Source: Alienimonas californiensis (GTDB taxonomy: Bacteria > Planctomycetota > Planctomycetia > Planctomycetales > Planctomycetaceae). From it: a DNA stretch of 64,000 bases. The position numbers and the translations under genes are program-made. The stretch is from positions 2,224,323-2,288,322 of the forward strand of contig NZ_CP036265.1 of assembly GCF_007743815.1 (NCBI RefSeq), written 5' to 3'. Positions within the stretch are counted from its first letter, which is position 1, and every line of letters begins with the position of its first letter. Positions 1 to 64,000 of this stretch are shown here, piece by piece. The notes under the pieces were generated by a model. It ran no database searches, was not told where the DNA came from, and saw nothing but the letters and a program-made list of their open reading frames with translations.

Positions 1-226
1 GCGAAAGGTGGCCCGCGTGCGGCTGTCCAACGGCAAGGAGTGCACCGCCTACATCCCGGGCGAAGGCCACAACCTGCAGGAGCACAGCATCGTGCTGGTC
101 CGCGGCGGCCGGGTCCGCGACCTGCCGGGCGTCCGTTACAAGATCGTCCGCGGCGTGCTGGACACCCTCGGGGTGAACGGCCGTCAGCAGGCCCGCAGCC
201 GCTACGGCGCCAAGCGGCCCAAGTAA
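1..226 (+). CDS. rpsL: Small ribosomal subunit protein uS12, C-terminal part (partial)
   Basis: The window opens inside this gene; the reading frame is already open at base 2 (RKVARVRL...), so the start lies upstream. The visible 74 residues match the conserved C-terminal half of S12: the [13 protein letters not shown] strand, the [14 protein letters not shown] loop, the [14 protein letters not shown] segment containing the RVRDLPG decoding-centre loop, and the basic SRYGAKRPK tail. S12 sits in the decoding centre of the 30S subunit and monitors codon-anticodon pairing. It is the first visible gene of a str-type operon, 95 bases ahead of rpsG. The N-terminal PNS loop, where streptomycin-resistance changes usually fall, is outside the window. 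Identification is close to certain. Confidence 0.97.
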
Positions 227-309
227 TGTGGGATCGGGGAGGTCGGATGGCGGGTGGAACACGCCGCGATCCGTCAGGCCCGTCACATCCCAACTCCGAC
301 ATCCCACAT
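226..309 (+). promoter_or_regulatory. Structured rpsL-rpsG spacer (long-range hairpin)
   Basis: The spacer between rpsL and rpsG can fold on itself. The nine bases at 226-234 are exactly complementary to 301-309, and 242-247 are complementary to 295-300, so both helices stack with a 7-base bulge on one side. The structure ends about 12 bases before the rpsG start codon. In enterobacteria the rpsL-rpsG spacer is the translational operator for S7; whether this one works that way is inference from position and shape only. Confidence 0.4.
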
Positions 310-321
310 CCGCCCCCCTGA

Positions 322-831
322 ATGTCCAAGTCCTACACCGCCTCCCGTAAGCAGCTGAAGCCGGACCCGCGGTACAACTCGCTGCTGGCGTCGAAGTTCG
401 TCAACTGCCTGATGTACGACGGCAAGAAGAGCACCGCCTTTCAGGTGTTCTACGACGCCCTCGACCGCATCCAGGAGCGGATGCCCCGCACCGAGCCCAC
501 CGCCGAGGACGCCGAGGGGAAGGAACTCTCCCCGATCGACGTCTTCCACAAGGCCGTGGAGAACATCAAGCCGGCCATCGAGGTCCGCAGCAAGCGGGTC
601 GGCGGCGCCACCTATCAGGTGCCGACCCCCGTCAGCCCCAAGCGGCAGCAGACCCTCGCCATCCGCTGGCTGCTCGAGTCCGTCCGGTCCAAGAAGGGCC
701 GCCCGACGCACCTGAGCCTCTCCGACGAGCTCATGGCCGCCTATAAGCGGGAAGGCGTCGCGATGACCAAGCGGGAGAATATTCACAAGATGGCCGACGC
801 CAACAAGGCGTTCGCCCACTTCGCCTATTGA
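322..831 (+). CDS. rpsG: Small ribosomal subunit protein uS7
   Basis: A 169-residue S7, the primary 16S rRNA binder that nucleates the 30S head and lies near the E site. The core is plain: [17 protein letters not shown] and [19 protein letters not shown] near the N-terminus, [23 protein letters not shown] in the middle, and the [14 protein letters not shown] helix. It is slightly longer than the usual roughly 156 residues because of an acidic insert at about residues 54-75 ([15 protein letters not shown]) before the helix that leads into VENIKP. The ATG at 322 gives [16 protein letters not shown], a normal basic S7 N-terminus. It lies between rpsL and fusA in the usual str-operon order. Confidence 0.97.
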
Positions 832-857
832 GTCGGGCTTCGAACCCGCGACACTCG

Positions 858-897
858 CAGCCGCGTCGGGTCCCCGCCCGCCGCGGCTGTTTTCGTT
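858..897 (+). terminator. Stem-loop with T-rich tail after rpsG
   Basis: Eight-base GC-rich arms at 858-865 and 882-889 enclose a 16-base loop and are followed by TTTTCGTT, the layout of an intrinsic terminator or attenuator. It lies 27 bases after the rpsG stop and could reduce read-through into fusA. No experimental support; the T run is short. Confidence 0.45.
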
Positions 898-911
898 CCC
901 TCCGCACCCCG

Positions 912-943
912 TAACGCGGAGGCCCGGCCGGGCCTCCGCGTTA
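912..943 (+). promoter_or_regulatory. Perfect 32-bp palindrome immediately before fusA
   Basis: Bases 912-927 are the exact reverse complement of 928-943, giving a 16-bp perfect palindrome arm pair with no spacer. It ends 13 bases before the fusA ATG, so the hairpin, or a protein bound to the duplex, would sit on or next to the ribosome-loading region. No T run follows, so it does not look like a standard intrinsic terminator. Function unknown. Confidence 0.5.
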
Positions 944-956
944 GAGCAACCCACCC

Positions 957-3053
957 ATGGCCGACCCCGACCCAGCCGACCTGTCCCGCCTGCGGAATAT
1001 CGGGATCGTCGCCCACATCGACGCCGGCAAGACGACCACCACGGAGCGGGTTCTCTTCTACACCGAGTCCACCCACAAAATGGGCGAGGTGGACGACGGC
1101 ACCACCGAGACGGACTTCGACCCGGAGGAGTCCCAGCGCGGCATCACGATCTATTCCGCCGCGGTGACCTGCTTCTGGCAGGGGCACACGGTGAATATTA
1201 TCGACACCCCGGGGCACGTCGATTTCACCGCCGAGGTGCAGCGGAGCCTGCGGGTGTTGGACGGCGCCGCGGTCGTGTTCAGCGCCGTGGAGGGCGTGGA
1301 GGCCCAGAGCGAAACCGTCTGGCGGCAGGCGGATCAATACGACGTCCCCCGCATCTGCTTCATTAATAAGCTGGACCGCATCGGGGCGGACTGGGAGTCG
1401 GTGCTGGGGCAGATCGAGACCCGTCTGCACGGCGTCCCCGTGGCGGTCACGGCCCCGATGATGCCGGGCCCGCAGCAGTTGGAGGGGATCATCGACCTTG
1501 TCACGCAGGAGGCCGTCACCTTCGAGGGGGACCTCGGCGAGCAGGTCAAACGCGGGCCGATCCCGGAGCAATACGCCGACCTCGCCGCCGAGTGGCGGGG
1601 CAAGTTATTGGAAGCCGTCGCCACCACCAGCGACGCCCTCACGGAGACCTTTCTCGAAACCGACACCCTCCCCGAGGCCGACCTCCGCGCCGGTCTGCGG
1701 GCGGCGACGTTGGAGGGCAAGCTCCAGCCGGTCTTCTGCGGGTCCAGCCTGCACCGCGTGGGCGTGCAGCCGTTGCTGGACGGGGTGGTCGATTATCTGC
1801 CCTCGCCGCTGGACCGCGGCGCCGTCACCGGGACGCACCCCAACCCCAAAAAGGCCGACGAAAAGCAGGTCCGCAAGCCGGACCCGTCCGAACCGCTCGC
1901 CGCCCTGGCCTTCAAGATCGTCGCCGACAAGCACGGCGACCTGTATTTCGTGCGGGTCTACAGCGGCACGCTCAAGACCGGCTCCCGCCTGTTAAATCCG
2001 CGCACCGGCAAGAAGGAGCTGGTCAACCAGATCTGGCGGATGCAGGCGGACAGTCGCACGAAGGTGGACGAGGTCGGCCCCGGCGACATCGTCGGCCTGT
2101 TCGGCCCGAAGGAGGCCGTCACCGGCGACACCCTGTGCGATCAGGCCCAGCCAATCGTGCTGGAGTCGATCCGGTTCCCGGAGACCGTAATCAGCATGGC
2201 GGTCGAGCCGGAAAGCAGCGCCGACCGTAAAAAGCTGGAGGAAACGATGGTCCGCCTCTCCCGGCAGGACCCGACCTTCGACGCCCGCATCAATCCGGAG
2301 ACCGGCCAGACGATCGTCTCCGGCATGGGCGAGTTGCACCTGGAGGTCATCAAGAACCGCATGGAACGCGACTTCAATCTGAAGATTCGCGTGCACAAAC
2401 CGCGGGTGAGTTATCGGGAGACGGTGAAGGCCGGCCCGCCGATCGCCGGCCGCGGGGAGTTCGACCGCGCGCTGGCCGAGGGCGCCGTCGACCACGCCGA
2501 GGTGACGGTCACGCTGGAACGGATGGAACTGGAGGACGCCGCCGCCGAGCCGATCGCGTTCGTCCACACCCTGCCGCACGATTTTCCGAAGGCGACGCTG
2601 GCGATCGTCAAACAGGCCGCCCTGGACGAGGCCCGCGGCGGCGGCGTGGTGGGCTACCCGCTCAGCGGCGTGAAGTTGACGGTCACCGGGGTCGATTATA
2701 TTCCCGGCACGACCAGCGAGACGGCCCTCTCCGCGGCGAGCGCCCGGGCGGTGCGGGACTGCCTGGACGAGGGCGACTGCGTGCTGCTGGAACCGAAGAT
2801 GAAGCTGGAGGTGGTCACCCCCGGCGAGTTCCTCGGCAACATCCAGGCGGACCTGCAAAGCCGTCGCGCGATCATCACCGGCAGCGAACCGCGGGGGGAT
2901 CTCACGGTCGTCGACGCCGAAGTGGCCTTGGCAAAAATGTTCGGCTATAGCACGCAGGTCCGCAGCCTCTCCCAGGGCCGGGCGAGCTATTCGATGGAAC
3001 TGCTCAAATACGACGCCGCCCCGCCGGAGGTGTTGGAGGAGATGCTGGGGTAG
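957..3053 (+). CDS. fusA: Translation elongation factor G
   Basis: A 698-residue GTPase that drives ribosomal translocation, and with RRF splits post-termination ribosomes. The G domain is complete: P-loop AHIDAGKTTTTER at about 19-31, switch I ending in QRGITIYSAA, switch II DTPGHVDFTAEVQ, and NKLDR. Domain II, III (ETGQTIVSGMGELHLEVI), IV (RVSYRETVKAGPPIAGRGEFDRA) and V (GEFLGNIQADLQSRR...) follow in order. The switch I region reads VDDGTTETDFDPEESQ, unlike the E. coli sequence; planctomycetes are known to carry the spdEFG1/spdEFG2 subfamilies, and this may be one of them. The domain IV tip keeps the glycine-rich loop. The gene follows rpsG as expected, but tuf is not downstream. Confidence 0.96.
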   Translation: MADPDPADLSRLRNIGIVAHIDAGKTTTTERVLFYTESTHKMGEVDDGTTETDFDPEESQRGITIYSAAVTCFWQGHTVNIIDTPGHVDFTAEVQRSLRVLDGAAVVFSAVEGVEAQSETVWRQADQYDVPRICFINKLDRIGADWESVLGQIETRLHGVPVAVTAPMMPGPQQLEGIIDLVTQEAVTFEGDLGEQVKRGPIPEQYADLAAEWRGKLLEAVATTSDALTETFLETDTLPEADLRAGLRAATLEGKLQPVFCGSSLHRVGVQPLLDGVVDYLPSPLDRGAVTGTHPNPKKADEKQVRKPDPSEPLAALAFKIVADKHGDLYFVRVYSGTLKTGSRLLNPRTGKKELVNQIWRMQADSRTKVDEVGPGDIVGLFGPKEAVTGDTLCDQAQPIVLESIRFPETVISMAVEPESSADRKKLEETMVRLSRQDPTFDARINPETGQTIVSGMGELHLEVIKNRMERDFNLKIRVHKPRVSYRETVKAGPPIAGRGEFDRALAEGAVDHAEVTVTLERMELEDAAAEPIAFVHTLPHDFPKATLAIVKQAALDEARGGGVVGYPLSGVKLTVTGVDYIPGTTSETALSAASARAVRDCLDEGDCVLLEPKMKLEVVTPGEFLGNIQADLQSRRAIITGSEPRGDLTVVDAEVALAKMFGYSTQVRSLSQGRASYSMELLKYDAAPPEVLEEMLG

Positions 3054-3057
3054 ACAT

Positions 3058-3717
3058 ATGAGTGACCTCAAACGCAAGACCGTAAGCGAGAAGGTGATTT
3101 CCAACCTCCTTATGGCTACACGCCGGAGATGTTGTCTCTGCGTTTACCTTGAAGGAAATACAGACCGACGGAGGGTGCAGATCGCCCACATCGATAGAGA
3201 CCGGTCGAACAACGCGGAAGCTAATCTCGTGCCGCTGTGCCTCGACCATCACGATGAGTACGACTCCCGCACCAGCCAATCCAAAGGGCTGTTGCCGTCA
3301 GAACTCGCAATATATAAGCGAAAACTTATCGCCGACATCGCGGAAGGACGGCTTACCCAAGACCCGCCGCCGGTGGTCGAGCAAACGGTCGAAACGCCTG
3401 CGGAGCACGACGCTTTTACTTATGGAGTTCTATTTGCTGACATCAGCCGAATACTCGCAGTGCACGATCTTGTCGGGATGGTGCCACCTGCTGGCACAGA
3501 CGAGTACGACCTAGAAGTTGAGGACGTGATTTACATGACCAAAACAAGGCCCGAATCGGACTGGCCGGCAGCACTTCGGCAGATTTTTCTCCGTTGGTTC
3601 GGATCTGGTCTTCCTATAGCTGAAGACGCGTTCTCGCGCCTTTCTGAAGACTTGTTGGCGGCAGTGCGACTGAATGAAAGGCGGGAGTTGTCGTACAATC
3701 CTTCCGCTGCGAACTAG
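3058..3717 (+). CDS. HNH-type zinc-binding protein, possible nuclease
   Basis: A 219-residue protein of unknown role. Residues 25-65 carry an HNH-like zinc site: a CxxC pair (Cys25, Cys28), an IAHIDRD motif with His44, asparagines at 51-55, and LCLDHHDEYD with Cys61, His64 and His65. This pattern is typical of HNH endonucleases of mobile elements or restriction-like proteins. The C-terminal 130 residues have no motif I recognise. The gene begins 4 bases after the fusA stop, with no clear ribosome-binding site of its own, yet its base composition is visibly less GC-rich than fusA and it uses A/T-ending codons freely. I infer a later insertion behind the str operon. Cleavage activity is not demonstrated. 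Confidence 0.65.
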   Translation: MSDLKRKTVSEKVISNLLMATRRRCCLCVYLEGNTDRRRVQIAHIDRDRSNNAEANLVPLCLDHHDEYDSRTSQSKGLLPSELAIYKRKLIADIAEGRLTQDPPPVVEQTVETPAEHDAFTYGVLFADISRILAVHDLVGMVPPAGTDEYDLEVEDVIYMTKTRPESDWPAALRQIFLRWFGSGLPIAEDAFSRLSEDLLAAVRLNERRELSYNPSAAN

Positions 3718-3867
3718 GTAGCGGTTGCAGGGCCGACGTTGGAATAAGGCCTGCCGGGCCACCCCCTCGTGTAAGTTTGTCGCGGCAGCCTCTCTCACCT
3801 CGCGTCTCGTAGTGGCGGGCGGTGCAGTACACTTCTCGCGACGCGTCGCCTGTAAGGAGCCCGCCCG

Positions 3868-4584
3868 ATGTCCGCCGCCCTTGCCCCGTCGCCCGCCGCC
3901 GAGAGCGCCGAGACCGAGCCGGCCCGGCCGGCGGAGCCGCGGTTGTTGATGACCCGGGCGGAGTTCGAAGCCGCCGACGCCTGCCCCGGCACGCGGGTCG
4001 AATGGCTCGGCGTGACCGGCGAAACCCGCGACGGCGAACCGCTGGGCCACGTCCGGCCCCGCTTCGGCTTCAACCCCGACGGCAGCTACGCCATGGCGAA
4101 TCGCCAACACAGCACGCTCGTCACGAACTTGATCGCCCTCCTGCTGGGGGCGGTCGACCGGGATGTTTGGGAGGTGTTCACCCAAGACGCCGAGGTCGGC
4201 TGTCTCACCGGCCGACACCGCTTCCCCGACGTGGTCCTCACCCGCCTACCGGCCCGCTACGCCGATCACCCGCGGGACCGCGAATTCGTGCTGCTCAACC
4301 CCTCGGTCTGCATCGAAGTGTTGTCGGAGGGAACGGAGGCGGTCGATCTGCGGGACAAGCCGGGCGATTACCTCTCGATCCCCAGCGTGACGGACTATCT
4401 CGTCGTCGCGCAGGACGAACCGAACGTGCTGCATCACCGCCGGGCCGCGGGCGGAGCGATGAACGACGAACCGGCGGCGTGGGCGGTGGAGCGAATTGCC
4501 GACCTGGCCGCGACCGTCACGCTGACCGCTCCCGCGGCGACGCTGCCGCTGGCGGAGATCTACAAGCGGGTCTTCCCGGCGTGA
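3868..4584 (+). CDS. Uma2 family putative endonuclease (DUF820)
   Basis: A 238-residue protein matching the Uma2/DUF820 family, a PD-(D/E)XK nuclease-fold group very expanded in planctomycetes and cyanobacteria. The order of elements is typical: LMTRAEFEAAD and a short RVEWLGVTGE strand, a QHSTLVTNLIALL helix, FTQDAEVGCLTGRHRFPDVVL with the catalytic-type PD, then LNPSVCIEVLSEGTEAVDLRDK with the E...K pair, and IPSVTDYLVVAQDEPNVLHHRR. The first 25 residues are a low-complexity Ala/Pro/Glu leader. AAGGAG lies 9 bases before the ATG. The biological role of Uma2 proteins is poorly known. A small membrane-protein gene starts in the overlapping GTGA at its end. Confidence 0.85.
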   Translation: MSAALAPSPAAESAETEPARPAEPRLLMTRAEFEAADACPGTRVEWLGVTGETRDGEPLGHVRPRFGFNPDGSYAMANRQHSTLVTNLIALLLGAVDRDVWEVFTQDAEVGCLTGRHRFPDVVLTRLPARYADHPRDREFVLLNPSVCIEVLSEGTEAVDLRDKPGDYLSIPSVTDYLVVAQDEPNVLHHRRAAGGAMNDEPAAWAVERIADLAATVTLTAPAATLPLAEIYKRVFPA

Positions 4585-4940
4585 GTTGGGACGCCGCCCC
4601 GCCGCCGTCCAGGGATCGGCGGGCGAGCGCGGCGTTGACGGGGTGGGTCGTCGGGGTGACGACCGGCATGTGCGGGCCGCTGGCGTTCGCTTGGGCTGCC
4701 GAGGGGTTCTCGGCGCCGGGGCTGTTGGGCGTCCTCTGTTTGTTAGTCGCCGGGGCCTTGGCGGCGACGGCGACCTTCCCGCTGGGCCTGCTCGCGGCAC
4801 TGGCGGAAGAACGTGTACGAGCCCTCCGCGGTGGCCGCTGGTCGCCGGGCCGCGGGGCGTTCGCCGCCGCTTGGCTGGCCGGTTGGCTGGCGGCGATCGG
4901 CCCCACCGTGGCGCTGGGCTTCTGGCTCGTCACGCTCTGA
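4581..4940 (+). CDS. Small hydrophobic membrane protein, function unknown
   Basis: A 119-residue protein that starts with GTG at 4581, overlapping the stop of the Uma2 gene (GTGA), which argues for translational coupling. After a short polar head it has about three hydrophobic segments (around TGWVVGVTTGMCGPLAFAW, LLGVLCLLVAGALAAT and AAWLAGWLAAIGPTVALG). A basic loop ERVRALRGGRWSPGR precedes the last segment. The same plan (hydrophobic pairs, an ERRRG/RGGRW basic loop, one last hydrophobic helix) is seen in the products of the genes at 6969 and 7379, so these may be distant paralogues. No known family recognised. Confidence 0.6.
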   Translation: MSWDAAPPPSRDRRASAALTGWVVGVTTGMCGPLAFAWAAEGFSAPGLLGVLCLLVAGALAATATFPLGLLAALAEERVRALRGGRWSPGRGAFAAAWLAGWLAAIGPTVALGFWLVTL

Positions 4941-4957
4941 TCGCTCCCCGCCCCGCC

Positions 4958-5362
4958 ATGTCCGCCGACGCCTCCGACGACGGGCCTGCACACGATTGGC
5001 CGGAGGACGACGTGCTGGCTGCGGGGGAGACGGTCGGGTGCCTGGAGAACTTCATCGGCATTCTGGCCGTGTTCTGCGCCGGGGCGGCGGTGATCGGGTA
5101 CGTCGCGGCGCTGCGGGCGCTGGGAGCCCAGTTCGGGCCGGCGAACTTTGTCGGCGGGGCGTTGGTGACGATCTCGGCGGCGGTCAACGTCGCCTACTGG
5201 GGCTACCGGCTGACCGGCAGCACGGCGCTGGCGGCGGACTACGAACGCGGCCTAAAGTACCTGCTCGCCCCGTTCAACGTCTCGTTCGGCCTGTACGCCG
5301 CGGTCGTGCTGGCCGCAGAACTGCGGGCCGGCCGCAACCCGGCGGTGCGTCGTTCCGTCTGA
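4958..5362 (+). CDS. Membrane protein with three hydrophobic segments, unknown
   Basis: A 134-residue protein. An acidic, soluble N-terminus of about 30 residues (DASDDGPAHDWPEDD) is followed by hydrophobic stretches at about 34-55 (FIGILAVFCAGAAVIGYVAA), 67-85 (GGALVTISAAVNVAYWG) and 103-122 (APFNVSFGLYAAVVLAAEL). No catalytic motif or known domain was recognised. It starts 17 bases after the previous small membrane protein and probably belongs to the same transcript as the Uma2 gene. The ATG at 4958 is chosen because the upstream part of the frame is antisense-like, Arg/Gly-rich and unlike protein. Confidence 0.6.
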   Translation: MSADASDDGPAHDWPEDDVLAAGETVGCLENFIGILAVFCAGAAVIGYVAALRALGAQFGPANFVGGALVTISAAVNVAYWGYRLTGSTALAADYERGLKYLLAPFNVSFGLYAAVVLAAELRAGRNPAVRRSV

Positions 5363-5377
5363 CGGCTGCGCCGACGG

Positions 5378-5395
5378 CCGATGCTTGCGCATCGG
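5378..5395. terminator. Short hairpin between convergent genes
   Basis: Seven-base arms 5378-5384 and 5389-5395 around a TTGC loop. It lies in the 97-base spacer between the plus-strand membrane-protein gene and the minus-strand beta-helix gene. No strong T run on either side. It could act as a bidirectional terminator or be one of the small dispersed hairpins of this genome. Confidence 0.35.
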
Positions 5396-5459
5396 GCTGG
5401 TATTGAACGTGGCGCCTGCGGGAAGGCTCCGCGACGAGCCGGGGTCGCCGTTCGATCGC

Positions 5460-6875
5460 TCAGGGGGCGGGCGCCCCCCGCTCGCCTTCGTTCGCCTCGT
5501 CGCCGAGGAGGTTGCCGGTGAAGGTCACGCCCCGCAGGTTGGCCGTCCTGATCGGTTCGCCGGCGGCGTCGGGGCGGTCGTCGCGGATCAGGTTGCCGGT
5601 GATCAGGCTGTTCGTCACGCCGTCCAGCAGCAGGCCGGCGGCGCCGTAGTCGGTGATCGTGTTGCCGGCGACGTTGATCCGGTCGCAGTCGCGGAAGATG
5701 AACGCCGCTTCGCCCTTCACCTCGCCGCTGCTGAGGTTGCCGGTGACGGCGCCGTCCGTGCAGCGTTCCAACCGCACGCCGAGCGTCGCCTCGGCCGCGT
5801 CGCTGTAGTTGTAGCGGGGGCTGCGGTCCAGCACGTTGTTCGCGATGACCAACCGTGTGCAGTCTTCGGCGACGAGGTTGGCGGCGTACCCCTGCCACAG
5901 CGTGTTGCCCGTGACGGTCGCGGCCCGGACGCCCTTCAGTTCCACGTTCACCCGCACGTCGGAGAGAACGTTGTCGGCGATCAGCACGTTCCCCACCCGC
6001 CGTTCGCCCTCGTCGTAGGGCCGCGGTTCGGCCTGCCCCCCGATGCGGATGTTGGCGGAGTCCGGCGCGTCGTGCCCGTGCTGGATGGTGCAGCCGACGA
6101 TCGCCACCTCCGCCACGCTGCGGTTCGTGCTGTCCAGCCAGACGTTCGCCGGTGCCCCGCGGTCCCCGGCCGGGCCGGTGTTGCCCTCGATGTCGCAGCC
6201 GGCGATCTGCAGGTTGCGCACCTCGCTGTCCCGCAGGACGACTCCGCCGCCGAAGTTGTAGCTGACGTGGCAGTTCGACAGCCCGATCTGGTGCAGGTTC
6301 ACCCCGTCCAGAAACACCCCCACGCCGGCGTTCTCGTAGAGGTGACAGTCCGACAGCGTCACGTTGCGGTTGCGGCCGGTCAGACGCACCGCGTGCCGGG
6401 CCTGGCGGACGACCAGCCGGGTGAGGGTCAGCTGCATCGTCCCCTCGGCCTCCACGCCGTCGGCCTGCGGGTGGACGCCGACGATCTCGAACCCGTCCAG
6501 CATCGGGGCGTTTTCGTTCGCCCAGACCTGATCCTTCACGCTGGCCGGGTCGGCGGTGCCGTCGTGGGAACCGACGACGCGGATGGCCGGCCCGGGGCCG
6601 GCCATCACGAGGCGGGCGACGCCGGCCCCGCTGACGGAGGTGCGGCCGCTCTTCGTCAGATCGACCACCAGCGGGGCGGTGATCCGCAGCGGCCCGGCCG
6701 GCAGGGTGACGGCGCCGCCGGCGTCGATCAGGGCCTGCAACGCGGCTGTGTCGTCCGCGACGCCGTCGCCGACGATCTCCGCGGCGACCGGCGCCGGTGC
6801 CGGGGCGGCGGAGAGCCCGAGCGGCAACAGCCCGACGACGAGCAGCGGACGAACGAACGACGGCAGGGCGATCAC
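5460..6875 (-). CDS. Secreted right-handed parallel beta-helix protein
   Basis: A 471-residue predicted exported protein. A GTG at 6875 gives a short basic start and hydrophobic signal (FVRPLLVVGLLPLGLSAAPA). The next block, EIVGDGVADDTAALQALIDAGGAVTLPAG, is the hallmark start of pectate-lyase-3-type beta-helices (GDGVxDDTxAxQxAID). From about 150 to 460 there are repeated turns of the type xxVTGNxLxxxxxxNLVAEDC / LVIANNVLDRS / GAVTGNLSSGEV / INVAGNTITDYGAAGLLLDG, each roughly 20-25 residues, as in NosD/parallel beta-helix repeats. Substrate is unknown; a polysaccharide lyase, hydrolase or adhesin are all possible. The last codons run through a GC-rich repeat at 5461-5486. Expressed alone on the minus strand. 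Confidence 0.8.
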   Translation of the reverse strand: MIALPSFVRPLLVVGLLPLGLSAAPAPAPVAAEIVGDGVADDTAALQALIDAGGAVTLPAGPLRITAPLVVDLTKSGRTSVSGAGVARLVMAGPGPAIRVVGSHDGTADPASVKDQVWANENAPMLDGFEIVGVHPQADGVEAEGTMQLTLTRLVVRQARHAVRLTGRNRNVTLSDCHLYENAGVGVFLDGVNLHQIGLSNCHVSYNFGGGVVLRDSEVRNLQIAGCDIEGNTGPAGDRGAPANVWLDSTNRSVAEVAIVGCTIQHGHDAPDSANIRIGGQAEPRPYDEGERRVGNVLIADNVLSDVRVNVELKGVRAATVTGNTLWQGYAANLVAEDCTRLVIANNVLDRSPRYNYSDAAEATLGVRLERCTDGAVTGNLSSGEVKGEAAFIFRDCDRINVAGNTITDYGAAGLLLDGVTNSLITGNLIRDDRPDAAGEPIRTANLRGVTFTGNLLGDEANEGERGAPAP

Positions 6876-6955
6876 GGCACGTTCCGAGCGGGGGCGAACG
6901 CGCTCAGCCTGTCGGCAGGTCCGCGGAGCGACAACCATCGCCGGGGGCCGATCGG

Positions 6956-6961
6956 TAGGCT
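6956..6961 (+). promoter_or_regulatory. Candidate -10 element directly ahead of the 6969 gene
   Basis: TAGGCT preceded by CGG lies 7 bases before the ATG at 6969, so a transcript starting at the usual distance would be nearly leaderless. The same GGTAGGCT core occurs 14227-14234 ahead of the gene at 14268 and, on the minus strand, upstream of moeA near 43550. No convincing -35 hexamer was found. Confidence 0.25.
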
Positions 6962-6968
6962 GGGGGCC

Positions 6969-7373
6969 ATGAGGGACGACGACTTCCCCCCGCTGCCGGA
7001 CGAGGCCCCGCGGGCGCCGGGCGGGTTCCGGGGCTGGTTCTGGCACACGTTCCTCGGCCCGGCGAACGCCGCGGGGCTCGGCGGCTGGGCGGGGGTGTTC
7101 GGGCCGGTCGCCGTGCTGGCGGCGGCGACGGCGATCGTGAACGGCGTGGGAGTCGGGCCGGAGTTCTTCCTCGCACTGGTCTGCGCCGGGTCCGGCTCGC
7201 TGATCGTCGGCGTGCTGGTCGGGGGGATCGGCAGCCGGGCCGTGCATTGGGTCGAACGCCGCCGCGGCGAGCGCTGGCCGCGGTGGCGGTCGCAGTTCGT
7301 CGGCGGCTTCGCGGCCGGCGTGCTGACCGTGATCGCCCTCGCCGCGGTCGGCGCGACGCTGGCGAACTGGTGA
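6969..7373 (+). CDS. Small membrane protein, unknown (tandem paralogue pair, first)
   Basis: A 134-residue protein with an N-terminal polar head (DDDFPPLPDEAPRAPGG) and hydrophobic segments near 44-62 (VFGPVAVLAAATAIVNGV), 68-92 (FFLALVCAGSGSLIVGVLVGG) and 112-131 (FAAGVLTVIALAAVGATL). A basic loop WVERRRGERWPRWRSQF precedes the last helix. The following gene encodes the same arrangement with WLERRRGE...WRRFVAGFLLG at the same place, so the two look like a tandem duplication. No known domain recognised. The stop overlaps a possible GTG start of the next gene. Confidence 0.6.
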   Translation: MRDDDFPPLPDEAPRAPGGFRGWFWHTFLGPANAAGLGGWAGVFGPVAVLAAATAIVNGVGVGPEFFLALVCAGSGSLIVGVLVGGIGSRAVHWVERRRGERWPRWRSQFVGGFAAGVLTVIALAAVGATLANW

Positions 7374-7378
7374 CGAGG

Positions 7379-7762
7379 ATGTCCGAACCGCCATCGAACC
7401 GATCATCGGCCCCCTCGGACCCGACGCCGAAACCGCCGACGTTCGTGGTCGCGACGGAGTCAGCCTTCTACGGCAGTTGGTGTGGGCTGGCGGCACCGGT
7501 GATGGCCGCCCTCCTCTGGTCGGCCCTTTGGCAGATCCGCGATCCGGGGCGCGACCAGTTTGCTGCCCTGGCCGCCGCACCGGTCGTCGCCCTTCTCCTC
7601 ATGATCCCGGCTTGGGCGATCGGGCTGGCGGCCGATGCGTTCGGGCGGTGGTTGGAGAGACGCCGGGGGGAGTCGTCGTCGCCGGCATGGCGGCGGTTCG
7701 TCGCCGGGTTCTTGCTGGGATCGGCCGCGGTGGCGACCTATGTCTCCGCGATGGCGGGATGA
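7379..7762 (+). CDS. Small membrane protein, unknown (tandem paralogue pair, second)
   Basis: A 127-residue protein. A Ser/Pro-rich head of about 28 residues is followed by hydrophobic stretches (WCGLAAPVMAALLWSALW, LAAAPVVALLLMIPAWAIGL and FVAGFLLGSAAVATYVS). The basic WLERRRGE motif and the final FxAGF helix align with the preceding gene's product. The ATG at 7379 is preferred; an in-frame GTG at 7370 that overlaps the upstream TGA is the alternative and would add three residues. Function unknown. Confidence 0.6.
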   Translation: MSEPPSNRSSAPSDPTPKPPTFVVATESAFYGSWCGLAAPVMAALLWSALWQIRDPGRDQFAALAAAPVVALLLMIPAWAIGLAADAFGRWLERRRGESSSPAWRRFVAGFLLGSAAVATYVSAMAG

Positions 7763-7796
7763 CGACCGTCGCCGGCGGGAGGAACGTCCCGTCTCC

Positions 7797-7825
7797 CTGA
7801 CGATCGGCTGCCGGGGCGGTATCCT
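7797..7825 (+). promoter_or_regulatory. Candidate promoter for the aspartate kinase gene
   Basis: CTGACG at 7797-7802 and TATCCT at 7820-7825 are 17 bases apart, the standard spacing for a housekeeping sigma factor. The -10 element ends 6 bases before the ATG at 7832, so the message would be essentially leaderless, which fits the absence of a ribosome-binding site there. Visual match only. Confidence 0.35.
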
Positions 7826-7831
7826 CCCCGC

Positions 7832-9625
7832 ATGCCCCGGATCATCGTGCAAAAGTTCGGCGGGACCTCCGTCGGCGACACCTCCCGCATTCGCCGCGCC
7901 GCCGCCCGCGCCGTCGCCGCCCAGCAGGAGGGCGCCCAGGTGGTGATGGTCGTCTCCGCCCGCGGCAAGAAGACAGACGAACTGGTCTCCCTGGCCGGCG
8001 AGTTCGACATCGAACCGCCCGCCCGCGAAATGGACATGCTGCTGGCCACCGGCGAGCAGGAGTCCGTCGCCCTGATGGCGATGGCCCTCCGCGAAGCCGG
8101 CGCCGAGGCCGTCAGCCTCACCGGCGGGCAGATCGGCATCTCCACCGACGACACCTACGGCAAGGCCCGCATCCGGGCCATCAAAACCGACCGCCTGCGG
8201 GAGCACCTGGACGCCGGCCGCATCGTCGTCGCCGCGGGGTTCCAGGGGGTCTCCGATTCCGGCGACATCACCACGCTGGGCCGCGGCGGCTCGGACCTGA
8301 CCGCCGCCGCCCTCGCCGCGGTGCTGGGGGCGGAGCGCTGCGAGATTTATACGGACGTCCCCGGCGTGTTCACCGTGGACCCCCGCATCGAGCCGGCCGC
8401 CCGCAAGCTGAGCCGGATCGGCTATGACGAGATGCTGGAATTAGCCAGCCTCGGCGCCGGGGTGATGCACTCCCGCAGCATCGAGTTCGCCGGGAAATAC
8501 GGCGTGCCGATCGAGGTCCGCAGCAGTCTGAGCGACGAACCCGGCACCCTCATCGCCCGGGCCGGCGCCCCGGCCCGCCCGGTGACGGGGCTGGCGCTGG
8601 TCCGCGACGCCGCCCGGGTGACGCTCGCCGGCCTGCCGGACCGGCCGGGGGTGATGGCGGAAATCTTCCGCCGCATGGCGGACCGGGCGATCCCGCTGGA
8701 CATGGTCGTGCAGGACCTCTCCGTGCAGGGCATTGCGGAGGTCTCCTTCACCGTGCCGCAGGAGGACCTCGCCGGGGCCCTCGCGGCGGCGAAGGCCGCG
8801 GTGGACGCCTTGGACGGGGCGGAGGTGACCGTCGGCACGGACCTCGCCAAGATCAGCGCCGTGGGTGCCGGCATGCCGGACCGGCCGGGCGTGGCGGCGA
8901 AGATGTTCCGCACGCTGGCGGACATCGGCTGCAACGTGGAACTGGTCACCACCAGCGAAATTAAGGTCTCCTGCCTGATCGCCCGCGACCGGGCGAACGA
9001 GGCGATCCGGGCCGTCCACGCCGCCTTCGAGCTGGATCAGGCCGCCGACGCCGACGCCGCCCACCGCGACGACCACCCGCTCTCCCCGCAGGAGCAGCGG
9101 GTCCGCACCGTCGTGGAAGGGCTGCAGGGGATGGAGGATATCGTCGTGGCCGACGTCTCGCTGGACGCCCACCAGGCCCGCCTGAGCGTCCGCCCGGTCC
9201 CCGACCGCCCCGGCGTGCTGGCGGACCTGTTCGAGGCGGTCGCCGGCGGCCCGGAGGACGACCCGAGCACCGGGGCGACGGTCGATATGATCGTGCAGAA
9301 CGTCTCGCACGCCGGCCACGCGGCGATCAGTTTCACCGTGCCGGAGTCCGAGGCGAACTACGCCGCGGAACTGGCCGCCGCCCCCGCGGTCCGCTGGGGC
9401 GAGGGCGCGGTGCAGATCGACCCGCACGTGGCCAAATTAAGCGTCACCGGCGTGGGCCTGCGGAGCCACACCGGCGTGGGCCTGAAGCTGTTCGCCGCCC
9501 TGGCCGAGGCGAAGGTGAACGTCCAATTAATCGGCACCAGCGAGATGCGCGTCAGCGTCGTCGTCGCCGCCAACGAGGGCGAACGCGCCGTGGAGGCGGT
9601 GCGCGGGGCGTTCGGGATCGGGTGA
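7832..9625 (+). CDS. lysC: Aspartate kinase with four ACT domains
   Basis: A 597-residue enzyme that phosphorylates L-aspartate, the first step toward lysine, threonine, methionine and diaminopimelate. The kinase domain fills about residues 1-240: KFGGTSVGD at 7-15, the SARGKKTDEL stretch, and TTLGRGGSDLTAAALA. Two ACT pairs follow. Pair one: LAGLPDRPGVMAEIFRRMAD...VQDLS and VGAGMPDRPGVAAKMF...TTSEIKVS. Pair two repeats the design: RPVPDRPGVLADLFEAV...VQNVS and VTGVGLRSHTGVGLKLF...GTSEMRVS. Ordinary bacterial kinases have one pair in about 400 residues; a four-ACT layout is known from cyanobacteria. Feedback inhibition by lysine and/or threonine is expected but the effector cannot be read here. 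Monocistronic by spacing. Confidence 0.95.
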   Translation: MPRIIVQKFGGTSVGDTSRIRRAAARAVAAQQEGAQVVMVVSARGKKTDELVSLAGEFDIEPPAREMDMLLATGEQESVALMAMALREAGAEAVSLTGGQIGISTDDTYGKARIRAIKTDRLREHLDAGRIVVAAGFQGVSDSGDITTLGRGGSDLTAAALAAVLGAERCEIYTDVPGVFTVDPRIEPAARKLSRIGYDEMLELASLGAGVMHSRSIEFAGKYGVPIEVRSSLSDEPGTLIARAGAPARPVTGLALVRDAARVTLAGLPDRPGVMAEIFRRMADRAIPLDMVVQDLSVQGIAEVSFTVPQEDLAGALAAAKAAVDALDGAEVTVGTDLAKISAVGAGMPDRPGVAAKMFRTLADIGCNVELVTTSEIKVSCLIARDRANEAIRAVHAAFELDQAADADAAHRDDHPLSPQEQRVRTVVEGLQGMEDIVVADVSLDAHQARLSVRPVPDRPGVLADLFEAVAGGPEDDPSTGATVDMIVQNVSHAGHAAISFTVPESEANYAAELAAAPAVRWGEGAVQIDPHVAKLSVTGVGLRSHTGVGLKLFAALAEAKVNVQLIGTSEMRVSVVVAANEGERAVEAVRGAFGIG

Positions 9626-9808
9626 AGTTCTTCTTCTGCCGGTGAGGGATTGGTGCCTCTCACCGTTCGGTCAATCGACAAGATTCGGGGCAACGGTCGC
9701 CCTGCAAGTTCTGCCCGCCGCTTTTTCGAAGAAGGTACTGGTAACGCGACTGGATGACGACTATGATTTTGGAAACCGGCTCAGCCGGTCCCCCCGCCAA
9801 AATCACTC
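9626..9808. other. Gene-free junction where base composition drops
   Basis: The spacer after the aspartate kinase gene shows no coding signal. Base composition becomes visibly more AT-rich from about 9640 and remains so through the next two genes, returning to normal near 11680. No attachment-site repeat or tRNA was seen flanking this stretch. Confidence 0.5.
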
Positions 9809-10990
9809 ATGCACCCAGACAACCCCAAGCGACTGGCAACACAACTTCCCGCGCGAATGCGGGAGGCGAGAACTGCGGCCGGATTATCCATGAGAGCTGC
9901 GGCCGAACGCATGCCGCCAGAATTGGCGGTGACCCACCCTACTATCTCAAAATGGGAGAGGGGTGGAGCCCTGCCATCGCTTCGCCAACTCGGGGCGTTA
10001 GCGACGCTCTACAACGTACATCCCCAGTGGTTCACCGAAGAGCGTGCAGAAGTCTTAGGCTTGCGGCACCGGAAGTTTAAAAGCAAGGTGCGTAAGGCAG
10101 ACGACGCAGCCTTTCGCCGGGACGCGGGTCTCGCCGCGAACGCATTATTGCGACTGCGGAAGGTACTGGGCGTCAAGCCAAGTGCAGGGCCATTGGCTGA
10201 CGAGATCCGGTTCGACGACGATACCACACCGGCTGTCGCGGCCACGAAAGTCCGTGAACTGCTGGGGTTGGGAACGGGACCAATCTACAACTTAGTGGCC
10301 GTGCTGGCGGATGCAGGCATCAGCTCAGTTGAATTGGAGACGAGCCTCGGTATTGATGGGGCAGCGGGCGTCGTAAATGGGCACCCGTTCATGTTCGTAG
10401 CGCTGGACCGACCTGCAGACCGTGTGCGGCTTACATGCGCGCACGAGGTGGGTCACATTGTCTTTGGGGACTGCGATGACGGTCGCGTCCCGTCAGAGGA
10501 GGGACCGACTGAAGACCGCGCGTTCGACTTTGGCTCGCACCTCATCCTTCCGCACGAGCGATTAGTGGAAGCATTTCGAGGGCGGTCGTTCCTCAAGCTG
10601 GTCAAGACAAAGGAAGAATTTGGCATCAGCGTGTCTGCAATGATCTACCGCGCTAGAGAGGCAGGTGAGATCTCAGAGACGTTAGCCGCACGACTTTGGA
10701 AGGACATGGCCCGTCGCGGTTGGCGGCGGGACGAGCCTGGCAACGTCCGCTGGGAGCGAGCGGATGAATTGGAGTCCCACATAGAGGTTCTCCTCCATGA
10801 AAGTGGCTGGGACTGGGAGCAGATAGAACACGCTGCTGGCATTCCGCGGGAACAACTGCAAATACGACTGGACCGCGCTATGCGTCGTTCCGGTTTCGGC
10901 GGGCCGCCAACAGGCTCGGAAGAAGATTATCTAGAAGGTGATGAGGAGCGGTCCGGGGTGATCCCCTTCCGCTCACAGCCGGATAGGTGA
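9809..10990 (+). CDS. XRE-type regulator with ImmA/IrrE metallopeptidase domain
   Basis: A 393-residue two-domain protein. Residues 13-75 form a Cro/CI-type helix-turn-helix (LPARMREARTAAGLSMRAAAERM... ISKWERGGALPSLRQLGALATLYNV). The middle and C-terminal part carries the ImmA/IrrE zinc-peptidase signature HEVGH beginning at His212 within LTCAHEVGHIVFGD, and a following acidic segment with NDH-like ligands is expected around the DFGSHLILP stretch. Family members cleave repressors, for example in ICE and phage regulation or the stress response, or act as antitoxin-like regulators. A gene of unknown function follows, possibly overlapping this stop. Codon use is less GC-biased than the neighbours, suggesting acquisition by transfer. 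Confidence 0.85.
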   Translation: MHPDNPKRLATQLPARMREARTAAGLSMRAAAERMPPELAVTHPTISKWERGGALPSLRQLGALATLYNVHPQWFTEERAEVLGLRHRKFKSKVRKADDAAFRRDAGLAANALLRLRKVLGVKPSAGPLADEIRFDDDTTPAVAATKVRELLGLGTGPIYNLVAVLADAGISSVELETSLGIDGAAGVVNGHPFMFVALDRPADRVRLTCAHEVGHIVFGDCDDGRVPSEEGPTEDRAFDFGSHLILPHERLVEAFRGRSFLKLVKTKEEFGISVSAMIYRAREAGEISETLAARLWKDMARRGWRRDEPGNVRWERADELESHIEVLLHESGWDWEQIEHAAGIPREQLQIRLDRAMRRSGFGGPPTGSEEDYLEGDEERSGVIPFRSQPDR

Positions 10991-11112
10991 TGACGGGCAC
11001 TGCCGTCGTACAGACTAGATCCGGGATCTCAGTGCGGATCCCGGAGGGTGGCTCCGCCTGGCAGCTACGCCACCACTCCGAGACCCACACTCCACACCGA
11101 AAGGGTAGCAAG

Positions 11113-11673
11113 ATGCCGCGAGGCAACAAGCGAACGATCCGATTGACGCCGGATCAGAAGGCGTACTTGGTCCACCTGTACTGGCATAAACGGCGGAGCA
11201 CCGATCAGCTCAGCCGGAATGTCGAAGCCTTGGCGGCAATAACCCGCGACTTCAACGCGGGCTGCGAGTTTGAGGGGGACCAACAAGTTTCCTCGGATGA
11301 ACTCCTGCACTACATGATCGTCCAGCGGAAAACCGGTCGCTGGGTTCGGCTGGGCGACCGGGTTCTTCACCGTGGGCCGCGGCCAGTACTGACTGCCGAA
11401 GACATCATCACTCTGATTAACGTCGCGCATGAGATGGCTGTGCGGGAGGACGTCTCCTGCTGCCGCTTTATGTTCGAGCCAGATCTGCGAGAGGAACTGC
11501 GGGAGCACTTCGCTCGTCAGAGCCGGAAGCTCGTGCCCGGAACCGAGTTGGTCGATGCTTTAATCTCCCTCCGGAAGGATGGCCTGCTCCCACGCTTGCA
11601 CGGTCCGACCGGGCCTGGCATCGCAGCCGACGGCGAAGATACGGCGTTCGGCGATATGGATCAGGTTGCCTGA
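11113..11673 (+). CDS. Unknown protein paired with the XRE/ImmA gene
   Basis: A 186-residue soluble protein, basic at its N-terminus (MPRGNKRTIRLTPDQKAYL) and with predicted helical stretches throughout (LSRNVEALAAITRDFNAG, ITLINVAHEMAVREDV, DLREELREHFARQSRKL). I recognise no family. The reading frame is open back to a GTG at 10987 and ATG at 10990 that overlap the preceding stop, which would add 41 residues; the ATG at 11113 is preferred because the extra stretch is low in protein-like character. Base composition matches the preceding ImmA gene and not the chromosome around it, so both probably arrived together. It could be the target, partner or effector of the upstream regulator-protease. 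Confidence 0.55.
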   Translation: MPRGNKRTIRLTPDQKAYLVHLYWHKRRSTDQLSRNVEALAAITRDFNAGCEFEGDQQVSSDELLHYMIVQRKTGRWVRLGDRVLHRGPRPVLTAEDIITLINVAHEMAVREDVSCCRFMFEPDLREELREHFARQSRKLVPGTELVDALISLRKDGLLPRLHGPTGPGIAADGEDTAFGDMDQVA

Positions 11674-11869
11674 AACCGTAGGAAGCTGGATGGCTGGGGC
11701 AGTAAGGAGGAAGGCGTCAGCCGACCGACCGGATGCCCCAGAACCAGTCGCAATGGGCGCTGTTCGATCCCTCTCTGGATCATCCCGTCCGGCGCCGGCC
11801 GGCGGCGATCGACGGGGCGGGCGGCTCGCTTTACGGTGAGCGTCCTCCGCCCCTGTCCAACGAGCCGTG

Positions 11870-12859
11870 ATGTCCCGCCTCGCCTGTCTTTTATTTGCCG
11901 TCGCCCTCTGTGCGGCCTTTCCGCTGGCGGCCCCGTCGGCGTTCGCTCAGGTGCGGCCGACCACGAACGCACAGGCGGCGATGACGGCCTCCGCCGCGAC
12001 CGGGCAGCCGATCCTCGCCGTCGCCGGGCATACTGGGTGCGTCTACTGCCGCCAGATTAAAGACGAACTGACCTCCGCGACCCCCGCCGCCAAGGTCGCC
12101 GAGAACTTCGTCGTCCTCCTGATGGACACCGACCAGACGCCCTCCTGGCCGGCCTGGGACCAGCAGTTCCCGAACGACGGGGGCGGCGTGCCGAAGGTCT
12201 ACGTCGTGCGGGCGGACGGGACCTCGATGTACGCCGGCTCCGGCAAGCCGTCGGACCTCGATAAGTTCCTCAGCCGCTACCTGGACGGCAACGGCAAGGT
12301 CTACCTCGGGAAGGACCTCGCCCAGCTCAACCGGGACGTGCGGTCGATGAATCGGCTGGCGCGGCGGGACCGGGCCGCCTACGTGAAGATGGTCGCCGAC
12401 TACTCCGCGACGCTCAGCTTCGCCGCCCCCGTCGCCCAGTTCGTCGACGCCGCGGAAGAGTTGGCGTCCGAGGCCGAGCAGGAACTGACGGCGGCCGCGG
12501 AGACGCTCGAGGACCCCGCCGCCCCGGCCGAGAAACGGCTCGACGCGGCGCTGGCGCTGCACGAACTGGCCCGGGACTTCGAACCGCTGGCCGCCGAGCA
12601 CGCCCGCATCACCGACCGCATCGCCGAGCTGGAGTACGAGGAGAAGACCCCGGGCCCGAACTCCCCCGCCGCCTACTTCACCCGCGCCGGACTGTGGACC
12701 GAGGCGCAAGCGGCGGAGGAGGCCCGGCAGTGGGCCGACGCCGTGGCGAAGCGGGAGGCCCTGATCGCCGCCCACCCCAAGACGGAGGCCGCCCGTCGGG
12801 CCGCCGACGGCTTGGACGACCTGCGACGGCGGGCGGAGGTCGCCGCGGGCCGGGAGTGA
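11870..12859 (+). CDS. Exported thioredoxin-fold protein
   Basis: A 329-residue protein with an N-terminal signal (LACLLFAVALCAAFPLAAPSAFAQ) and, after cleavage, a thioredoxin-like domain at about 35-140. The redox motif is CVYC at 57-60 inside VAGHTGCVYCRQIKDEL; PKVYVVRADGT supplies the cis-proline strand. The C-terminal half is helical (VDAAEELASEAEQELTAAAETLED, WADAVAKREALIAAHPKTEAARRAADGLDDL) and may form tetratricopeptide-like or coiled helices. It probably reduces or checks thiols in the periplasm or on the cell surface. The frame has GTGATG; the ATG at 11870 gives the better signal peptide. A short GGGGC-TTC-GCCCC hairpin (12894-12906) follows. Confidence 0.75.
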   Translation: MSRLACLLFAVALCAAFPLAAPSAFAQVRPTTNAQAAMTASAATGQPILAVAGHTGCVYCRQIKDELTSATPAAKVAENFVVLLMDTDQTPSWPAWDQQFPNDGGGVPKVYVVRADGTSMYAGSGKPSDLDKFLSRYLDGNGKVYLGKDLAQLNRDVRSMNRLARRDRAAYVKMVADYSATLSFAAPVAQFVDAAEELASEAEQELTAAAETLEDPAAPAEKRLDAALALHELARDFEPLAAEHARITDRIAELEYEEKTPGPNSPAAYFTRAGLWTEAQAAEEARQWADAVAKREALIAAHPKTEAARRAADGLDDLRRRAEVAAGRE

Positions 12860-12949
12860 GACGGGCGCCGGCCGACGGATGGCATCGCCGGGCGGGGCTT
12901 CGCCCCTACCCTGCACCGTCCGCGCTTCCCCCAGCCCGCCCCCGGTTCG

Positions 12950-14218
12950 ATGCTCGCCGCGCTTCTGCTCGCCCCGTTGTTCGTCGCCGCTCCTGCCGAC
13001 GCGCCCGCCGACTGGCCCGGGTGGCTGGGGCCGGACCGGGACGGGCGGGCAGCCGGGTTCGCCCAGCCGGCGGACTGGTCGACGGCGCCGACGGAGTTGT
13101 GGCGGGTTGAAGTGGGAACCGGGTACGGCTCGCCGCTGGTCGCCGGGGAGCGGGTCTTCCTGCACGCCCGGCAGGGGGGCGAGGAGGTGTTGTGGAAGCT
13201 CGACGCGGCGACCGGGGAGACCGTCTGGCGGCAGGCGTGGGCGGTGCCTTTCGCCGCCGTGGCCGGCGGGGAACGGCACGGGGCCGGGCCGAAGGCTTCG
13301 CCGCTGCTGGCCGACGGGCGGGTCTACACCCACGGCATCACCGGCACGCTGCGGGCCTGGGACGCGGAGAGCGGCGAACCCCTCTGGAGCCGCGACGCCG
13401 CCGACCGCTTCGCCCCCGGCCGCCCGCACTGGGGCGCCGCCGGCTCCCCGGCCTTCGACCCGCAGACCGGCCCGCACGGGGCGGTGATCGTCCATCTCGG
13501 CAGCGACGAGGCCGGCGCCCTCACCGCCTTCGACGCCCGCACCGGTGAGACGCTGTGGGAACTCGTCGGCGACGGGGCGAGCTATTCCTCGCCGGTCGTC
13601 ACGGAACTGGACGGCGTGCGGCAGGTGGTCGTCTGGACGCATGAGGCGGTGCTCGGCGTGGACGCCGCCACCGGCGCCGAACTGTGGCGCAGCCCGCTGC
13701 CGCACCTCGGCGGCGATCAGAACATGCCCACGCCCACGATCCACGACGGCACGGTCCTCGTCGGGGCCGAAAACCGCGGCGTCCGGGCCCTGCGGCCGAC
13801 CAAGACTGGCGATGGCTGGTCGGTGAAAGAACTCTGGCGCACCGACGCCGCCGCCCTCGACATGAGCACCGGGGTGATCTCCGGCGGCCTGCTGTACGGC
13901 TTCTCGCACCTCCGTAGCGGGCAACTGTTCGCGATGGACCCGGCGACCGGCAAGCTGCTGTGGTCGACCCGCGGCCGCGAGGGCGACAACGGCACGCTGC
14001 TCTCCCTGCCGGGCGAGACGGGGGAGCCCGGCCGCGTGCTGGTGTTGAAGGACGACGGCACGCTGCTGGTCCTCGCCGCTCGCGGGGCGGAGACGGAAAT
14101 CCTCGCCACCCACCGCGTCGCCCCCGGCGACGCCTGGGCCCCCGCCGCCCCCCTGCCCGGCGGTCTGCTGGTGAAGGACCTCGACACTCTCCGCCGGCTG
14201 TCGTTCCCGGCGGAGTGA
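12950..14218 (+). CDS. Exported PQQ-like beta-propeller repeat protein
   Basis: A 422-residue protein with a short signal (MLAALLLAPLFVAAPADA) and then a seven- or eight-bladed propeller of PQQ/quinoprotein type. It opens with DWPGWLGPDRDGRAAGF, the usual start of planctomycete outer-membrane PQQ-propellers. Blade hallmarks recur: LWKLDAATGETVWRQ, LRAWDAESGEPLWSR, LTAFDARTGETLWEL, VLGVDAATGAELWRS, LFAMDPATGKLLWST. No catalytic cysteine pair or haem site is present, so a structural or binding role is more likely than alcohol oxidation. It lies 90 bases after the thioredoxin-fold gene on the same strand and before a HEAT-like protein; the three may share a transcript. Confidence 0.85.
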   Translation: MLAALLLAPLFVAAPADAPADWPGWLGPDRDGRAAGFAQPADWSTAPTELWRVEVGTGYGSPLVAGERVFLHARQGGEEVLWKLDAATGETVWRQAWAVPFAAVAGGERHGAGPKASPLLADGRVYTHGITGTLRAWDAESGEPLWSRDAADRFAPGRPHWGAAGSPAFDPQTGPHGAVIVHLGSDEAGALTAFDARTGETLWELVGDGASYSSPVVTELDGVRQVVVWTHEAVLGVDAATGAELWRSPLPHLGGDQNMPTPTIHDGTVLVGAENRGVRALRPTKTGDGWSVKELWRTDAAALDMSTGVISGGLLYGFSHLRSGQLFAMDPATGKLLWSTRGREGDNGTLLSLPGETGEPGRVLVLKDDGTLLVLAARGAETEILATHRVAPGDAWAPAAPLPGGLLVKDLDTLRRLSFPAE

Positions 14219-14267
14219 GCCGCGGAACGGTAGGCTCGGGGTCGCTCTCCCCCCAGCGGCTCCCACG

Positions 14268-15734
14268 ATGAACGCACTCGTCCCGTTCGCGGTTCTCGCC
14301 GTCGCCTGCCTTCAGGAGCCGACGACCGCGGAGCCTTCGCCGGCCGACCTGATCGCCGCCGCCACGACCCCGGAGCGGCCGGAGTCCGTCTTCCCGGCGC
14401 TGCCGTCGCTGTCGACGGCGCTGCGCCGACAGATCGCCGGGGAGTTACAGCGGGAGCCGATCCGAGCGGCGTTCGCCCGGCTCGACGCCCGCGGCGGCCG
14501 CAACGTCGACTGGTTCGCCGCGGTGGAGGCGCTGGAGACAGAGAAGGCCGTCTGGTGCCTGCAAGCCGCCGTCGTGCACCCGCACGAGGACGTGCAGATC
14601 CGGGCGCTGCGGGCGCTGGGCCGGATGGGCGATGCGGACGCCGTACCCTTCCTGCTGACCTACGGCGAATACGTCGCGGTTGAGGAGCCGGGCAGCGAGA
14701 ACGCCACGCTCCACGGCGTCGTGCACGAGACGCTCGCGGAGACGCTGTCGAACCTCACCGGGGTGTTCGCAGGGATCCTCGACGGGCAGGACCCGGAAGG
14801 GCTGAAACGCGGCCTGCGGGAGTGGTCCCGCTGGCTGGTCGTCCGGCAGGCGATCGAGAACGGCGACCGCCTGCTGGACCGCCCGCCCGGCCCGACGGAC
14901 GTGACGAGTTCGGATCTCGAACTCAAGATTGCCCTCGATCAGCCGGTCTATCGCCCCTTGGAGCCGATCCTCGTCACCTCCTCGCTCACCAACCGCAGCC
15001 GTCGGCAGATCGTCGTGAAGGAGCCGCGGGAGCGGCCCATGGTCGTCACCCTCCACCTGTACCGCATTGCCGAGCCGGAGGACGGACCCGAGCCGGACGG
15101 CGGCGGCCTCGTCCCCGTGCTCAGCCCCGGGTGGGGCGGCGGGAGGACGGGTGAGATCGCCCCGGAAACGATGCTCGCCCCCGGGGAGGCGGTCGCCCGA
15201 TCGACGAACGTGCTCTTCTCTCACGCGGGGCCCCTCCTCGACCTGGAGCCCGGCGAATACCTGCTCGAAGCCCGCTACCACCTCGCCTCGGACTGGTGGG
15301 AGGCGTTCTGGGAGGAGAACGTTCACAACCCGGTCAAGTCGTCCGCGGGCTATCAGACCTTCGTCGTCGAGGCGACCGCCCGGTTCGCCGTCCGCCCGCC
15401 GACCGCCGCGGAGCGCCCGGAGCGGGCGGCGTTCGACGCGGCGGAGAAGGCCCTGAACCCGCCGCGGACCGTGCTCGACCTGCCGGACCCCGCCCCGTTG
15501 GAGCGGTTCCTCGACCAATATCCGCAGTCGATCTACCGGGTCGCGGCGTTCGACGCGTTGGCGGATTACTGGTGGGACCGCAAGGACTTCGGTCGCATGG
15601 CGGACGTCTACGCGGCGTTGCAGAAGGAGAAGGTCGGCGAAGAGACCCGGGAGAAGCTGGTGTGGCTTGAGGAGTCCCACCGCGCGCAGGCCCTCAAGGA
15701 GCCGGAACCGGACGAGTCGCCCGCCTCGCCGTGA
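14268..15734 (+). CDS. Exported protein with HEAT-like segment, unknown
   Basis: A 488-residue protein with a short hydrophobic N-terminus (MNALVPFAVLAVACLQE) that could be a lipoprotein or Sec signal. Around residues 85-125 the pattern AVVHPHEDVQIRALRALGRMGDADAVPFLLTYG is a HEAT/PBS-lyase-like repeat. The middle (LELKIALDQPVYRPLEPILVTSSLTNRS... GEYLLEARYHL) resembles beta-sandwich domains in planctomycete surface proteins. The C-terminal part (LERFLDQYPQSIYRVAAFDALADYWWDRKDF) looks like a tetratricopeptide-type helical pair. No enzyme motif. GGTAGGCT at 14227-14234 is a possible -10 element. Convergent with the next gene. Confidence 0.6.
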   Translation: MNALVPFAVLAVACLQEPTTAEPSPADLIAAATTPERPESVFPALPSLSTALRRQIAGELQREPIRAAFARLDARGGRNVDWFAAVEALETEKAVWCLQAAVVHPHEDVQIRALRALGRMGDADAVPFLLTYGEYVAVEEPGSENATLHGVVHETLAETLSNLTGVFAGILDGQDPEGLKRGLREWSRWLVVRQAIENGDRLLDRPPGPTDVTSSDLELKIALDQPVYRPLEPILVTSSLTNRSRRQIVVKEPRERPMVVTLHLYRIAEPEDGPEPDGGGLVPVLSPGWGGGRTGEIAPETMLAPGEAVARSTNVLFSHAGPLLDLEPGEYLLEARYHLASDWWEAFWEENVHNPVKSSAGYQTFVVEATARFAVRPPTAAERPERAAFDAAEKALNPPRTVLDLPDPAPLERFLDQYPQSIYRVAAFDALADYWWDRKDFGRMADVYAALQKEKVGEETREKLVWLEESHRAQALKEPEPDESPASP

Positions 15735-15765
15735 GCGGCGACGCCCACTCGCCCCGGCGAGCGAG

Positions 15766-15823
15766 GGGGCGGCAGCCCCCCGTGTTCTCGCCAGGTTCCG
15801 CACGCACGGGGGGCTGACGCCCC
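15766..15823. terminator. Long inverted repeat between convergent genes
   Basis: Nineteen-base arms at 15766-15784 and 15805-15823 pair with one mismatch around a 20-base loop, inside the spacer of two convergent genes. A bidirectional terminator is the simplest reading. The right arm contains the GGGGGGCTGACGCC core that recurs at 46450, 53253 and, inverted, 54304. Confidence 0.5.
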
Positions 15824-15837
15824 GCCGCTCACCTTTT

Positions 15838-16917
15838 CTACGCGGCGGCGGCGAGGGGGGCGTCGACGGGGGCGGCGTTGTCCAACTCCGCGAGGATCAG
15901 GGCGCCGCGGGCGGTCAGGTAGTCGTCCGCCTTCACCGCCGTGACCGGGCCGAGCGGGAGGGGGAACTGGGCGTCGGCCAGTTCGCGCTCGACCAGTTCC
16001 GCGAAGCCGGCGATCCGGCCGCCGCCGCCGCCGCAGAAGACCGGCAGGGATTTGTGGATGTGGCGCAGCGACGGCTCCCCGGAGAACCGCCGGGCGGCTT
16101 CGGCGAACAGTTCGCCCAGGGCGGCGGCGTGCAGCTCGGCGATGGCGCGCTCCTCCTCGCCCTGCGGGGCCAGCAGCGTGCCGGCGAACGTCTCCCGCGT
16201 CCGCCGGCAGGCGTCCACGTCGAGATACTTCTCCCCGTCCCGCTCGTAGACGACTTCGACCCGGTCCTCGGCCCGGCGGCGGTCCAGGGCGGTCGTGCCG
16301 CCCTCGGCGACGCAGCGGGCGACGACCTTGCCGCCCAGCACCGCGGCCAGTTCCCAGCGGTCCGCCCCGCAGATCAGGGCCAGACCGCGGAAGCCCGTGG
16401 CGGGCATCGTGGCGGCGGCGAACGCCTCGGCGGGGTCGACCGCCTGCGGCTCGTAGCCCCGCAGCCGGATCACCCGGGACAGGAACTCCCGATCCGCCTC
16501 GCCGCCGGGGAAGATCACCTTCACCGGTTCCTCGTCGGAGACGGGGTCCGGCAGCAGGGAATCGATCAGGGCCGCGACGATCTGCCGGGCCGGCGGGTCG
16601 TCGGTCGGGACCTTCCCGTCCGGCAGCAGGGCCAGCGGCGGGGTGCCGAACAGCTTGGCGTACTCGTCGGCGGCGTCGCCGAACAGCAGCAGTTCGCTCT
16701 CCTCGCCCTCCGCCGCCCGGGTGGTGGCGAAGTTCAGGCCCACCTGTTCGAGCAACCGCCGCCGGGCCGGGCTGTCCGGCAACACGCCGTAGGCGGCCCG
16801 GCAACTGCGGCCGATCGTGCGGCCGCCGCTGCGACGCAACGACCGAAAGCGGTGAACGCCCAGGTCCAGAACCGTCAGGCAGGGCCGGGTCGCAGCGGGC
16901 CGGGTCGTGGTGGACAT
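15838..16917 (-). CDS. Divergent actin/MreB-like (ASKHA-fold) protein
   Basis: A 359-residue cytoplasmic protein. Its overall order fits the actin/Hsp70/sugar-kinase fold: LTVLDLGVHRFRSL near residue 14 in the position of phosphate-1 (DLG), a GLALICGADRWELAAVLGGKVVA block in the position of phosphate-2, and SLPVFCGGGGGRIAGFAELVE in the position of the adenosine motif. It closes with VTAVKADDYLTARGALILAEL, much like the C-terminus of MreB. The phosphate loops are degenerate compared with MreB, so ATP binding may be altered. A PilM- or StbA-like relative is an alternative. It is 78 bases upstream, in the opposite sense of reading distance, from the SLBB membrane protein and follows it on the minus strand. 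Confidence 0.5.
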   Translation of the reverse strand: MSTTTRPAATRPCLTVLDLGVHRFRSLRRSGGRTIGRSCRAAYGVLPDSPARRRLLEQVGLNFATTRAAEGEESELLLFGDAADEYAKLFGTPPLALLPDGKVPTDDPPARQIVAALIDSLLPDPVSDEEPVKVIFPGGEADREFLSRVIRLRGYEPQAVDPAEAFAAATMPATGFRGLALICGADRWELAAVLGGKVVARCVAEGGTTALDRRRAEDRVEVVYERDGEKYLDVDACRRTRETFAGTLLAPQGEEERAIAELHAAALGELFAEAARRFSGEPSLRHIHKSLPVFCGGGGGRIAGFAELVERELADAQFPLPLGPVTAVKADDYLTARGALILAELDNAAPVDAPLAAAA

Positions 16918-16995
16918 CGGAAAAGAACCCGGGACGGGGTGGGACGGTCAAAACTGGGGGCGAACGACGGCAGGCCGCGGCGAGAACCGGGCGGC

Positions 16996-19323
16996 TCAGG
17001 CCGCGTAGGAATCCGGCCGGCGGTCGCGGCCGGCCGGGGCGGCCGACCGCCCGCGGGGGGCGTCGGCGTACCGCGGGCCCGTCGGGCCGCTCTCGGCGGC
17101 CTGCACCCGCAACTTGGTCATCCCGGCGCTGCGGCCGTGCAGGGCGATGGACTCCGGCAGGCGGAGCGGCTCCTCCGTCATCGGCAGACGATCGGCGATC
17201 AGGTCTTCCAGCACGGTCGACCGCGACGCGGCCGGGGCGGGCGTCGCCGCCGGCTCGGTCCGACGGTCCGACCGGGCGGCGGGCGCGGCGGTCTGCGTCG
17301 GGGCGAACGCTTCCGCCGCGTTCCGCCGCTTGGTGATCAGCAGCGCCACGGCGGCGCCCAGCAGCCCGCCCAGCCCGGCGCCGACGGGCAGCCAGGGGAA
17401 GCTGGCGCCGGCCTTCTTGGAGGCGTGTGCGTCGGCCTTCGCGGCGGGCGCCGGGACGGGCGGTTCGACGGGAATCGGCTTGGCGGCGCCGCCGGAGATC
17501 GGTTGCGGGGCGGCCAGCGGCTGCGGGGCGGCGAGCGCGGGGGCGGCCGTCCGCGGGGAGGCCGGCACGGCGTCCGTGTACCGCCCCGGCGCCGCGGGCA
17601 TCGACGCCACCCGCCGGGGGTCCACGCCCCGGGTTCCCGGCGCCGGGGCGCCCGGCGTCGGGGCGCTCAGACCGGGGATCGCCGGCAGGTCGTCCAGCGG
17701 CTGCAGGTGGGAGCCGTTGTCGGCGAGGGCGGCTTCGGCGCCCGGGAACTCGTCGTCGTAGAAGGGCGAATCGCCGGGCGCCGGCAGCAGGGCCACCTCG
17801 TTCGAACTGCCGCCGTACAGGTGCGTGACGTCCACGACCGTCTCGCCCTCGCCCACCAGCGTGCCGGGGACGCGATGGGACGGGGCGGCGAGGCCTTCCG
17901 GGGCGGCGAGGCTCAACGCCGGCAGGCCGGACACGGAATCACGGGACGCCGAATCGCGGGTCGCCGCACGGGGGGCGGGCAGGTCGGTCACCACGTCGGA
18001 GCCGGGCCCGGGGCTTGGCAGCGAGAGCGGCGGGGTCACGAGCGAGTCGCCGCCGTCGGCGTCCCCGCCGACGCCGAGGGCGCCGCGGCGGGGGGAGATC
18101 CGGCCGGGGGTCGCCGGCTGGGAGACCGGGCGGGCGGCGGCGTTCAGGCTCGACGCCTGCCGCCGGGGCTCGGCGGCGGACGGGACCGGGGCGAACGAAT
18201 CGGCCAGGGCGACGGGTTCCGGCTCCTCCTCGACCACCAGGTCGCCGAAGGGCACCTCGCGGAAGGAGCGCCACTGGGCCGGCGTGACGGAGCCGGCGCC
18301 GAAGATCAGGATCGTGCCGTCCGGCAGCGGGCCGCCGGGAGGCTGTCCGGCCGCCGCGGCCGGGGGAGCCACGCCCACCGCCGCGATCGACTCCGGCGGC
18401 AGGTTCAGGCTGTTCAGCACCGCGGGCACGTTGGCGTCCGCCTCGTCCAGCTTGAGCAGCACCGGCCGATCGGTCAGGCCGACCAGCGCCACGTAGGACC
18501 GGCGCCGCTCCCGCGGGCCGGTGCCCGGGATCGGGTCGCAGACGATCACGTCGCCGTCGGCCAGCGGCAGGTGCATGCCGGGGTTGAATTGCACGGCGCC
18601 GGCCTGCTGCCCCTCGCGGATCAGCCGCACGGTCCGGTTCGCGTTGCCCATCAGCCCGCCGGCCCGCTCCAGCAGGGCGGAGAGCGTCGGGGGGGTGTGG
18701 GTGAACTCGTAGGTCCGCGGCTGCGTCACGGCGCCGAGCACGCTGATCCGGGCCGGGGCCGCGGCGACGGACTCGTCGTGCTTCACCTGGGAAACCCGCT
18801 GGCTCCCCCGGGCGGCGGCGAGATCCTGGGCGACCGATTGCCGGGCCGCGGCGAGTTGCTGACGGTAGGCCTGTTCACGGAGCAGCGCCGCCTGCTGCGG
18901 CGTGAGCGTCGGCGCACCGGCGTAGCCCTGTTGCGGGGCGTACCCAGCCTGCGGGGCGTAGCCCTGCGGGGCGGTCTGTTGCGGGAGGCCGTCCGACTGG
19001 AGGCCAAAGGCGGAGAGCGGCCCGCCGCCGGTCGGGGTCGCGGTCTGCGGCGTCGGGGATTGAACGGGGGACTGGGCCTCCGGCGTGCGGGGGCTGTCGG
19101 CGAACAGGCCGAAGAACCCGCCGCGTTTGGCCGTCTCGGTGGCCGCCGGCTGGTTGGGGCTGTCGGCGACCAACTGGGCGGGGGCGAAGTCCGCGGCCCC
19201 CGCGGCGGCGAGCAACGCGGCGGGGGTCGCCACCGCCCGCACGGCGCGGCGGAACGGACCGACGGCAGGCGTGCAACGTCCGGAGAACTGTCCGCGGGCG
19301 GCGGAGCGGCGTCCCAAGTTCAT
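16996..19323 (-). CDS. SLBB-domain membrane protein, polysaccharide-export related
   Basis: A 775-residue protein. The start at 19323 (MNLGRRSAARG) gives a signal-like hydrophobic stretch (AVATPAALLAAAGAADFAPA). Residues 60-190 are Gln/Pro/Ala-rich and low complexity with YAPQ repeats and a coiled stretch (ALLREQAYRQQLAAARQSVAQDLAAA). Around 205-275 lies an SLBB-type domain: RISVLGAVTQPRTYEFT, LSALLERAGGLMGNANRTVRLIREG, MHLPLADGDVIVCDPI, as in Wza-like export proteins. The middle is Pro/Ser-rich, and near 655-680 there is one membrane helix (PWLPVGAGLGGLLGAAVALLI) followed by a basic tail. It lacks the full polysaccharide-export domain, so a scaffold role is possible. The frame continues upstream to 19719 but that part is not protein-like. 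Confidence 0.6.
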   Translation of the reverse strand: MNLGRRSAARGQFSGRCTPAVGPFRRAVRAVATPAALLAAAGAADFAPAQLVADSPNQPAATETAKRGGFFGLFADSPRTPEAQSPVQSPTPQTATPTGGGPLSAFGLQSDGLPQQTAPQGYAPQAGYAPQQGYAGAPTLTPQQAALLREQAYRQQLAAARQSVAQDLAAARGSQRVSQVKHDESVAAAPARISVLGAVTQPRTYEFTHTPPTLSALLERAGGLMGNANRTVRLIREGQQAGAVQFNPGMHLPLADGDVIVCDPIPGTGPRERRRSYVALVGLTDRPVLLKLDEADANVPAVLNSLNLPPESIAAVGVAPPAAAAGQPPGGPLPDGTILIFGAGSVTPAQWRSFREVPFGDLVVEEEPEPVALADSFAPVPSAAEPRRQASSLNAAARPVSQPATPGRISPRRGALGVGGDADGGDSLVTPPLSLPSPGPGSDVVTDLPAPRAATRDSASRDSVSGLPALSLAAPEGLAAPSHRVPGTLVGEGETVVDVTHLYGGSSNEVALLPAPGDSPFYDDEFPGAEAALADNGSHLQPLDDLPAIPGLSAPTPGAPAPGTRGVDPRRVASMPAAPGRYTDAVPASPRTAAPALAAPQPLAAPQPISGGAAKPIPVEPPVPAPAAKADAHASKKAGASFPWLPVGAGLGGLLGAAVALLITKRRNAAEAFAPTQTAAPAARSDRRTEPAATPAPAASRSTVLEDLIADRLPMTEEPLRLPESIALHGRSAGMTKLRVQAAESGPTGPRYADAPRGRSAAPAGRDRRPDSYAA

Positions 19324-19994
19324 CGTCGGCCCGGTCCGTGCAGGAGGGTGCGTGAGCCGGACGATCCGCCCGGCGATGAACGATCCCCCCGGCCCGGTCC
19401 ACCCGCGCCGACATGGGAAATCATCCCGTCTCCCCCATCGGCCGGCCGTCACAGCCCGCATGACCCGAACTGTCGGACGCGGAGCGTTGGCAGCGATTTT
19501 TTCGCGCGCCCGCTCCGGGGTCGTTGTTCCTCCCTTCCCTTGAGGAAGCGGGGGCGAGGGGCGCGCACGGTCCCCCCGCGGCCGCGTTCGGGAATGGCAG
19601 CTCGAGGCGCGAGCCGAGGCGGGACGACATGGCAGGCTCACCCGGCCTCGGCGTGCGCCCGGGCTGCCAATTCTGCGGGCCAGCCTGAGAACGACGCTCG
19701 GGCGCCACCGCCCCCTCACCCCCGACCCCTCCCCCCCAAAAGGGGGCGAGGGGAGGACGGATCAGCCAAGCCGGAGTGACGTTCGCCGCACTCTTCCCCC
19801 CTCTCCCTCGAGGGAGAGGGGCCGGGGGTGAGGGTGACGCACGGTTCGCCCGTCCTCGCTCTCTGGGGGGACGGACTGGCTGACGGACGAGCGATCGAAC
19901 CGTGAACGGCGTGCGGGGATCAACCTCCCCTCACCCCCGACCCCTCTCCCCCCAACGGGGGCGAGGGGAGCACGGATTCGGCGGCCCGAACTGC
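19324..19994. other. Gene-free 671-base stretch with a repeat cluster
   Basis: No gene is supported here. The left part must hold the promoter of the SLBB gene (minus strand); I could not place it. The right part, 19711-19972, is a cluster of three GC-rich palindromic repeats described separately. Confidence 0.6.
19711..19972. repeat. Cluster of three GC-rich palindromic repeat units
   Basis: Unit 1 (19711-19757) and unit 3 (19926-19972) share CCCCTCACCCCCGACCCCTC followed by a C-run, a short A/C gap, and GGGGGCGAGGGGAG, each able to fold as a hairpin. Unit 2 (19792-19834) is the same element in inverted orientation, with GGCCGGGGGTGAGGGT at its right side. Spacing between units is unequal and the intervening sequences are unlike each other. 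It resembles REP/BIME-type clusters. Confidence 0.65.
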
Positions 19995-21527
19995 TCAGGC
20001 GGCCTGGCGGGCGGGGAGGGTTTCGGCTTCGTGGAGGTCGCACGCCTCCGCGTCGTCCTGAACGTCCTCGTCCGCGTCGCACAGCGGCAGGGTGTCCGGG
20101 AGCGAAGACGGAACCGGGCGGGCGGCCTGGGCGGGGGAGGTTCCCTCCGTCACCGCCCGCAGGACCGCGGCGAACCGCGGCGTGACCGCCGCTCGGCTGA
20201 AGCGCCCCTCCGCCAACTGCCGGCCGGCGTCGCCGAGGTCGCGGAGTTCCTCGGCGGACAGGGCGGCGGCGGCGGCGATCGTTTCGGTCAGCGCCGTCAC
20301 GTCGTCCGGTTCGCAGGTCCAGCCGCAGGGTTCGGCCCGGGGATCGTCCGGCAGATCGCCGGTGACGGTCGCGGCGAGTTCGCTGTCGGCCGGGGCCACG
20401 CACAGCGCCGGCGCCCCGGCGGCCAGCACGCCGTACAGCTTGCTGGGCATCAGGTAGGGGATCACGCGGGCGTCCGTGCAGACCAGGTGCAGGTCCGCCG
20501 CGGAGAGGCTTTCACTCAGTTCCGACTTCGGCTGATAGGGCAGGAACCGCAGGTTCGTGAGCCCCAACCGCTGCGCCCCCGCCTTGAGGCCGGCCTCCGC
20601 GGCCCCGCCGCCGACCAGCAGGAACAGGATGCGGGGGTCGTCCGACAGCCGGGCCGCCGCCGCCAGCACGTCTTCGAGGCGCTGCGTGCGGCCCATATTG
20701 CCGGAGTGCATCACCACGAACTTCGCCCCCGGTTCGCCCGGTTCGCCGAGGCCGTGCCGCTCCCGGAAGCGGTTGCCGGACCGCACCGGCCGGACGGCGT
20801 CGGCGTCGGCCCAGTTGGGCAGCACGGCGATGCGGTCGGCCGGCACGCCCATCCGTTGGAAGGTGCGGCGCATGTCCGTCGACAGCGTGACGACCGCGTC
20901 CGCGGTCCGCACGGCGGCGTGCATCAGGGCCCGCACCGCACGGACCGCCGGGCCGTCGTTCAGCACGCCCAGGGCCACGCCCAACTCCGGGTGGACGTCC
21001 TGGGCGTGCACGACGAACCGGGCCCGGTGCCGCCAGGCGAGTAATCGCCCCACCACCGCCAGCGGGAAGGGATCGGTCTCCGCGACGACTACGTCTACCC
21101 GGCGGACCAGCGCCCCCCGCAGCAGCGCCGCGAACAGGAAGGAGCAGTAATCGACCGACCGGAGAACCAGCGAGCGTTTCGCCCCGCCGGCCCAGCGGGT
21201 GTGCCAGACGCGTTGGACCGTCACGCCGCGCCACAGCGTCGTGCCGCTCTTCGCCGGCAGGCCTTCCGGGTTGGAGTTCGGCCGCCCGCAGATCACGTGC
21301 ACCCGCCACCCGCCGAGGCGGCCGGGCAGGGCGTCGTTGCCGTCTTCCCCGTTCTGGCCGTCCCCGACCTCGCCGGCGGCGAGGTCTTCGGTGAGTTCCG
21401 TCAGCAGTTGGCCGGTGGCTTCCGCGTCCGGGCGGTAGGAGCGGTTGAGAAACAGCGCCCGCGGGGGCCCGGCGGCGACGGTCGGCCGGGCGGCAAGGTC
21501 AAACTGCAGGCGACGGGCGTTCCACAT
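19995..21527 (-). CDS. Glycosyltransferase family 4 protein (WcaI/WbuB-like)
   Basis: A 510-residue GT-B enzyme expected to transfer a sugar from a nucleotide donor to a lipid-linked or polysaccharide acceptor at the cytoplasmic face. N-terminal domain: PRALFLNRSYRPDAEATGQLLTELTEDLA, a pattern typical of WcaI-like enzymes, then VHVICGRP and FVVHAQDVHPELGVALG. The C-terminal donor-binding domain has FVVMHSGNMGRTQRLEDVLAAA, ILFLLVGGGAAE and the loop ARVIPYLMPSKLYGVLAAGAPALCV in the place of the EX7E region. An acidic stretch (VGDGQNGEDGNDALPG, about 52-67) and a low-complexity tail are extra. The ATG at 21527 is preferred because upstream frame is Pro/Arg-rich and crosses a terminator-like hairpin. 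Near the SLBB gene, so a capsule or EPS role is reasonable. Confidence 0.85.
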   Translation of the reverse strand: MWNARRLQFDLAARPTVAAGPPRALFLNRSYRPDAEATGQLLTELTEDLAAGEVGDGQNGEDGNDALPGRLGGWRVHVICGRPNSNPEGLPAKSGTTLWRGVTVQRVWHTRWAGGAKRSLVLRSVDYCSFLFAALLRGALVRRVDVVVAETDPFPLAVVGRLLAWRHRARFVVHAQDVHPELGVALGVLNDGPAVRAVRALMHAAVRTADAVVTLSTDMRRTFQRMGVPADRIAVLPNWADADAVRPVRSGNRFRERHGLGEPGEPGAKFVVMHSGNMGRTQRLEDVLAAAARLSDDPRILFLLVGGGAAEAGLKAGAQRLGLTNLRFLPYQPKSELSESLSAADLHLVCTDARVIPYLMPSKLYGVLAAGAPALCVAPADSELAATVTGDLPDDPRAEPCGWTCEPDDVTALTETIAAAAALSAEELRDLGDAGRQLAEGRFSRAAVTPRFAAVLRAVTEGTSPAQAARPVPSSLPDTLPLCDADEDVQDDAEACDLHEAETLPARQAA

Positions 21528-21891
21528 GCTCAAGGACGTAGCAGTCCGGGGCGGGTTTGAGGAACGGCGAATCGGGCGCGGGGCCGGCGGGGCGGGAACC
21601 GTGCAGCGGGACGGAATGGGAGGGACTGTAACGCAAGAAGCCCGCCCCGCGGGAGCGGAGCGGGCTTCGGAAGAACGGGCCGACCGCGACGGGCGGGGGT
21701 GGGGCAGTTGTCGCGGCCGACCCTTTGGTCGGCGTCGACTCTCGAGTCGATACTGAAGAATAACACCGTCCGGGGCGGGGTCAACCGGTTCGGGACCAGC
21801 GAGTCTCAAAATGAATGAGAGCCCGACCCCGGGTGACGCCGCGCCCGGACGGTGAACGGGCCGGTAAGGAACCCGTCGGAACGGACGTTAT
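21528..21891. other. Gene-free 364-base spacer
   Basis: No gene is supported. It contains the probable terminator of the superoxide dismutase gene (21637-21668), a small CGACT/AGTCG hairpin near 21740, and the unlocated promoter of the minus-strand GT4 gene. Confidence 0.6.
21637..21668 (-). terminator. Probable terminator of the superoxide dismutase gene
   Basis: Arms GAAGCCCGC (21637-21645) and GCGGGCTTC (21660-21668) pair perfectly around a GC-rich 14-base loop. Read on the minus strand the hairpin is followed by TTGCGTTACAG, so the T tract is weak. It lies about 220 bases after the sodC stop. Confidence 0.45.
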
Positions 21892-22524
21892 CTATTTGAG
21901 GCCGTCCTTGGCGATCCCAATCACGCCGATCGCCACGCGGGCGCCGGCGTTGCCGGTGGGCTGGCCGAAGTCGTCCGCATCGGCGTGCACGATGAAGCCG
22001 CGGCCCAGGATGCTGTTGGGGCCGTTCAGGGAGATGACCGTGTCGGTCATGTCCACCTTGGCGACGCCGCTTTCGTCGGCGGTAATGTTGCCGAGGTCGC
22101 CGGTGTGGCGGTCTTCGTCCGTCGGCTTGCCGTGCTTGTGCTCGCCGACGTCCATGTGCCCGCCGGCGCTGGTGCCGTCCTGTAGGTTGGTCAGGTCGCC
22201 GAACTGATGGACGTGGAACCCGTGATCGCCGGGCGTCAGGCCCTTCACCTCGCCGGTGACCTTCACCTTACGGCCCTCGACCTGCTCGAAGGTGAGCAGG
22301 CCGGAAACGCCGCTGTCGCCGACCGGCATCAGCACGCAGACGGCCTTCGTCACCTGGGGCCTGGCGGACGCCATCCTCGCCCCACGCTGGGCCTGCCCGG
22401 GCTGGGCCTCATTGAGCGGGCGCGCCGGGCGCTGACGCTGCGGTTGTTGGGCCGCGGCGGAGGCGGCGACGGTCAGACCGGCGGCGGAGGCGGCGGCGAC
22501 GGGCAGGAACTGGCGACGATGCAT
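21892..22524 (-). CDS. sodC: Cu,Zn superoxide dismutase, Tat-exported, disulfide cysteines absent
   Basis: A 210-residue enzyme converting superoxide to peroxide and oxygen outside the cytoplasm. Residues 3-7 (RRQFL) and the following Ala-rich stretch form a Tat-type signal. All metal ligands are present: His104 and His106 (GFHVHQFGD), His123 (GGHMD), His131 (HKHGK), His140 and Asp143 (DRHTGDLGN), His180 (IVHADADD), and the active-site Arg196 ([10 protein letters not shown]). The two cysteines of the family disulfide are missing: the residue before TSAG is Gly117 and the one in RVAxG is Ile199. The electrostatic loop before GNAG is short. About 55 bases upstream on the same strand lies a GlsB-type gene. 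Activity is likely; stability must be secured another way. Confidence 0.92.
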
Positions 22525-22579
22525 GAGGGCTTCGGGGGTAGGCGTCGAAGGGGGCGGGACAGGGGGAACCGCGGGCGTC

Positions 22580-22840
22580 TCAGGCCTTTTTGGTGACCGA
22601 GATGTAGATCAGCAACACAACGACGGCGCCGATCACGGACCCGATGAGGTTCGCGGGGTGAAAGCCCGGCTCGGAGCCGAACGGGAGCAGACTGAACAAA
22701 AACCCGCCCACGAACGACCCAATAATCCCCAAGAGGATCGTCATGATCCACCCGATGCTCTGCCGTCCGGGGACGAGCAGACGGGCGATCGCGCCGGCGA
22801 TGAGGCCGAACACGGTCCACGAAATGATGTTCCAGAGCAT
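22580..22840 (-). CDS. GlsB/YeaQ/YmgE-family small membrane protein
   Basis: An 86-residue protein with three hydrophobic helices, the family once called transglycosylase-associated. The signature is good: [25 protein letters not shown], then [24 protein letters not shown] and [17 protein letters not shown], ending in a short basic tail. The glycines in GLIAGAIAR and [10 protein letters not shown] are the usual ones. Members are often stress-induced, of unknown biochemical role, and this one lies just upstream of sodC on the same strand. The frame is open further upstream (to 22921) but the extra residues are not family-like; the ATG at 22840 matches the family start. Confidence 0.85.
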
Positions 22841-23002
22841 GATATATTTGGGCGGATAGCGAAAGTGGGGGAGACGCGCCGGAGAGGCGCTTGGCGGGCG
22901 TTGGGAGGATGCACATGTCATTCCGAACCAGTGCCGCCCCGGCGACTGGTTCGCGGACGATCACCCCGATCGTCGCCGATCCCCCGACGAGCGCAGGCCC
23001 CC

Positions 23003-23031
23003 TTGCCGGCGCCGATCGGCCCCGGTAGCGT
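23003..23031 (+). promoter_or_regulatory. Candidate promoter for the Usp gene
   Basis: TTGCCG (23003-23008) and TAGCGT (23026-23031) are separated by 17 bases and lie 57 bases ahead of the ATG at 23088. It is the best match to a housekeeping-type promoter in the 247-base divergent spacer. Visual match only. Confidence 0.3.
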
Positions 23032-23087
23032 CGCGGGCTTCCGCTCCGCCGTGCGGCCCCGTTCGCGACGCGTTTCCGTTTGCCGCA

Positions 23088-24083
23088 ATGTCTTCGTTCG
23101 ACCCCTCCGAAAGTACCGTCGGACAGAGCCTCGACCGCGGGATCGATCTGTTCCGTCGGGCGCATGTCGGCGACGCGGCCCCGGTGCGGCCGACGTCGCC
23201 GCGGCGGGTGTTGTTGGTCCTGGACGGCAGCGGTCAGGACGCCTGCTCCGCCCCGCTGGCGGCCTATCTGAAGGCCCGGTTCGGCTGTGATCTGTATGTC
23301 GCCGACGCCCGGGAGAGCGACCGCTCCGAGGCGAAGGCCGTCGAGGTCGCGACCCAACTGCATGCCAAGGCCCTGCCCCGCACGGAGGGGGAGAGCTACG
23401 AGCAGATCCTCGCCGCCGTCGCCCGCGCCGACTGCGACCTGGCGATCGTGCCCTGCCCGTTCGGCCGGGAGCCGGAGAGCGTCGGCCCGCACTCCGCCGG
23501 GCTGACGACGGACATGCTGCTCGCCCAGAGCCCGGTGCCGCTGCTGGTCGTGCGGTGGCCGTTCCCGGTCAAACCGTACTTCGAGGACAACCCGGAGCAG
23601 GGCAGCGGCGAGTTTCCGGCGGCCGGGGGGGCCTCGCCGTTCGCCAAGCTCGTGGTGATGGTCGTGGGGGAGAACGACGCCGCCCGCCCCGCCGCCGAGT
23701 GGGCCGCCGGGCTGATCGCCCCCGGCGGGAACCTCAACCTGGAACTGTTACTGGAAGAGGAGTTCTACCAGAACGTCCGGGCCGCCCTGATGGAGTTGGA
23801 CCCGGACGGCGACGTCTCCCACGAGCGCCTGACCCGGGCGCTGCGGAAGGAGTACGGCAACCTGCACGCCGGCCTCGCGAAGGCCGCGGAGGCCGGCGGC
23901 TTCGGCTACGAGTTGCAAACCCGCCGCGAGGAGAGCGCCCCCAACATCACCGCCGGCCCCGGCGATCGGCTGGTGGTGCTGCCGTTGGAACGCGGCGACC
24001 ACCAGAGCGAAGGCCACGTCGCCGACACCCTCCGCCGCACCGCCAACCCGTTGCTGGTCGTCCCCACCGCCGTGCGGCGGTGA
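23088..24083 (+). CDS. Tandem universal-stress-protein (UspA-like) protein
   Basis: A 331-residue cytoplasmic protein with two Usp-like halves. The first, about 38-150, opens with RRVLLVLDGSGQDACSAPLAAYL and closes with DLAIVPCPFGRE...DMLLAQSPVPLLVVRWPF. The second, about 185-328, begins FAKLVVMVVGENDAARPAAEWAAGLIAPGGNLNLELLLEE and ends DRLVVLPLERG...VADTLRRTANPLLVVPTAVR, where the last part is the typical Usp C-terminal strand. The usual ATP-binding G-x2-G-x9-G(S/T) motif is not clearly intact in either half, so nucleotide binding is uncertain. Likely a stress-responsive regulator. It is translationally coupled to the membrane-protein gene that starts in the overlapping GTGA. Confidence 0.7.
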   Translation: MSSFDPSESTVGQSLDRGIDLFRRAHVGDAAPVRPTSPRRVLLVLDGSGQDACSAPLAAYLKARFGCDLYVADARESDRSEAKAVEVATQLHAKALPRTEGESYEQILAAVARADCDLAIVPCPFGREPESVGPHSAGLTTDMLLAQSPVPLLVVRWPFPVKPYFEDNPEQGSGEFPAAGGASPFAKLVVMVVGENDAARPAAEWAAGLIAPGGNLNLELLLEEEFYQNVRAALMELDPDGDVSHERLTRALRKEYGNLHAGLAKAAEAGGFGYELQTRREESAPNITAGPGDRLVVLPLERGDHQSEGHVADTLRRTANPLLVVPTAVRR

Positions 24084-24445
24084 CGGCGCCGGCGGACCCC
24101 GCGGTCATCGCCCCCGCCGACCCGGCGGACGGTCCGCCGCGGTTCCGGTGGCGGCTGTTTCCGGCGGCGGGGTGTGGGCTGGCGGCCCTGTATTCCGGGC
24201 TGCTTGCAGCGAGCACCGCAGCGATGCTGTTTCACTTCGCCGGCTCGCCCTTTCCGGGGTCGCGGGAACTCTGGCCGTGGGCGACGGCGATGCTGCTGCA
24301 TCGAACGGCGATGACCTTGGCGTGGGGCGTGGCCGTCCCGTTCTTTTGGCGGGGTCAGTGGACGTGGGCATGGATCGCGGTTGCGGCGGCGATTCTGTTC
24401 CCGCTCGCCTCGACGCTGCTCGTGTCTCGGTTGATGCCGTATTGA
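24080..24445 (+). CDS. Small membrane protein, unknown
   Basis: A 121-residue protein begun by GTG at 24080 overlapping the preceding stop. A Pro/Ala-rich head of about 25 residues is followed by hydrophobic segments near 28-50 (AAGCGLAALYSGLLAASTAAMLF), 63-87 (ELWPWATAMLLHRTAMTLAWGVAVP) and 95-115 (WAWIAVAAAILFPLASTLLV). No domain was recognised. Coupling to the Usp gene suggests a shared condition of expression. Confidence 0.55.
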   Translation: MTAPADPAVIAPADPADGPPRFRWRLFPAAGCGLAALYSGLLAASTAAMLFHFAGSPFPGSRELWPWATAMLLHRTAMTLAWGVAVPFFWRGQWTWAWIAVAAAILFPLASTLLVSRLMPY

Positions 24446-24466
24446 ACCCGCGTCCGCTCCGCCGCC

Positions 24467-25408
24467 TCACCCCGTCTTGCTGAGTCGATCCGCCCGCCAC
24501 AGCGGTTCCGGCAGGCGGTGGTCGCGGAACCAGCTCGTCGCAGTGCGGACCGCGGTCTCCACGGTCACGCGGTGGCCGGGGGAGACGAACACCGGCTTGC
24601 CGCGCGGGATGTGCGGATTGGCGATGCGTGCCCCGACGACCTCGCCGGCCAGTTCAATCCAGGCGTCCTCCCGCACGGCGCCGCAGAGCTGTTTTTTGGC
24701 GACGCCGATCGTGGGCACGTCCGCCAGCACGCCCAGGCCGCAGGCCACGCCGCCGAGGCGGGGGTGCAGAATGCCGTTGCCGTCCACCAGCAGCAGCGCC
24801 GGCGCCCGGCCGGCCTCGCCCAGTCGCTCGGTCAGCGCCGCGTACGCCGGCAGTTCCCGGTAGGTGAGGAACCCGCTGACGTACGGGAACGGCGCCGCCG
24901 ACTCGACCGCCAGCGAGAAGGTCGGCTCGTCCGCGTCCGGGGTCATCTCCACGTACGCCGCCCGGGCCGTGCCGGGGGAGGGGTAGGCGACGTCCACCGC
25001 CCCGATCGGTCCCGGCGCCGTCGGTTCGTCTTGAAGAACCACCCGCTCCGCGAGGGCGTCCTGCTCCGTTTTGAGGGCGTGCAGCGGGCCGTCCGGGGGA
25101 AAGTCGGCGTAGCGGACGCGGTTCAGTTCGACCCGGGCGTCCTCAACCGGCGCCCCCTCGGCCCGCAGGCGTTCGGCCTGCCCGGGCAGCACGCACTCGC
25201 CGCTGGCCCGCACGGCCCGCCACGTCGGCACGTCGTCCCAACCATCCGGCGGTCGCCGGCAGACGGTGCCGACCCACACCGCCGCGGACTTCGCCCCCAA
25301 CGCCCCGGCGAGGTCCCCGAACGTCGTCGCCCGCCCGGCCGGCACGGTTCGCAGCAACGCCGCCAACGCCGAGGTCAGGTCCGGCGAGGTCAGGGCGAAG
25401 GGGTGCAT
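24467..25408 (-). CDS. Alkyltransferase-like domain fused to endonuclease V
   Basis: A 313-residue DNA-repair fusion. Residues 10-92 match the DNA-binding domain of O6-alkylguanine transferases: VPAGRATTFGDLAGALGAKSAAVWVGTVC, then VPTWRAVRASGECVLPG and LRAEGAPVED. In active transferases the motif is PCHRV; here it reads PTWRAV (61-66), so the acceptor cysteine is gone, as in alkyltransferase-like (ATL) proteins. Residues 115-310 are endonuclease V: AVDVAY with Asp139, YVSGFLTYREL with Glu185, VDGNGILHPRLGGVACGLGVL with Asp209, and VPTIGVAKKQL. EndoV cuts near deoxyinosine. The start overlaps the end of the ADP-ribosylglycohydrolase gene by 19 bases. Fusions of active AGT with EndoV are known from archaea. 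Confidence 0.85.
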   Translation of the reverse strand: MHPFALTSPDLTSALAALLRTVPAGRATTFGDLAGALGAKSAAVWVGTVCRRPPDGWDDVPTWRAVRASGECVLPGQAERLRAEGAPVEDARVELNRVRYADFPPDGPLHALKTEQDALAERVVLQDEPTAPGPIGAVDVAYPSPGTARAAYVEMTPDADEPTFSLAVESAAPFPYVSGFLTYRELPAYAALTERLGEAGRAPALLLVDGNGILHPRLGGVACGLGVLADVPTIGVAKKQLCGAVREDAWIELAGEVVGARIANPHIPRGKPVFVSPGHRVTVETAVRTATSWFRDHRLPEPLWRADRLSKTG

Positions 25409-26298
25409 TGGGGGATGTTAGCCGCGACCCGGGCGAGGCTTGCCGCAATCCCGCGGATCTCCGTCGCCGCCTCCAGTCGCTCCAACGCCGCTGCGGGGAG
25501 TCCCCCCGGGCCGTGGGCGGCGCCGAGGATCTGCCCGCACATCGAAGCGGCGGTATCCGTGTCCCCGCCGCACCCGACGATCTCTGCGACCGTTTCCGTG
25601 AATCCCGGGGAGCGTGACGCGGCGAGGAGCGCGAGCGGGACCGAGTCCGCCGCCCAGCCGCTTGCCCCGTATCGCTCCGCGTAGTCCCGGACGGATAGCC
25701 GGTCGTCCCCGACCGCCCGCAGCCGGTCGCGGCAGAGGCAGTCCGGCGGAAGGTCGGCGAGGGCGGCGGGCAGGTGGGCCAGCGGGCGTCCAGCCGCGGC
25801 GTACCGCACGGCTCGCACGATCAGCAGGGCGCCGGCGACGGCTTCCTCGTGGTGATGGGTGATGCGGCTGACGTCACGCAGCCGGCCGCGGTCACTCTCG
25901 TCGTCCGGATTGAGTACGAACGCCAGCGGGGCCGCCCGCATTGCGGCTCCGTTGCCGGCCGACCGCTCCCCGGCCGCCCCGACCAGCGCCCAGTGCCCGC
26001 CGACCTCCAACTCCCGCAGTGCCTTCAACGTGCTGGCCCCGACGCCCCGTAGCCGACGCCCGCGGTGCCAGCGGGTGAAGGCGGCGGCGATCGTTATCGG
26101 GTCGACGGCCCCGTTCGCTTCGATCAGGGCCTCGCAGGTGGCGAGGGTGAGCTGCGTATCGTCGGAGAGCCACAGGTCGGCCGGCTCCTCGAACGCTTGC
26201 CCTGGCGGGCCGTTCTCGAACGGGCCGGCAAGCGCGTTCCCCAGCGCCCCGCCCAGCAGACAGCCGGCGATGCGGTCGGCGAGGTTGAGCCCGGGCAT
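25390..26298 (-). CDS. ADP-ribosylglycohydrolase family protein
   Basis: A 302-residue cytoplasmic enzyme of the ARH/DraG superfamily, which removes ADP-ribose from proteins, nucleic acids or small molecules using two magnesium ions. The signatures are in place: ADRIAGCLLGGALGNALAGPFE near the N-terminus, WLSDDTQLTLATCEALIE with the metal-binding DDT at about 45-47, ITHHHEEAVAGALLIVRAV in the middle, and GCGGDTDTAASMCGQILGAAHG near residue 245. It lies 3 bases after nnrE and overlaps the downstream ATL-EndoV gene, so the three form one transcript. The substrate cannot be read from sequence; the context points to nucleotide or DNA damage rather than nitrogenase control. Confidence 0.9.
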   Translation of the reverse strand: MPGLNLADRIAGCLLGGALGNALAGPFENGPPGQAFEEPADLWLSDDTQLTLATCEALIEANGAVDPITIAAAFTRWHRGRRLRGVGASTLKALRELEVGGHWALVGAAGERSAGNGAAMRAAPLAFVLNPDDESDRGRLRDVSRITHHHEEAVAGALLIVRAVRYAAAGRPLAHLPAALADLPPDCLCRDRLRAVGDDRLSVRDYAERYGASGWAADSVPLALLAASRSPGFTETVAEIVGCGGDTDTAASMCGQILGAAHGPGGLPAAALERLEAATEIRGIAASLARVAANIPQCTPSP

Positions 26299-26301
26299 CG
26301 G

Positions 26302-27036
26302 CTACCGCACCGACTCGATCGCCGCCGGTGGGGCACCGATGCCGACGACGCTCACCGAGCCGGTCCAGTCGCTCGCCCCGTCCATGGCAAAGCCGGGTTT
26401 GGGGGCGACGAACGTGGCCGTGCGGTCGGCCCGGACGCAGCAGGCTCCCCCGTCAGGCGAACTCTGGAACGGGCGGCCGCCGTCGGCGTCGAAGCCGGTC
26501 GGCACGTCCACGGCCAAGACCCGCGGCCCCCGGGAGCGGGCGGCGTGGATCGCCCGCACCGCCACGTCCATCGGCTCCCGCGGCGGACCGCTGGGGCCGG
26601 TGCCCAGCAGGGCGTCCACGATCCACCCGCCGGCCGCCTCCTCCGCCAGTCGGTTCGTCAGATCCTCCTCGGACAGGGTCGTCCAGTCGGTCCAGGGCAG
26701 GCCCATGCGGCGGGCGACGCGGGCGTTCATCGCGGCTTCGCCCGGCTCCTCGTCGGCGTCCGGAGGCTCTTCGAAGGGGGCGAAGAGATGCACGGTCGCC
26801 CCGCGAATCGTCAGGTGCCGGGCGAGGGCGAAGCCGTCCCCGCCGTTGTTCCCCTTGCCGCAGACGATCGCCACGGCGCCGGGGTTCCCGTCCGACACGC
26901 GATCCAGCAACTCCGCGCAGCCGCGGGCGGCGTTCTCCATCAGCACGGCGCCGGGCAGGCCGTAGTCCTCCAGGCAGACCCGGTCGACGGCCCGGCTCTG
27001 GGCGACGGTCAGCGGGGGCGGGGCCGGGGATTCCAT
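26302..27036 (-). CDS. nnrE: NAD(P)H-hydrate epimerase
   Basis: A 244-residue YjeF-N domain enzyme that interconverts the R and S forms of damaged, hydrated NAD(P)H so that a separate dehydratase can repair it. Motifs: VAQSRAVDRVCLEDYGLPGAVLMENAARG at the N-terminus, VCGKGNNGGDGFALARHL at about 59-76, WIVDALLGTGPSGPPREP, and VLAVDVPTGFDADGG near the C-terminal third. The NnrD dehydratase domain, often fused, is absent here. The ATG at 27036 fits the family start; the frame is open to 27138 but the extra part is Pro/Arg-rich. First gene of a three-gene minus-strand unit with the ADP-ribosylglycohydrolase and ATL-EndoV genes. Confidence 0.92.
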   Translation of the reverse strand: MESPAPPPLTVAQSRAVDRVCLEDYGLPGAVLMENAARGCAELLDRVSDGNPGAVAIVCGKGNNGGDGFALARHLTIRGATVHLFAPFEEPPDADEEPGEAAMNARVARRMGLPWTDWTTLSEEDLTNRLAEEAAGGWIVDALLGTGPSGPPREPMDVAVRAIHAARSRGPRVLAVDVPTGFDADGGRPFQSSPDGGACCVRADRTATFVAPKPGFAMDGASDWTGSVSVVGIGAPPAAIESVR

Positions 27037-27200
27037 GAGACGATGAGGGAAACAAACGCGATTGTGCGGACGGCGCTGCCGAGCCGCATGCCGCCGCGGG
27101 TCAAGTCGGTGCCGCGGGGCCGGGCCGGGCGTTAGCATGAAGTTCGCATTTCGCCCCGGCCAGCCTCGAACCCCGCCGCGCCTCCCCGCCGCTCCGCCCT

Positions 27201-28097
27201 TTGCTGGACGACTACGCCGATCGCCGCGCCCTCGTCACCGGCGCCAGCAGCGGGCTGGGGGCGGCGTACGCCCGCACCCTGGCGGCCCGGGGGATGCACC
27301 TGGTTCTGGTCGCCCGGCGTGAGGGCCGGTTGCGGGATCTCGCCGCGGAGCTGGACGCCAAGCACCGCACCCGCTGCGAGGTGATCGCCGCCGACCTCTC
27401 CAAACCGGGCGAGGTGGCCCGCGTGGCCGACGCCGCCGCCGAGGACGGCCGTGGCGTGGAACTGCTGGTGAACAACGCCGGCTTCGCCGTCGCCGAGGAC
27501 GTGCCCCACACCAACCGGGCCGACGTGCTGGCGATGGTGGATCTCAACGTCCGGACCCTCACGGACCTGACCTACCGCTTCCTCCCGCCGATGCTCGCCC
27601 GCGGCCACGGGGCGGTGCTGAACGTGGCCAGCGTCGCCGCGTTCACCCCGGTCGCCTACATGGGCGCCTACGCGGCCAGCAAGGCGTACGTGCTGCACTT
27701 CTCCGAGGCGCTGTGGGCCGAGGCCCGCGACCGCGGCGTGACGGTCACCGCCTGCTGCCCGGGGCCGACGCGGACGGAGTTCTTCGACGTCGCCGGCGTT
27801 CAGGGCTGGTTGCAAAAACGCCGGGCGCTGGACCCGGAGGTCGTCGTCCGCCGCAGCCTGCGGGCGATGGAGAAACGCCGGCCCGTCGCGGTGATCGGCT
27901 GGAAGGAGAAGATGCAGACCTTCGCCGTGCGGCTGGCCCCCCGCCGGGTCTGCGTGCTGGAAAGCCGCAAGTATTTTCGTCCGAAACACCGCGAACCGGA
28001 CCCCCGGCTGCTCTCCGCCGCGGAGGGCGCCGGCGACGAGACCGACGTCGATACGCCCTCGCACCGCTCCCTCGACTCCGTGAAACGGGCCGGATGA
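27201..28097 (+). CDS. Short-chain dehydrogenase/reductase
   Basis: A 298-residue classical SDR. The NAD(P) site is TGASSGLG at 13-20; an Arg pair in VARREGRL after the second strand suggests NADP preference. [13 protein letters not shown] gives the NNAG strand, and [18 protein letters not shown] holds the catalytic Tyr and Lys. [11 protein letters not shown] follows. The tail after about 240 is basic and not conserved. Substrate unknown. The start is TTG at 27201 (or the adjacent CTG), just ahead of the first strand of the fold; there is no ATG nearby. It overlaps the nucleoside hydrolase gene by ATGA. Confidence 0.88.
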
Positions 28098-29140
28098 TGT
28101 CGCTCGCCCTCGCCATGGCCCTGCTCGCCGCCCCCGCCGCGGACCCGGCCAGTTCAGCCCCCACCAGCCCGGCCGCGGCCAGCCCGGTCCCGGTGATCTT
28201 CGACACGGACCTCGGCAACGACGTCGACGACGCCCTGGCGATGGGCCTGCTGCACGCCCTGGCGGACCGGGGCGAGTGCGAACTCCTGGCCGTCACCACG
28301 ACGAAGGCGCACCCGCTGTGCGCCCCGTTCGCGGACGCGATCAACACCTTCTACGGCCGCCCGGACGTGCCGGTCGGGGCGGTCTCCGTCGACGGCGTGC
28401 TGACCGGACCGACGACGTTCGAGGGCCGGTTCCTCAAGCTGGCGAACGCGACGAACCCGGACGGCTCCCGCCGGTTCCCGCACGATCTGTCGCACGACCC
28501 GGCGGAGGTCCCCGACGCCGTGCCGGTGTTGCGGCGGGCGCTGGCCGGGGCGGCGGACGGCTCCGTGGCGGTGGTGCAGGTCGGGTTCAGCACGAACCTC
28601 GCCCGGTTGCTGCGGAGCGAACCGGACGCGATCAGCCCGCGGTCCGGGCGGGAGCTCGTCGCGGCGAAGGTGAAGCGACTGGTGGTGATGGCGGGCGACT
28701 TTGCCGGCGGCGGGCCGGAGTACAACGTCCGCGAAGACCGCGACGCGGCCGCGGCCCTGGCGGAGAACTGGCCGACGCCGATCGTCTGGAGCGGCTACGA
28801 AATCGGCGTCGCCCTGCCGTACCCGCCGGAGAGTATCGAGCAGGACTACCGCTACGCCGCCGCCCACCCGCTGCCGGAAAGCTATCAGCTTTACAAAGCG
28901 ACCCCCCACGCCCGGCCGACGTGGGACCTCGCCGCCGCGCTGTACGCGGTGCGGCCGGACCGGGGGGATTTTCGCCTGTCCGAGCCCGGCACGGTCACGA
29001 TCGCCGGGGACGGCGGCTCCGCATTCGCCCCCTCGGAGGACGGCAAGCACCGGGTCATGCTCCCGCCGACGCAGGCGGAGGCCGCCCGCGTCGTCGCCAC
29101 CTTCGCCGCCCTGTGCAGCCAGCCTCCGCGGGGGCGGTGA
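28094..29140 (+). CDS. Exported inosine/uridine-preferring nucleoside hydrolase
   Basis: A 348-residue enzyme splitting nucleosides into base and ribose with a bound calcium. A signal-like N-terminus ([17 protein letters not shown]) precedes [21 protein letters not shown], the calcium-binding DxDxxxDD motif of the family at about 36-45. Then [17 protein letters not shown] and [34 protein letters not shown], including the family's GG..PE.N stretch, and [14 protein letters not shown] with the final acid. The export signal suggests it acts on nucleosides taken up or found outside the cytoplasm. The first ATG of ATGATG overlaps the stop of the SDR gene. Confidence 0.88.
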
Positions 29141-29171
29141 GGGCGTTCGGGAGACGGAGACGAGGCGCCGT

Positions 29172-29534
29172 TCAGTCGCCCCACGCTTCGGGCGGGAGGA
29201 AGCGGGGGAACTCCGTCCGCAGGAAGCCGTGCATGTCCTCGTGCAGGTCCGGGTGGCTGTAGCGCATCGCCTTGGGCACCAGCGTGCCGCTGACCGGGTC
29301 CTTCAGGAGCATGTCCACGTAATCGTGGAAATAGACGACGCCCTCCCAGAAGACGCCGCCGCCGCGGAACCGCACGTTGACGTAGTCCGGGTCGCCGTCG
29401 TCGAGCTTGGCGTCGTAGCCGCTCTCCAGCGCCGCGGAGTGCAGCATCCGGGCGTGGTTCTCGCGGGCTTCGTAGGGGAGCACGGGCGCGACTCCCGACA
29501 CGGGGACGAGGGGCGGGGACACGGGACGCCGCAT
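29172..29534 (-). CDS. Unknown conserved-looking protein
   Basis: A 120-residue protein with no recognised domain. After a Pro/Val-rich start the body is protein-like: HARMLHSAALESGYDAKLDD, YVNVRFRGGGVFWEGVVYFHDYVDMLL, and YSHPDLHEDMHGFLRTEFPRFLPPEAW. Two aromatic- and His-rich clusters could form a metal or ligand site. The ATG at 29534 is the only ATG that includes all of this; a GTG (VLPYEAREN) about 17 codons in is an alternative start. Convergent with the nucleoside hydrolase gene, 31 bases away. Confidence 0.5.
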   Translation of the reverse strand: MRRPVSPPLVPVSGVAPVLPYEARENHARMLHSAALESGYDAKLDDGDPDYVNVRFRGGGVFWEGVVYFHDYVDMLLKDPVSGTLVPKAMRYSHPDLHEDMHGFLRTEFPRFLPPEAWGD

Positions 29535-29649
29535 TCTAACCGCCCCCCGCCCCCGTCGCCCGCTTCGCCCCTCGCCCGGGTTCCCCGCGGGCGGGCCGGC
29601 GGGTTACATCCCGGCGGCCCCCGCTTCTCCTTCCCGCACCGCGCCCGCC

Positions 29650-30531
29650 TTGGCCGACGATCCGGCGACCGACGATCCCCGCCTGCTGCCGTTCCCCGCC
29701 GGCGACGGCGGGGCGGCCGCGGACTCGGACGATCTGGACGAGGACGATCTGGGGGAACCGGACGACGACGACACGTTGTCGTTCGGCGAGGGGGAGGACC
29801 TGGAAACGGCCTACCGGCGGGCGTTGGCGGCGGTGGACGAAGCTGGTCCGAGGCTCACCCCCGAACCGCCCGCGGCGAAGCGGACGGCCGACGACTCGAG
29901 CGACGACGGGGCCCCCGCCGAACCACACGCCCCGGCCGCGTCCGGAGAGCGGTCGACGGACCCGCCGGTCCGCGTCACGCCGCGAGAGGTGGTGGAGGCG
30001 GCGCTGTTTGTGGGCGGGGCGGGGCTGACCGCGGAGCGGGCCGGCAAGCTGCTGCGGGGCACCTTCACCGACGCCGACCTCGCCGCCGCCGTCGCCCAGT
30101 TGAACCGCCGCTACGAGGCCGAGGGCCGCCCCTACCGCGCCCGGGCCGGGGAGGACGGCTACGCCCTGCGGCTCCTGCCGGAGTACGAACCGCTCCGCCG
30201 GCGCCTGTACGGCTTGGGGCCGCGGGAGGTCACGTTGCCGCCGGACGTGCTGGAAACGCTCTCGGTGGTCGCCTACCGCCAGCCGATCACGGCGGCGAAC
30301 GTCGAACGCACCCGCGACAAACCCTCCGGCGGGGCGCTGCGGCGGCTCGTGCGGTTGGGCGTGCTGCGAATCGCCAAACCGGACCCCGCCGCCGAAGCCG
30401 GGAAGGGCGCCGGAAAAGACGCCGGGGAGAAGTCCGAACCGACCTACGCCACGACCGACCGCTTCCTGGACCTGTTCGGTCTGGGTTCGCTGGACGACCT
30501 GCCGGTCCCGGCGGACCTGCGGTTCAAGTAG
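29650..30531 (+). CDS. scpB: Segregation and condensation protein B
   Basis: A 293-residue ScpB, the winged-helix subunit of the SMC-ScpAB condensin that organises and segregates the chromosome. Core, about 112-245: VVEAALFVGGAGLTAERAGKLL, AAAVAQLNRRYEAEGRPYRARA and DGYALRLLPEY form the first winged helix. VLETLSVVAYRQPITAANVERTRDKPSGGALRRLVRLGVLRI is the family's most conserved stretch. TYATTDRFLDLFGLGSLDDLP closes the second domain. The first 110 residues are an acidic, low-complexity extension (DSDDLDEDDLGEPDDDD) absent from most ScpB. The start is TTG at 29650. No scpA is nearby. Confidence 0.93.
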   Translation: MADDPATDDPRLLPFPAGDGGAAADSDDLDEDDLGEPDDDDTLSFGEGEDLETAYRRALAAVDEAGPRLTPEPPAAKRTADDSSDDGAPAEPHAPAASGERSTDPPVRVTPREVVEAALFVGGAGLTAERAGKLLRGTFTDADLAAAVAQLNRRYEAEGRPYRARAGEDGYALRLLPEYEPLRRRLYGLGPREVTLPPDVLETLSVVAYRQPITAANVERTRDKPSGGALRRLVRLGVLRIAKPDPAAEAGKGAGKDAGEKSEPTYATTDRFLDLFGLGSLDDLPVPADLRFK

Positions 30532-30561
30532 AACGTTTTTCCGCGGCGGGACGCGGTGTCC

Positions 30562-30643
30562 GTGAGCCCGGAGCGCAAGCTCCGGCTGTCGGCGCAGCCG
30601 TTTCCCCGTTCGGGCGCTGCCGGAGCTTGCGCTCCGGGCTCAC
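30562..30643. terminator. Inverted-repeat terminator, dispersed hairpin family
   Basis: Two 24-base arms, 30562-30585 and 30620-30643, are exact reverse complements around a 34-base loop. Each arm also folds by itself (GGAGC-GCAA-GCTCC). The element fills the spacer between convergent scpB and sensor-kinase genes, so it most likely terminates both. Confidence 0.55.
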
Positions 30644-30656
30644 CGGCCGATCCGCG

Positions 30657-33600
30657 TCAGAGCGGGATCGGGTCGAGGAGGCCCTCGGGCATGGCTTCGC
30701 GGTCGGCGGCGAAGGCGCCGGCGGCGGCGCGGAAGACGGCGTCGACGAGTTCCTCCCGACTGATCGGCTTGGAGGCGTGGGCGTCGCAGCCGGCGGCGAG
30801 GCAGGCGGCGGCGGCGCCCTCCATCGCGTGGGCGGTCAGCGCCACGATCGGGCCGCGGTACCCGCGGCTCCGCAGTTCCCGGGTCGCCTCGAGGCCGTCG
30901 AGGTGCGGCATCTGCATGTCCATCAGCACCACGTCGAACCCCGCCCCCGGATCCGGCTGTCGCGCCGCGGCGCCCGGCGGGGTCTGGGGGAACAGCGCCT
31001 CGATCGCGGCCCGGCCGTCGCAGACCGCCTCCACCTCCGCCCCCGCCTTGTTCAGCAGGAACGTGACCAGGCGGCGGCTGTCCTCGGCGTCCTCCGCCAG
31101 CAGCACCCGCCGTCCGACCAGCGGTTTGAGCGGCGCCGACGCCGCGTGGAGCACGGGGGGCGAGACCGACGGCCCCCGATCCAGCGGACGCGGCGGGAGC
31201 GGCGGCGGCAGGCGCTGCGGGCGGGGCGCGTCGGTCAGCAGCCGCGCCGGCGCCGACCCGCAGGGCGGGGCCGGCACCCGCAGTCGGAACGTGCTGCCGG
31301 CGCCCGGGACGCTTTCCGCCGTCAGCGTGCCGCCCAGGCGCTCCGCCAACCGGCGGGAAATCGACAGCCCCAACCCCGTCCCGCCGTATCGCCGCCCGGC
31401 GCCGGCGTCCGCCTGCTCGAACGGCTCGAACAGGCGATCCAACTGATCGGCGGGGACGCCGCAGCCGGTATCGGCGACGGCGAACTCCAGCCAGTGGACC
31501 TCCTCGTCACCGCCGACCGTCGGCCGCACCGACAGCACGACGGAGTCGTCGTTCCCCGCCGAACCGCCGGTCGCCGCACCGCCGGTCGCCCCGCCGCGGG
31601 CGGTGAACTTCGCCGCGTTGCCGAGCAGGTTGAGCAGAATTTGCCGCACCCGCACCGGATCGCCCAGGACGGCCCGGCCGGCCAGTTCCGGGGCGACGCG
31701 CGTCTCCAGACGCATCCCGCCGGATTCGGCCCGGGGGCGCATCAGGTCGGCGAGTTCGTCCGCGAGGCGGGCGGCGGAGTAGGGCACCCGATCGATGGAC
31801 AGCTTACCGGCCTCGATCTTGGCCAGATCGAGCACGTCGTTGATGAGGCGGAGCAGGTGCTCGCCGTTGCGGCGGATCGTGTGCGCGTTGGCGTGCACCT
31901 CCTCCCAGACCGCGGCGGAGCCGTCGTGCGGGAAGTTGATCGCCGCCGTCTCCGCGGCGTCGGCGGCGAGGTCGGCGTAGCCGAGGATCGCCGTCAGCGG
32001 GGTCCGCAGTTCATGACTGATGTTCGCCACGAACTCGCTTTTCGCCCGATTGGCGGCCTCCGCCTGGGCCTTGGCCTCGTAGAGTTGGGCCTCGGCGAGT
32101 TTGCGTTCCGTCACGTCCACCACGGCGCCGTGGAAGCTCAACGGGCGATCTTCCTCGTCGCGGGTGACCTGACCGCGGGCGGCCAGCCAGCGGGACTTGC
32201 CGTGGGGGGGGCGGACGCGGAACTCCGTGTCGAACCGGCCGGTTTCGTAGGCGTGGTGGATCGCGGCGGCGACGCGGCTCTGATCGTCCGCGTGGATCGG
32301 GTCGTACAGCCGGTCCGGGTCGACGCCGACGGTTTCGGCTTCCGGGGGGAAGCCGAAGAAGGCCCGCAGCCCGCCGTCGGCCAGCAGCACGCCGGTCCGC
32401 AGGTCCCACAGCCAGGTGCCGATGTCGGCGGCGTCCACGGCGCTTTTCAGGCGGCTCAGGCTCCGCTGCCGGGCGGTCACGTCGGCGGACAGGATCACGA
32501 CGCCGCCGACCTGCCCGGTCTCGTCGCGCCACGGCTCGACGTGCCAGTCGACCCAGCCGGGGACGCCGTCCGCACGGGTGAAGGAATCGGCCTCCGCCCG
32601 ACGGGTTTCGCCGGCCAGACAGGCTTCATGCGCCTCCCGCCACCGCGCAGGTTGCTGGGGGAGCACGTCGTAATGGGAGCGTCCGGTCAGTTCCATGGTG
32701 TCCGGCAGCCCGTGCAGTCCCAGCCATTGGCGGCTGTGGCTGACGTACCGCATCTCCCGGTCGAACATCGCCACCGACGCCGGCGCCTGCGTGATGAACC
32801 GCTCCAGCAGGTCGTACCGCTCCCGGCGGGCGCGCTCCGCGGCGACTTCGGCCCGCGTGGCGGCGAGTTCCGCCCGCTTTTCCGTCGTCACGTCCTGACC
32901 GGCCCCGCGGTAGCCGATCAGCGCGCCGGCGTCGTCGAACAGCGGGGCGCCGCTCAGACGCACCCAGCGTTCGTCCCCGTCCGGCCGCACGCTGCGGCGG
33001 ACGAGGTTGCGGAATCGCACCCGGTCGCGGCGGACGCCCTCGAACCACTCCCGCACCCGTGCCGACTCGGTCGGTTCGTCGTACATCTCCCACGGCCGCA
33101 GCCCGATCATCGTCCCCAGCGGTCGGCCGAAGGTGTTCTCCGCCCGTTCCGTGAGGAAGGTAAACCGTCCCTCGGCGTCGACCTCCCAGAGGTACTCCCC
33201 CGCGGTCTCGGCCACGTCGCGGAAGCGCTCCTCGCTGGCCCGGGCTCGGGCCTCGGCGGCGGCGTACGCCTCCGCCAGCCGATCGGCCCGGATCAGGTCC
33301 GCGGCCGCGGCCGCCAGATCGTCCAGCATTTCCCGGTCTGCGTCGGTCCAGTCGCGGGGAACGCGATCCAGGGCGCAGAGCACTCCGACCTCCGTGGCGT
33401 TCGGCAGCGCCACCGGCACGCCCAGGTAACTCCGCACGCCCAGCGACGCCGGTCCCGGGAGATCGCGGAACTCCGGGCGCTCCGTCACGTCCCGGACCGC
33501 CAGCCCCCCCGCCTCGGCGCACAGGGCGCAGAGGGTGTCCGCGGCGTTCAACTCTCCGCCCGCCGGCAGTCCGGCGGCGCTGACGACCCGCTGACGGCCC

Positions 33601-33821
33601 GCGCCGATCACCGACATCGTGGCCCACTCCACCCCCAGCGCCCGCCGGACCGTCCGCACGATGCGGTCCAACGCGGCTGCATTGCACAGCGGCGTTGCAG
33701 CGATCGGCGTCGCCGGCTCGGAAAGCGTGGGGCTCTCCGAGGGAACGGACCCGGCGATCGGCGGGGGAACCTGCGGCACGGGGCGGCACGGGAGGGGTGA
33801 GAGGACCGGGAAATCTCCCAT
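30657..33821 (-). CDS. Hybrid sensor histidine kinase with GAF and three PAS domains
   Basis: A 1054-residue cytoplasmic sensor without membrane helices. In order: GAF at about 45-190 (ALGVEWATMSVIG ... SYLGVPVALPNATEVGVLCAL), PAS at about 200-320 (EYLWEVDAEGRFTFLTERAE), PAS at about 335-460 (APASVAMFDREMRYVSHSRQWL), PAS at about 465-590 (GTWLWDLRTGVLLADGG), HisKA with phospho-acceptor His603 (NISHELRTPLTAILGY), and HATPase_c with N, G1 (ADTGCGVP), F and G2 (GGTGLGLSISRRLAE) boxes. After a Pro-rich linker a receiver domain follows (RRVLLAEDAEDSRRL, phospho-site Asp968 in LMDMQMPHLDG, LTAHAM, KPI). No partner regulator gene is adjacent. The signal is unknown. Confidence 0.95.
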   Translation of the reverse strand: MGDFPVLSPLPCRPVPQVPPPIAGSVPSESPTLSEPATPIAATPLCNAAALDRIVRTVRRALGVEWATMSVIGAGRQRVVSAAGLPAGGELNAADTLCALCAEAGGLAVRDVTERPEFRDLPGPASLGVRSYLGVPVALPNATEVGVLCALDRVPRDWTDADREMLDDLAAAAADLIRADRLAEAYAAAEARARASEERFRDVAETAGEYLWEVDAEGRFTFLTERAENTFGRPLGTMIGLRPWEMYDEPTESARVREWFEGVRRDRVRFRNLVRRSVRPDGDERWVRLSGAPLFDDAGALIGYRGAGQDVTTEKRAELAATRAEVAAERARRERYDLLERFITQAPASVAMFDREMRYVSHSRQWLGLHGLPDTMELTGRSHYDVLPQQPARWREAHEACLAGETRRAEADSFTRADGVPGWVDWHVEPWRDETGQVGGVVILSADVTARQRSLSRLKSAVDAADIGTWLWDLRTGVLLADGGLRAFFGFPPEAETVGVDPDRLYDPIHADDQSRVAAAIHHAYETGRFDTEFRVRPPHGKSRWLAARGQVTRDEEDRPLSFHGAVVDVTERKLAEAQLYEAKAQAEAANRAKSEFVANISHELRTPLTAILGYADLAADAAETAAINFPHDGSAAVWEEVHANAHTIRRNGEHLLRLINDVLDLAKIEAGKLSIDRVPYSAARLADELADLMRPRAESGGMRLETRVAPELAGRAVLGDPVRVRQILLNLLGNAAKFTARGGATGGAATGGSAGNDDSVVLSVRPTVGGDEEVHWLEFAVADTGCGVPADQLDRLFEPFEQADAGAGRRYGGTGLGLSISRRLAERLGGTLTAESVPGAGSTFRLRVPAPPCGSAPARLLTDAPRPQRLPPPLPPRPLDRGPSVSPPVLHAASAPLKPLVGRRVLLAEDAEDSRRLVTFLLNKAGAEVEAVCDGRAAIEALFPQTPPGAAARQPDPGAGFDVVLMDMQMPHLDGLEATRELRSRGYRGPIVALTAHAMEGAAAACLAAGCDAHASKPISREELVDAVFRAAAGAFAADREAMPEGLLDPIPL

Positions 33822-33966
33822 GTCATCGCCCCCGCGGCGGCGTTCCGTTCACCACTGCGGCCCGATCGGTCCCCCGGAGGTCGGACTCGGACCGGGACTG
33901 ACGGTCCCGCCGGTTGCCGCGGAATCGACGGTTCGTTCCGTTCCAGCGGTCCCGACCTGTCGGGAT

Positions 33967-35379
33967 CTACGCCGTCAACCCGCTGAGCACGCCGCCGGCG
34001 CAGAGGTCTTCCTGGCCGAAGACGTCCCGCTCCACGCCGAACGGCTTGGCGAGGCTGAGCAGCAGGCGGTTGTGGGGCACGTCGCCCATGTGCAGGGCCC
34101 GGCCGGTCTTGAAGCCCAGCCCGCCGCCGATCAACACCCAGGGGATATCGTTCAGGCTGTGCGAATTGCCGGTGCCCATCTCGTTCGTCCAGACGACCGT
34201 GGTGTGGTCCAGCATCGAACCGGGGTGGCCGGGCTCGGGGGTCTCGGCGAGCTGCGTGCACAGCCGGGCGACCTCCTCGGCGTACCAGGCGTTGATGCGG
34301 GTCAGCTTGTCGACGGCGTCCTCGTTGCCGTCCGGCTCGTGAGAGAGGGTGTGGTGGCTCTCGTCCACGCCGATCCAGCGGAACTTCGCCCCGCCCACGC
34401 TGTTGGTGTACTGCATGGTGGCGACGCGGCAGGCGTCCCGGCGGAAGGCGTCGATCAGCAGGTCCCGCTGGGCGGCGGCGATCTCCGGGATGCGGTCGTT
34501 AAGCAGTTCCAGGGCCGGGTCCGGCTCCGGCAGGGCGTGGCCGAGGTGCTCGGCGTCGTCGACGCCGCCGTCCGGCTTGCCGACCGGCTCCGCCTTCGCC
34601 AACTGGCGCTCCATCTGCCGCACGAACGATTCGTGCTGTTCCAGAATCGCCCGGTCCTCCGCCCCCACCAGACCCTTCACCTTGGCGAGGTCGGTCCGCA
34701 CGTCGTCCAGCACGGTGGCGAGGAGCTGGTTGTCCTTCACCCGGCCGTACAGCTTTTTGAACATCCGCCGCGGGTCGTCGACCGGGGCGATCGGCTTGTT
34801 GGAGCCGGCGTAGACCATGCGGGTCCAGGTGTCGGCCCGGTCCGGGACCATCACGCCGAACTCCAGGGAGCCGAAGCGGGTCTCGGTCTCGGCGACGGAT
34901 TGCAGGTGGTTCTTGATCTCCTGGTCGATGGAGATGCCGCTGCTCCACCCGGCGGGGGTGTCGCTGCCGCCCTGCACGTTGCCGGGCAGCAGGATCTTGC
35001 CGGTCAGCAGACAGCCGATGCCGCGCATGTGGCGGTCGCCGTCGCCCTGCATCTTGTTGTCCACGCCGCGGAGCAGCAGCGTCTGGTCCTTGAACGGGGC
35101 CAGCGGGGCCAGCGAGCCGGTCAGTTCGAAGTCCGAGGTTTCGCTGTACTTCTTCGCGTTGGAATCCAACACCTCCGGCCAGAAGGTCTTCGGGACCACG
35201 CCGTTGGGGCTGAAGATCACCACGATCCGTCGCGGGGCCGGCCGGCCGGCGCCGGACTCGGCGCCGAAGGCCCGGTTGAAGCCGAGGCTCGGCAGGTTCA
35301 ACACGAACGGGGCGGCGGCGGCGGACAGCCCGAGGTTCTTGAGGAACTCGCGGCGGGCGGAACGGAAGGGCGTGTTCAT
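33967..35379 (-). CDS. DUF1552 protein, Tat-exported
   Basis: A 470-residue DUF1552 protein, a family nearly restricted to planctomycetes and their relatives and always found with DUF1592-type c-haem proteins. Tat signal: [23 protein letters not shown] at 7-29. Family hallmarks are [91 protein letters not shown], and the metal-site-like [31 protein letters not shown], which resembles sulfatase-fold proteins (DUF1501 relatives). It follows the DUF1592 gene by 88 bases on the same strand. The function of the pair is unproven; degradation of complex carbon sources is often proposed. Confidence 0.93.
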
Positions 35380-35467
35380 GGCGAGCGGCGGGAAGGGGGT
35401 GCGGGGCGGCTGGGGCCGGAACGAAACAGGCCGGAACGAACCAGGCCTGGACGAATGCGGGGGCGGG

Positions 35468-37954
35468 TCAGTTCTTCGCGGAGTCGTCAGCCGCGTCGTG
35501 GGCGGCGGCGGTGCGGGCGGAGGCGTCCTGCGGCGGACCGATCGCGGCGACGGTCGCGGCGGCGGCGAAGGCGGCTTTCATGTTCGTCTCCTGCTCCTCG
35601 AACTGGGCGGCGAGAGTTTCGCGGGTCTCCAAGCCGTAGGCGGCGGTCGGCTGCTTGACCGCGTGGTGGAACAGCCGCTCCACGAACGCGGTGCGGGCCT
35701 CGGGGCTGTCGGCGATGAACCGGCTCAGGGCGACCGCCCCGTCCAGCGGCACCTCGGCCCCCTCCGGCGACACGTACACCCCCGAGGGGTCGACCGGCTT
35801 CGTCACCGGCTCTTTCGCGTCCTTTTTGACAACTTGTTCCTCGGTGCGGTAGCGGCCGATCGCGTCGAACCGCTCCAGGCTGAAGCCCAGCGGGTTGATC
35901 GTGTTATGGCAGGCGGAGCAGGCCACGTCGGAGGTCTGGTGCGCCACCCGTTCCCGGGTCGTCAGGCCGTCGCCGAAGTCCTCCGGCAGCGGGCTGAAGG
36001 CCTCCTTGGGCGGCTTGAGGTTGCGGCCCAGCAGCTTGCGGGCGACGAACACCCCGCGGTGAATCGGGCTCGTGACCCGGTGGTGGGCGTAGCCGGCCAT
36101 CAGCAGCGGATGGGTCAGCAGACCCGCCCGCCGCTCCGGCTTCACCGCCAGTTTGACGAACGTGCCGTCCTGCGGGGCCTTGCCCGGGTCGACCAGGTCG
36201 TCCTTATACAACTCCGCCAGACGGGCGTTGACGTACAGGTCCTCCGCGTTCCACAGAGATCGGAAGTCCGCGTTCTCCCCGGCGAGGGCGTCGGCGATCG
36301 TCAGCTCCAGGCTGGTCCGCAGGTCGCCCACGGCGGCGTGGTCGAAGCCCGGATACATCGTCTCGTCCTTCGCCATCTCGTGCGCCCCCTCGGGGATCAG
36401 CCATTCGGCGAAGAACTCCGTCAGTTTGACGGTCGCGCGGTAGTCCTTGCTCATCCGGTTCGCCTCCTTGGCGACGTCCTCCGGCTTGTTCAGCCAGCCC
36501 TTCTGGGCGGCCTGGTGCAGGTGGTCGTCCGGCAGGCTGTCCCACAGGAACAGGGCCAGGGCGGCGGCGCGGTCGTACCCGTCCGGCGCCTCGCCGCTGG
36601 CCGCGGCGATCGCGGCGTGCAGGTTCGGGTAGAGGAAGTGCGGGCTTTTCAGCGTCATCAACACGCACCGCTTCGTCGCTTCCTTCCAGTGACGATCGCC
36701 GTCGAAGTGGGCGTCGACGTACAGGGCCCGCTGCTCGTCGGTCAGCGGGCGGCGGAAGGCGCGTTCGGCCCACTTGGCGCAGAACTCCTTCGCTTTCTGG
36801 ACCTGCTTGTCCGCGGGGTCCTTGTCGTTGATCTTCAGGTAGGTGCGGATGCCGTCGTCGGATTCCAGCAGCAGATCGGCGATCTCGAAGGCGGCCTCGC
36901 TGGTCGCCTCGTCCCAGGCGGCGCTCACGGCGGAGCCGCGCTCGTAGCCCACGCTGCGGTCGTCCGGCGGGAAGGGCGTGGAGACCAACAGCGCCGGCGG
37001 CGTCCAACCGGGCAGCAGGTTGCGGGCGGGCACGACGGCCTCGGTCCGGTGCGGCGGCGTCCAGGAGAGGCGGGCCGCGAAATCGATCTTCGGGGCGTCC
37101 GTGTTGAACTCCTTCCCGAGCCGCTTCTCCGTCCGCATCCGCAGCGGGACCGGCTGGCCGCCCAGCAGGAAGGCCTCGCACTCGTAACGGGTCTGATCGC
37201 CGCTGCGGACCCGCACGTTGACCAGGCGCGTGCCGTTCAGATCGAACTCGACCTGGTGGGAGCTCTCCACGGCGAACTTGTAGACGCCCGTCACGGGCGG
37301 CAGCAGGGCGCCCTCCCAACTGATTTCGAAGCCCTCGTCCTGCAGCTTGTCCTTGGAGGGGCCGGTTTCGTCGCCCTCGTTCGGCTTGGGCACGCCGTCG
37401 CCGAGGTCCACGTCGATAACCGGCTCGGTCCGCTTGAACGCCAGGCGCTTGTCCCACGGGCCGGTGCGGGCGCGATACTGCGCCGCCAAGCCGTGCGGGG
37501 CGTCGGCCGGCAGATCGCGGTGACCGGCGAACGTCGCCCCCAGCGCCGCGATCGAGCGGCGGTACTGGCTGCCGGTCAGACGGCTCAGTTCGACCCGCGG
37601 GGGGGCGTTCCGCAGCTGCGCGTTGCGGGAATAGAAGGCGTCGTAGGCGAACGCGGCGACCGCGGCGGCGTCCTCGCCCACGACCGACCCGGGGTCTTCC
37701 TCGGGCATCGTGCGGGCGATGAGGTCCGCCAACTGATCGACGGACAGGTCGCCGTGCAGCGGGGATTCATACAGGAACTCCACCCCTTCGCCCTTGGCGC
37801 CGTGGCACTCGGCGCACACGCGGGCGAACAGTTCCGCGCCGCGTTCGGCCTCGGCCTCGGCCGCGACCGACGGACCGGCCGCGAGCAGTGCCGCGAAGGC
37901 ACAGGCGAGAGCGACGGCCGTCCGGGAGGGACGGATCGAAACGGGCAAGTGCAT
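35468..37954 (-). CDS. DUF1592/DUF1588-type cytochrome c protein with PA14 domain
   Basis: An 828-residue exported protein. Signal: [24 protein letters not shown]. First haem site CAECHG at about residues 46-51 ([18 protein letters not shown]). The DUF1587-like segment ([22 protein letters not shown]) follows. A PA14-type beta domain at about 190-300 ([33 protein letters not shown]) may bind carbohydrate. DUF1592 ([23 protein letters not shown]), DUF1588 ([25 protein letters not shown]) and a second haem site CSACHN ([21 protein letters not shown]) come next, then DUF1585 ([25 protein letters not shown]). These are the PSD/PSCyt planctomycete modules. Located upstream of its usual partner, the DUF1552 gene. 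Confidence 0.94.
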
Positions 37955-38276
37955 GTTGTGGGGCGGGAGGATCCGGGAACGGACCGCGGTTCGGGCGGGC
38001 GGACCGGCACGCCGGCGGGGGCGTGGACCGGGTTGCGCCGCGGGGAGGGCGGGGGCTCAACAGTCCCTTCAAAGCGAGGTAACCGTAAAGCGTCGCCGAC
38101 CCGGACGGTCTATTTTACCCCATCGGCGGAGTTTCCGCCAAGCGTTTTCCGATCCGTCCGCGGCCGCACGACCGGATCGGGCCCGGCCCGAGTGGCCGTT
38201 CCAGCCGTTCGGACCGGGCCCGGTCCCATGGATCATGGCGATTGGGGGGCTTGCCTCGTCCTGTCGCCCCCGACGC
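37955..38276. other. Gene-free 322-base spacer
   Basis: No gene is supported. It must hold the promoter of the minus-strand DUF1592 gene, probably within the AT-richer patch near 38085-38120 (GTAAAGCG ... CTATTTTACC), and the transcript end of the autotransporter gene. Two GC-rich blocks, GGGCCCGG at 38179 and 38213 region, could pair. No clear hexamers were assigned. Confidence 0.5.
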
Positions 38277-41200
38277 TTACCACCGCAGTTCGGCGCCGCC
38301 GGTGCCGGCGTGACTCAGAGAGTCTTCGCCCAGCAGCAGGTCGTAGTGGGCGTAGAGGCGAACGTGCCGGCCCAGCAGGCCGGTCAGGCCGCCGCCGAAG
38401 ACCCACTGGTTCGTCCCGTCCTCGCCGACCGTCGTGAAGGCGGGCAGGGTGGGGGCGGCGGCGAACCGGATCGGGGCGGGGCTGTCGGAGCCGGCGACTT
38501 CGCCGAACCACCAGGCCCGCAGTTCCGGGATCACCGCGAACCCGCCCGGATCGCCCAGCGTCTTCGCCGCCCGGGCGCCGAGCTGCACCCGCAGGCTGTC
38601 GGCCGAGGCGTCGCCGTAGAGCAGGTCCGCGGCGCCCAGGCCGGTCTCCCGGTAGCCGTCGCGGGAGGAGCTGACGTACTGCACGCCGGCCAGCGGTTGC
38701 AGGTCGATCCACTCGATCGGCAGCAGGTAGCCGCTCTCGGCGGCGAGGGTCACGCTGGAGCCGTCGGTTTCGCCGTCGGCGACGAAGGCCTGCCCGCCGG
38801 CCCGCAGGGTGCGCGTCGTCTCGTAGCCGTCCCCGCCGTAGACCGCCGCGGCCGCCGCGTGCCACCGGCCCGCGGTTTTTGTGCCGTACAGGCCGAGCTG
38901 CCAGCTGGAGACGTCGGCCTCGAACTGATCGACGCCGCCGCCGCTCTCGGCGCCGGTCCCGCCGAAGCCCCACAGCACGCCGACCCGCGTGCCGGAGGCG
39001 ACCAGCCGATCGATGCCGAACACCGCCCCGCCGGTGAGGTACTCCGTCTCGTTCAGGCCGGAGCCGATCTCGCCGCCGACCACGTAGCCCTCGGCGAAAC
39101 CGCCCCAGCAGAGGTCCGGCCCGCTCCGCCGCGTCCGGGCGGCCCGCCCGCCGGGGGTGAAGGACGACTTCTCAACTCCCGTTTCGGAGTCTTTGTCTCC
39201 CGCGTCGGCGGTGCGGACTCCCGGGTCGACTCCCTCCGACTCTTCGCCGTCCCCGCCGTCGCCGATGTCCGAGCCGAGGGTGAAGGTGCCGAAGCCGAAC
39301 TCGTCGTCCCCGCCGGCGCCGGTGCCGGCGTCGGCGAGGGGGTCGCCGCTCTGGCCGCGGAACAGGCCGCCGCCGCCGCCGCCGGGCCGCAGGGCGCGGA
39401 ACATCGTGCGGCGGACGGCGCCGGCGCCGGCGACGCTCACGCCGCCCAGGCCGCCGGAGCGGGCCGCGGTCAGGCCGTTGAGCATCGGCCGGGCGGCGTC
39501 GGCGTCGGAGAGCAGGGCGGCGGCGAACAGGTCGGCGGCGGGGCCTTCGGCGTTCGGCATGAGGGTGAACAGGGCGTCCGCGGCGGCGGCCTCGTCCGGA
39601 TTGGCGAAGACCGCGGCGCCGTTCGCCACGCGGCTCAGACGCACCACCAGCGAATCCGTCCCGCCGTCGGAGACGACCGACGACGAGCCGGTCAGCGACC
39701 ACGCCTTGGCCCCCGCGGACTGGGGACCCGCCGTGATCCCGCCGGCGGCGGTGAGGACCGTCAGGTCCATGAAGGAGCCGGGTTCGGCGATTTGCCGGGC
39801 CAGCGCCCGCTGGGCGGCGGCGTCGGGGGAGCCGACGTCCACCGTCACCGTGCCGCCGGACAGGTTCGCGGCGCCGCCCACCGCGACGAGGTCCGTGCCG
39901 GCGGGGGTGTGGTCGATCCGCAGCCCGCCGCCCGATTGCAGCGTGAGGTCGTCCCGCACGGAGAGCGTCTGCCCGCCCGTGCCGTCCGCCCCCGGGGCGA
40001 TTTCGCCGGCGGCGTTCACGTCGCCCAGCGCCTCGCCGACGCCGATCAGCCGGCTCCCGCCGGCCAGGTTCAGGCCGGGGGCGACGGTGTCGACCCGCAC
40101 GGTGGCGCCGCTCAAGGCATTCGCCGTGACGCCGGCGGCGGCGTTGAACGTGCCGGCGTCCGAGCCGAACAGGAACGTGCCGGCGCCGTCGAGCGTCAGG
40201 TCGCCCAGCAGGTCCACGTCCCCGGCCAGGGTGACGCGGGCGTCGGAGTCCAGGGTCCGCAGGCGCCCGCCGGCGGCGGCGACTTCGACGCCGTTGCCGA
40301 GCGTCACGGACCCGGCGGTCTCCAGCCGACCGCCGGCCAAGGTCAGCGGGCCGGAGCCCAGCGCCGCGGTCTGGTCCGCCCGGACGGCGCCGGCGGAGAC
40401 GAGGATCCCGCCGGTCATGGAGTTCGACCGGGCCAGGATCAGGGTGCCGCTGCCGGTTTTCGTCAGCAGGCCGGCCCCGCTGAGCTGGCCCTCGACGGTG
40501 AGCAGCGCGTCGGTGCGGATCGCCCCGCCGGCGGCGCCCAGGGCGACGGCGTTTTTCAGGACGGAATCCTGACCGGCGGCCAGATCGGAGAACAGTTCGC
40601 CGCCGTCGAGCGTCACCGTGCCGGCGCCGAGGGCGGTCAGGCCGGTCACCGCCAGCGTGCCGCCGGCGACGACGGTCGACTTGTGCGTGCCGGCGGCGCC
40701 CAGCCGCAGTTCGCCGGCGCCGGTTTTGGTGAGGGTCCCGCCGGCGGTGCCGCCGGTGACGGTCCAGCGGCCGCCGGAGGTTTCGACCGTGCCGCCGTCC
40801 GCGCCCAGGGCGATCGCGCCGCCGTAGACCAGCGTGCCCTCGGTGTGGGCGGTGCGGACGGTGGCGTCGTTGAGGAACAGGTCGCCGGAGCCGAGGGCGC
40901 CGCCGGCGGCGATCACGAGTGTGGAGTCCGTGACGGAGGTGCCGCCCGCGTAGCTGTTGGCGGTGGCGAGGGTCAGTTCGCCCTCGCCGTGCACCACCAG
41001 TCCGCCGAAGCCGGACACCCCGGCGCCCAGCAGCAGGTCGTGGCCGTTCAGGTCGATGCGGCCGCCGCCGTTCAGGTCGAGTTGCCGCAGGAACGCCGGT
41101 CCGGCCTCGTGCCCGGGGCGGTCGTCCAGCACGCCGAGCAGCTTCAGTTCGGCGCCGTTGCCCAGTTGCAGGGCTCCGGTGCCGAGGGCCGCCGCGGAGT

Positions 41201-42047
41201 CGACCTCCAGGCGGCCGCCCAGCACGCTGGTGCCGCCGCCGTAGGTGCTCTCGCCGGTCAGCGTGACGGTGCCGGAGCCCATCTTGAGCAGCCCGGCCTG
41301 ACTGGAGCCGGCCAGCGACCCGGCGAACGCGGAGCTGTAGCCCGGCCCGTCCGCGACCGCGGTTCCGCCGCCGGGGTTCGAGGGGAAGATCCCCAGCACG
41401 AGCACGTGGGAGCCAAGGTTCAGCGTGCCGTCGCCGGTCAGTTGGCCGAGGTAGGTGCTGCCGGTCAGCCGGCCGCCGGCACCGGCTTCGAGGTGCAGTC
41501 CGCGGCCGAAGCCGGTGTCCGTTCCCGCGACGACCACCCCGCTGACGACCTTCGTGAGCCGGTGCCCGTTGTGCCCGTTGAGCGTCAGTTCCGCGGCGGA
41601 GCCGCTCCCCAGATCCGCCGTGACCGTGCCGGAGCCGGTGAAGGTCGGGTTGAGGACGTGCGGGCCGGCGGCGCTCTGCCCGCCGCCGTTGGGCCGGACC
41701 AGCAGTTCGATCCCGCGGCCGCCCTGTTCGAGGTCCACCCGCACGTCTTCGCGGCCGGCGGGGATCGCGCCGTTCAGCTCAATGACCGGATCGACGTCGG
41801 GGTCCGCGAACAGCGGCACGTCGAACCGCACGCCCGTCCCGCCGGGGTACACGGCGCCCAGGGCCTCGCGGAAGCTGACGGTGGCGGCGTCGGTCGTTTC
41901 GTCATTCGAGGTGGTGACGGTCTTGCCGATCACCTGCCCGGTCTGGGCCAGGGCGGCCGGGGCGATCGCGGCCGACGCACAGCAGGCGACCGCCGCCGTG
42001 AAGCGGGGGAAGCGCGGGGCGAGGAGTCGAGCGGCAGCAGGGGGCAC
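38277..42047 (-). CDS. Autotransporter with beta-strand-repeat passenger
   Basis: A 1256-residue type V secretion protein. Signal: RFTAAVACCASAAIAPAALA, cleaved before QTGQV. The passenger, about 40-950, is built of autotransporter-associated (PATR-type) repeats: LLKMGSGTVTLTGESTYGGGTSVLGGRLEVDSAAALG, LTKTGAGELRLGAAGTHKSTVVAGGTL and LLTKTGSGTLILARSNSMTGGILVSAG, the classic beta-helix pattern. From about 990 the translocator follows (GGFAEGYVVGGEIGSGLNETEYLTGG, then alternating aromatic strands, YAHYDLLLG) and the chain ends ELRW with a terminal aromatic as outer-membrane barrels do. The passenger likely ends up on the cell surface as an adhesin or structural fibre. Isolated gene; terminator and promoter not located. 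Confidence 0.88.
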   Translation of the reverse strand: MPPAAARLLAPRFPRFTAAVACCASAAIAPAALAQTGQVIGKTVTTSNDETTDAATVSFREALGAVYPGGTGVRFDVPLFADPDVDPVIELNGAIPAGREDVRVDLEQGGRGIELLVRPNGGGQSAAGPHVLNPTFTGSGTVTADLGSGSAAELTLNGHNGHRLTKVVSGVVVAGTDTGFGRGLHLEAGAGGRLTGSTYLGQLTGDGTLNLGSHVLVLGIFPSNPGGGTAVADGPGYSSAFAGSLAGSSQAGLLKMGSGTVTLTGESTYGGGTSVLGGRLEVDSAAALGTGALQLGNGAELKLLGVLDDRPGHEAGPAFLRQLDLNGGGRIDLNGHDLLLGAGVSGFGGLVVHGEGELTLATANSYAGGTSVTDSTLVIAAGGALGSGDLFLNDATVRTAHTEGTLVYGGAIALGADGGTVETSGGRWTVTGGTAGGTLTKTGAGELRLGAAGTHKSTVVAGGTLAVTGLTALGAGTVTLDGGELFSDLAAGQDSVLKNAVALGAAGGAIRTDALLTVEGQLSGAGLLTKTGSGTLILARSNSMTGGILVSAGAVRADQTAALGSGPLTLAGGRLETAGSVTLGNGVEVAAAGGRLRTLDSDARVTLAGDVDLLGDLTLDGAGTFLFGSDAGTFNAAAGVTANALSGATVRVDTVAPGLNLAGGSRLIGVGEALGDVNAAGEIAPGADGTGGQTLSVRDDLTLQSGGGLRIDHTPAGTDLVAVGGAANLSGGTVTVDVGSPDAAAQRALARQIAEPGSFMDLTVLTAAGGITAGPQSAGAKAWSLTGSSSVVSDGGTDSLVVRLSRVANGAAVFANPDEAAAADALFTLMPNAEGPAADLFAAALLSDADAARPMLNGLTAARSGGLGGVSVAGAGAVRRTMFRALRPGGGGGGLFRGQSGDPLADAGTGAGGDDEFGFGTFTLGSDIGDGGDGEESEGVDPGVRTADAGDKDSETGVEKSSFTPGGRAARTRRSGPDLCWGGFAEGYVVGGEIGSGLNETEYLTGGAVFGIDRLVASGTRVGVLWGFGGTGAESGGGVDQFEADVSSWQLGLYGTKTAGRWHAAAAAVYGGDGYETTRTLRAGGQAFVADGETDGSSVTLAAESGYLLPIEWIDLQPLAGVQYVSSSRDGYRETGLGAADLLYGDASADSLRVQLGARAAKTLGDPGGFAVIPELRAWWFGEVAGSDSPAPIRFAAAPTLPAFTTVGEDGTNQWVFGGGLTGLLGRHVRLYAHYDLLLGEDSLSHAGTGGAELRW

Positions 42048-42269
42048 GGCGGGCGTCCGTTCCGGGCGTCTGGGGAACCGCGGGTCCGCCTCCGGCGGGA
42101 CCTGGCGCGCCGGGAATCCGGGCGCGACGGTTCGGGTACGAACCTCATCGGCCGGCCCGCCGGGTCGGCTTGAGAGAAATCCTCCGGGCGCGAGGAAGTT
42201 TTCGAATCACCCCCGATCGCCTCAAAATCAAGGCACGCGCCGCCTCGCGGCGACGGCGAAGCGGGCGAG
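42048..42269. other. Spacer with a dispersed 29-bp repeat
   Basis: No gene seen. The left part is the upstream region of the minus-strand autotransporter gene. The right part carries one copy of a 29-bp repeat (42237-42265) directly before the moeA stop codon. Confidence 0.5.
42237..42265 (+). repeat. Dispersed 29-bp hairpin repeat, copy 1
   Basis: Begins GCGCCGCCTCGCGGCGACGG and ends CGAAGCGGG. Identical to the copy at 56235-56263; a third copy at 43508-43536 has two mismatches. The core CGCCGC-CTC-GCGGCG folds as a tight hairpin. Confidence 0.7.
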
Positions 42270-43487
42270 CTATTCGCAGCCGGCCCAGCGGAAGGCTTTG
42301 ACGGTTTCGCCGGCCGCGAGGTGCGATGCGCCGGGGATCAGCGCCGCCCCGTTCGCCCCCGCGGCGCCGTGCAGATCGCCGGACCCGGCCCAGCGGACCG
42401 GCTCCGCGGCGAGGCCCTCGGGCGTCGGAGTCAGTCGAACCGGGCGGTACAGCGGCCGGTCGCCGCGGTTGGCGACGGCCTCCGTCAGCCGCGCCCTCAA
42501 CCGGCGCGGCGTGCGGGACGACCGGCCCGCCAGCCGCCGCAGGGCGGGGCGCACGAACAGCTCGAACCCGGTCAGTGAACTCACCGGGTTGCCCGGCAGG
42601 CCGAAGACGGCGGTGGGTCGGCCGTCGCCGTCATGCACCCCGAACCAGAGCGGTTTGCCCGGCTTCACGTTCACCTTGTGGAAGACTTGCCGGACGCCGC
42701 AGTCCGCCAGCACGCCGGGGACGAGGTCGTAATCGCCCATGCTCACGCCGCCGGAGAGGAGGAGCACGTCGGCGGCAAGTCCTTCCCGCACCTTCGCCGT
42801 GAGGGCGGCCCGGTCGTCGCCGACGAGGCCCAGCGGGACGGGCGTCGCCCCGGCGGCCGCGAGGGCCGCCGCTAACAGGGGGCCGTTCGCGTCGCGGATC
42901 TGCCCCGGCCCGGGCGTTTGCGAGGCCGGCACCACTTCATCCCCCGTCGACAGCACCGCGACCCGCAGCCGCGGCACGACGGGGACGGGATCATAGCCGT
43001 GTTCCGCCAGCAGGCCGATCGCCGCCGGCGTTAGCGGAACGCCGGCCGCGACGAGTTCAGCCCCGACCTCCACCGCGGCACCGCGGGCCATCACCGCGGC
43101 GCCCGGCTGCGGGGGGGCCGGCGGGGAGAGCGTCACGCGGTCGCCGTCACGCCGCGAGAGTTCGACGGGAATCACCGCGTCCGCCCCGTCCGGCAGGGGG
43201 GCGCCGGTCATGATCTTCACGCACTGCCCCGGCCCGACCGTCCGCGTGGGCACGGCCCCGGCGGGGACTTCTTCAATCACCGTCAGCGTGACGGGCGGCC
43301 CGCCGCAGTCGGCGGAGCGGACGGCGTAGCCGTCCATCATCGCCTTATCGAACGGGGGCGAATCGACCGTCGCCCGGGCCGGTTCCGTCAGGCAGAGCCC
43401 GAGGGCCTCCGCCAACGGCGCGGCGGTCGCCGGCCGCGGGGGGAGGGCGTCGAGGATCGCGGCGCAGGCGTCGGCGACGGAGAGCAT
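42270..43487 (-). CDS. moeA: Molybdopterin molybdenumtransferase
   Basis: A 405-residue MoeA, which inserts molybdate into adenylylated molybdopterin to make the molybdenum cofactor. Domain order is normal: DACAAILDALPPRPATAAPLAEALGLCL and DSPPFDKAMMDGYAVRSAD at the N-terminus, the domain II beta barrel with VKIMTGAPLPDGADAVIPVE, and domain III, the MPT-binding fold, with VLSTGDEVV, IRDANGPLLAAAL, LLLSGGVSMGDYDLVP and FGLPGNPVSSLTGFELFV. Domain IV ends with GSGDLHGAAGANGAALIPGA. All expected acidic residues of the active site region (DPPFDK..MDGYA, SGGVSxGDxD) are present. No other moa/mob gene lies in the window. Confidence 0.96.
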   Translation of the reverse strand: MLSVADACAAILDALPPRPATAAPLAEALGLCLTEPARATVDSPPFDKAMMDGYAVRSADCGGPPVTLTVIEEVPAGAVPTRTVGPGQCVKIMTGAPLPDGADAVIPVELSRRDGDRVTLSPPAPPQPGAAVMARGAAVEVGAELVAAGVPLTPAAIGLLAEHGYDPVPVVPRLRVAVLSTGDEVVPASQTPGPGQIRDANGPLLAAALAAAGATPVPLGLVGDDRAALTAKVREGLAADVLLLSGGVSMGDYDLVPGVLADCGVRQVFHKVNVKPGKPLWFGVHDGDGRPTAVFGLPGNPVSSLTGFELFVRPALRRLAGRSSRTPRRLRARLTEAVANRGDRPLYRPVRLTPTPEGLAAEPVRWAGSGDLHGAAGANGAALIPGASHLAAGETVKAFRWAGCE

Positions 43488-43507
43488 GACGGACGCGGGT
43501 GAGCGGC

Positions 43508-43536
43508 GCGCCGCCTCCCGGCGACGGCGAAACGGG
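43508..43536 (+). repeat. Dispersed 29-bp hairpin repeat, copy 2 (diverged)
   Basis: Two mismatches relative to the copies at 42237 and 56235. It lies in the spacer upstream of moeA, between it and the small protein gene on the same strand, next to a GGTAGGCT motif (minus strand, about 43546-43553) that may be the moeA -10 element. Confidence 0.6.
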
Positions 43537-43585
43537 GAACGCGGCGGAGCCTACCGCGGCCGCCCCGTCGACGCCGGTTCGAGCG

Positions 43586-43900
43586 CTACTCGTCGTCGCT
43601 GATGAACTTACAGAACCGGCTCACGGAGCCGTCGCTGGTCTGTTCCTGGTAAAGGAACTGGACGTCGGCGTCATCGAACTTCTTGAAGAACTCCTCCCAG
43701 GTGATGCGGTGCAGGCCGCTGTCGGGGGTGTTGGGCTGTTCCTCGGAGGGGTCCTCGAAGTCGATCCGTAGGATGCCCGGTTGGCCGCCCTTGCCTTCGG
43801 TGTCCGCGACGGTGGCAGGGTAGCCGTCACGGCTCTCGGCCCACTGCTTGATCGTGTCGTGGTCAGTGGTGGTCTTCGATTCGTGGTCGGTGGCAGTCAT
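43586..43900 (-). CDS. Small acidic protein, conserved-type unknown
   Basis: A 104-residue acidic soluble protein. Its body TIKQWAESRDGYPATVADTEG, ILRIDFEDP, ITWEEFFKKFDDADVQFLYQEQT and SRFCKFIS resembles a small family of bacterial proteins of unknown function, sometimes mislabelled as glucan branching enzymes in databases. The pattern (xxIxxWAExRxGxPAxVxGT, LRIDF, ISWxEFFxxFxxxxLAFLYQ) is what I recall of that family, and no function is known. The first 15 residues are Thr/His/Asp-rich. It is divergent from the aminotransferase gene and upstream of moeA on the minus strand. Confidence 0.7.
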   Translation of the reverse strand: MTATDHESKTTTDHDTIKQWAESRDGYPATVADTEGKGGQPGILRIDFEDPSEEQPNTPDSGLHRITWEEFFKKFDDADVQFLYQEQTSDGSVSRFCKFISDDE

Positions 43901-44043
43901 CGGTGGTAATCAGCGGGTGGAAACGGCGTTGTGATACGGCGGAACGGATCAGCGAATCGCGTGCCGACCGCGGAGACTGGTCGTTCGGCGACCGCCCGGC
44001 CGTCCAGCTGGTTCTTCCCGCCCCAAAACGGGACAAGGCGTCC

Positions 44044-45222
44044 ATGAGCGATCCCGACTGGCCGATTCGCCCGGATACCGTCTACCTGAACCACGGGTCG
44101 TTCGGCCCCACGCCGGCCCCCGTGCTGGCGGAGCGGGAGCGCTGGAGCCGGGAGCTGGCGAGCCAGCCGATGGACTTCTTCGTCCGCCGGCTGGAGGGCG
44201 AACTGGACGCCGCGACGGACGCGTTGGGCCGGTTCGTCGGGGCGGACGCGGCCGGGATCGTGCCGATCCCGAACTCCACCAGCGGCATGAACCTCGTGGC
44301 CGCCAACCTGCCGCTGGCCGCGGGGGACGAGGTGTTGCTGACCTCCCACGAATACGGCGCCGTCTTCCGCCTCTGGAAGCACTGGGCCGAGCCGGCCGGG
44401 GCGCAGGTGACGACCGCCCCGATCCGTGCGGCTCTGGACGACGCGGAGGCCGTCGCCGCGGACGTGCTCGCCGCAATCACACCTCGCACCAAGGTTCTGA
44501 TCGTCTCCCACGTTGCCAGCAAATCGGCCGCCGTGCTGCCGGTGCGACGGATCTGCGAGGGGGCGAAGGCACGGGGCGTGCCGGTGGCGGTCGACGGCCC
44601 GCACGCGATCGCGGCGCTGCCGTTGGAGCGACCGGGCGAGGGGATCGCGGACCTCGGCTGTGACTGGTACGCCACCGGGTGCCACAAGTGGCTCAGCGCC
44701 CCGTTCGGCAGCGGGTTCCTGTGGGTCGCCCCGCGGCGCCGCCAGGGGTTCGAGCCGCTGGTGACGAGTTGGGGCCGCAGCCTCTCCGGCCGGCCGGCGG
44801 ACTGGCGGGACGAGTTCCGCTGGCCGGGCACGCCGGACCCGGCCCCGTTCCTGGCGATCCCGGCGGCGATTCGCTTCCTGGAAGCGGCCGGGCTGGACCG
44901 CTTTCGCACCCGCTCCGCGGAGTTGGCCCGGGACGCGGTCGCCCGGCTGAACGCCCTCACCGGCCTGCCGCCCCTGCCGGACTTCGGTCTGCCGATGGCC
45001 GCGGCGACCTTGCCGGACCCGCCCGGGGGGCTGCCGAAGCGGGACGACGGCGATTCCAACGCCCTGCAACGGGCGCTGTGGGAACGCCACGGGATTGAGA
45101 TCCCCGTCGTCCGCCGCGGCCCCCGCCGACAGATTCGGGTCTCCTGCCACCTCTACACAACGCCGGAGCACGTCGACCGGCTGATCGCGGCGGTGGAGGA
45201 GGAGTTGAACCGCGGCACGTGA
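44044..45222 (+). CDS. Class V aminotransferase / cysteine-desulfurase-like PLP enzyme
   Basis: A 392-residue fold-type I PLP enzyme. TVYLNHGSFGPTPAPVLAERERW at the N-terminus and PNSTSGMNLVAANLPLAAGDEVLLTSHEYGA are typical of the isopenicillin-N epimerase-like branch. Asp184 and His187 in VAVDGPHAIAALPL stack on and pair with the cofactor ring, and Lys215 in YATGCHKWLSAPFGSGFLW forms the Schiff base. QIRVSCHLYTTPEHVDRLIAAVEEEL closes the small domain. No catalytic cysteine loop of NifS type is seen, so desulfurase activity is unlikely; epimerase, lyase or aminotransferase activity are all possible. The downstream DUF3592 gene starts in the overlapping GTGA. Confidence 0.88.
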   Translation: MSDPDWPIRPDTVYLNHGSFGPTPAPVLAERERWSRELASQPMDFFVRRLEGELDAATDALGRFVGADAAGIVPIPNSTSGMNLVAANLPLAAGDEVLLTSHEYGAVFRLWKHWAEPAGAQVTTAPIRAALDDAEAVAADVLAAITPRTKVLIVSHVASKSAAVLPVRRICEGAKARGVPVAVDGPHAIAALPLERPGEGIADLGCDWYATGCHKWLSAPFGSGFLWVAPRRRQGFEPLVTSWGRSLSGRPADWRDEFRWPGTPDPAPFLAIPAAIRFLEAAGLDRFRTRSAELARDAVARLNALTGLPPLPDFGLPMAAATLPDPPGGLPKRDDGDSNALQRALWERHGIEIPVVRRGPRRQIRVSCHLYTTPEHVDRLIAAVEEELNRGT

Positions 45223-46361
45223 ACCGCCGACCCGTTCCTGACGTTTCTGATGACGTGACTGAACGCCCCCCAGACGACACGCCGTTCCCGGAGGGCGGTA
45301 CGCCGGCGGGGCTCGCCGGGCGGGCGCCGATTGCGTTCACAGCGTTCTGGACGCTCGTTTGGGCGTTCGGCCTGGGCGCGTTCGCGGTCGCCCTGCTGCC
45401 GGATTACTGGCTGGCCGTCCGCAGCCTCGGGTTCGCCTCGTCGCCGGGACGGGTGATCGCCTGCCGGGTGCAGACCCACCCGGTCGTCGAAGGCAAGCCG
45501 ACGTACTCGCTGGACCTCTCCTACGCTTACCGGGCGGGCGGACGGGAGTACGTCGGCGTCCGGTACGACGCGAACTCCACACGAAGCGACAACCTGGATT
45601 GGTACCGCCGCACGGCCGCGACGCTGCGGCCGGGCGCCGCCGTGACCGTGCGGTACGACCGGGCCGACCCGGAGGAAAGCCTGCTGGTCCCCGGAATGAC
45701 GGGCGGGCACCTGTTCAAGGCGCTGTTCGCCGTGCCGTTCGCGGCGTTTCTGGCGGGGGCCGGCCGGTTCCTCGGGCTTCAGATCAAGCGGCGTCGAGCC
45801 GCGACGGCGGACGCGGGGCTGCCGCGGGCGGTTGCGGACGGGCGACTGCTCCGGATGCCGCTGGTCCCGTACTCGCCGTTCGTCGCCGGGGCGATCGGGG
45901 CGGGGGGCGTCGCCTTCATCGGGGTCGTCGCGATTTCCCTCGGGTTCGGATCCCGGCCGCCGCTCTGGGCTCCGGCGGCGGCGCTGCTGATCGCGGCGGT
46001 CGCGGCCGTCGAGGCCTCCGCCCGGGTGGCGCGGCGGCGGGCGGCGGGGGCGTACGATCTGGTCGTCGACCCGGACCGGGAACTGATCGCCCTGCCGCTG
46101 AGCCTCGGCCGCCGCAAGCGGCTGGCAATTCCCTTCGCCGGGGTGCAGCGGGTGGGGATTGACGAGAAGGAGGACTCCGAGGGCTCCACCTACGCCGCCG
46201 CCGTGTTCCTCACGGAGCAGGCCGCCGCGGATCTCGGGGTGAAGCCGACGCAGGCGCTCACGGTCCACTTCGGGCCGTCGCCGCGGTGCCCGACGCGGGA
46301 CGGGCTGGTCCGTTGGCTGCGGGAACAACTCGGGCAGGCCGAGGGCGACGCGGCGGAGTGA
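45219..46361 (+). CDS. DUF3592 membrane protein
   Basis: A 380-residue membrane protein. A first helix (FTAFWTLVWAFGLGAFAVALLPDYW, about 40-64) is followed by a DUF3592-type extracytoplasmic beta domain: GRVIACRVQTHPVVEGKPTYSLDLSYAYRAGGREYVGVRYD, RRTAATLRPGAAVTVRYDRADPEESLLVPG. Two more hydrophobic blocks follow (LFKALFAVPFAAFLAGAGRFLG, and VAGAIGAGGVAFIGVVAISLGFG with WAPAAALLIAAVAAVEASA) and then a soluble C-terminal domain of about 110 residues. Role unknown. The GTG start at 45219 overlaps the aminotransferase stop, so the two are translationally coupled. Confidence 0.75.
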   Translation: MNRRPVPDVSDDVTERPPDDTPFPEGGTPAGLAGRAPIAFTAFWTLVWAFGLGAFAVALLPDYWLAVRSLGFASSPGRVIACRVQTHPVVEGKPTYSLDLSYAYRAGGREYVGVRYDANSTRSDNLDWYRRTAATLRPGAAVTVRYDRADPEESLLVPGMTGGHLFKALFAVPFAAFLAGAGRFLGLQIKRRRAATADAGLPRAVADGRLLRMPLVPYSPFVAGAIGAGGVAFIGVVAISLGFGSRPPLWAPAAALLIAAVAAVEASARVARRRAAGAYDLVVDPDRELIALPLSLGRRKRLAIPFAGVQRVGIDEKEDSEGSTYAAAVFLTEQAAADLGVKPTQALTVHFGPSPRCPTRDGLVRWLREQLGQAEGDAAE

Positions 46362-46445
46362 GGGCGACGGCGGGCGGCCCTTGCCGAACCGGGGGCGGGG
46401 GGCGACAGTCCCGTCCGCCTCCCTGGCCGTCCCTCCGGACCGGTC

Positions 46446-46473
46446 GCTCGGGGGGCTGACGCCCCCCCTCGCC
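46446..46473 (+). repeat. GC-rich hairpin repeat before the ABC-F gene
   Basis: Contains the GGGGGGCTGACGCC core also present at 15808, 53253 and, inverted, 54304. It ends 8 bases before the ABC-F start codon, so the hairpin would lie over the ribosome-loading site. Confidence 0.5.
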
Positions 46474-46481
46474 GATCGTCC

Positions 46482-48296
46482 ATGTCGCTGCTGTCCCTCG
46501 AAGACGTCACCTTCTCCCACGGGGACGCCCCGCTGTTGGACGGGGTCACGCTGCGGCTCGAACCGGGGCAGCGGATGGCGTTGGTCGGCCGGAACGGGGC
46601 CGGCAAGAGCACGCTGCTGAAGCTCGCCGCCGGCGACCTCGTGCCGGACGGCGGCGCCGTGCAGATGCCCAAGGGCCGCATCCTCACCCGGCTGGAGCAG
46701 GAAGTGCCCGCCGGCACCGGCGGCACGGTGCGGGAGATCGTCGCCGGCGGCGCCCTCAAGGCCGCCGCCCAGAAGGAGGAACCGCCGGAGGATTGGGAGA
46801 TCGACGTCGCCGTCGACCGCGTGATCGGGGAACTGGACCTCGACCCGGACGAGCAGTTCGCCGACCTCTCCGCCGGCCGGAAGCGCCGGGCGCTGCTGGC
46901 CCGGGCGCTGGCCCCGGACCCGGACGTGCTGCTGCTCGACGAACCGACGAACCACCTGGACGTGGAGTCGATCGCCGCCGTCGAGAAGCTGGCGGGCAGC
47001 CTGCGGGGCGCCGTGCTGTTCGTCACCCACGACCGGGCCTTCCTGAAGCGGGTGGCGAACCGCATCGGCGAGTTGGACCGCGGCGGGCTGAGCGCCTGGG
47101 AGTGCGATTACGACACCTTCCTCGCCCGCCGGGCCGCCCAGTTGGAGGAGGAGGAGGCCCGGGCCGCGGCGTTCGACAAGGTCCTCGCCCGGGAGGAGGC
47201 CTGGATCCGTCAGGGCATCAAGGCCCGCCGCACCCGCAACGAGGGCCGCGTGCGGGCGCTGGAGGATCTCCGCCGCCAGCGGGCCGCCCGCCGCAAGAAG
47301 CTCGGCGCCGCCAACATGGTCGCCGCCGAGGCCGAGAAGAGCGGCCGGCTGGTCCTCAAGGCGGAGGGCGTAACCTACGCCTATCCCGGCGAGAACGAGC
47401 CGACGGTGAAGAGCCTCGACCTGACCCTCTCCCGCGGGGACAAGCTGGGCCTGCTCGGCCCGAACGGCTGCGGCAAGACGACCGCCCTGCGGCTCCTGCT
47501 GGGCGATCTGAAGCCGCAGTCCGGCTCCGTCCGGCACGGCACGAACCTGGAGGTGGCCTACTTCGACCAGCTGCGCGATACGCTCGACCCGGACAAAACC
47601 GTCCGCGAGAGCGTCACCGACGGGGCGGAGGAGGTGCTGGTCGGCGGGCGGAAGAAGCACGTCGTCGGCTACCTGGGCGACTTCCTGTTCACGCCGGACC
47701 GGGTCAACGTGACCGTCGGCAGCCTCTCCGGCGGGGAGCGGAACCGGTTGCTGCTCGCCCGGCTGTTCACGAAGCCGTCCAACGTGCTCGTGCTGGACGA
47801 ACCGACGAACGACCTCGATCTGGAAACGCTCGAACTGCTCGAGGGCCTGCTGGTGGATTACGGCGGCACGGCGCTGCTGGTGAGCCACGACCGGGACTTC
47901 CTCGACCACGTCGCCACCAGCGTGCTGGCCTACGAGGGCGACGGCCGCTTCAAGGAGTACGACGGCGGCTACTCGGACTGGCAGCGGGCCCGCGACGCCG
48001 CGGCGGCCTCCGCCGGGTCGAAACCGTCGCCGACCGGTTCGCAGGCCCCGATCAAGGCCGCGGCCCCGGCGAACAAGCTGTCCTTCAAGGAGCGGAAGGA
48101 ACTGGACGGCCTGCCGGCGAAGATGGAACAGCTCGAAACGGAGCAGGCCGCCCTGCACGCGAAGATGGCGGAGCCCGGCTTCTACCAGCAACCCGCGGAC
48201 ACGATCGCCGCCGCCACCGCCCGCGACGCGGCCCTCACGAAGCAGTTGGAAACGGCCTTCGCCCGCTGGGAGACGCTGGAGGAACGCGCCGGCTGA
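46482..48296 (+). CDS. ABC-F family ATPase (Uup-like)
   Basis: A 604-residue ribosome-associated ATPase with two nucleotide-binding domains and no membrane part. NBD1: ALVGRNGAGKSTLLKLAAG Walker A, LSAGRKRRALLARAL signature, VLLLDEPTNHLD Walker B, VTHDRAFLK switch. The P-site tRNA interaction linker (about 230-290) is charged and helical (RRAAQLEEEEARAAAFDKVLAREEAWIRQGIKARRTRNEGRVRALEDLRRQR; given here only as positions). NBD2: LLGPNGCGKTTALRLLLG, LSGGERNRLLLARLF, VLVLDEPTNDLD. The C-terminal Uup-type coiled coil (about 520-600) starts with KLSFKERKELDGLP. The signature LSAGRKRR in NBD1 lacks the second glycine of LSGGE. It probably resolves stalled ribosomes; antibiotic resistance cannot be inferred. 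Confidence 0.93.
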   Translation: MSLLSLEDVTFSHGDAPLLDGVTLRLEPGQRMALVGRNGAGKSTLLKLAAGDLVPDGGAVQMPKGRILTRLEQEVPAGTGGTVREIVAGGALKAAAQKEEPPEDWEIDVAVDRVIGELDLDPDEQFADLSAGRKRRALLARALAPDPDVLLLDEPTNHLDVESIAAVEKLAGSLRGAVLFVTHDRAFLKRVANRIGELDRGGLSAWECDYDTFLARRAAQLEEEEARAAAFDKVLAREEAWIRQGIKARRTRNEGRVRALEDLRRQRAARRKKLGAANMVAAEAEKSGRLVLKAEGVTYAYPGENEPTVKSLDLTLSRGDKLGLLGPNGCGKTTALRLLLGDLKPQSGSVRHGTNLEVAYFDQLRDTLDPDKTVRESVTDGAEEVLVGGRKKHVVGYLGDFLFTPDRVNVTVGSLSGGERNRLLLARLFTKPSNVLVLDEPTNDLDLETLELLEGLLVDYGGTALLVSHDRDFLDHVATSVLAYEGDGRFKEYDGGYSDWQRARDAAAASAGSKPSPTGSQAPIKAAAPANKLSFKERKELDGLPAKMEQLETEQAALHAKMAEPGFYQQPADTIAAATARDAALTKQLETAFARWETLEERAG

Positions 48297-48320
48297 ACCG
48301 GCGCCCTGAGGGACCCGAGC

Positions 48321-50543
48321 CTACCGCGGAACGGCCAGCGGCATCGGCGCCGGGGTGGCGGAGGGGAAGGGCGGCGGGGGCGCCCCCCCGAACTCCTGCG
48401 GGAGACCGAACTCCTGCGGGAGGCCGTAGGGCGGCGGGACCGCGTCGTTCTCGTCCCGCGCCGGCGGACGCGGCGGCGCGGGGGGCATCAGCGCCGGCCC
48501 GCCGGCCCGCGGCGCCGGGTTAAAGCCCTGCGGAGCGGACTCGAACGGCGGCGGGGGCGAATCGTATCCCGTGGCCCCCGAGCGGTAGGGCGGGGGCGTC
48601 GGCGCGGCGGCCGGGGCGGGCGCCGGGGGGGCCGCGAGTTCGTGCTCCGGCGCGATCAGCCCGGTGAAGACCGGGCCGTCGTAGGCGCTGGGGGGCAGGT
48701 CGTGGGCGCCGTCGACCGGCGTTTCCCACCGGCCGCGACGCTCCGCCCGGTCAAAGGGGCGCCGGTCCCAGGCGCAGCGGTCCTCCGCGAGGGCGGCGGC
48801 GGTGCCCAGGGGCGTCGGATGCAGCGGGGAGGCCTCCAGTTCGCTCTGGGCGAACACCGCGATGCCCGCCTCGCGGCAGTCGCCGGCGTGACAGGGGCCG
48901 ATGATCTCCGGCGAGAGGAACACCAGCAGTTCGCTCTCCCGCACCTCGAAATCCTGCTGGCGGAACAACCGCCCGACCACCGGGATCGAGCCGAAGAACA
49001 CCAGGCTGCTGACCGTCTTCACCTTGCTCCGCTGCCGCAGGCCGCCCAGCACCAGCGTTTCGCGGTCGCCGACGCGCACCGTGGTGGTGGCTTCGCGGGT
49101 GTCGATGATCGGGGCGTTGGAATCCGGCGTGAACCCGCTGAGCACGCTGAACTCCGGGTGCACCAGCATCGTGATCGTACGGTCCGGGGAGATGTGCGGC
49201 GTCACTTCCAGCCGCACGCCCGCCTCGCGGAAGGAGGTCGTCCCGATTGCCCCGCCCAGGGCGCTCTGGGTGAGCTCCTGGTACGGCACCTCGGTGACGA
49301 TCTTGATATCCGCCCGCTCGTGGTTCAGCACGACGACGTTCGGGTCGGCCAGCAGCCGGCTGTCGGAGCTTTCGTTCAGGCAGCGCAGCGTGCTGGTAAG
49401 GTCCAGGTGCTCGCTGACCGTGTTGAACGCGGCGAGTCCGCCGGCGGCGGTCGGGCTGACCGCCCCCGCCGCGGTGATCCCGCTGAACGTGATCGATTGC
49501 AGCGGCGAACCGTCCGCGGCGAAGCTTCGGCCCCGCAGCCCGCCGTTCCAGTTCAAGCCGAGGTCCCGGCTGTCCTCGATCGCGCAGTCGTAGATCAGCG
49601 CCCGGATGCGAACCTGCACCCGCGGCACGTCCAGCTTCTGCACCGCGTCCCGGATGGCGGCCAAGTTGCCGGGGGTGTCCACGATCAGCAGGCGGCCCTC
49701 GTTGTCCATCGCGGAGACCCGCCCGTTCTCGCCCAGCAGCGGCACCAGCGTGGCGGCCATCGCCGTCGCCGGCACGTACAGCAGTTCCACCACGGTCGAT
49801 TCCATCTGCGCCCCGGGGGCCGGCGGCCCGCCGAGACCGCGGGACATGACGGCGAGCGGCCCGCCCGGTCCGGCACTTTCGGCGACGGAGCGTTTCGCGG
49901 CGGCGGCGTCCAGCACGGCGACCTGCGCCCGGATCGCGGCCAACCGGGTCGGGTAGTCGAACGCCACCAGCGCCCGGCCGGCGGTCATCGCATGCACGCG
50001 GCCCTCGGGGGAGAGCATCTCCTCCACGATCGGCAGCAACTGGACCGGATCCACCGACGGCGTGGGAATCACCTCCGCCTCCAGCAGCGGGTTCCCGGCC
50101 CCCAGGTCCGCGATCGGCACGATCACCAGACCGTCCCCCACCGGGCGGTAGCCCAGCCCGCGGGAGAGCAGCAGCGTGTCCAGCACCTCGTGCACCGGGG
50201 CGTCGCGGAACGCCATGTCCACGGTCCCGGTCAGCTCCTGGTTGACGACCAGATTCAGCCCGGCGACCTCCCGGACGCTCATCAGGGCCTCCCGCAGCGG
50301 CACGCCCGGCAGGGTGAGGGTCACCCGGCGGTTCAACTTCTCCCGGGTCGCCTCCGTGAGCCCCGGGGCGGTGGAAGCCGCTGTCTGGGCGAAGGCCCGC
50401 GCAGTGAACGTAGGCGGGGCGAAGGCTGCGAACGCCGCCGCGAGGGCGGTGCAAACCCGGAGCGTCGCGTCGACCCGGGACACAGTGCAGACCCGCCCCG
50501 CGGCGACCGACGCGGAGCGGCGGGGGGCGGTCGTGCGGGACAT
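48321..50543 (-). CDS. Secretin (GspD/PilQ superfamily)
   Basis: A 740-residue outer-membrane secretin subunit. After a signal-like region (VCTALAAAFAAFAPPTFTARAFAQ) an STN-type domain follows at about 70-125 (VTLTLPGVPLREALMSVREVAGLNLVV). N1/N3-like domains come next (VELLYVPATAMAATLVPLLGEN; LLIVDTPGNLAAIRDAVQKLDVPRVQVRIRALI). The secretin domain, about 335-560, has FREAGVRLEVTPHISPDRTITMLVHPEFSVL, TREATTTVRVGDRETLVLGGL and IPVVGRLFRQQDFEVRESELLVFLSPEII, the family's C-terminal signature. The last 150 residues are Pro-rich and low complexity. A type II or Tad-like system is possible; only the Flp pilin lies nearby. It is read after the pilin gene but a strong hairpin separates them. Confidence 0.92.
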   Translation of the reverse strand: MSRTTAPRRSASVAAGRVCTVSRVDATLRVCTALAAAFAAFAPPTFTARAFAQTAASTAPGLTEATREKLNRRVTLTLPGVPLREALMSVREVAGLNLVVNQELTGTVDMAFRDAPVHEVLDTLLLSRGLGYRPVGDGLVIVPIADLGAGNPLLEAEVIPTPSVDPVQLLPIVEEMLSPEGRVHAMTAGRALVAFDYPTRLAAIRAQVAVLDAAAAKRSVAESAGPGGPLAVMSRGLGGPPAPGAQMESTVVELLYVPATAMAATLVPLLGENGRVSAMDNEGRLLIVDTPGNLAAIRDAVQKLDVPRVQVRIRALIYDCAIEDSRDLGLNWNGGLRGRSFAADGSPLQSITFSGITAAGAVSPTAAGGLAAFNTVSEHLDLTSTLRCLNESSDSRLLADPNVVVLNHERADIKIVTEVPYQELTQSALGGAIGTTSFREAGVRLEVTPHISPDRTITMLVHPEFSVLSGFTPDSNAPIIDTREATTTVRVGDRETLVLGGLRQRSKVKTVSSLVFFGSIPVVGRLFRQQDFEVRESELLVFLSPEIIGPCHAGDCREAGIAVFAQSELEASPLHPTPLGTAAALAEDRCAWDRRPFDRAERRGRWETPVDGAHDLPPSAYDGPVFTGLIAPEHELAAPPAPAPAAAPTPPPYRSGATGYDSPPPPFESAPQGFNPAPRAGGPALMPPAPPRPPARDENDAVPPPYGLPQEFGLPQEFGGAPPPPFPSATPAPMPLAVPR

Positions 50544-50863
50544 CGCCGGAGGGGATCGCGGGGAGGACCGAAGGCGCCGGGGGGTCCGGTCGCATCGGTC
50601 CTATCGGACGTCCGCCCGATGCCCGTCCCGCTTGACCCGGTCGATGCGGGCGGTCTGCCAAAAACCCCTAATCGGACTGCTGCGGGGGCGAACGATTTCG
50701 CCGCCCATCGGCCGGTCTGCGGGACGGCCGGTCTGTCGCTCCGGCGGGGCGGCGCAAACGAAACCGGCCCGGGGGCGAAGCCCCCGAGCCGGTTGGATTC
50801 TGTCTGCGGATCCGACCCTCAGACGACGCAGCCTGCGTCGGGGGCCGAACGGGATCGACTGGT
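50544..50863. other. 320-base spacer between secretin and pilin genes
   Basis: No gene seen. It holds the pilin terminator (50762-50794) and the upstream region of the minus-strand secretin gene, whose promoter I could not place. Confidence 0.55.
50762..50794 (-). terminator. Probable terminator of the pilin gene
   Basis: Arms AACCGGC-C-CGGGGGC and GCCCCCG-A-GCCGGTT pair with one mismatch around GAA. On the minus strand the hairpin is followed by TCGTTTGCG. It lies 70 bases past the pilin stop, so a separate short pilin message is expected. Confidence 0.6.
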
Positions 50864-51058
50864 TCAGCCTTCTTCGCCGCCGCCGCCGCCGAGGTAGCCG
50901 TTGATCTCGGTGAACTTGGCGTTGGCGTTGGTGCCGAGCGTCTGCACCGTGGCGATACAGGCGACCAGGATCAGCGCCAGCATCACGGCGTACTCAACCG
51001 CCGTCGGGCCGTCCTCGGTTTCGAGGAACGTCTTGATGCTGGTCAGGAAGTTGCTCAT
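50864..51058 (-). CDS. Flp-family type IVb prepilin
   Basis: A 64-residue prepilin. A short hydrophilic leader (MSNFLTSIKTFLETEDG) precedes a Flp-type cleavage site and the glutamate-tyrosine pair: GPTAVEYAVMLALILVACIATVQTLG. In Flp pilins processing occurs after a glycine ahead of the hydrophobic stem, here probably Gly17, leaving PTAVEYAV; the Glu at +5 and Tyr at +6 are the classic EY pair. The C-terminus is Gly/Glu-rich. GGGAGAG lies 5 bases before the start on the minus strand. No tad/cpa cluster lies in the window; the secretin gene downstream may be part of the export machine. The reading frame extends to 51325 but that part is not pilin-like. Confidence 0.9.
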   Translation of the reverse strand: MSNFLTSIKTFLETEDGPTAVEYAVMLALILVACIATVQTLGTNANAKFTEINGYLGGGGGEEG

Positions 51059-51451
51059 GGGACTCTCCCGTAATCTGTGTGAACGGCGGCCCCGGACCCC
51101 TCCGGGACGTGCCGCAAGTGGATCGGCGGGGCGTGCGGAACGTCCGCACGGGGTCCGACCCGGGACACCCTGCCGCCGCTTCCCCGACCCGAAGCGACCC
51201 CGCGGGGGGTCGTTCGCGGCCGGACGATCCGACAGCCGGCAAAAGTACGTCGTCCCCGAAGGCGTGCGGCCGATTTCGGTCTGATTGGGGAAAATGGCGA
51301 GGGTCGAACGACCGCGGGGCGGCAAACGGCTGGAGAACCGGCGCCGACGAGAGAAGCGGCGCCGGCCGCAGAACCGTTCATGCTTGGAGCCGCCACCCTC
51401 AGGGAACGTCCCTGAGCGGTCGCGGCTCCCACGGTGCGGCCGCGGTTCACG
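51059..51451. other. Gene-free 393-base spacer
   Basis: No gene seen. It carries the promoter region of the minus-strand pilin gene (not located) and the hairpin after the dps gene at 51386-51429. Confidence 0.55.
51386..51429 (-). terminator. Hairpin after the dps gene
   Basis: Outer arms GGAGCCGC (51386-51393) and GCGGCTCC (51422-51429), and inner arms CTCAGGGA (51398-51405) and TCCCTGAG (51409-51416), stack into one long hairpin. It is related to the 48-bp palindrome at 58367 (shared TCAGGGA/TCCCTGA and CGGTCGCGG). Confidence 0.5.
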
Positions 51452-51958
51452 TCACGGCAGCTTCGACGGTTTGCCGCCGGCCACGTTGTGCTCCTGGGCC
51501 TGAATCATCCACAGGTGCTCTTCCAACTGCTGGCTGATCGCGATCAGCAGGTCCTCGGTCATCGGGTCCGGGTCGGCGACGGTTTTCCGGGCGGTGCGAA
51601 CCGTCTCGACGGCGGTGTGCAGCCGGTCGCCGACGAGGTTCAGGGCCTCCGGCACGGGCTGGAAGCCGGCGGGGTAGTTCTCGAGCGGGCTGCTCTCGGC
51701 GACGGCGTTGCGGCGCCCGTCCGGGGCGATGCCGAGCTGGTTCATCCGCTCCGCGACCTCGTCGCTGCTCATGCGGGCCGTCTCGACGATCGCGTCCAGC
51801 TTTTCGTGCAGACTCTGGAAGTCCGGGCCGTACAGATTCCAGTGTGCCTGCTTGCCCTGCAGTCCCAGGTCGATCAACGCGACGAGCACGTCTTGGAGGG
51901 CGGAACAGACGACCTTCGCATCTTCCTCGGGCAGGATATTGCGTTTCCAGAACGTCAT
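51452..51958 (-). CDS. Dps-family DNA-protection / ferritin-like protein
   Basis: A 168-residue protein of the Dps family, dodecameric shells that oxidise and store iron and shield DNA. The inter-subunit ferroxidase site is visible: LGLQGKQAHWNLYGPDFQSLHEKLDAI carries the His (about 40), the Asp and Glu of HWNxxGxxFxxLHExxD, and DEVAERMNQLGIAPDGR follows. C-terminal helix ISQQLEEHLWMIQAQE is normal. It probably has no long basic DNA-binding tail (short SKLP end). The ATG at 51958 gives the family-length protein; longer frame upstream is not homologous. Expected to respond to oxidative stress or starvation. Single gene. Confidence 0.92.
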   Translation of the reverse strand: MTFWKRNILPEEDAKVVCSALQDVLVALIDLGLQGKQAHWNLYGPDFQSLHEKLDAIVETARMSSDEVAERMNQLGIAPDGRRNAVAESSPLENYPAGFQPVPEALNLVGDRLHTAVETVRTARKTVADPDPMTEDLLIAISQQLEEHLWMIQAQEHNVAGGKPSKLP

Positions 51959-52059
51959 GACGGAGCTTTCGATAGGGCTGAGCGTCCCCGGCGGGGCGGA
52001 GACGCCGCCGACGCGAACGAGCGATTGACGCCCGACTGTAGTGGCGTCGCCCGATTCTT

Positions 52060-53454
52060 TTACCGGGCGGACGCCGATGCGCCGGGTCGGGGAGACGCCG
52101 TGAACGGCGGGGCGCCCCGCAACGCCGGCCGAGCGGCCGGCCGCCGGGCGGGGCGGCGGGGGCCGGTCGTCGGCCCGGCCAGGACGGCGGCCGGGGCCGG
52201 GCTCGGGGCGGCGGACGCGTAGCTGCGTCCGCGCCACGCCGCCGGTCGGCCGAGCAACTTGCGCCCCAGCGCGGTCCACTGCACGACCAGGAAGAACGCC
52301 ACGCCCAGCGGGTGCAAGGCGACCCCCCGCCACGGCTGGCGGAAGGCCAGGGCCAGCGCCGCCCGCGTGCCGAACGACAGCGCCGCCGCCGCCCACAGCG
52401 CCGCCGTCGCCCCGGCCGAGAACGTCGCCAGCCCCAGCCCGCCGGCGATCAGCAGCGGGATCGGCGCCACCTGCCCCAGGCCCAGCACGAGGGTGAAGAA
52501 CCCGATCAGCCCCGGGGCGGCGACGCCCTCGGTGGCGTTCTTCGACAGGCCGGCGAAGGTCTCCGCGGCGCCGTGGTACATCCGGCAGACGGCCAGCTCC
52601 GCCGCGTCGACCACGTCCGTCGTCTGTCCCGCGGCCCGGTAGGCCCGGGGGAGCGTCAGCCCGTCGTGCAGGCTGGCCTTCACCGCGTCATGCCCGCCGG
52701 CGGCGGCGTAGGCGGAGCGGGTGGTGAGGAACAACTGCCCGCAGCCCGCCGCCCACGCCGGCCCCCGGAGCCGCCGGGCGACGGCGATCGGCAGGAACCC
52801 CAGCAGGACGAAGTGAATCAGCGGGATCACGGCGGCTTCGGTCGGCGTGCCGCAGGCTTCCCGGGGGAAGCCGCCCAGCAGGCCGACGCCCTTCCTCGCC
52901 CGTTCCTCGCACAGCGTCCGCAGGGCGTGGGGGGCCAGCCGCACGTCGGCGTCGATGAAGCACAGCACGTCCCGCGACGGGTCGGCCCGGTCAGCCAGCG
53001 TGCGGCAGGCCCATTGCTTGCCGCACCACCCGGCCGGCAGCGGCGGGGCCTGTTCCAGACGCACCCGGCCGTCCTCCCGGGCCGCGGCCGCGACGATCTC
53101 CCCGGTGCCGTCGGTGGAGTGGTCGTCCAGCACAACGATCTCCAGGTCCACCTCTTTACTACTCAGCGCCGCGTGCAGGCACTCGCCGATCCCCGCCGCC
53201 TCGTTCCGGGCCGGGATGAGCAGGGAGAGCCGCGGGAGGCGTTCCGCACGCTCGGGGGGCTGACGCTCCCTGCTCGCCTGCGCTGCGCTCGTTGTCTCGC
53301 CGGTCTTGGGCGGACGGAAAGCGAACAGGTTCAGCAGGGTCAGGCCCGCCGGTAGCGCGCTGCAGACCAGGGCGCCCCAGGCGATCCAGTCGGCGACGCC
53401 CCCCGTCGTCACGGCAACCGGCACATCGGCGAGCGGCGGGGCGAACGGCGTCAT
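52060..53454 (-). CDS. Membrane GT2 glycosyltransferase (HpnB/CrtQ-like)
   Basis: A 464-residue enzyme. A first helix (WIAWGALVCSALPAGLTLLNLFAF, about 22-45) precedes the GT-A domain: LSLLIPARNEAAGIGECLHAAL, LEIVVLDDHSTDGTGEIV, VLCFIDADVRLAPHAL with the DxD-like acid. GGFPREACGTPTEAAVIPLIHFVLLGFLPI is like hopene- or carotenoid-associated enzymes. C-terminal hydrophobic helices (LIGFFTLVLGLGQVAPIPLLIAGG, ALHPLGVAFFLVVQWTALG) anchor it, followed by a Pro/Ala-rich tail. At about residues 59-69 the coding sequence runs through a copy of the GGGGGGCTGACG repeat (53250-53278) giving a local RERQPPERAERLP. The PlsC-type gene lies 25 bases upstream on the same strand, so a glycolipid or glycosylated carotenoid product is plausible. 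Confidence 0.85.
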   Translation of the reverse strand: MTPFAPPLADVPVAVTTGGVADWIAWGALVCSALPAGLTLLNLFAFRPPKTGETTSAAQASRERQPPERAERLPRLSLLIPARNEAAGIGECLHAALSSKEVDLEIVVLDDHSTDGTGEIVAAAAREDGRVRLEQAPPLPAGWCGKQWACRTLADRADPSRDVLCFIDADVRLAPHALRTLCEERARKGVGLLGGFPREACGTPTEAAVIPLIHFVLLGFLPIAVARRLRGPAWAAGCGQLFLTTRSAYAAAGGHDAVKASLHDGLTLPRAYRAAGQTTDVVDAAELAVCRMYHGAAETFAGLSKNATEGVAAPGLIGFFTLVLGLGQVAPIPLLIAGGLGLATFSAGATAALWAAAALSFGTRAALALAFRQPWRGVALHPLGVAFFLVVQWTALGRKLLGRPAAWRGRSYASAAPSPAPAAVLAGPTTGPRRPARRPAARPALRGAPPFTASPRPGASASAR

Positions 53455-53479
53455 CGCGGGCCGGAGGAGGGGAATCGGG

Positions 53480-54283
53480 TCAGGAACCGGGCGACGAATC
53501 GGAGGGCCGGCTCGCTCCCCGTCCGATGGAGCGGAAGCGGGCGGGATCGCGGGACGCGGACGCCACGGTCAGGGCGTCCAGCGTCGCCTCCAACCGTCCT
53601 TCAAGGAACCGGGAGCACTCCCCGGCGTTCACGGGGGCGTCCCCCGCCGCGGCGCTCCGCCGCGCCCGGTCTCCTTCAACATCCCCCAACCGCACCGGAG
53701 CCCCGACGGCCAGCAGCAGTTCGGGGCGGCGCTCGGTCCAGAAGTCGTACCGCACCGCGACCGGCACGCAGACCAACTCCGAGTCGCGGCTGACCAACCG
53801 CCCCAACCCTGGCGCGAACCGCAGCGGACGCGCGTCCGGCGAGGCGAACGTCCCCTCCGGGGTGAGCCACAGGTCGCAGCCGGGGTCGTCCAACGCCGCC
53901 CGGGCGGTCCGCAGAAACGTCTTCGCCCCGGCCGCCGTCGCCCTCCCCGCGGCGTCCCGTTCGACGCCGAACACCCCCAGCCAGCCGAGGACCGGCGCCG
54001 CCCGCAGCACGTCGGCGTCGATCGGGGCGACCGGTACGCGGCCCGGCCGCAGACGCTCCGCCAGCGCCGCCGCCGCCAACGGGTCCCACCACCCGGGATG
54101 ATTCAGATAGAACGCCCGCCGCTCGCTCGGCTCCTCTTCATCCAGCCCCTCCGGCAGCGGTTCGAGCAGCCGCACGGCGTGAAAGGCCCGGGCCAGCATC
54201 CCCTTTCCGAAGGGGAACCCGCCGAGCACGTACCGCCGAAACCCCCACCGCAAAAATCGGGAGGTGCGGGGCGGGGCGGACAT
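53480..54283 (-). CDS. PlsC-type acyltransferase
   Basis: A 267-residue acyltransferase. The catalytic HX4D motif is NHPGWWDP (His at about 61), and the substrate-binding motif LTPEGTFASP lies at about 143-152; further blocks are VPVAPIDADVLRAAPVLGWLGVFGV and VPVAVRYDFWTERRPELLLAVGAPVR. There is no strong membrane helix apart from possible amphipathic contacts. It may acylate a lysophospholipid or a glycolipid. The ATG at 54283 is taken since the extra upstream codons (to 54451) lie in the next gene's stop region and are low complexity. It is cotranscribed with the GT2 gene; a GT2 plus acyltransferase pair recalls CrtQ/CrtO in C30 carotenoid pathways. Confidence 0.85.
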   Translation of the reverse strand: MSAPPRTSRFLRWGFRRYVLGGFPFGKGMLARAFHAVRLLEPLPEGLDEEEPSERRAFYLNHPGWWDPLAAAALAERLRPGRVPVAPIDADVLRAAPVLGWLGVFGVERDAAGRATAAGAKTFLRTARAALDDPGCDLWLTPEGTFASPDARPLRFAPGLGRLVSRDSELVCVPVAVRYDFWTERRPELLLAVGAPVRLGDVEGDRARRSAAAGDAPVNAGECSRFLEGRLEATLDALTVASASRDPARFRSIGRGASRPSDSSPGS

Positions 54284-54308
54284 GAGTGACGGAGCGAGTG
54301 ACGGGGCG

Positions 54309-55136
54309 TCAGCCCCCCGCGGGAGGGGCGTCGTGCGATTCTTCCCCCGTCGCCGGGCATGACGAGCCCACGAACAGGGCGAACACCGCCGCGGTGCCCA
54401 GCGCCGGCGCAGCCAGCAGCCAGCGCCAGGGGAGGACGGTGAACTCGTCAATGGCGTCCGCCCCCCAGAACACGCGCGGCGTCCGCTCCGCGGCGAGCGG
54501 GTCCCGCCAGTTCTCGACCCACAGTCCCGCGGCCCAGCCGGAGTGGTCCGGGTGGGGGGCGACGACCAGCGCCGCCCCCAGCAGCGCCGCCGACCAGAGC
54601 CACGCCCGCCCGATCCGCACCGCCAACCGCCGCCGCGGGGACGGCCCGGGGGGCCGGGGCGCCGTGTGATAGGTCCACCACAGCCGCACGGCCCCGATCG
54701 CCAGCCCGGCGCCCAGCAGCAGCCAGACGGGCACGGTCGCCGCCGTCGTCCGCGTGCCGTGGCGATCGCCGAACGGGCTGCCCCGGAGCGAAGCGAGCCG
54801 CACCCCGATCAGCCCGTCTTCGTATTCCCAGAGCCTGGCGCCGCCGAGCCCCGAGGTCGGCAGGCCGTGTTCTACGCGAACGAGCGTCAGGAACCGCGAG
54901 AGGGCGTGGTCCCCGGGCCGGCCGGCGGTGACGGCGGCGGTGGCGTCGGCCCCGCCGAGCCCCGGCAGGAGGATCAGCGTGACCGCGATCGCCGCCAGCA
55001 CGACGGCGACGCCCTCCGCCAGCACGAACGCCGGTCGGCGGAGACGGGCGAACGGGGTGAGGGGGCGGTCGTCGTCGGCGTGCGGGTCGGCTGGATCCAT
55101 GTCGCTGGGAACGTGCGTGGGCGCCGGCCGGCTCAT
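54309..55136 (-). CDS. Membrane protein, unknown (related to upstream gene)
   Basis: A 275-residue protein with hydrophobic segments near 35-58 (AFVLAEGVAVVLAAIAVTLILLPG), 128-147 (VPVWLLLGAGLAIGAVRLWW), 172-190 (AWLWSAALLGAALVVAP) and 240-262 (WRWLLAAPALGTAAVFALFVG). Between helices lie soluble stretches. The layout (helix, extracytoplasmic region, helix, basic Pro-rich loop, helix, soluble region ending near the C-terminal helix) repeats that of the gene just upstream, whose stop TGA overlaps this ATG. Function unknown. The end of the gene overlaps an inverted copy of the GGGGGGCTGACGCC repeat near 54304-54320. Confidence 0.6.
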   Translation of the reverse strand: MSRPAPTHVPSDMDPADPHADDDRPLTPFARLRRPAFVLAEGVAVVLAAIAVTLILLPGLGGADATAAVTAGRPGDHALSRFLTLVRVEHGLPTSGLGGARLWEYEDGLIGVRLASLRGSPFGDRHGTRTTAATVPVWLLLGAGLAIGAVRLWWTYHTAPRPPGPSPRRRLAVRIGRAWLWSAALLGAALVVAPHPDHSGWAAGLWVENWRDPLAAERTPRVFWGADAIDEFTVLPWRWLLAAPALGTAAVFALFVGSSCPATGEESHDAPPAGG

Positions 55137-56149
55137 GCGGGGGCCGGCGGCGGTGGTGCAGGAACAGCCGGCCGCGGTCGGGGGCGGGCGCGGAACAGCG
55201 TGACGAGGTTCGCCAACTCCGCCGGGAGGAGCAGCCACCACAAACTAAGCGACAGAGTGGTGTCGCCGTAGCCCCCGCTCTTGGGCGTGAAGCCCCTTCG
55301 GCCGTGCTCGAACCAGACGCCCGCCGATCGGCTTTCGTAGCGCGATGTCTCCCCCGTGTCTGACGGGGCGGCCGGGTCTGCGTCGTACGCCCACGTTCTC
55401 GACAGGCTGAGCAGCCGGGGGTGCCAGGTGTCCGCCGGGCCGCGCAGGGCATAGGCCTCCGAGAGCCATTCGCCTTTCGTGGCCCCAATCCCACCGAATG
55501 AAGTCCCGATCGTCGCCGCCCCGATCGCCGCGGCCGTCCAGACCCATGGCCGAACTAACCGGTGAAGCCGGCCCGGCGGCTGAGATTCTCGTCCGGTGCG
55601 CAGCCGGACGATCAGGAGTCCCGCGGCGATCACCGCCGCCGGCCCAAGAATCGCCCACAGGGTCACGTCCAATTCAACGATCGTCGCATCTCGATCGACC
55701 TCGTCCATCGCCTCCCAATCGGCATCCGAGAGGCGGTCATAGTCGTAGTCACGCCCCAGCCAGGTGCTGGGTGTGTGGACGAACTCCTCATACTTAAGCC
55801 CAGCGACGCGGTTGCCCCAGGCGCGGCCGTCGCCCCAAAGCTCCTCCGTGGCCGGTCCGCGGAGGAACTCGGCGTGCAGCATGACCGGGTGCCACCAGGC
55901 GACCTGGGACTCCCAATAATTGTATCCGTACTCGACGGGTTGCGCTTCGAACCTCGCCCGTTCGAGGATCCCGATCGGTCCGAGCCGCGTGATCGAATTG
56001 TCCACGCCCTCCTCGTAATGAGCGACGGTGGGGAACAGAACGGCGGCGGCCCCCACCACGGCACTCGTCCAGATGAACGGCTGCAGCAGCGTGGCGGTCA
56101 GACCGGCGACCTGGGCGAACGCGGTCTGCGGGCGGTCGTCCGAGGTCAT
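55133..56149 (-). CDS. Membrane protein, unknown
   Basis: A 338-residue protein with hydrophobic segments near 14-42 (VAGLTATLLQPFIWTSAVVGAAAVLFP), 165-183 (LWAILGPAAVIAAGLLIVRL), 202-222 (PWVWTAAAIGAATIGTSFG) and 300-322 (LSLSLWWLLLPAELANLVTLF). The first soluble loop of about 110 residues is rich in Tyr/Trp (VEYGYNYWESQVAWWHPVML), consistent with an extracytoplasmic beta-rich domain. No family recognised. The start at 56149 is followed downstream by the paralogue-like gene, the two joined by ATGA. Codon use in the first loop is more AT-rich than around it. Confidence 0.6.
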   Translation of the reverse strand: MTSDDRPQTAFAQVAGLTATLLQPFIWTSAVVGAAAVLFPTVAHYEEGVDNSITRLGPIGILERARFEAQPVEYGYNYWESQVAWWHPVMLHAEFLRGPATEELWGDGRAWGNRVAGLKYEEFVHTPSTWLGRDYDYDRLSDADWEAMDEVDRDATIVELDVTLWAILGPAAVIAAGLLIVRLRTGRESQPPGRLHRLVRPWVWTAAAIGAATIGTSFGGIGATKGEWLSEAYALRGPADTWHPRLLSLSRTWAYDADPAAPSDTGETSRYESRSAGVWFEHGRRGFTPKSGGYGDTTLSLSLWWLLLPAELANLVTLFRARPRPRPAVPAPPPPAPA

Positions 56150-56234
56150 GCGGGGCAGCGTACCGCGGCGATCGCTCCCACGGGTTTCCCGGTTCGCCGT
56201 CGCCGTCAGGCGGCGCGTCCGTTCACCTGGCACC

Positions 56235-56263
56235 GCGCCGCCTCGCGGCGACGGCGAAGCGGG
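56235..56263 (+). repeat. Dispersed 29-bp hairpin repeat, copy 3
   Basis: Identical over 29 bases to the copy at 42237-42265. It lies in the spacer between the signal peptidase gene (stop at 56305) and the next minus-strand gene (start at 56149). Confidence 0.7.
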
Positions 56264-56304
56264 GGGCGTTGACGAGCGATCGGTTCTCTCAGAACGACCC
56301 GGCG

Positions 56305-58344
56305 CTACCGGATGCGTTGGAACAGGCGCTCGAAGTTGGGCAGGAAGGGGACGCCGTGCTCCTGGTAGCTGGGGACGATCCGGCCGTCGGTGCCGACGTG
56401 GTAGAACCAGCGGTTCAGGCCCGGGATGTCGGCGGCCCAGCCGCGGGTGAAGCCGTCGCCCACGCCGTCGCCGTCGTCGTCGGCCTCGAACCAGATCGGG
56501 TCGCCGTGCGGCCAGTAGATGGCGAAGGCGGTGCCCACCAGGGCGTCCCGCGGGACCGCGTGCCGGCGGGGGGCGCCGCGGGTGTTCGACCACAAGCGGC
56601 TGTCCAGGCTGCTGGGCGAGTTGTCGCCGAGCATCAGGAACTCGTCTGCCCCAAGCGTCATTTCGTAGACCCGGGGGTCCACGTCCAACGGCGAGCGGTT
56701 GGCCAGCAGCGGGCCGCCGCGGTAGCGGCGGGCGTAGGCGAGCGGGTCGTCCGCCAGCGAGGCCAGCTCGCTCAGGCGGCCGTCCTCCACGTCTTCGAAG
56801 ACGAGCGGGCGACCACGACCGTCCGTGTCTCGGCGAGACGGGCTGAGGTCGTCCGGGTCCCGGAAGATCCCCCGATAGTACAGGTCCCGGCGGATCGTCA
56901 TCCCCTCGGCCCGGGCGGAGGCGTGCTTGACGGCGAACCCGGCGGGGGTGAAGTCGCGTTCACTCGGCTCCTGCACGGTCATGGCCGTGAAGGGCGGGTA
57001 GGGGACCTGATCGACCGGGCCGGAGCCGTCGGCGGGGAGGAACGCCGTCGGCTCCCCGTCCACCCACAGGGTGAGGGCGCCGTCCACGTTGGCGAAGACC
57101 AGTTCGTACGCCCCGGCGCCGACCACCGCGGTGGGGCCCTCGGCGAGGACCGATTCGGCGGTCGTCGACCGACCGTCGGCGGCCTCCGCCATCGTCTCCT
57201 CCCCGGCCAGCGTGTCGTAGTAGGTCAGCGTCGCCGTGCCGGTCGTCGCATCGATCCGGCAGCGGTAGGTGCGGTCCCCCTCGACCAGTTCCAGCAGTGC
57301 CGCGGCGCCGTCGGACAGGTCCGACAACTCCAGATCGAGGGCCATCTCCAGGTCGCCCACCCAGAAGGCCCCGTCCGGCTGGAGGGTGTCCGGGTTGTAG
57401 GCGCAGTGATCGAGAATCAGCTTGGGCGTGACGTCTTCCACCCGGGCGCCGAGCGCCGCCTGGCGCCACTGCTCCGCGGTGGGGCGGAGGTGGCGGTAGC
57501 GGATCCAGTTCCACTCCTCACCGGCGCCCCCGTTGCCGGCGCCCCCGTTGCCGGCGCCGGGGCTGAGACGCAGGGCGCGGGTCTCCGGCAGGGCGGTCCA
57601 GCCGGTGGCGTCCTCGACCCAGCCGGCGACCGCCCCGGGGCCGGCGCTCTCCCCGCGGTACCGCACCGGGGCGAACCGCTCCGGCACGCCGGCGGCCAGC
57701 AGCTCGGGGGCCGGCCGGGCGTGGTCGTAGACCGGCAAGGTCATCGCTCGCTGTTTGGCCGGCTCCTTCCGCAGCGTCTCCGCGGCGCCGCCGGTCGGGC
57801 CACCCGTGATCCGATACAGATCGCCCTGCCGCAGCGTCAGCGTTTCGCCCGGCAGGCCGACCATCCGTTTGACGTAGTTGGTGGTCGGGTTCTCCGGGAA
57901 CTTGAACACCGTCACGGCCCAGCGTTCCGGCTCGCCCAGCAGGAAGGGCCACTTGTTGACCAGAATCCGGTCCCCCGCGAACGGCGGCAGCGGGGCGAGG
58001 TCCACCGGCCGATTGCAGTTCGGGCACTTCGCCGAGCGGACCAAGGCCGCAGGTTTCGGACCGTCCGGGCTGCCGAAGACCTTCAGATAACCGGCATCGT
58101 CCACCTCCGTGCTGGCGCCGACGGCCCACTCGGTCCCGCACCCCGGGCACTCCACGTCCTTATGCCGGCCGTAGAGCGTGGGCGCCATCGACCCGGTCGG
58201 GATGACGAACGCTTCCGCCTCGAAGGTCTTGAACAGAAAGCAGAACACGAACGCGATCACGATGGACTCCATCGTCTCGCGGGTCCCGTCCTTTTTGGGG
58301 GGCGGGGCGTCGATGGGAGCGGCGTCCGTGTCCGGTCTGGTCAT
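56305..58344 (-). CDS. Giant signal peptidase I with inserted zinc-ribbon-like and beta-sandwich parts (A)
   Basis: A 679-residue S26 signal peptidase, about twice the usual size. An N-terminal membrane helix (ESIVIAFVFCFLFKTFEAEAFVIP) is followed by the nucleophile Ser52 in PTGSMAPTL. A four-cysteine pair, CPGC (66-69) and CPNC (107-110), sits between Ser52 and the general base Lys159 (NYVKRMVGLPGE). RILVNKWPFLLGEPERWAVTVFKFPENP is standard. A roughly 400-residue insert separates the Lys box from GDNSPSSLDSRLW (573 onward). Inside it, around 310-460, a stretch resembling a LamG/DUF1080-like beta-sandwich is seen (RTYRCRIDATTGTATLTYYD, YELVFANVDGALTLWVDGE). It releases exported proteins by cutting their signal peptides. 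A second such gene lies directly upstream. Confidence 0.9.
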   Translation of the reverse strand: MTRPDTDAAPIDAPPPKKDGTRETMESIVIAFVFCFLFKTFEAEAFVIPTGSMAPTLYGRHKDVECPGCGTEWAVGASTEVDDAGYLKVFGSPDGPKPAALVRSAKCPNCNRPVDLAPLPPFAGDRILVNKWPFLLGEPERWAVTVFKFPENPTTNYVKRMVGLPGETLTLRQGDLYRITGGPTGGAAETLRKEPAKQRAMTLPVYDHARPAPELLAAGVPERFAPVRYRGESAGPGAVAGWVEDATGWTALPETRALRLSPGAGNGGAGNGGAGEEWNWIRYRHLRPTAEQWRQAALGARVEDVTPKLILDHCAYNPDTLQPDGAFWVGDLEMALDLELSDLSDGAAALLELVEGDRTYRCRIDATTGTATLTYYDTLAGEETMAEAADGRSTTAESVLAEGPTAVVGAGAYELVFANVDGALTLWVDGEPTAFLPADGSGPVDQVPYPPFTAMTVQEPSERDFTPAGFAVKHASARAEGMTIRRDLYYRGIFRDPDDLSPSRRDTDGRGRPLVFEDVEDGRLSELASLADDPLAYARRYRGGPLLANRSPLDVDPRVYEMTLGADEFLMLGDNSPSSLDSRLWSNTRGAPRRHAVPRDALVGTAFAIYWPHGDPIWFEADDDGDGVGDGFTRGWAADIPGLNRWFYHVGTDGRIVPSYQEHGVPFLPNFERLFQRIR

Positions 58345-58366
58345 GGCTTAGCGCGGGGGAAGGCTC

Positions 58367-58414
58367 TAGAACCGCGACCGTCAGGGAGCCGGCTCCCTGA
58401 CGGTCGCGGTTCTA
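58367..58414 (-). terminator. Perfect 48-bp palindrome between the two signal peptidase genes
   Basis: Bases 58367-58390 are the exact reverse complement of 58391-58414, with no spacer. It lies 20 bases past the stop of the upstream signal peptidase gene and 22 bases before the start of the downstream one, on the minus strand. No T run follows, so it may act as an mRNA-stabilising or expression-balancing hairpin as much as a terminator. Confidence 0.5.
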
Positions 58415-58434
58415 TTCTCGCAGTTACCGAGGGA

Positions 58435-60270
58435 TTAGCGAACGTACCGAATCCGGGCCGGGTCCGGGATGCGGACGGTGGTGGAGGAGTCGCCCCAACT
58501 CAGCGTGCCGGGCTTGCTGGGCAGGTGCACGATGAACGGCTTGCCGACCAGCAGGCGCTCCGGCACGGCGCCGTCGCTCCAGCCGCGGCTGTCCAGGCTG
58601 ACCGGGCTGTTGTCGCCCAGCACGAACAGTTCGCCCTCGCCCAAACGGTAGTCCTCCTCCACCCCGTGCACCGCGCGGCCGCGGGTGTAGTGGACGTCGC
58701 GGTAGAGCATCAGTTCCGTCACCGCGACGGCCCCGCGGCCGCCGACCAGGGCGGGGCTGGCACCCGGCGGAGGGGCGTCTTCGGGTCGCTCGAACAGGAC
58801 CGGGGCGAACGGCTGCACGCCGTCCACCGCGGCGACCGCCTGCCGATCGAACAGGCTGAACTCAAAGCTCACCGGCCCCGCCGCAACCGCGGCCGGCAAC
58901 GCGACCGACCGCAGCGCCGCCCCGATCGGGTGGCCGACGGCGTCCAGTTCGAACAGCGACAGCGTGCCGGTCGGGCGGCGCTCGCGGTCGGCCCGGTCGG
59001 CGACCAGCAGGAAGGTGCGGTGCCCGTCCGTCAGTTGGAGCGCCAGGGCCGCGTCGGCGTCGCGGGAGAGGTCGGCGGAGAGGCTCGCAGCGAAGTCCCG
59101 CACCCGGGCCTCGAACCGCGGGTCGGGGGCGTGGTTGTAGCCGTAGTCGTCCGTGATCGGGGCGAACTGGCTGCGGTCCGCCAGTTCCTGCACCGCGTCT
59201 CGCCAGCGGGGATCGCGGGAGAGCCGCCGTAACCGGCAGGCGTCTGCCCCGCTCAGCACCCCGCGGCAGGAGAGCGTGTTGGTGATCGGGTCGAAGTCGT
59301 AGGCGACCGGCAACCGCGGTTCGTCCCAGGTGAATCGCCGCGGCGGCGGGTCGATCGTCACCGCGGTCTCGTGCGTCCCGCCCGCGGCGAGCACGTGCCG
59401 GTAGGTCAGCCGCCGCCAGCCGCCGCGGGACTCCCCCTCGTCGGCGGGCGCCGCGTCGTCGGCGGCGGGGACGTCGTCGGCGGCGGGGGCGTCGGCGGCG
59501 GGGGGGGCGTCGAACTCCGCCGTGGCGAACCGCACCGTGGGGGCGTCGCCGTCGCGGAGCTCTTCCCGCACCCAGCCATCGCCGCTCCAGCGGGGCTCCG
59601 GGGCCTCGTCGGGGCGGGGGGCGAAGGCGGGATCGTAGACGGGAATCCGCACCGCCCGCTGGGTGACCAGCGGTTTGCGGCACAGTTCGCCGTCCGCCCA
59701 CACGTCCCCGCCGGAGACGCGCACCGCCTCGCCGGGCAGCCCCACGACCCGTTTCACGTACGCCTGCCGGGCGTCCTCCGGGTGACGGAACACGACCACC
59801 TCCCACCGCCGCGGATCGCGCCAGGCGAACGCGTGCTTGAGCACGAGCAATTGGTCGCCCTGGGTGTCCGGGGCGGCGGTGACGTCGATCTCCGGCTGGC
59901 CGCAGTTCGGGCAGTGGGCGAACGTGACCGGCCGCGTTGGCGCCTCGTCGCCCTCGCCGGCGGTCATGCGGCCGGGCAGGCCGGCGACGCCGTCGAAGTT
60001 GATCCCACGGGCGAAGGAGTGCGCGCAGGACGGGCAGACCACCCGCTTGTGATAGCCGAACAGCCCCGGCGCCATCGACCCGCTGCTGATGACGTACCCC
60101 TCCACCAGGAAGGCGTGGGCGACCATCACCGCCACCGCCAGCAGGGCGAGGGCGTCCCCCGCGGTCCGGGCCGTCAACGCCCAGCCGGAGCGCTGCCGTC
60201 GCACGGCAGGTTTAGGGCCCGGCCCGGGCGCGCCGACGCGGGTCGTGGGCGGCGGGGGCGGGGCGCTCAT
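58435..60270 (-). CDS. Giant signal peptidase I with inserted zinc-ribbon-like and beta-sandwich parts (B)
   Basis: A 611-residue paralogue of the neighbouring signal peptidase. Pro-rich cytoplasmic head, helix TAGDALALLAVAVMVAHAFLVEGYVI, nucleophile Ser65 (SSGSMAPGL), then CPSC (79-82) and CPNC (120-123), and the general base Lys173 (AYVKRVVGLPGE). WRDPRRWEVVVFRHPED corresponds to WAVTVFKFPEN in the neighbour. The Lys box and GDNSPVSLDSRGW (552 onward) are separated by a 370-residue insert with a low-complexity Asp/Ala stretch (DAPAADDVPAADDAAPAD) and a beta-rich part around 455-500 (VSFEFSLFDRQAVAAVDGV). Sequence similarity to paralogue A is modest apart from the motifs, so the duplication is old or the two serve different substrates. 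Confidence 0.9.
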   Translation of the reverse strand: MSAPPPPPTTRVGAPGPGPKPAVRRQRSGWALTARTAGDALALLAVAVMVAHAFLVEGYVISSGSMAPGLFGYHKRVVCPSCAHSFARGINFDGVAGLPGRMTAGEGDEAPTRPVTFAHCPNCGQPEIDVTAAPDTQGDQLLVLKHAFAWRDPRRWEVVVFRHPEDARQAYVKRVVGLPGEAVRVSGGDVWADGELCRKPLVTQRAVRIPVYDPAFAPRPDEAPEPRWSGDGWVREELRDGDAPTVRFATAEFDAPPAADAPAADDVPAADDAAPADEGESRGGWRRLTYRHVLAAGGTHETAVTIDPPPRRFTWDEPRLPVAYDFDPITNTLSCRGVLSGADACRLRRLSRDPRWRDAVQELADRSQFAPITDDYGYNHAPDPRFEARVRDFAASLSADLSRDADAALALQLTDGHRTFLLVADRADRERRPTGTLSLFELDAVGHPIGAALRSVALPAAVAAGPVSFEFSLFDRQAVAAVDGVQPFAPVLFERPEDAPPPGASPALVGGRGAVAVTELMLYRDVHYTRGRAVHGVEEDYRLGEGELFVLGDNSPVSLDSRGWSDGAVPERLLVGKPFIVHLPSKPGTLSWGDSSTTVRIPDPARIRYVR

Positions 60271-60360
60271 ACGTCCCCAGTGTAGTTCGCCGGCCGAACC
60301 GCGGGGAACCCGTTCCGCCCTCGCCTCCGCGTCGCCGCGGCCCGCGACGCCGGGGGCCGC

Positions 60361-61074
60361 CTATTCGCCCTCGACGGCGGCCTCCGGTTCGACGGCGGGG
60401 GGCGGCTCGACGGCGGAACCCGGATCGGACAGCGTCAGCGGGATCGTGCGGGGCTCCGCGACCGCGTCGCCCTCCGCCGATTCGCCCTCCGCGGGTTCGC
60501 CCTCAACGACTTCGCCGGCGGGGGTTTCGGGCGTCAGGGTAAGGTCGGCGTCGAGGAAGCCGCCGTCGTCGGCGTACCGCACCCGCACCAGGCCGGCGGC
60601 CTTCTCCCCGACGGCGTCGTAGTAATAAACGTCCCAGGGGGTGTCGCTGGCGTAGGTGCGGTCGTCGTTGACCCGCACCGACGTAATCGGGCCGAGCGCC
60701 TCGGTCGCGGCCGGCTCGGCCGCGAGCGCGGCCTGCACGCGGTCGGTGTCCAGTTCGGACGCGATCGCGTCCAGATCGCCGAAGGCGCCGGCGGCCTCCT
60801 CCACGGCGTTCGCCCCCCAGGCGACCGCGAACACGATCCCCCACACGACCGACGCCGTCACCAAACCCAGCGTCGTCCCCAACAGCAGCAGCGCCGCGCC
60901 TTTCCAGGGATTCGGCGGGGCGGGGACGTAGACGACCTGACCCGCCGGCACGACCGGCTGCATCGGCCGGCCCCCCACGGACGCCCGGAGCGAACCGCCG
61001 GACGCCGTCCCCGTCGGACCGTCGTCGTACTCGTCCTCGAAGACGTCGGCGAACGGATCGGCGGGACGGGTCAT
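60361..61074 (-). CDS. Single-span membrane protein, unknown
   Basis: A 237-residue protein. An acidic and polar head of about 55 residues (PFADVFEDEYDDGPTG) leads to one long hydrophobic segment or a tight hairpin at about 59-88 (AALLLLGTTLGLVTASVVWGIVFAVAW). The following domain is soluble, with a short beta-rich core (ITSVRVNDDRTYASDTPWDVYYYDAVGEKAAGLVRVRYAD) that looks like a small cystatin/DUF-type exported domain, and the tail is Glu/Pro/Ala-rich with three EGE repeats. No family recognised. It is 90 bases upstream of the signal peptidase B gene and may share its transcript. Confidence 0.6.
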   Translation of the reverse strand: MTRPADPFADVFEDEYDDGPTGTASGGSLRASVGGRPMQPVVPAGQVVYVPAPPNPWKGAALLLLGTTLGLVTASVVWGIVFAVAWGANAVEEAAGAFGDLDAIASELDTDRVQAALAAEPAATEALGPITSVRVNDDRTYASDTPWDVYYYDAVGEKAAGLVRVRYADDGGFLDADLTLTPETPAGEVVEGEPAEGESAEGDAVAEPRTIPLTLSDPGSAVEPPPAVEPEAAVEGE

Positions 61075-61145
61075 GGGCGGAACTCGGCGGACGCGGGGGG
61101 AGCGCGTGTCAGTCTAACGGCGCCAGGGCCGATCCGGCGTTTCGC

Positions 61146-61844
61146 CTACTCGTCGGCGTCGGCGTCGGCCGCGGCTTCGAGCGTCGGCAGGTCGAACGAC
61201 ACCGTCGGCGGGGCCGGCGTCGGGGCGGGCGCCGGGGGGACGGAGCCGTCCGCGGCGCCGTGCGGGGCGGGGGCGGCGTACGCCGGGGCCGGCCCGGCGG
61301 CCCGGCCGCAGGCGTCGCGGCAGGCGCCGACCGGCACGGCGGACCACTTGCACACGCAGCGTTCGCCGCACTCGTACTCATGCACGTCCAGCGTATTCAC
61401 GCAGCGAATCCCGCCGCCGCAGCCGCGGCCGTGGTTGCACAGGTTGGCCAGCCAGCCGGCCTTCCGGGCGCCGCAGGCGTGCGGTCCGCAGCCGTCGCAG
61501 CCGGCGGTCGTGCAGCCGTCGGCTCCGCAGCCGCGGCCGTGGCTCTTCTTGCCGCAGAACAGATCGCGAACGCAGTCGAAGGGCGAGGTGGCGATCGGGG
61601 GCACGCAGACCGCCTCCGATTCAATCAGGTAGCATTCCTTCTCGATCGGCTCGGACTCCACCGTCACCCGGCAGGCGTAGCGGGCGGGGCGGCGGCAGGC
61701 GTCGCGGCAGAGGTCGCGGTCGGCGTCGCAGGGCGGGCCAGCGAGCGCCGCCGGGCCGAGGACGGCGGCCAGCAGCGCCGCGGCGCCGGCGGACCACGCC
61801 GCGCGGGACGTCGAACGAAGAGTTTGGAACGGGCGAACGAACAT
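61146..61844 (-). CDS. Secreted cysteine-rich protein
   Basis: A 232-residue exported protein. A signal peptide (WSAGAAALLAAVLGPAALAGPP) is followed by about 150 residues holding about 21 cysteines, many in Cys-Gly patterns: GRGCGADGCTTAGCDGCGPHACG, LCNHGRGCGGGIRCV, ECGERCVCKW, and paired C-x3-C ends (DLCRDAC, ACRDACG). The last 60 residues are Pro/Ala-rich. Cysteine-rich wall and surface proteins are a known planctomycete trait, as their cell wall was described as protein-rich; this protein could be cross-linked by disulfides or bind metal. No enzymatic motif. It lies between the porin gene and a membrane-protein gene on the same strand. Confidence 0.75.
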   Translation of the reverse strand: MFVRPFQTLRSTSRAAWSAGAAALLAAVLGPAALAGPPCDADRDLCRDACRRPARYACRVTVESEPIEKECYLIESEAVCVPPIATSPFDCVRDLFCGKKSHGRGCGADGCTTAGCDGCGPHACGARKAGWLANLCNHGRGCGGGIRCVNTLDVHEYECGERCVCKWSAVPVGACRDACGRAAGPAPAYAAPAPHGAADGSVPPAPAPTPAPPTVSFDLPTLEAAADADADE

Positions 61845-61910
61845 CCGTGAGGCTCGCGGGAGGAGAACTGTGCGGGGAAGACGCGGGGCGGGACGCCGCC
61901 GGGCGGAGGA

Positions 61911-63653
61911 TTAAAAATCCAGGCGGAAGCGGACGCCGAGAATGTCGTAGCGGCTGTCGATCGGGGCGCCTTCGCCGCCGTCCACGTCCACGACCGAGGA
62001 GTCTTTAATATTGCCGTTGACCCAGTTGAACTGCATGCCGGCGTTCTGGTTCCAGTACCAGTTCAGGCCGAGGGTGACGCTTTCGGCTTCGCCGCCGAAG
62101 ACGTCGGCGTCGTTCAGGTCCAGGTAGGAATAGCGGGCGGCGACCTGCCAGGCGCCCCACCCGCCGCCGCACCGGCCGTGGCAGTCGCGGACGAGGAAGA
62201 AGTCCTCGTGCGGCTTAATCCGGTCCAGCGTGCCGCTCTCGCGGTCCCAGGGCATATGTTCGCCGGTCAGGAAATAGCTGACGTAGGTGTACCCGCCCCA
62301 GAAGTCGGCGTCTTCGGCGCCGTGAAAGCGGTCATTGGACAGCACCTGCGCTTCGGAGACCCACTGCACGGCGCCGTAGTTCAGGACGTGTTCCAAGCCG
62401 ATCAGGCTGAAATTTTCCACATCGTCGATGCGGCCGGTGTTCAGCCAGCGGCCGTCGGTGCGGGCCTCGGGGCGGGTGCGGAAGCGGGCTTCGTTATTAT
62501 TCTGCGGGCCGCCCGTTTCGTCCGGGTCGGCGATCGTGCCGGCGACGGCGAAGTGGCCGTAGCCGCGGCCGTCGGAGCACTCGTCCCACCAGTAGGTCGT
62601 GGCCAGCCGGCCGGCGACCTGCAGTTGATAGGCGTCGCCGATATAGCTGCCGTCGTCCTGGATCCGCTCCAGGTTATAAATGCCGTATCGCCAGTTATAG
62701 CGGAGGTCGTCCGAGACTCCGTAGGAGACCGCGCCCAACCGGCGGTTATCTTCGTTAAACGCCTCGATGACGTTCGGGCGCTCCATGAAGACGTTGTATC
62801 GACTGCTGTTCAGGTGGTCCAGGCCGTAGGGTCGCTTCTGATTCCCCACGACCACTGTTTGTAGGAAGGGCACGTCGCGGAAGCCGAAGAAGGCGTCGCG
62901 AAACTCGAAGTCGTTGGGGTCCGCAAATTCGGTCTCGAATTTATAGAACATATTCGTGCGAATGTCCCCCTGCAGTCCGAACCGCAGGCGGCGGAACAGG
63001 AGGCGGTCCTGCGGGTTTTCGCCTTCGAACCGTTCAGCGCCCTCGTCCGTGCTGGGGAAGGCCCAGTAATCGGCGTGCAGGCGGCCGAAGAGTTGGGCGG
63101 TGCTGTTCGAGGTGCCGCGGGTGACGAAGTCTCCCAGCCCGCTTTCGACCTCGCCGATTCGGACATCCAAGCCTTTGAACTGCTCAGTGAGCGCCTCGCC
63201 GCCGTCCTGGTCGCCGAACAGGTCTTCCAACTCCCGCAGGCGGGCGTCGAACTCCGCGCCGCCCGATGAATCGCTCGTCGGGGCGGGAGCGTTCAACGCC
63301 AGTTCCGCCTCGCCTTGGTCCGTCACGTCCCGGTCCGTCGGATCGGGGGCCTGATACCCCGCCGGGCGGAACAGCGGGGCCGGCGGGAGGGCGTCCAGTT
63401 CGGCGGCGACGAAGGGGGCGTCCAGCCGGGTCCGCAGCGTGCGGACCTCCGCTTCGGCCCGGTCGAGGCGATCGACGAGTGCCCGGAAGTCCCCGGCGGA
63501 GATTGCGTCCTCGGCAACCGCGACGGGGATCGCGTCAGCGGCGACCGGCGGCGTCCCGGCGGGCGCGAGGTCGTCGGCGAGGCCGACCGAGCAGAAGGCG
63601 GCGGGGGCGACGAACGCCCCGCGGGCGATCCAGCGCGCAGGCGAACGGGACAT
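61911..63653 (-). CDS. Outer-membrane porin, OprP/OprO-type
   Basis: A 580-residue porin. Signal: RWIARGAFVAPAAFCSVGLAD. A coiled-coil segment (FRALVDRLDRAEAEVRTLRTRLD) and a second one (FDARLRELEDLFGDQ) suggest trimerisation or cell-wall anchoring, as in other planctomycete and cyanobacterial porins. The barrel, about 190-580, matches phosphate-selective porin O/P: LFGRLHADYWAFP, RLRFGLQGDIRTNMFYKFETEFADPNDFEFRDAFFGFRDVPFLQTVVVGNQKRPYGLDHLNSSRYNVFMER (positions about 235-300). Alternating aromatic strands follow and the chain ends RFRLDF with a terminal Phe. Ion specificity is not readable. The start at 63653 is taken because the frame further upstream crosses the tRNA gene. Confidence 0.9.
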   Translation of the reverse strand: MSRSPARWIARGAFVAPAAFCSVGLADDLAPAGTPPVAADAIPVAVAEDAISAGDFRALVDRLDRAEAEVRTLRTRLDAPFVAAELDALPPAPLFRPAGYQAPDPTDRDVTDQGEAELALNAPAPTSDSSGGAEFDARLRELEDLFGDQDGGEALTEQFKGLDVRIGEVESGLGDFVTRGTSNSTAQLFGRLHADYWAFPSTDEGAERFEGENPQDRLLFRRLRFGLQGDIRTNMFYKFETEFADPNDFEFRDAFFGFRDVPFLQTVVVGNQKRPYGLDHLNSSRYNVFMERPNVIEAFNEDNRRLGAVSYGVSDDLRYNWRYGIYNLERIQDDGSYIGDAYQLQVAGRLATTYWWDECSDGRGYGHFAVAGTIADPDETGGPQNNNEARFRTRPEARTDGRWLNTGRIDDVENFSLIGLEHVLNYGAVQWVSEAQVLSNDRFHGAEDADFWGGYTYVSYFLTGEHMPWDRESGTLDRIKPHEDFFLVRDCHGRCGGGWGAWQVAARYSYLDLNDADVFGGEAESVTLGLNWYWNQNAGMQFNWVNGNIKDSSVVDVDGGEGAPIDSRYDILGVRFRLDF

Positions 63654-63998
<345 letters not shown>

Positions 63999-64000
63999 GG

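Follow-up and report, generated by a model that had tools for sequence, protein, structure and literature searches.

Tandem giant signal peptidases of Alienimonas californiensis carrying a probable zinc ribbon and a predicted jelly-roll insert

Type I signal peptidases, which trim exported proteins, are near-universal and normally compact enzymes, as well as an antibiotic target. The window analyzed here, a 64,000-nt stretch of Alienimonas californiensis DNA, carries two tandem S26 genes encoding proteins of giant size, which raises the question of what these enzymes are and what their additional parts may do. Both open reading frames start with ATG and are separated by 90 bp, with the 611-residue signal peptidase B upstream and the 679-residue signal peptidase A downstream. 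The features of the locus are as follows.

58435..60270, minus strand: B, giant signal peptidase I, upstream, 611 aa (ORF; PF10502 92.6 bits; TIGR02227 85.1 bits)
56305..58344, minus strand: A, giant signal peptidase I, downstream, 679 aa (ORF; PF10502 87.9 bits; TIGR02227 80.8 bits)
60103..60186, minus strand: B N-terminal helix, residues 29-56, predicted membrane anchor (AlphaFold helix; hydrophobic sequence)
58225..58290, minus strand: A N-terminal helix, residues 19-40, predicted membrane anchor (AlphaFold helix; hydrophobic sequence)
60076..60078, minus strand: B catalytic Ser65, by alignment (invariant in alignment A3)
58189..58191, minus strand: A catalytic Ser52, by alignment (invariant in alignment A2)
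59872..60054, minus strand: B four-cysteine zinc-ribbon-like module, residues 73-133, CxxC 79-82 and 120-123 (C79, C82, C120 and C123 invariant in alignment A3)
57985..58167, minus strand: A four-cysteine zinc-ribbon-like module, residues 60-120, CxxC 66-69 and 107-110 (alignment A2 and AlphaFold)
59752..59754, minus strand: B general-base Lys173, by alignment (invariant in alignment A3)
57868..57870, minus strand: A general-base Lys159, by alignment (invariant in alignment A2)
58687..59664, minus strand: B predicted concanavalin A-like jelly-roll insert, residues ~203-528 (VIA-align vs 4ygc, 4gkx)
56875..57747, minus strand: A predicted concanavalin A-like jelly-roll insert, residues ~200-490 (VIA-align vs 3zr5, 4azz)
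58585..58617, minus strand: B GDNSPVSLDSR box, residues 552-562 (G552, D553, N554, S558, D560 and R562 invariant in alignment A3)
56596..56628, minus strand: A GDNSPSSLDSR box, residues 573-583 (N575 and S579 invariant; G573, D574, S576, D581 and R583 nearly invariant; alignment A2)

Both proteins score above the cut-offs of Pfam Peptidase_S26 (PF10502, 22.9 bits) and NCBIfam signal peptidase I (TIGR02227, 47 bits). In A, S52 lies in PTGSMAP, the cysteine pairs are C66/C69 and C107/C110, K159 lies in YVKRMVGLPGE, and the GDN box begins at residue 573; in B, S65 lies in SGSMAP, followed by C79/C82, C120/C123 and K173, and the GDN box begins at residue 552. The dyad positions are invariant in the respective alignments, and a GDNxxxSxDSR box is present in both proteins. 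The original prediction of two adjacent S26 peptidases that keep the Ser, Lys and GDNS motifs and carry CPxC...CPNC between Ser and Lys was thus borne out; as for the span of 370 to 400 residues it gave between Lys and the GDNS box, the long insert is there but the range is slightly wider, at 379 residues in B and 414 in A. A and B are 38% identical across 190 aligned columns (A 22-209), and this identity, together with the four cysteine columns kept among homologues, indicates that their shared features did not arise by chance. We dropped the possibility that some B copies are inactive, because the Ser, Lys and GDN boxes of two such copies (L066 and L077) are visible in the alignment.

By comparing the predicted models with Escherichia coli LepB (PDB 3s04, 9nlo, 1b12), we found the same boxes and the same core fold, with Z scores of 14.2 (A) and 13.7 (B) and 38% identity over 140 to 142 residues against 3s04. 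However, the Ser-Lys stretch spacing is about 24 residues in LepB and about 76 in A, LepB lacks the cysteine module, and its Lys-to-GDN distance is about 125 residues compared with the 414 of A. LepB has two N-terminal membrane helices, while A and B are each predicted from AlphaFold and sequence to have one hydrophobic N-terminal helix with positive residues ahead of it.

The module between Ser and Lys is defined by its cysteines. Among 74 aligned homologues (35 relatives' loci plus A and B), each of the four columns holds cysteine in 71, and the same three sequences lack all four. A larger scoring gave the same all-or-none pattern, with the four cysteines all present in 223 of 237 module-bearing sequences and all absent in 14, although these sequences are not independent and include seven family-f5 loci (L221-L226, L228) added after the VKOR result described below. 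In this scoring, ORFs shorter than 340 aa were dropped, 13 ORFs whose Ser or Lys pattern was not matched stayed unscored, and L208 and L214, module-less on inspection, were regrouped by hand, which brought the Cys-free count from 16 to 14. One unscored ORF, the contig-edge fragment L158, shows a partial pattern of CQSC and then CPLTGH; L147, a related variant that has six cysteines at altered spacing, was scored as four-Cys. Between G27 and G92 of a module alignment of 44 rows, conservation reaches 90% or more at the four cysteine columns and nowhere else, and a tree built without the module implies at least four changes of cysteine state. The test set beforehand for the zinc-ribbon idea was conservation of the cysteines in close relatives, and they are conserved there. 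Cys-free modules occur in A copies of family f5, in the single copy found in genome G027 and in several Phycisphaerae-like enzymes, and other planctomycete lineages have signal peptidases without the module. Among the matches listed in a contig scan with one peptide pattern, the module is confined to Planctomycetota, in agreement with the predicted restriction to this phylum.

The two CPxC-type knuckles resemble those of the zinc-ribbon families Zn_ribbon_3, Zn_ribbon_4 and Zn_ribbon_Brz in Pfam. Up to 28 of the 44 module rows matched one model, Zn_ribbon_4, at E ≤0.5, and the best zinc-ribbon E value, 1.5e-6, was found in a relative; A and B themselves matched weakly, with a best E of 0.017 at full length and 0.011 for the A module alone, all below the curated cut-offs. 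In the AlphaFold model of A, strands 61-65/72-76 and 104-106/113-115 form a hairpin around each CxxC knuckle, with pLDDT of 87-93 at the knuckles and 58-71 in the linker. In that of B, strands 73-78 and 85-89 flank the first knuckle, and the second hairpin is less clear, with two-residue strands only and low confidence at residues 91-110. Unlike these families, the module of A and B forms part of an enzyme and has a predicted extracytoplasmic position; to our knowledge, zinc ribbons are unusual outside the cytosol. Conservation, all-or-none loss, the HMM matches in relatives and the hairpin-knuckle model of A point the same way as the original prediction, that the module is probably a zinc ribbon with putative metal binding.

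The second additional part lies between the Lys and GDN boxes. The zinc-ribbon matches of A and B were weak and no Pfam or NCBIfam family was found for the insert of either protein, so we turned to structure prediction. Both inserts were modeled as a folded concanavalin A-like jelly roll (Z about 14), which agrees with the beta-sandwich proposed earlier and not with disorder. VIA-align placed the predicted B insert on 4ygc (ERGIC-53; Z 14.5, rmsd 3.3, 179 aligned) and 4gkx (Z 14.6, rmsd 3.6, 185 aligned), and the A insert on 3zr5 (Z 14.1, rmsd 3.9, 178 aligned) and the CBM66 structure 4azz (Z 13.2, rmsd 3.3, 158 aligned); Foldseek listed galectins and GH43 enzymes among the fold matches. The likeness to ERGIC-53 and CBM66 (Z 13.2-14.5 over 152-179 residues) comes with only about 4-16% identity, and in contrast to those domains the predicted jelly roll sits inside a signal peptidase. 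Laminin_G_3 matched one of 46 members weakly (E 0.029), and DUF1080 was absent among the fold matches listed and among the 25 of 61 families listed. The inserts of A and B are homologous to each other (hhalign 99.9) and to those of module-less planctomycete enzymes (hhalign 99.6; 8 of 10 prepared inserts used). These module-less giants (e.g., L143, L207-L209, L211, L213) share the S26 boxes, but they lack the cysteines and their insert is shorter, with 227-299 residues between Lys and GDN. Because the lectin-like insert also occurs in enzymes without the module, this domain is probably older than the ribbon, as judged from sequence homology.

Searches of the 5.5 Mb genome with PF10502, with TIGR02227 up to E 10 and with TIGR02228 up to E 1 detected no type I signal peptidase besides A and B, which suggests that A and B are probably the housekeeping enzymes. 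A was matched in 38 of 39 sampled relatives (own genome not counted), mostly as the B-A tandem, and an adjacent same-strand pair is present in 61 of 74 genomes, a set that includes Alienimonas californiensis and was picked for having matches. Across the phylum, 286 of 292 genomes matched (own included); weakly matching compact or module-less enzymes are among these, and the figure should not be read as the number of genomes with the module. A compact signal peptidase is also encoded in at least 11 of 60 class genomes; thus, the giants are not the sole enzyme everywhere. In the tree, B falls in a 55-row group with SH-aLRT 99. Two contigs titled Candidatus Kuenenia (L088, L099) group among Planctomycetia-type A enzymes, and one titled Bacteroidales (L125) groups with Gemmataceae-type enzymes; given these doubtful labels, we make no claim for Brocadiia or Bacteroidota.

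The neighborhood in relatives points in the same direction. lptB adjoins the last S26 gene in 59 of 98 relatives' groups, the other 39 having no lptB there, and lepA, the neighbor of lepB in E. coli, precedes the first in 27 of 89; in these counts at least two genomes occur twice (L047/L084, L065/L137), lepA was called by motif, and lptB was called by similarity to a cluster with two named members. These neighbors support orthology with LepB, although neither gene adjoins A or B in Alienimonas californiensis itself. The own neighbors of the pair match a porin, a glycosyltransferase, an acyltransferase and a secretin; none was recognized as recurring beside the relatives' genes, and functional linkage through them was dropped.

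According to the above-described analysis, A and B represent a new form of a known enzyme, type I signal peptidase. With a probability of about 0.7, we read them as housekeeping LepB orthologues bearing a structural zinc ribbon and a jelly roll after an early duplication, a reading drawn from sequence and models. A single N-terminal helix would anchor each enzyme in the inner membrane, placing the Ser-Lys dyad at the outer surface, and the motifs and predicted fold suggest that signal peptides are cleaved in the manner usual for S26 enzymes. The C4 ribbon would be inserted about 7 residues past the catalytic Ser, ahead of the GDxxLV strand, where its most likely roles are to bind one Zn(II) structurally and to stiffen or lengthen the rim of the substrate cleft close to the membrane. 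The usual second domain between Lys and the GDN box appears to be replaced or enlarged by the jelly roll, which would probably provide a surface where substrates, partners or envelope glycans dock or are recognized, the weakest step of this scheme. The duplication probably took place early in the class, and the B-A tandem was presumably retained because the copies divide substrates.

The cysteines might instead pair as disulfides and serve to switch signal-peptide cleavage according to redox state, an idea comparable to that for the plastid enzyme Plsp1, which reportedly has a disulfide. The module adjoins the catalytic Ser in a predicted extracytoplasmic position where cysteines can oxidize, and paired disulfides would also be consistent with all-or-none loss; however, the CPxCG/CPNC knuckles and zinc-ribbon HMM matches argue against the switch. 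A Cys-rich ORF predicted to be secreted lies nearby (61146-61844), so disulfides may form at that location. Searches of the Alienimonas californiensis genome found neither DsbB nor VKOR; among 40 class genomes (own included), DsbB is present in 3 and VKOR in 9, and in each of the 29 genomes without either, the fetched loci include one or more four-Cys copies. A VKOR match accompanies Cys-free A in four of the five sampled f5 genomes with such a copy (G028, G279, G283, G287), and f5 genomes without a VKOR match (G250, G297) keep the A cysteines, as a switch might predict. But the B copy retains its cysteines where A lost them, G037 lost them without a VKOR match, and the VKOR-positive G081, G115, G130, G191 and G333 keep four cysteines in both copies. 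Disulfide machinery as the cause of cysteine loss was rejected on the same grounds, with f5 fitting partly, and we consider the redox switch unlikely.

It is also improbable, in our judgment, that the pair is specialized for a subset of exported proteins, such as glycan- or LPS-related ones, with the lectin-like domain recognizing glycans and the lptB linkage reflecting shared function. The resemblance to ERGIC-53, galectins and CBM66, the frequency of lptB neighbors and the retention of two diverged copies would fit, but a jelly-roll fold by itself is no sign of sugar binding, lptB is not beside A and B, lepA is the neighbor in 27 of 89 groups, and a genome with no further type I signal peptidase detected needs the housekeeping role. 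It is more likely that A and B are housekeeping LepB orthologues than a specialized pair, because the genome search turned up no type I signal peptidase besides them and many relatives have lptB or lepA neighbors. That module and insert are lineage-specific embellishments without function seems very improbable; loss of all four cysteines in some lineages and absence of the module from others would suit it, yet the cysteines are overwhelmingly kept while the remaining module diverges, each of the two sets, A and B, has invariant positions in its insert, and the models are folded. A bolder idea, which we hold doubtful, is that general protein export in planctomycetes passes through a signal peptidase whose activity would be set by an extracytoplasmic zinc ribbon beside the active site and steered by the lectin domain, with A and B splitting substrates. 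If true, maturation of exported proteins would respond to metal, redox or glycan conditions in the envelope, and we know of no bacterial signal peptidase with such a control layer. For the redox or substrate gating and envelope tuning originally proposed, this analysis provided no support.

Many members of one phylum seem reliant on signal peptidases with two added domains, one of them a probable zinc ribbon that adjoins the catalytic serine, on the predicted extracytoplasmic side. Through these enzymes, protein export in the unusual planctomycete envelope could be approached directly, and the natural Cys-free copies, in one family alongside a Cys-bearing paralogue in the same genome, provide a ready comparison for the role of the ribbon. 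Chlamydial signal peptidase I (CT020) is unusually large. In the open-access literature searched (including PMC1586193, PMC1403754, PMC1569441, PMC5296341, PMC9360617 and PMC11754785), we found no account of planctomycete signal peptidases that bear a zinc ribbon or a lectin-like domain. PMC1403754 presents CT020 as greatly diverged from non-chlamydial enzymes.

The two giant signal peptidase genes lie head to tail on the reverse strand, B upstream and A downstream, with a gap of 90 bp between them.

58435-60270, (-) strand: B, giant signal peptidase I, 611 aa (ORF, curated family models)
56305-58344, (-) strand: A, giant signal peptidase I, 679 aa (ORF, curated family models)

Both proteins scored above the cut-off of curated signal peptidase I models, and E. 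coli LepB entries were the top solved structures for A in a phmmer search. In each, a single N-terminal hydrophobic helix comes before the Ser box; next are a CxxC...CxxC module and the Lys box, and a long stretch separates the Lys box from the GDN box. The ORFs, curated models, and boxes bear out the original prediction of two adjacent S26 peptidases with a cysteine module between the catalytic Ser and Lys and a long insert. A and B are diverged paralogues, with identity of 38% across 190 aligned columns on the N-terminal side and 49% across the 49 columns surrounding the GDN box. Seven residues before the catalytic Ser, residue 45 in A and residue 58 in B is Ala or Gly, not the Pro that in E. 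coli is linked with resistance to arylomycin. The strand that carries A and B also holds, one gene upstream of 60361-61074, a Cys-rich ORF of 232 aa (61146-61844) whose start resembles a signal peptide and which gave no match in Pfam and NCBIfam searches.

AlphaFold models were obtained for A (mean pLDDT 79.0, pTM 0.83) and B (mean pLDDT 83.2, pTM 0.82), and their cores resemble LepB (3s04; Z of 14.2 for A and 13.7 for B, 38% identity). Foldseek and VIA-align place the modeled inserts among the concanavalin A-like jelly rolls; the earlier LamG-like suggestion is right at the level of the predicted fold. The B insert resembles 4gkx (Z 14.6, rmsd 3.6, 185 aligned) and ERGIC-53 (4ygc; Z 14.5, rmsd 3.3, 179 aligned), the A insert (model residues 203 to 488) resembles galactocerebrosidase (3zr5; Z 14.1, rmsd 3.9, 178 aligned), and CBM66 (4azz) resembles both (Z of 13.9 for B and 13.2 for A).

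Sequence alignment reveals that each of the four module columns is Cys in 71 of 74 homologues, the same three sequences lacking all four, and in a 44-row alignment the four Cys are the only columns between G27 and G92 conserved at 90% or more. In a larger set of 237 module-length Ser-to-Lys segments, both Cys pairs are present in 223, whereas the other 14 contain at most one stray Cys (after two manual corrections), and no half-lost module was found among those scored. The locus L147 (4848-6533) and the unscored fragment L158 (3-1325) carry a divergent variant that departs from the plain C4 pattern by additional or changed Cys (CTEDC..., CQSC...RCPLSGH or CPLTGH). In L048 and L255 all four Cys are retained at a different spacing. 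Zn_ribbon_4 matched 28 and Zn_ribbon_3 matched 20 of the 44 module rows (E of 0.5 or better), the best E values being 1.5e-6 (Zn_ribbon_3) and 2.2e-6 (Zn_ribbon_Brz); A and B themselves gave weak matches to zinc-ribbon models. In the A model, each of the two knuckles is framed by a pair of strands (61-65/72-76 and 104-106/113-115, with block pLDDT of 87 to 93), and in the B model the second hairpin is less clear. The predicted topology is that expected of a C4 zinc ribbon, and the module may be read as a putative zinc-binding site. In G054, a giant signal peptidase (L210, 1357-2757) that lacks the module between Ser and Lys carries a zinc-ribbon-like CxxC...CxxC at the N-terminus, which sits before the Ser box and is therefore predicted to be cytosolic.

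Since the module is predicted to lie outside the cytoplasm, its cysteines could instead form disulfides or play a redox role. Searches of the A. californiensis genome for DsbB and VKOR found neither; among 40 genomes of the class, this one included, DsbB occurs in 3 and VKOR in 9, and all 29 genomes without either have at least one four-Cys copy at the loci examined. In family f5, Cys-free A copies occur in seven genomes (G028, G037, G279, G283, G287, G319, and G341), five of which were in the 40-genome search. Four of these five (G028, G279, G283, and G287) have a VKOR match, and G250 and G297 of the same family, without a VKOR match, kept the A cysteines, as a redox role might predict. However, G037 has a Cys-free A and no VKOR match, the B copies found beside the Cys-free f5 A copies retain their cysteines, and VKOR-positive G081, G115, G130, G191, and G333 keep all four Cys in both A and B. 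Judged by this distribution of DsbB and VKOR against Cys retention, the redox reading is less likely than zinc binding. The Cys-free f5 A copies retain the scaffold GYEYxVGAS, and zinc ribbons elsewhere that lost their metal likewise keep the scaffold.

The inserts of A and B are mutually homologous (hhalign 99.9). Other lineages of the phylum have large signal peptidases without the module, with 227 to 299 residues from Lys to GDN, and hhalign relates eight of these inserts to the inserts of 12 A-type enzymes as homologues (probability 99.6). The module is present at loci whose titles name Planctomycetia, Planctomycetaceae, Pirellulales, or Phycisphaerae and, among the matches listed, at none of 11 loci titled as other taxa or unclassified bacteria (L149 to L157, L159, and L160), which lie at the weak end, although some contig titles behind these taxon counts look wrong. 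Three loci titled Bacteroidales or Candidatus Kuenenia (L125, L088, and L099) group inside the Planctomycetia-type enzymes on the tree and are probably mislabelled or misbinned. B falls within a 55-row group (SH-aLRT 99) with members from several families of the class. On a 175-row tree built without the module columns, at least 4 changes between the four-Cys and Cys-free states are needed, although well-supported branches alone force only 1. In the simplest reading of the sequences, the jelly-roll insert probably came first, followed by the cysteine module, the duplication into A and B, and several en bloc Cys losses; this order is only probable, because the tree was built quickly with midpoint rooting, leaves its deep forks open and contains some long branches, and because enzymes without the module may partly owe its absence to loss.

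In the A. californiensis genome (one contig, 5.48 Mb, 97.8% complete), PF10502, TIGR02227 (E up to 10), and the archaeal-type TIGR02228 detected no type I signal peptidase besides A and B. TIGR02227 matched all 60 genomes of a class sample with completeness of at least 97%, A. californiensis included, and at least 11 of the 60 also have a compact one-piece enzyme (among the matches listed, G037, G228, G250, G283, G287, G309, G319, G341, G342, G343, and G345). We infer that A and B are both active housekeeping signal peptidases.

The sequence or the models show the S26 boxes and core fold, the module and jelly roll, and the tandem arrangement, and no type I enzyme other than these two was detected in the genome. 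We propose, with a probability of about 0.7 for the picture as a whole, that in these two housekeeping enzymes the ribbon would bind zinc and brace the edge of the cleft close to the catalytic Ser, the jelly roll might serve as a recognition or docking platform (the least certain part), and A and B would divide substrates between them. The curated libraries searched name both simply as signal peptidase I. The components are each known, but we found no report of the ribbon and jelly-roll combination in the open-access literature searched. A normally compact core enzyme appears remodelled in many members of the phylum. What the ribbon does can be tested with the Cys-free copies.

A was matched in 39 of 40 genomes, that is, its own and 38 of 39 relatives, G023 being the sole relative without a match. 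An adjacent same-strand pair occurs in 61 of 74 genomes (A. californiensis included) selected for having matches, and 2 of these 61, G032 (L071) and G036 (L076), have three consecutive genes for giant signal peptidases. Neither lepA nor lptB adjoins A and B in the window. Among relatives, lepA, the classical lepB neighbor in E. coli, precedes the first S26 gene in 27 of 89 groups with at least 2.3 kb of sequence (one representative above the TIGR01393 cut-off, others called by similarity or motif). Of 98 groups with at least 1.3 kb of sequence, 59 have lptB directly after the last S26 gene (two representatives above the TIGR04406 cut-off, others by similarity or motif), and both genes are present at 13 loci. 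The lptB position in relatives (L041 to L148) links the signal peptidase with LPS export genes.
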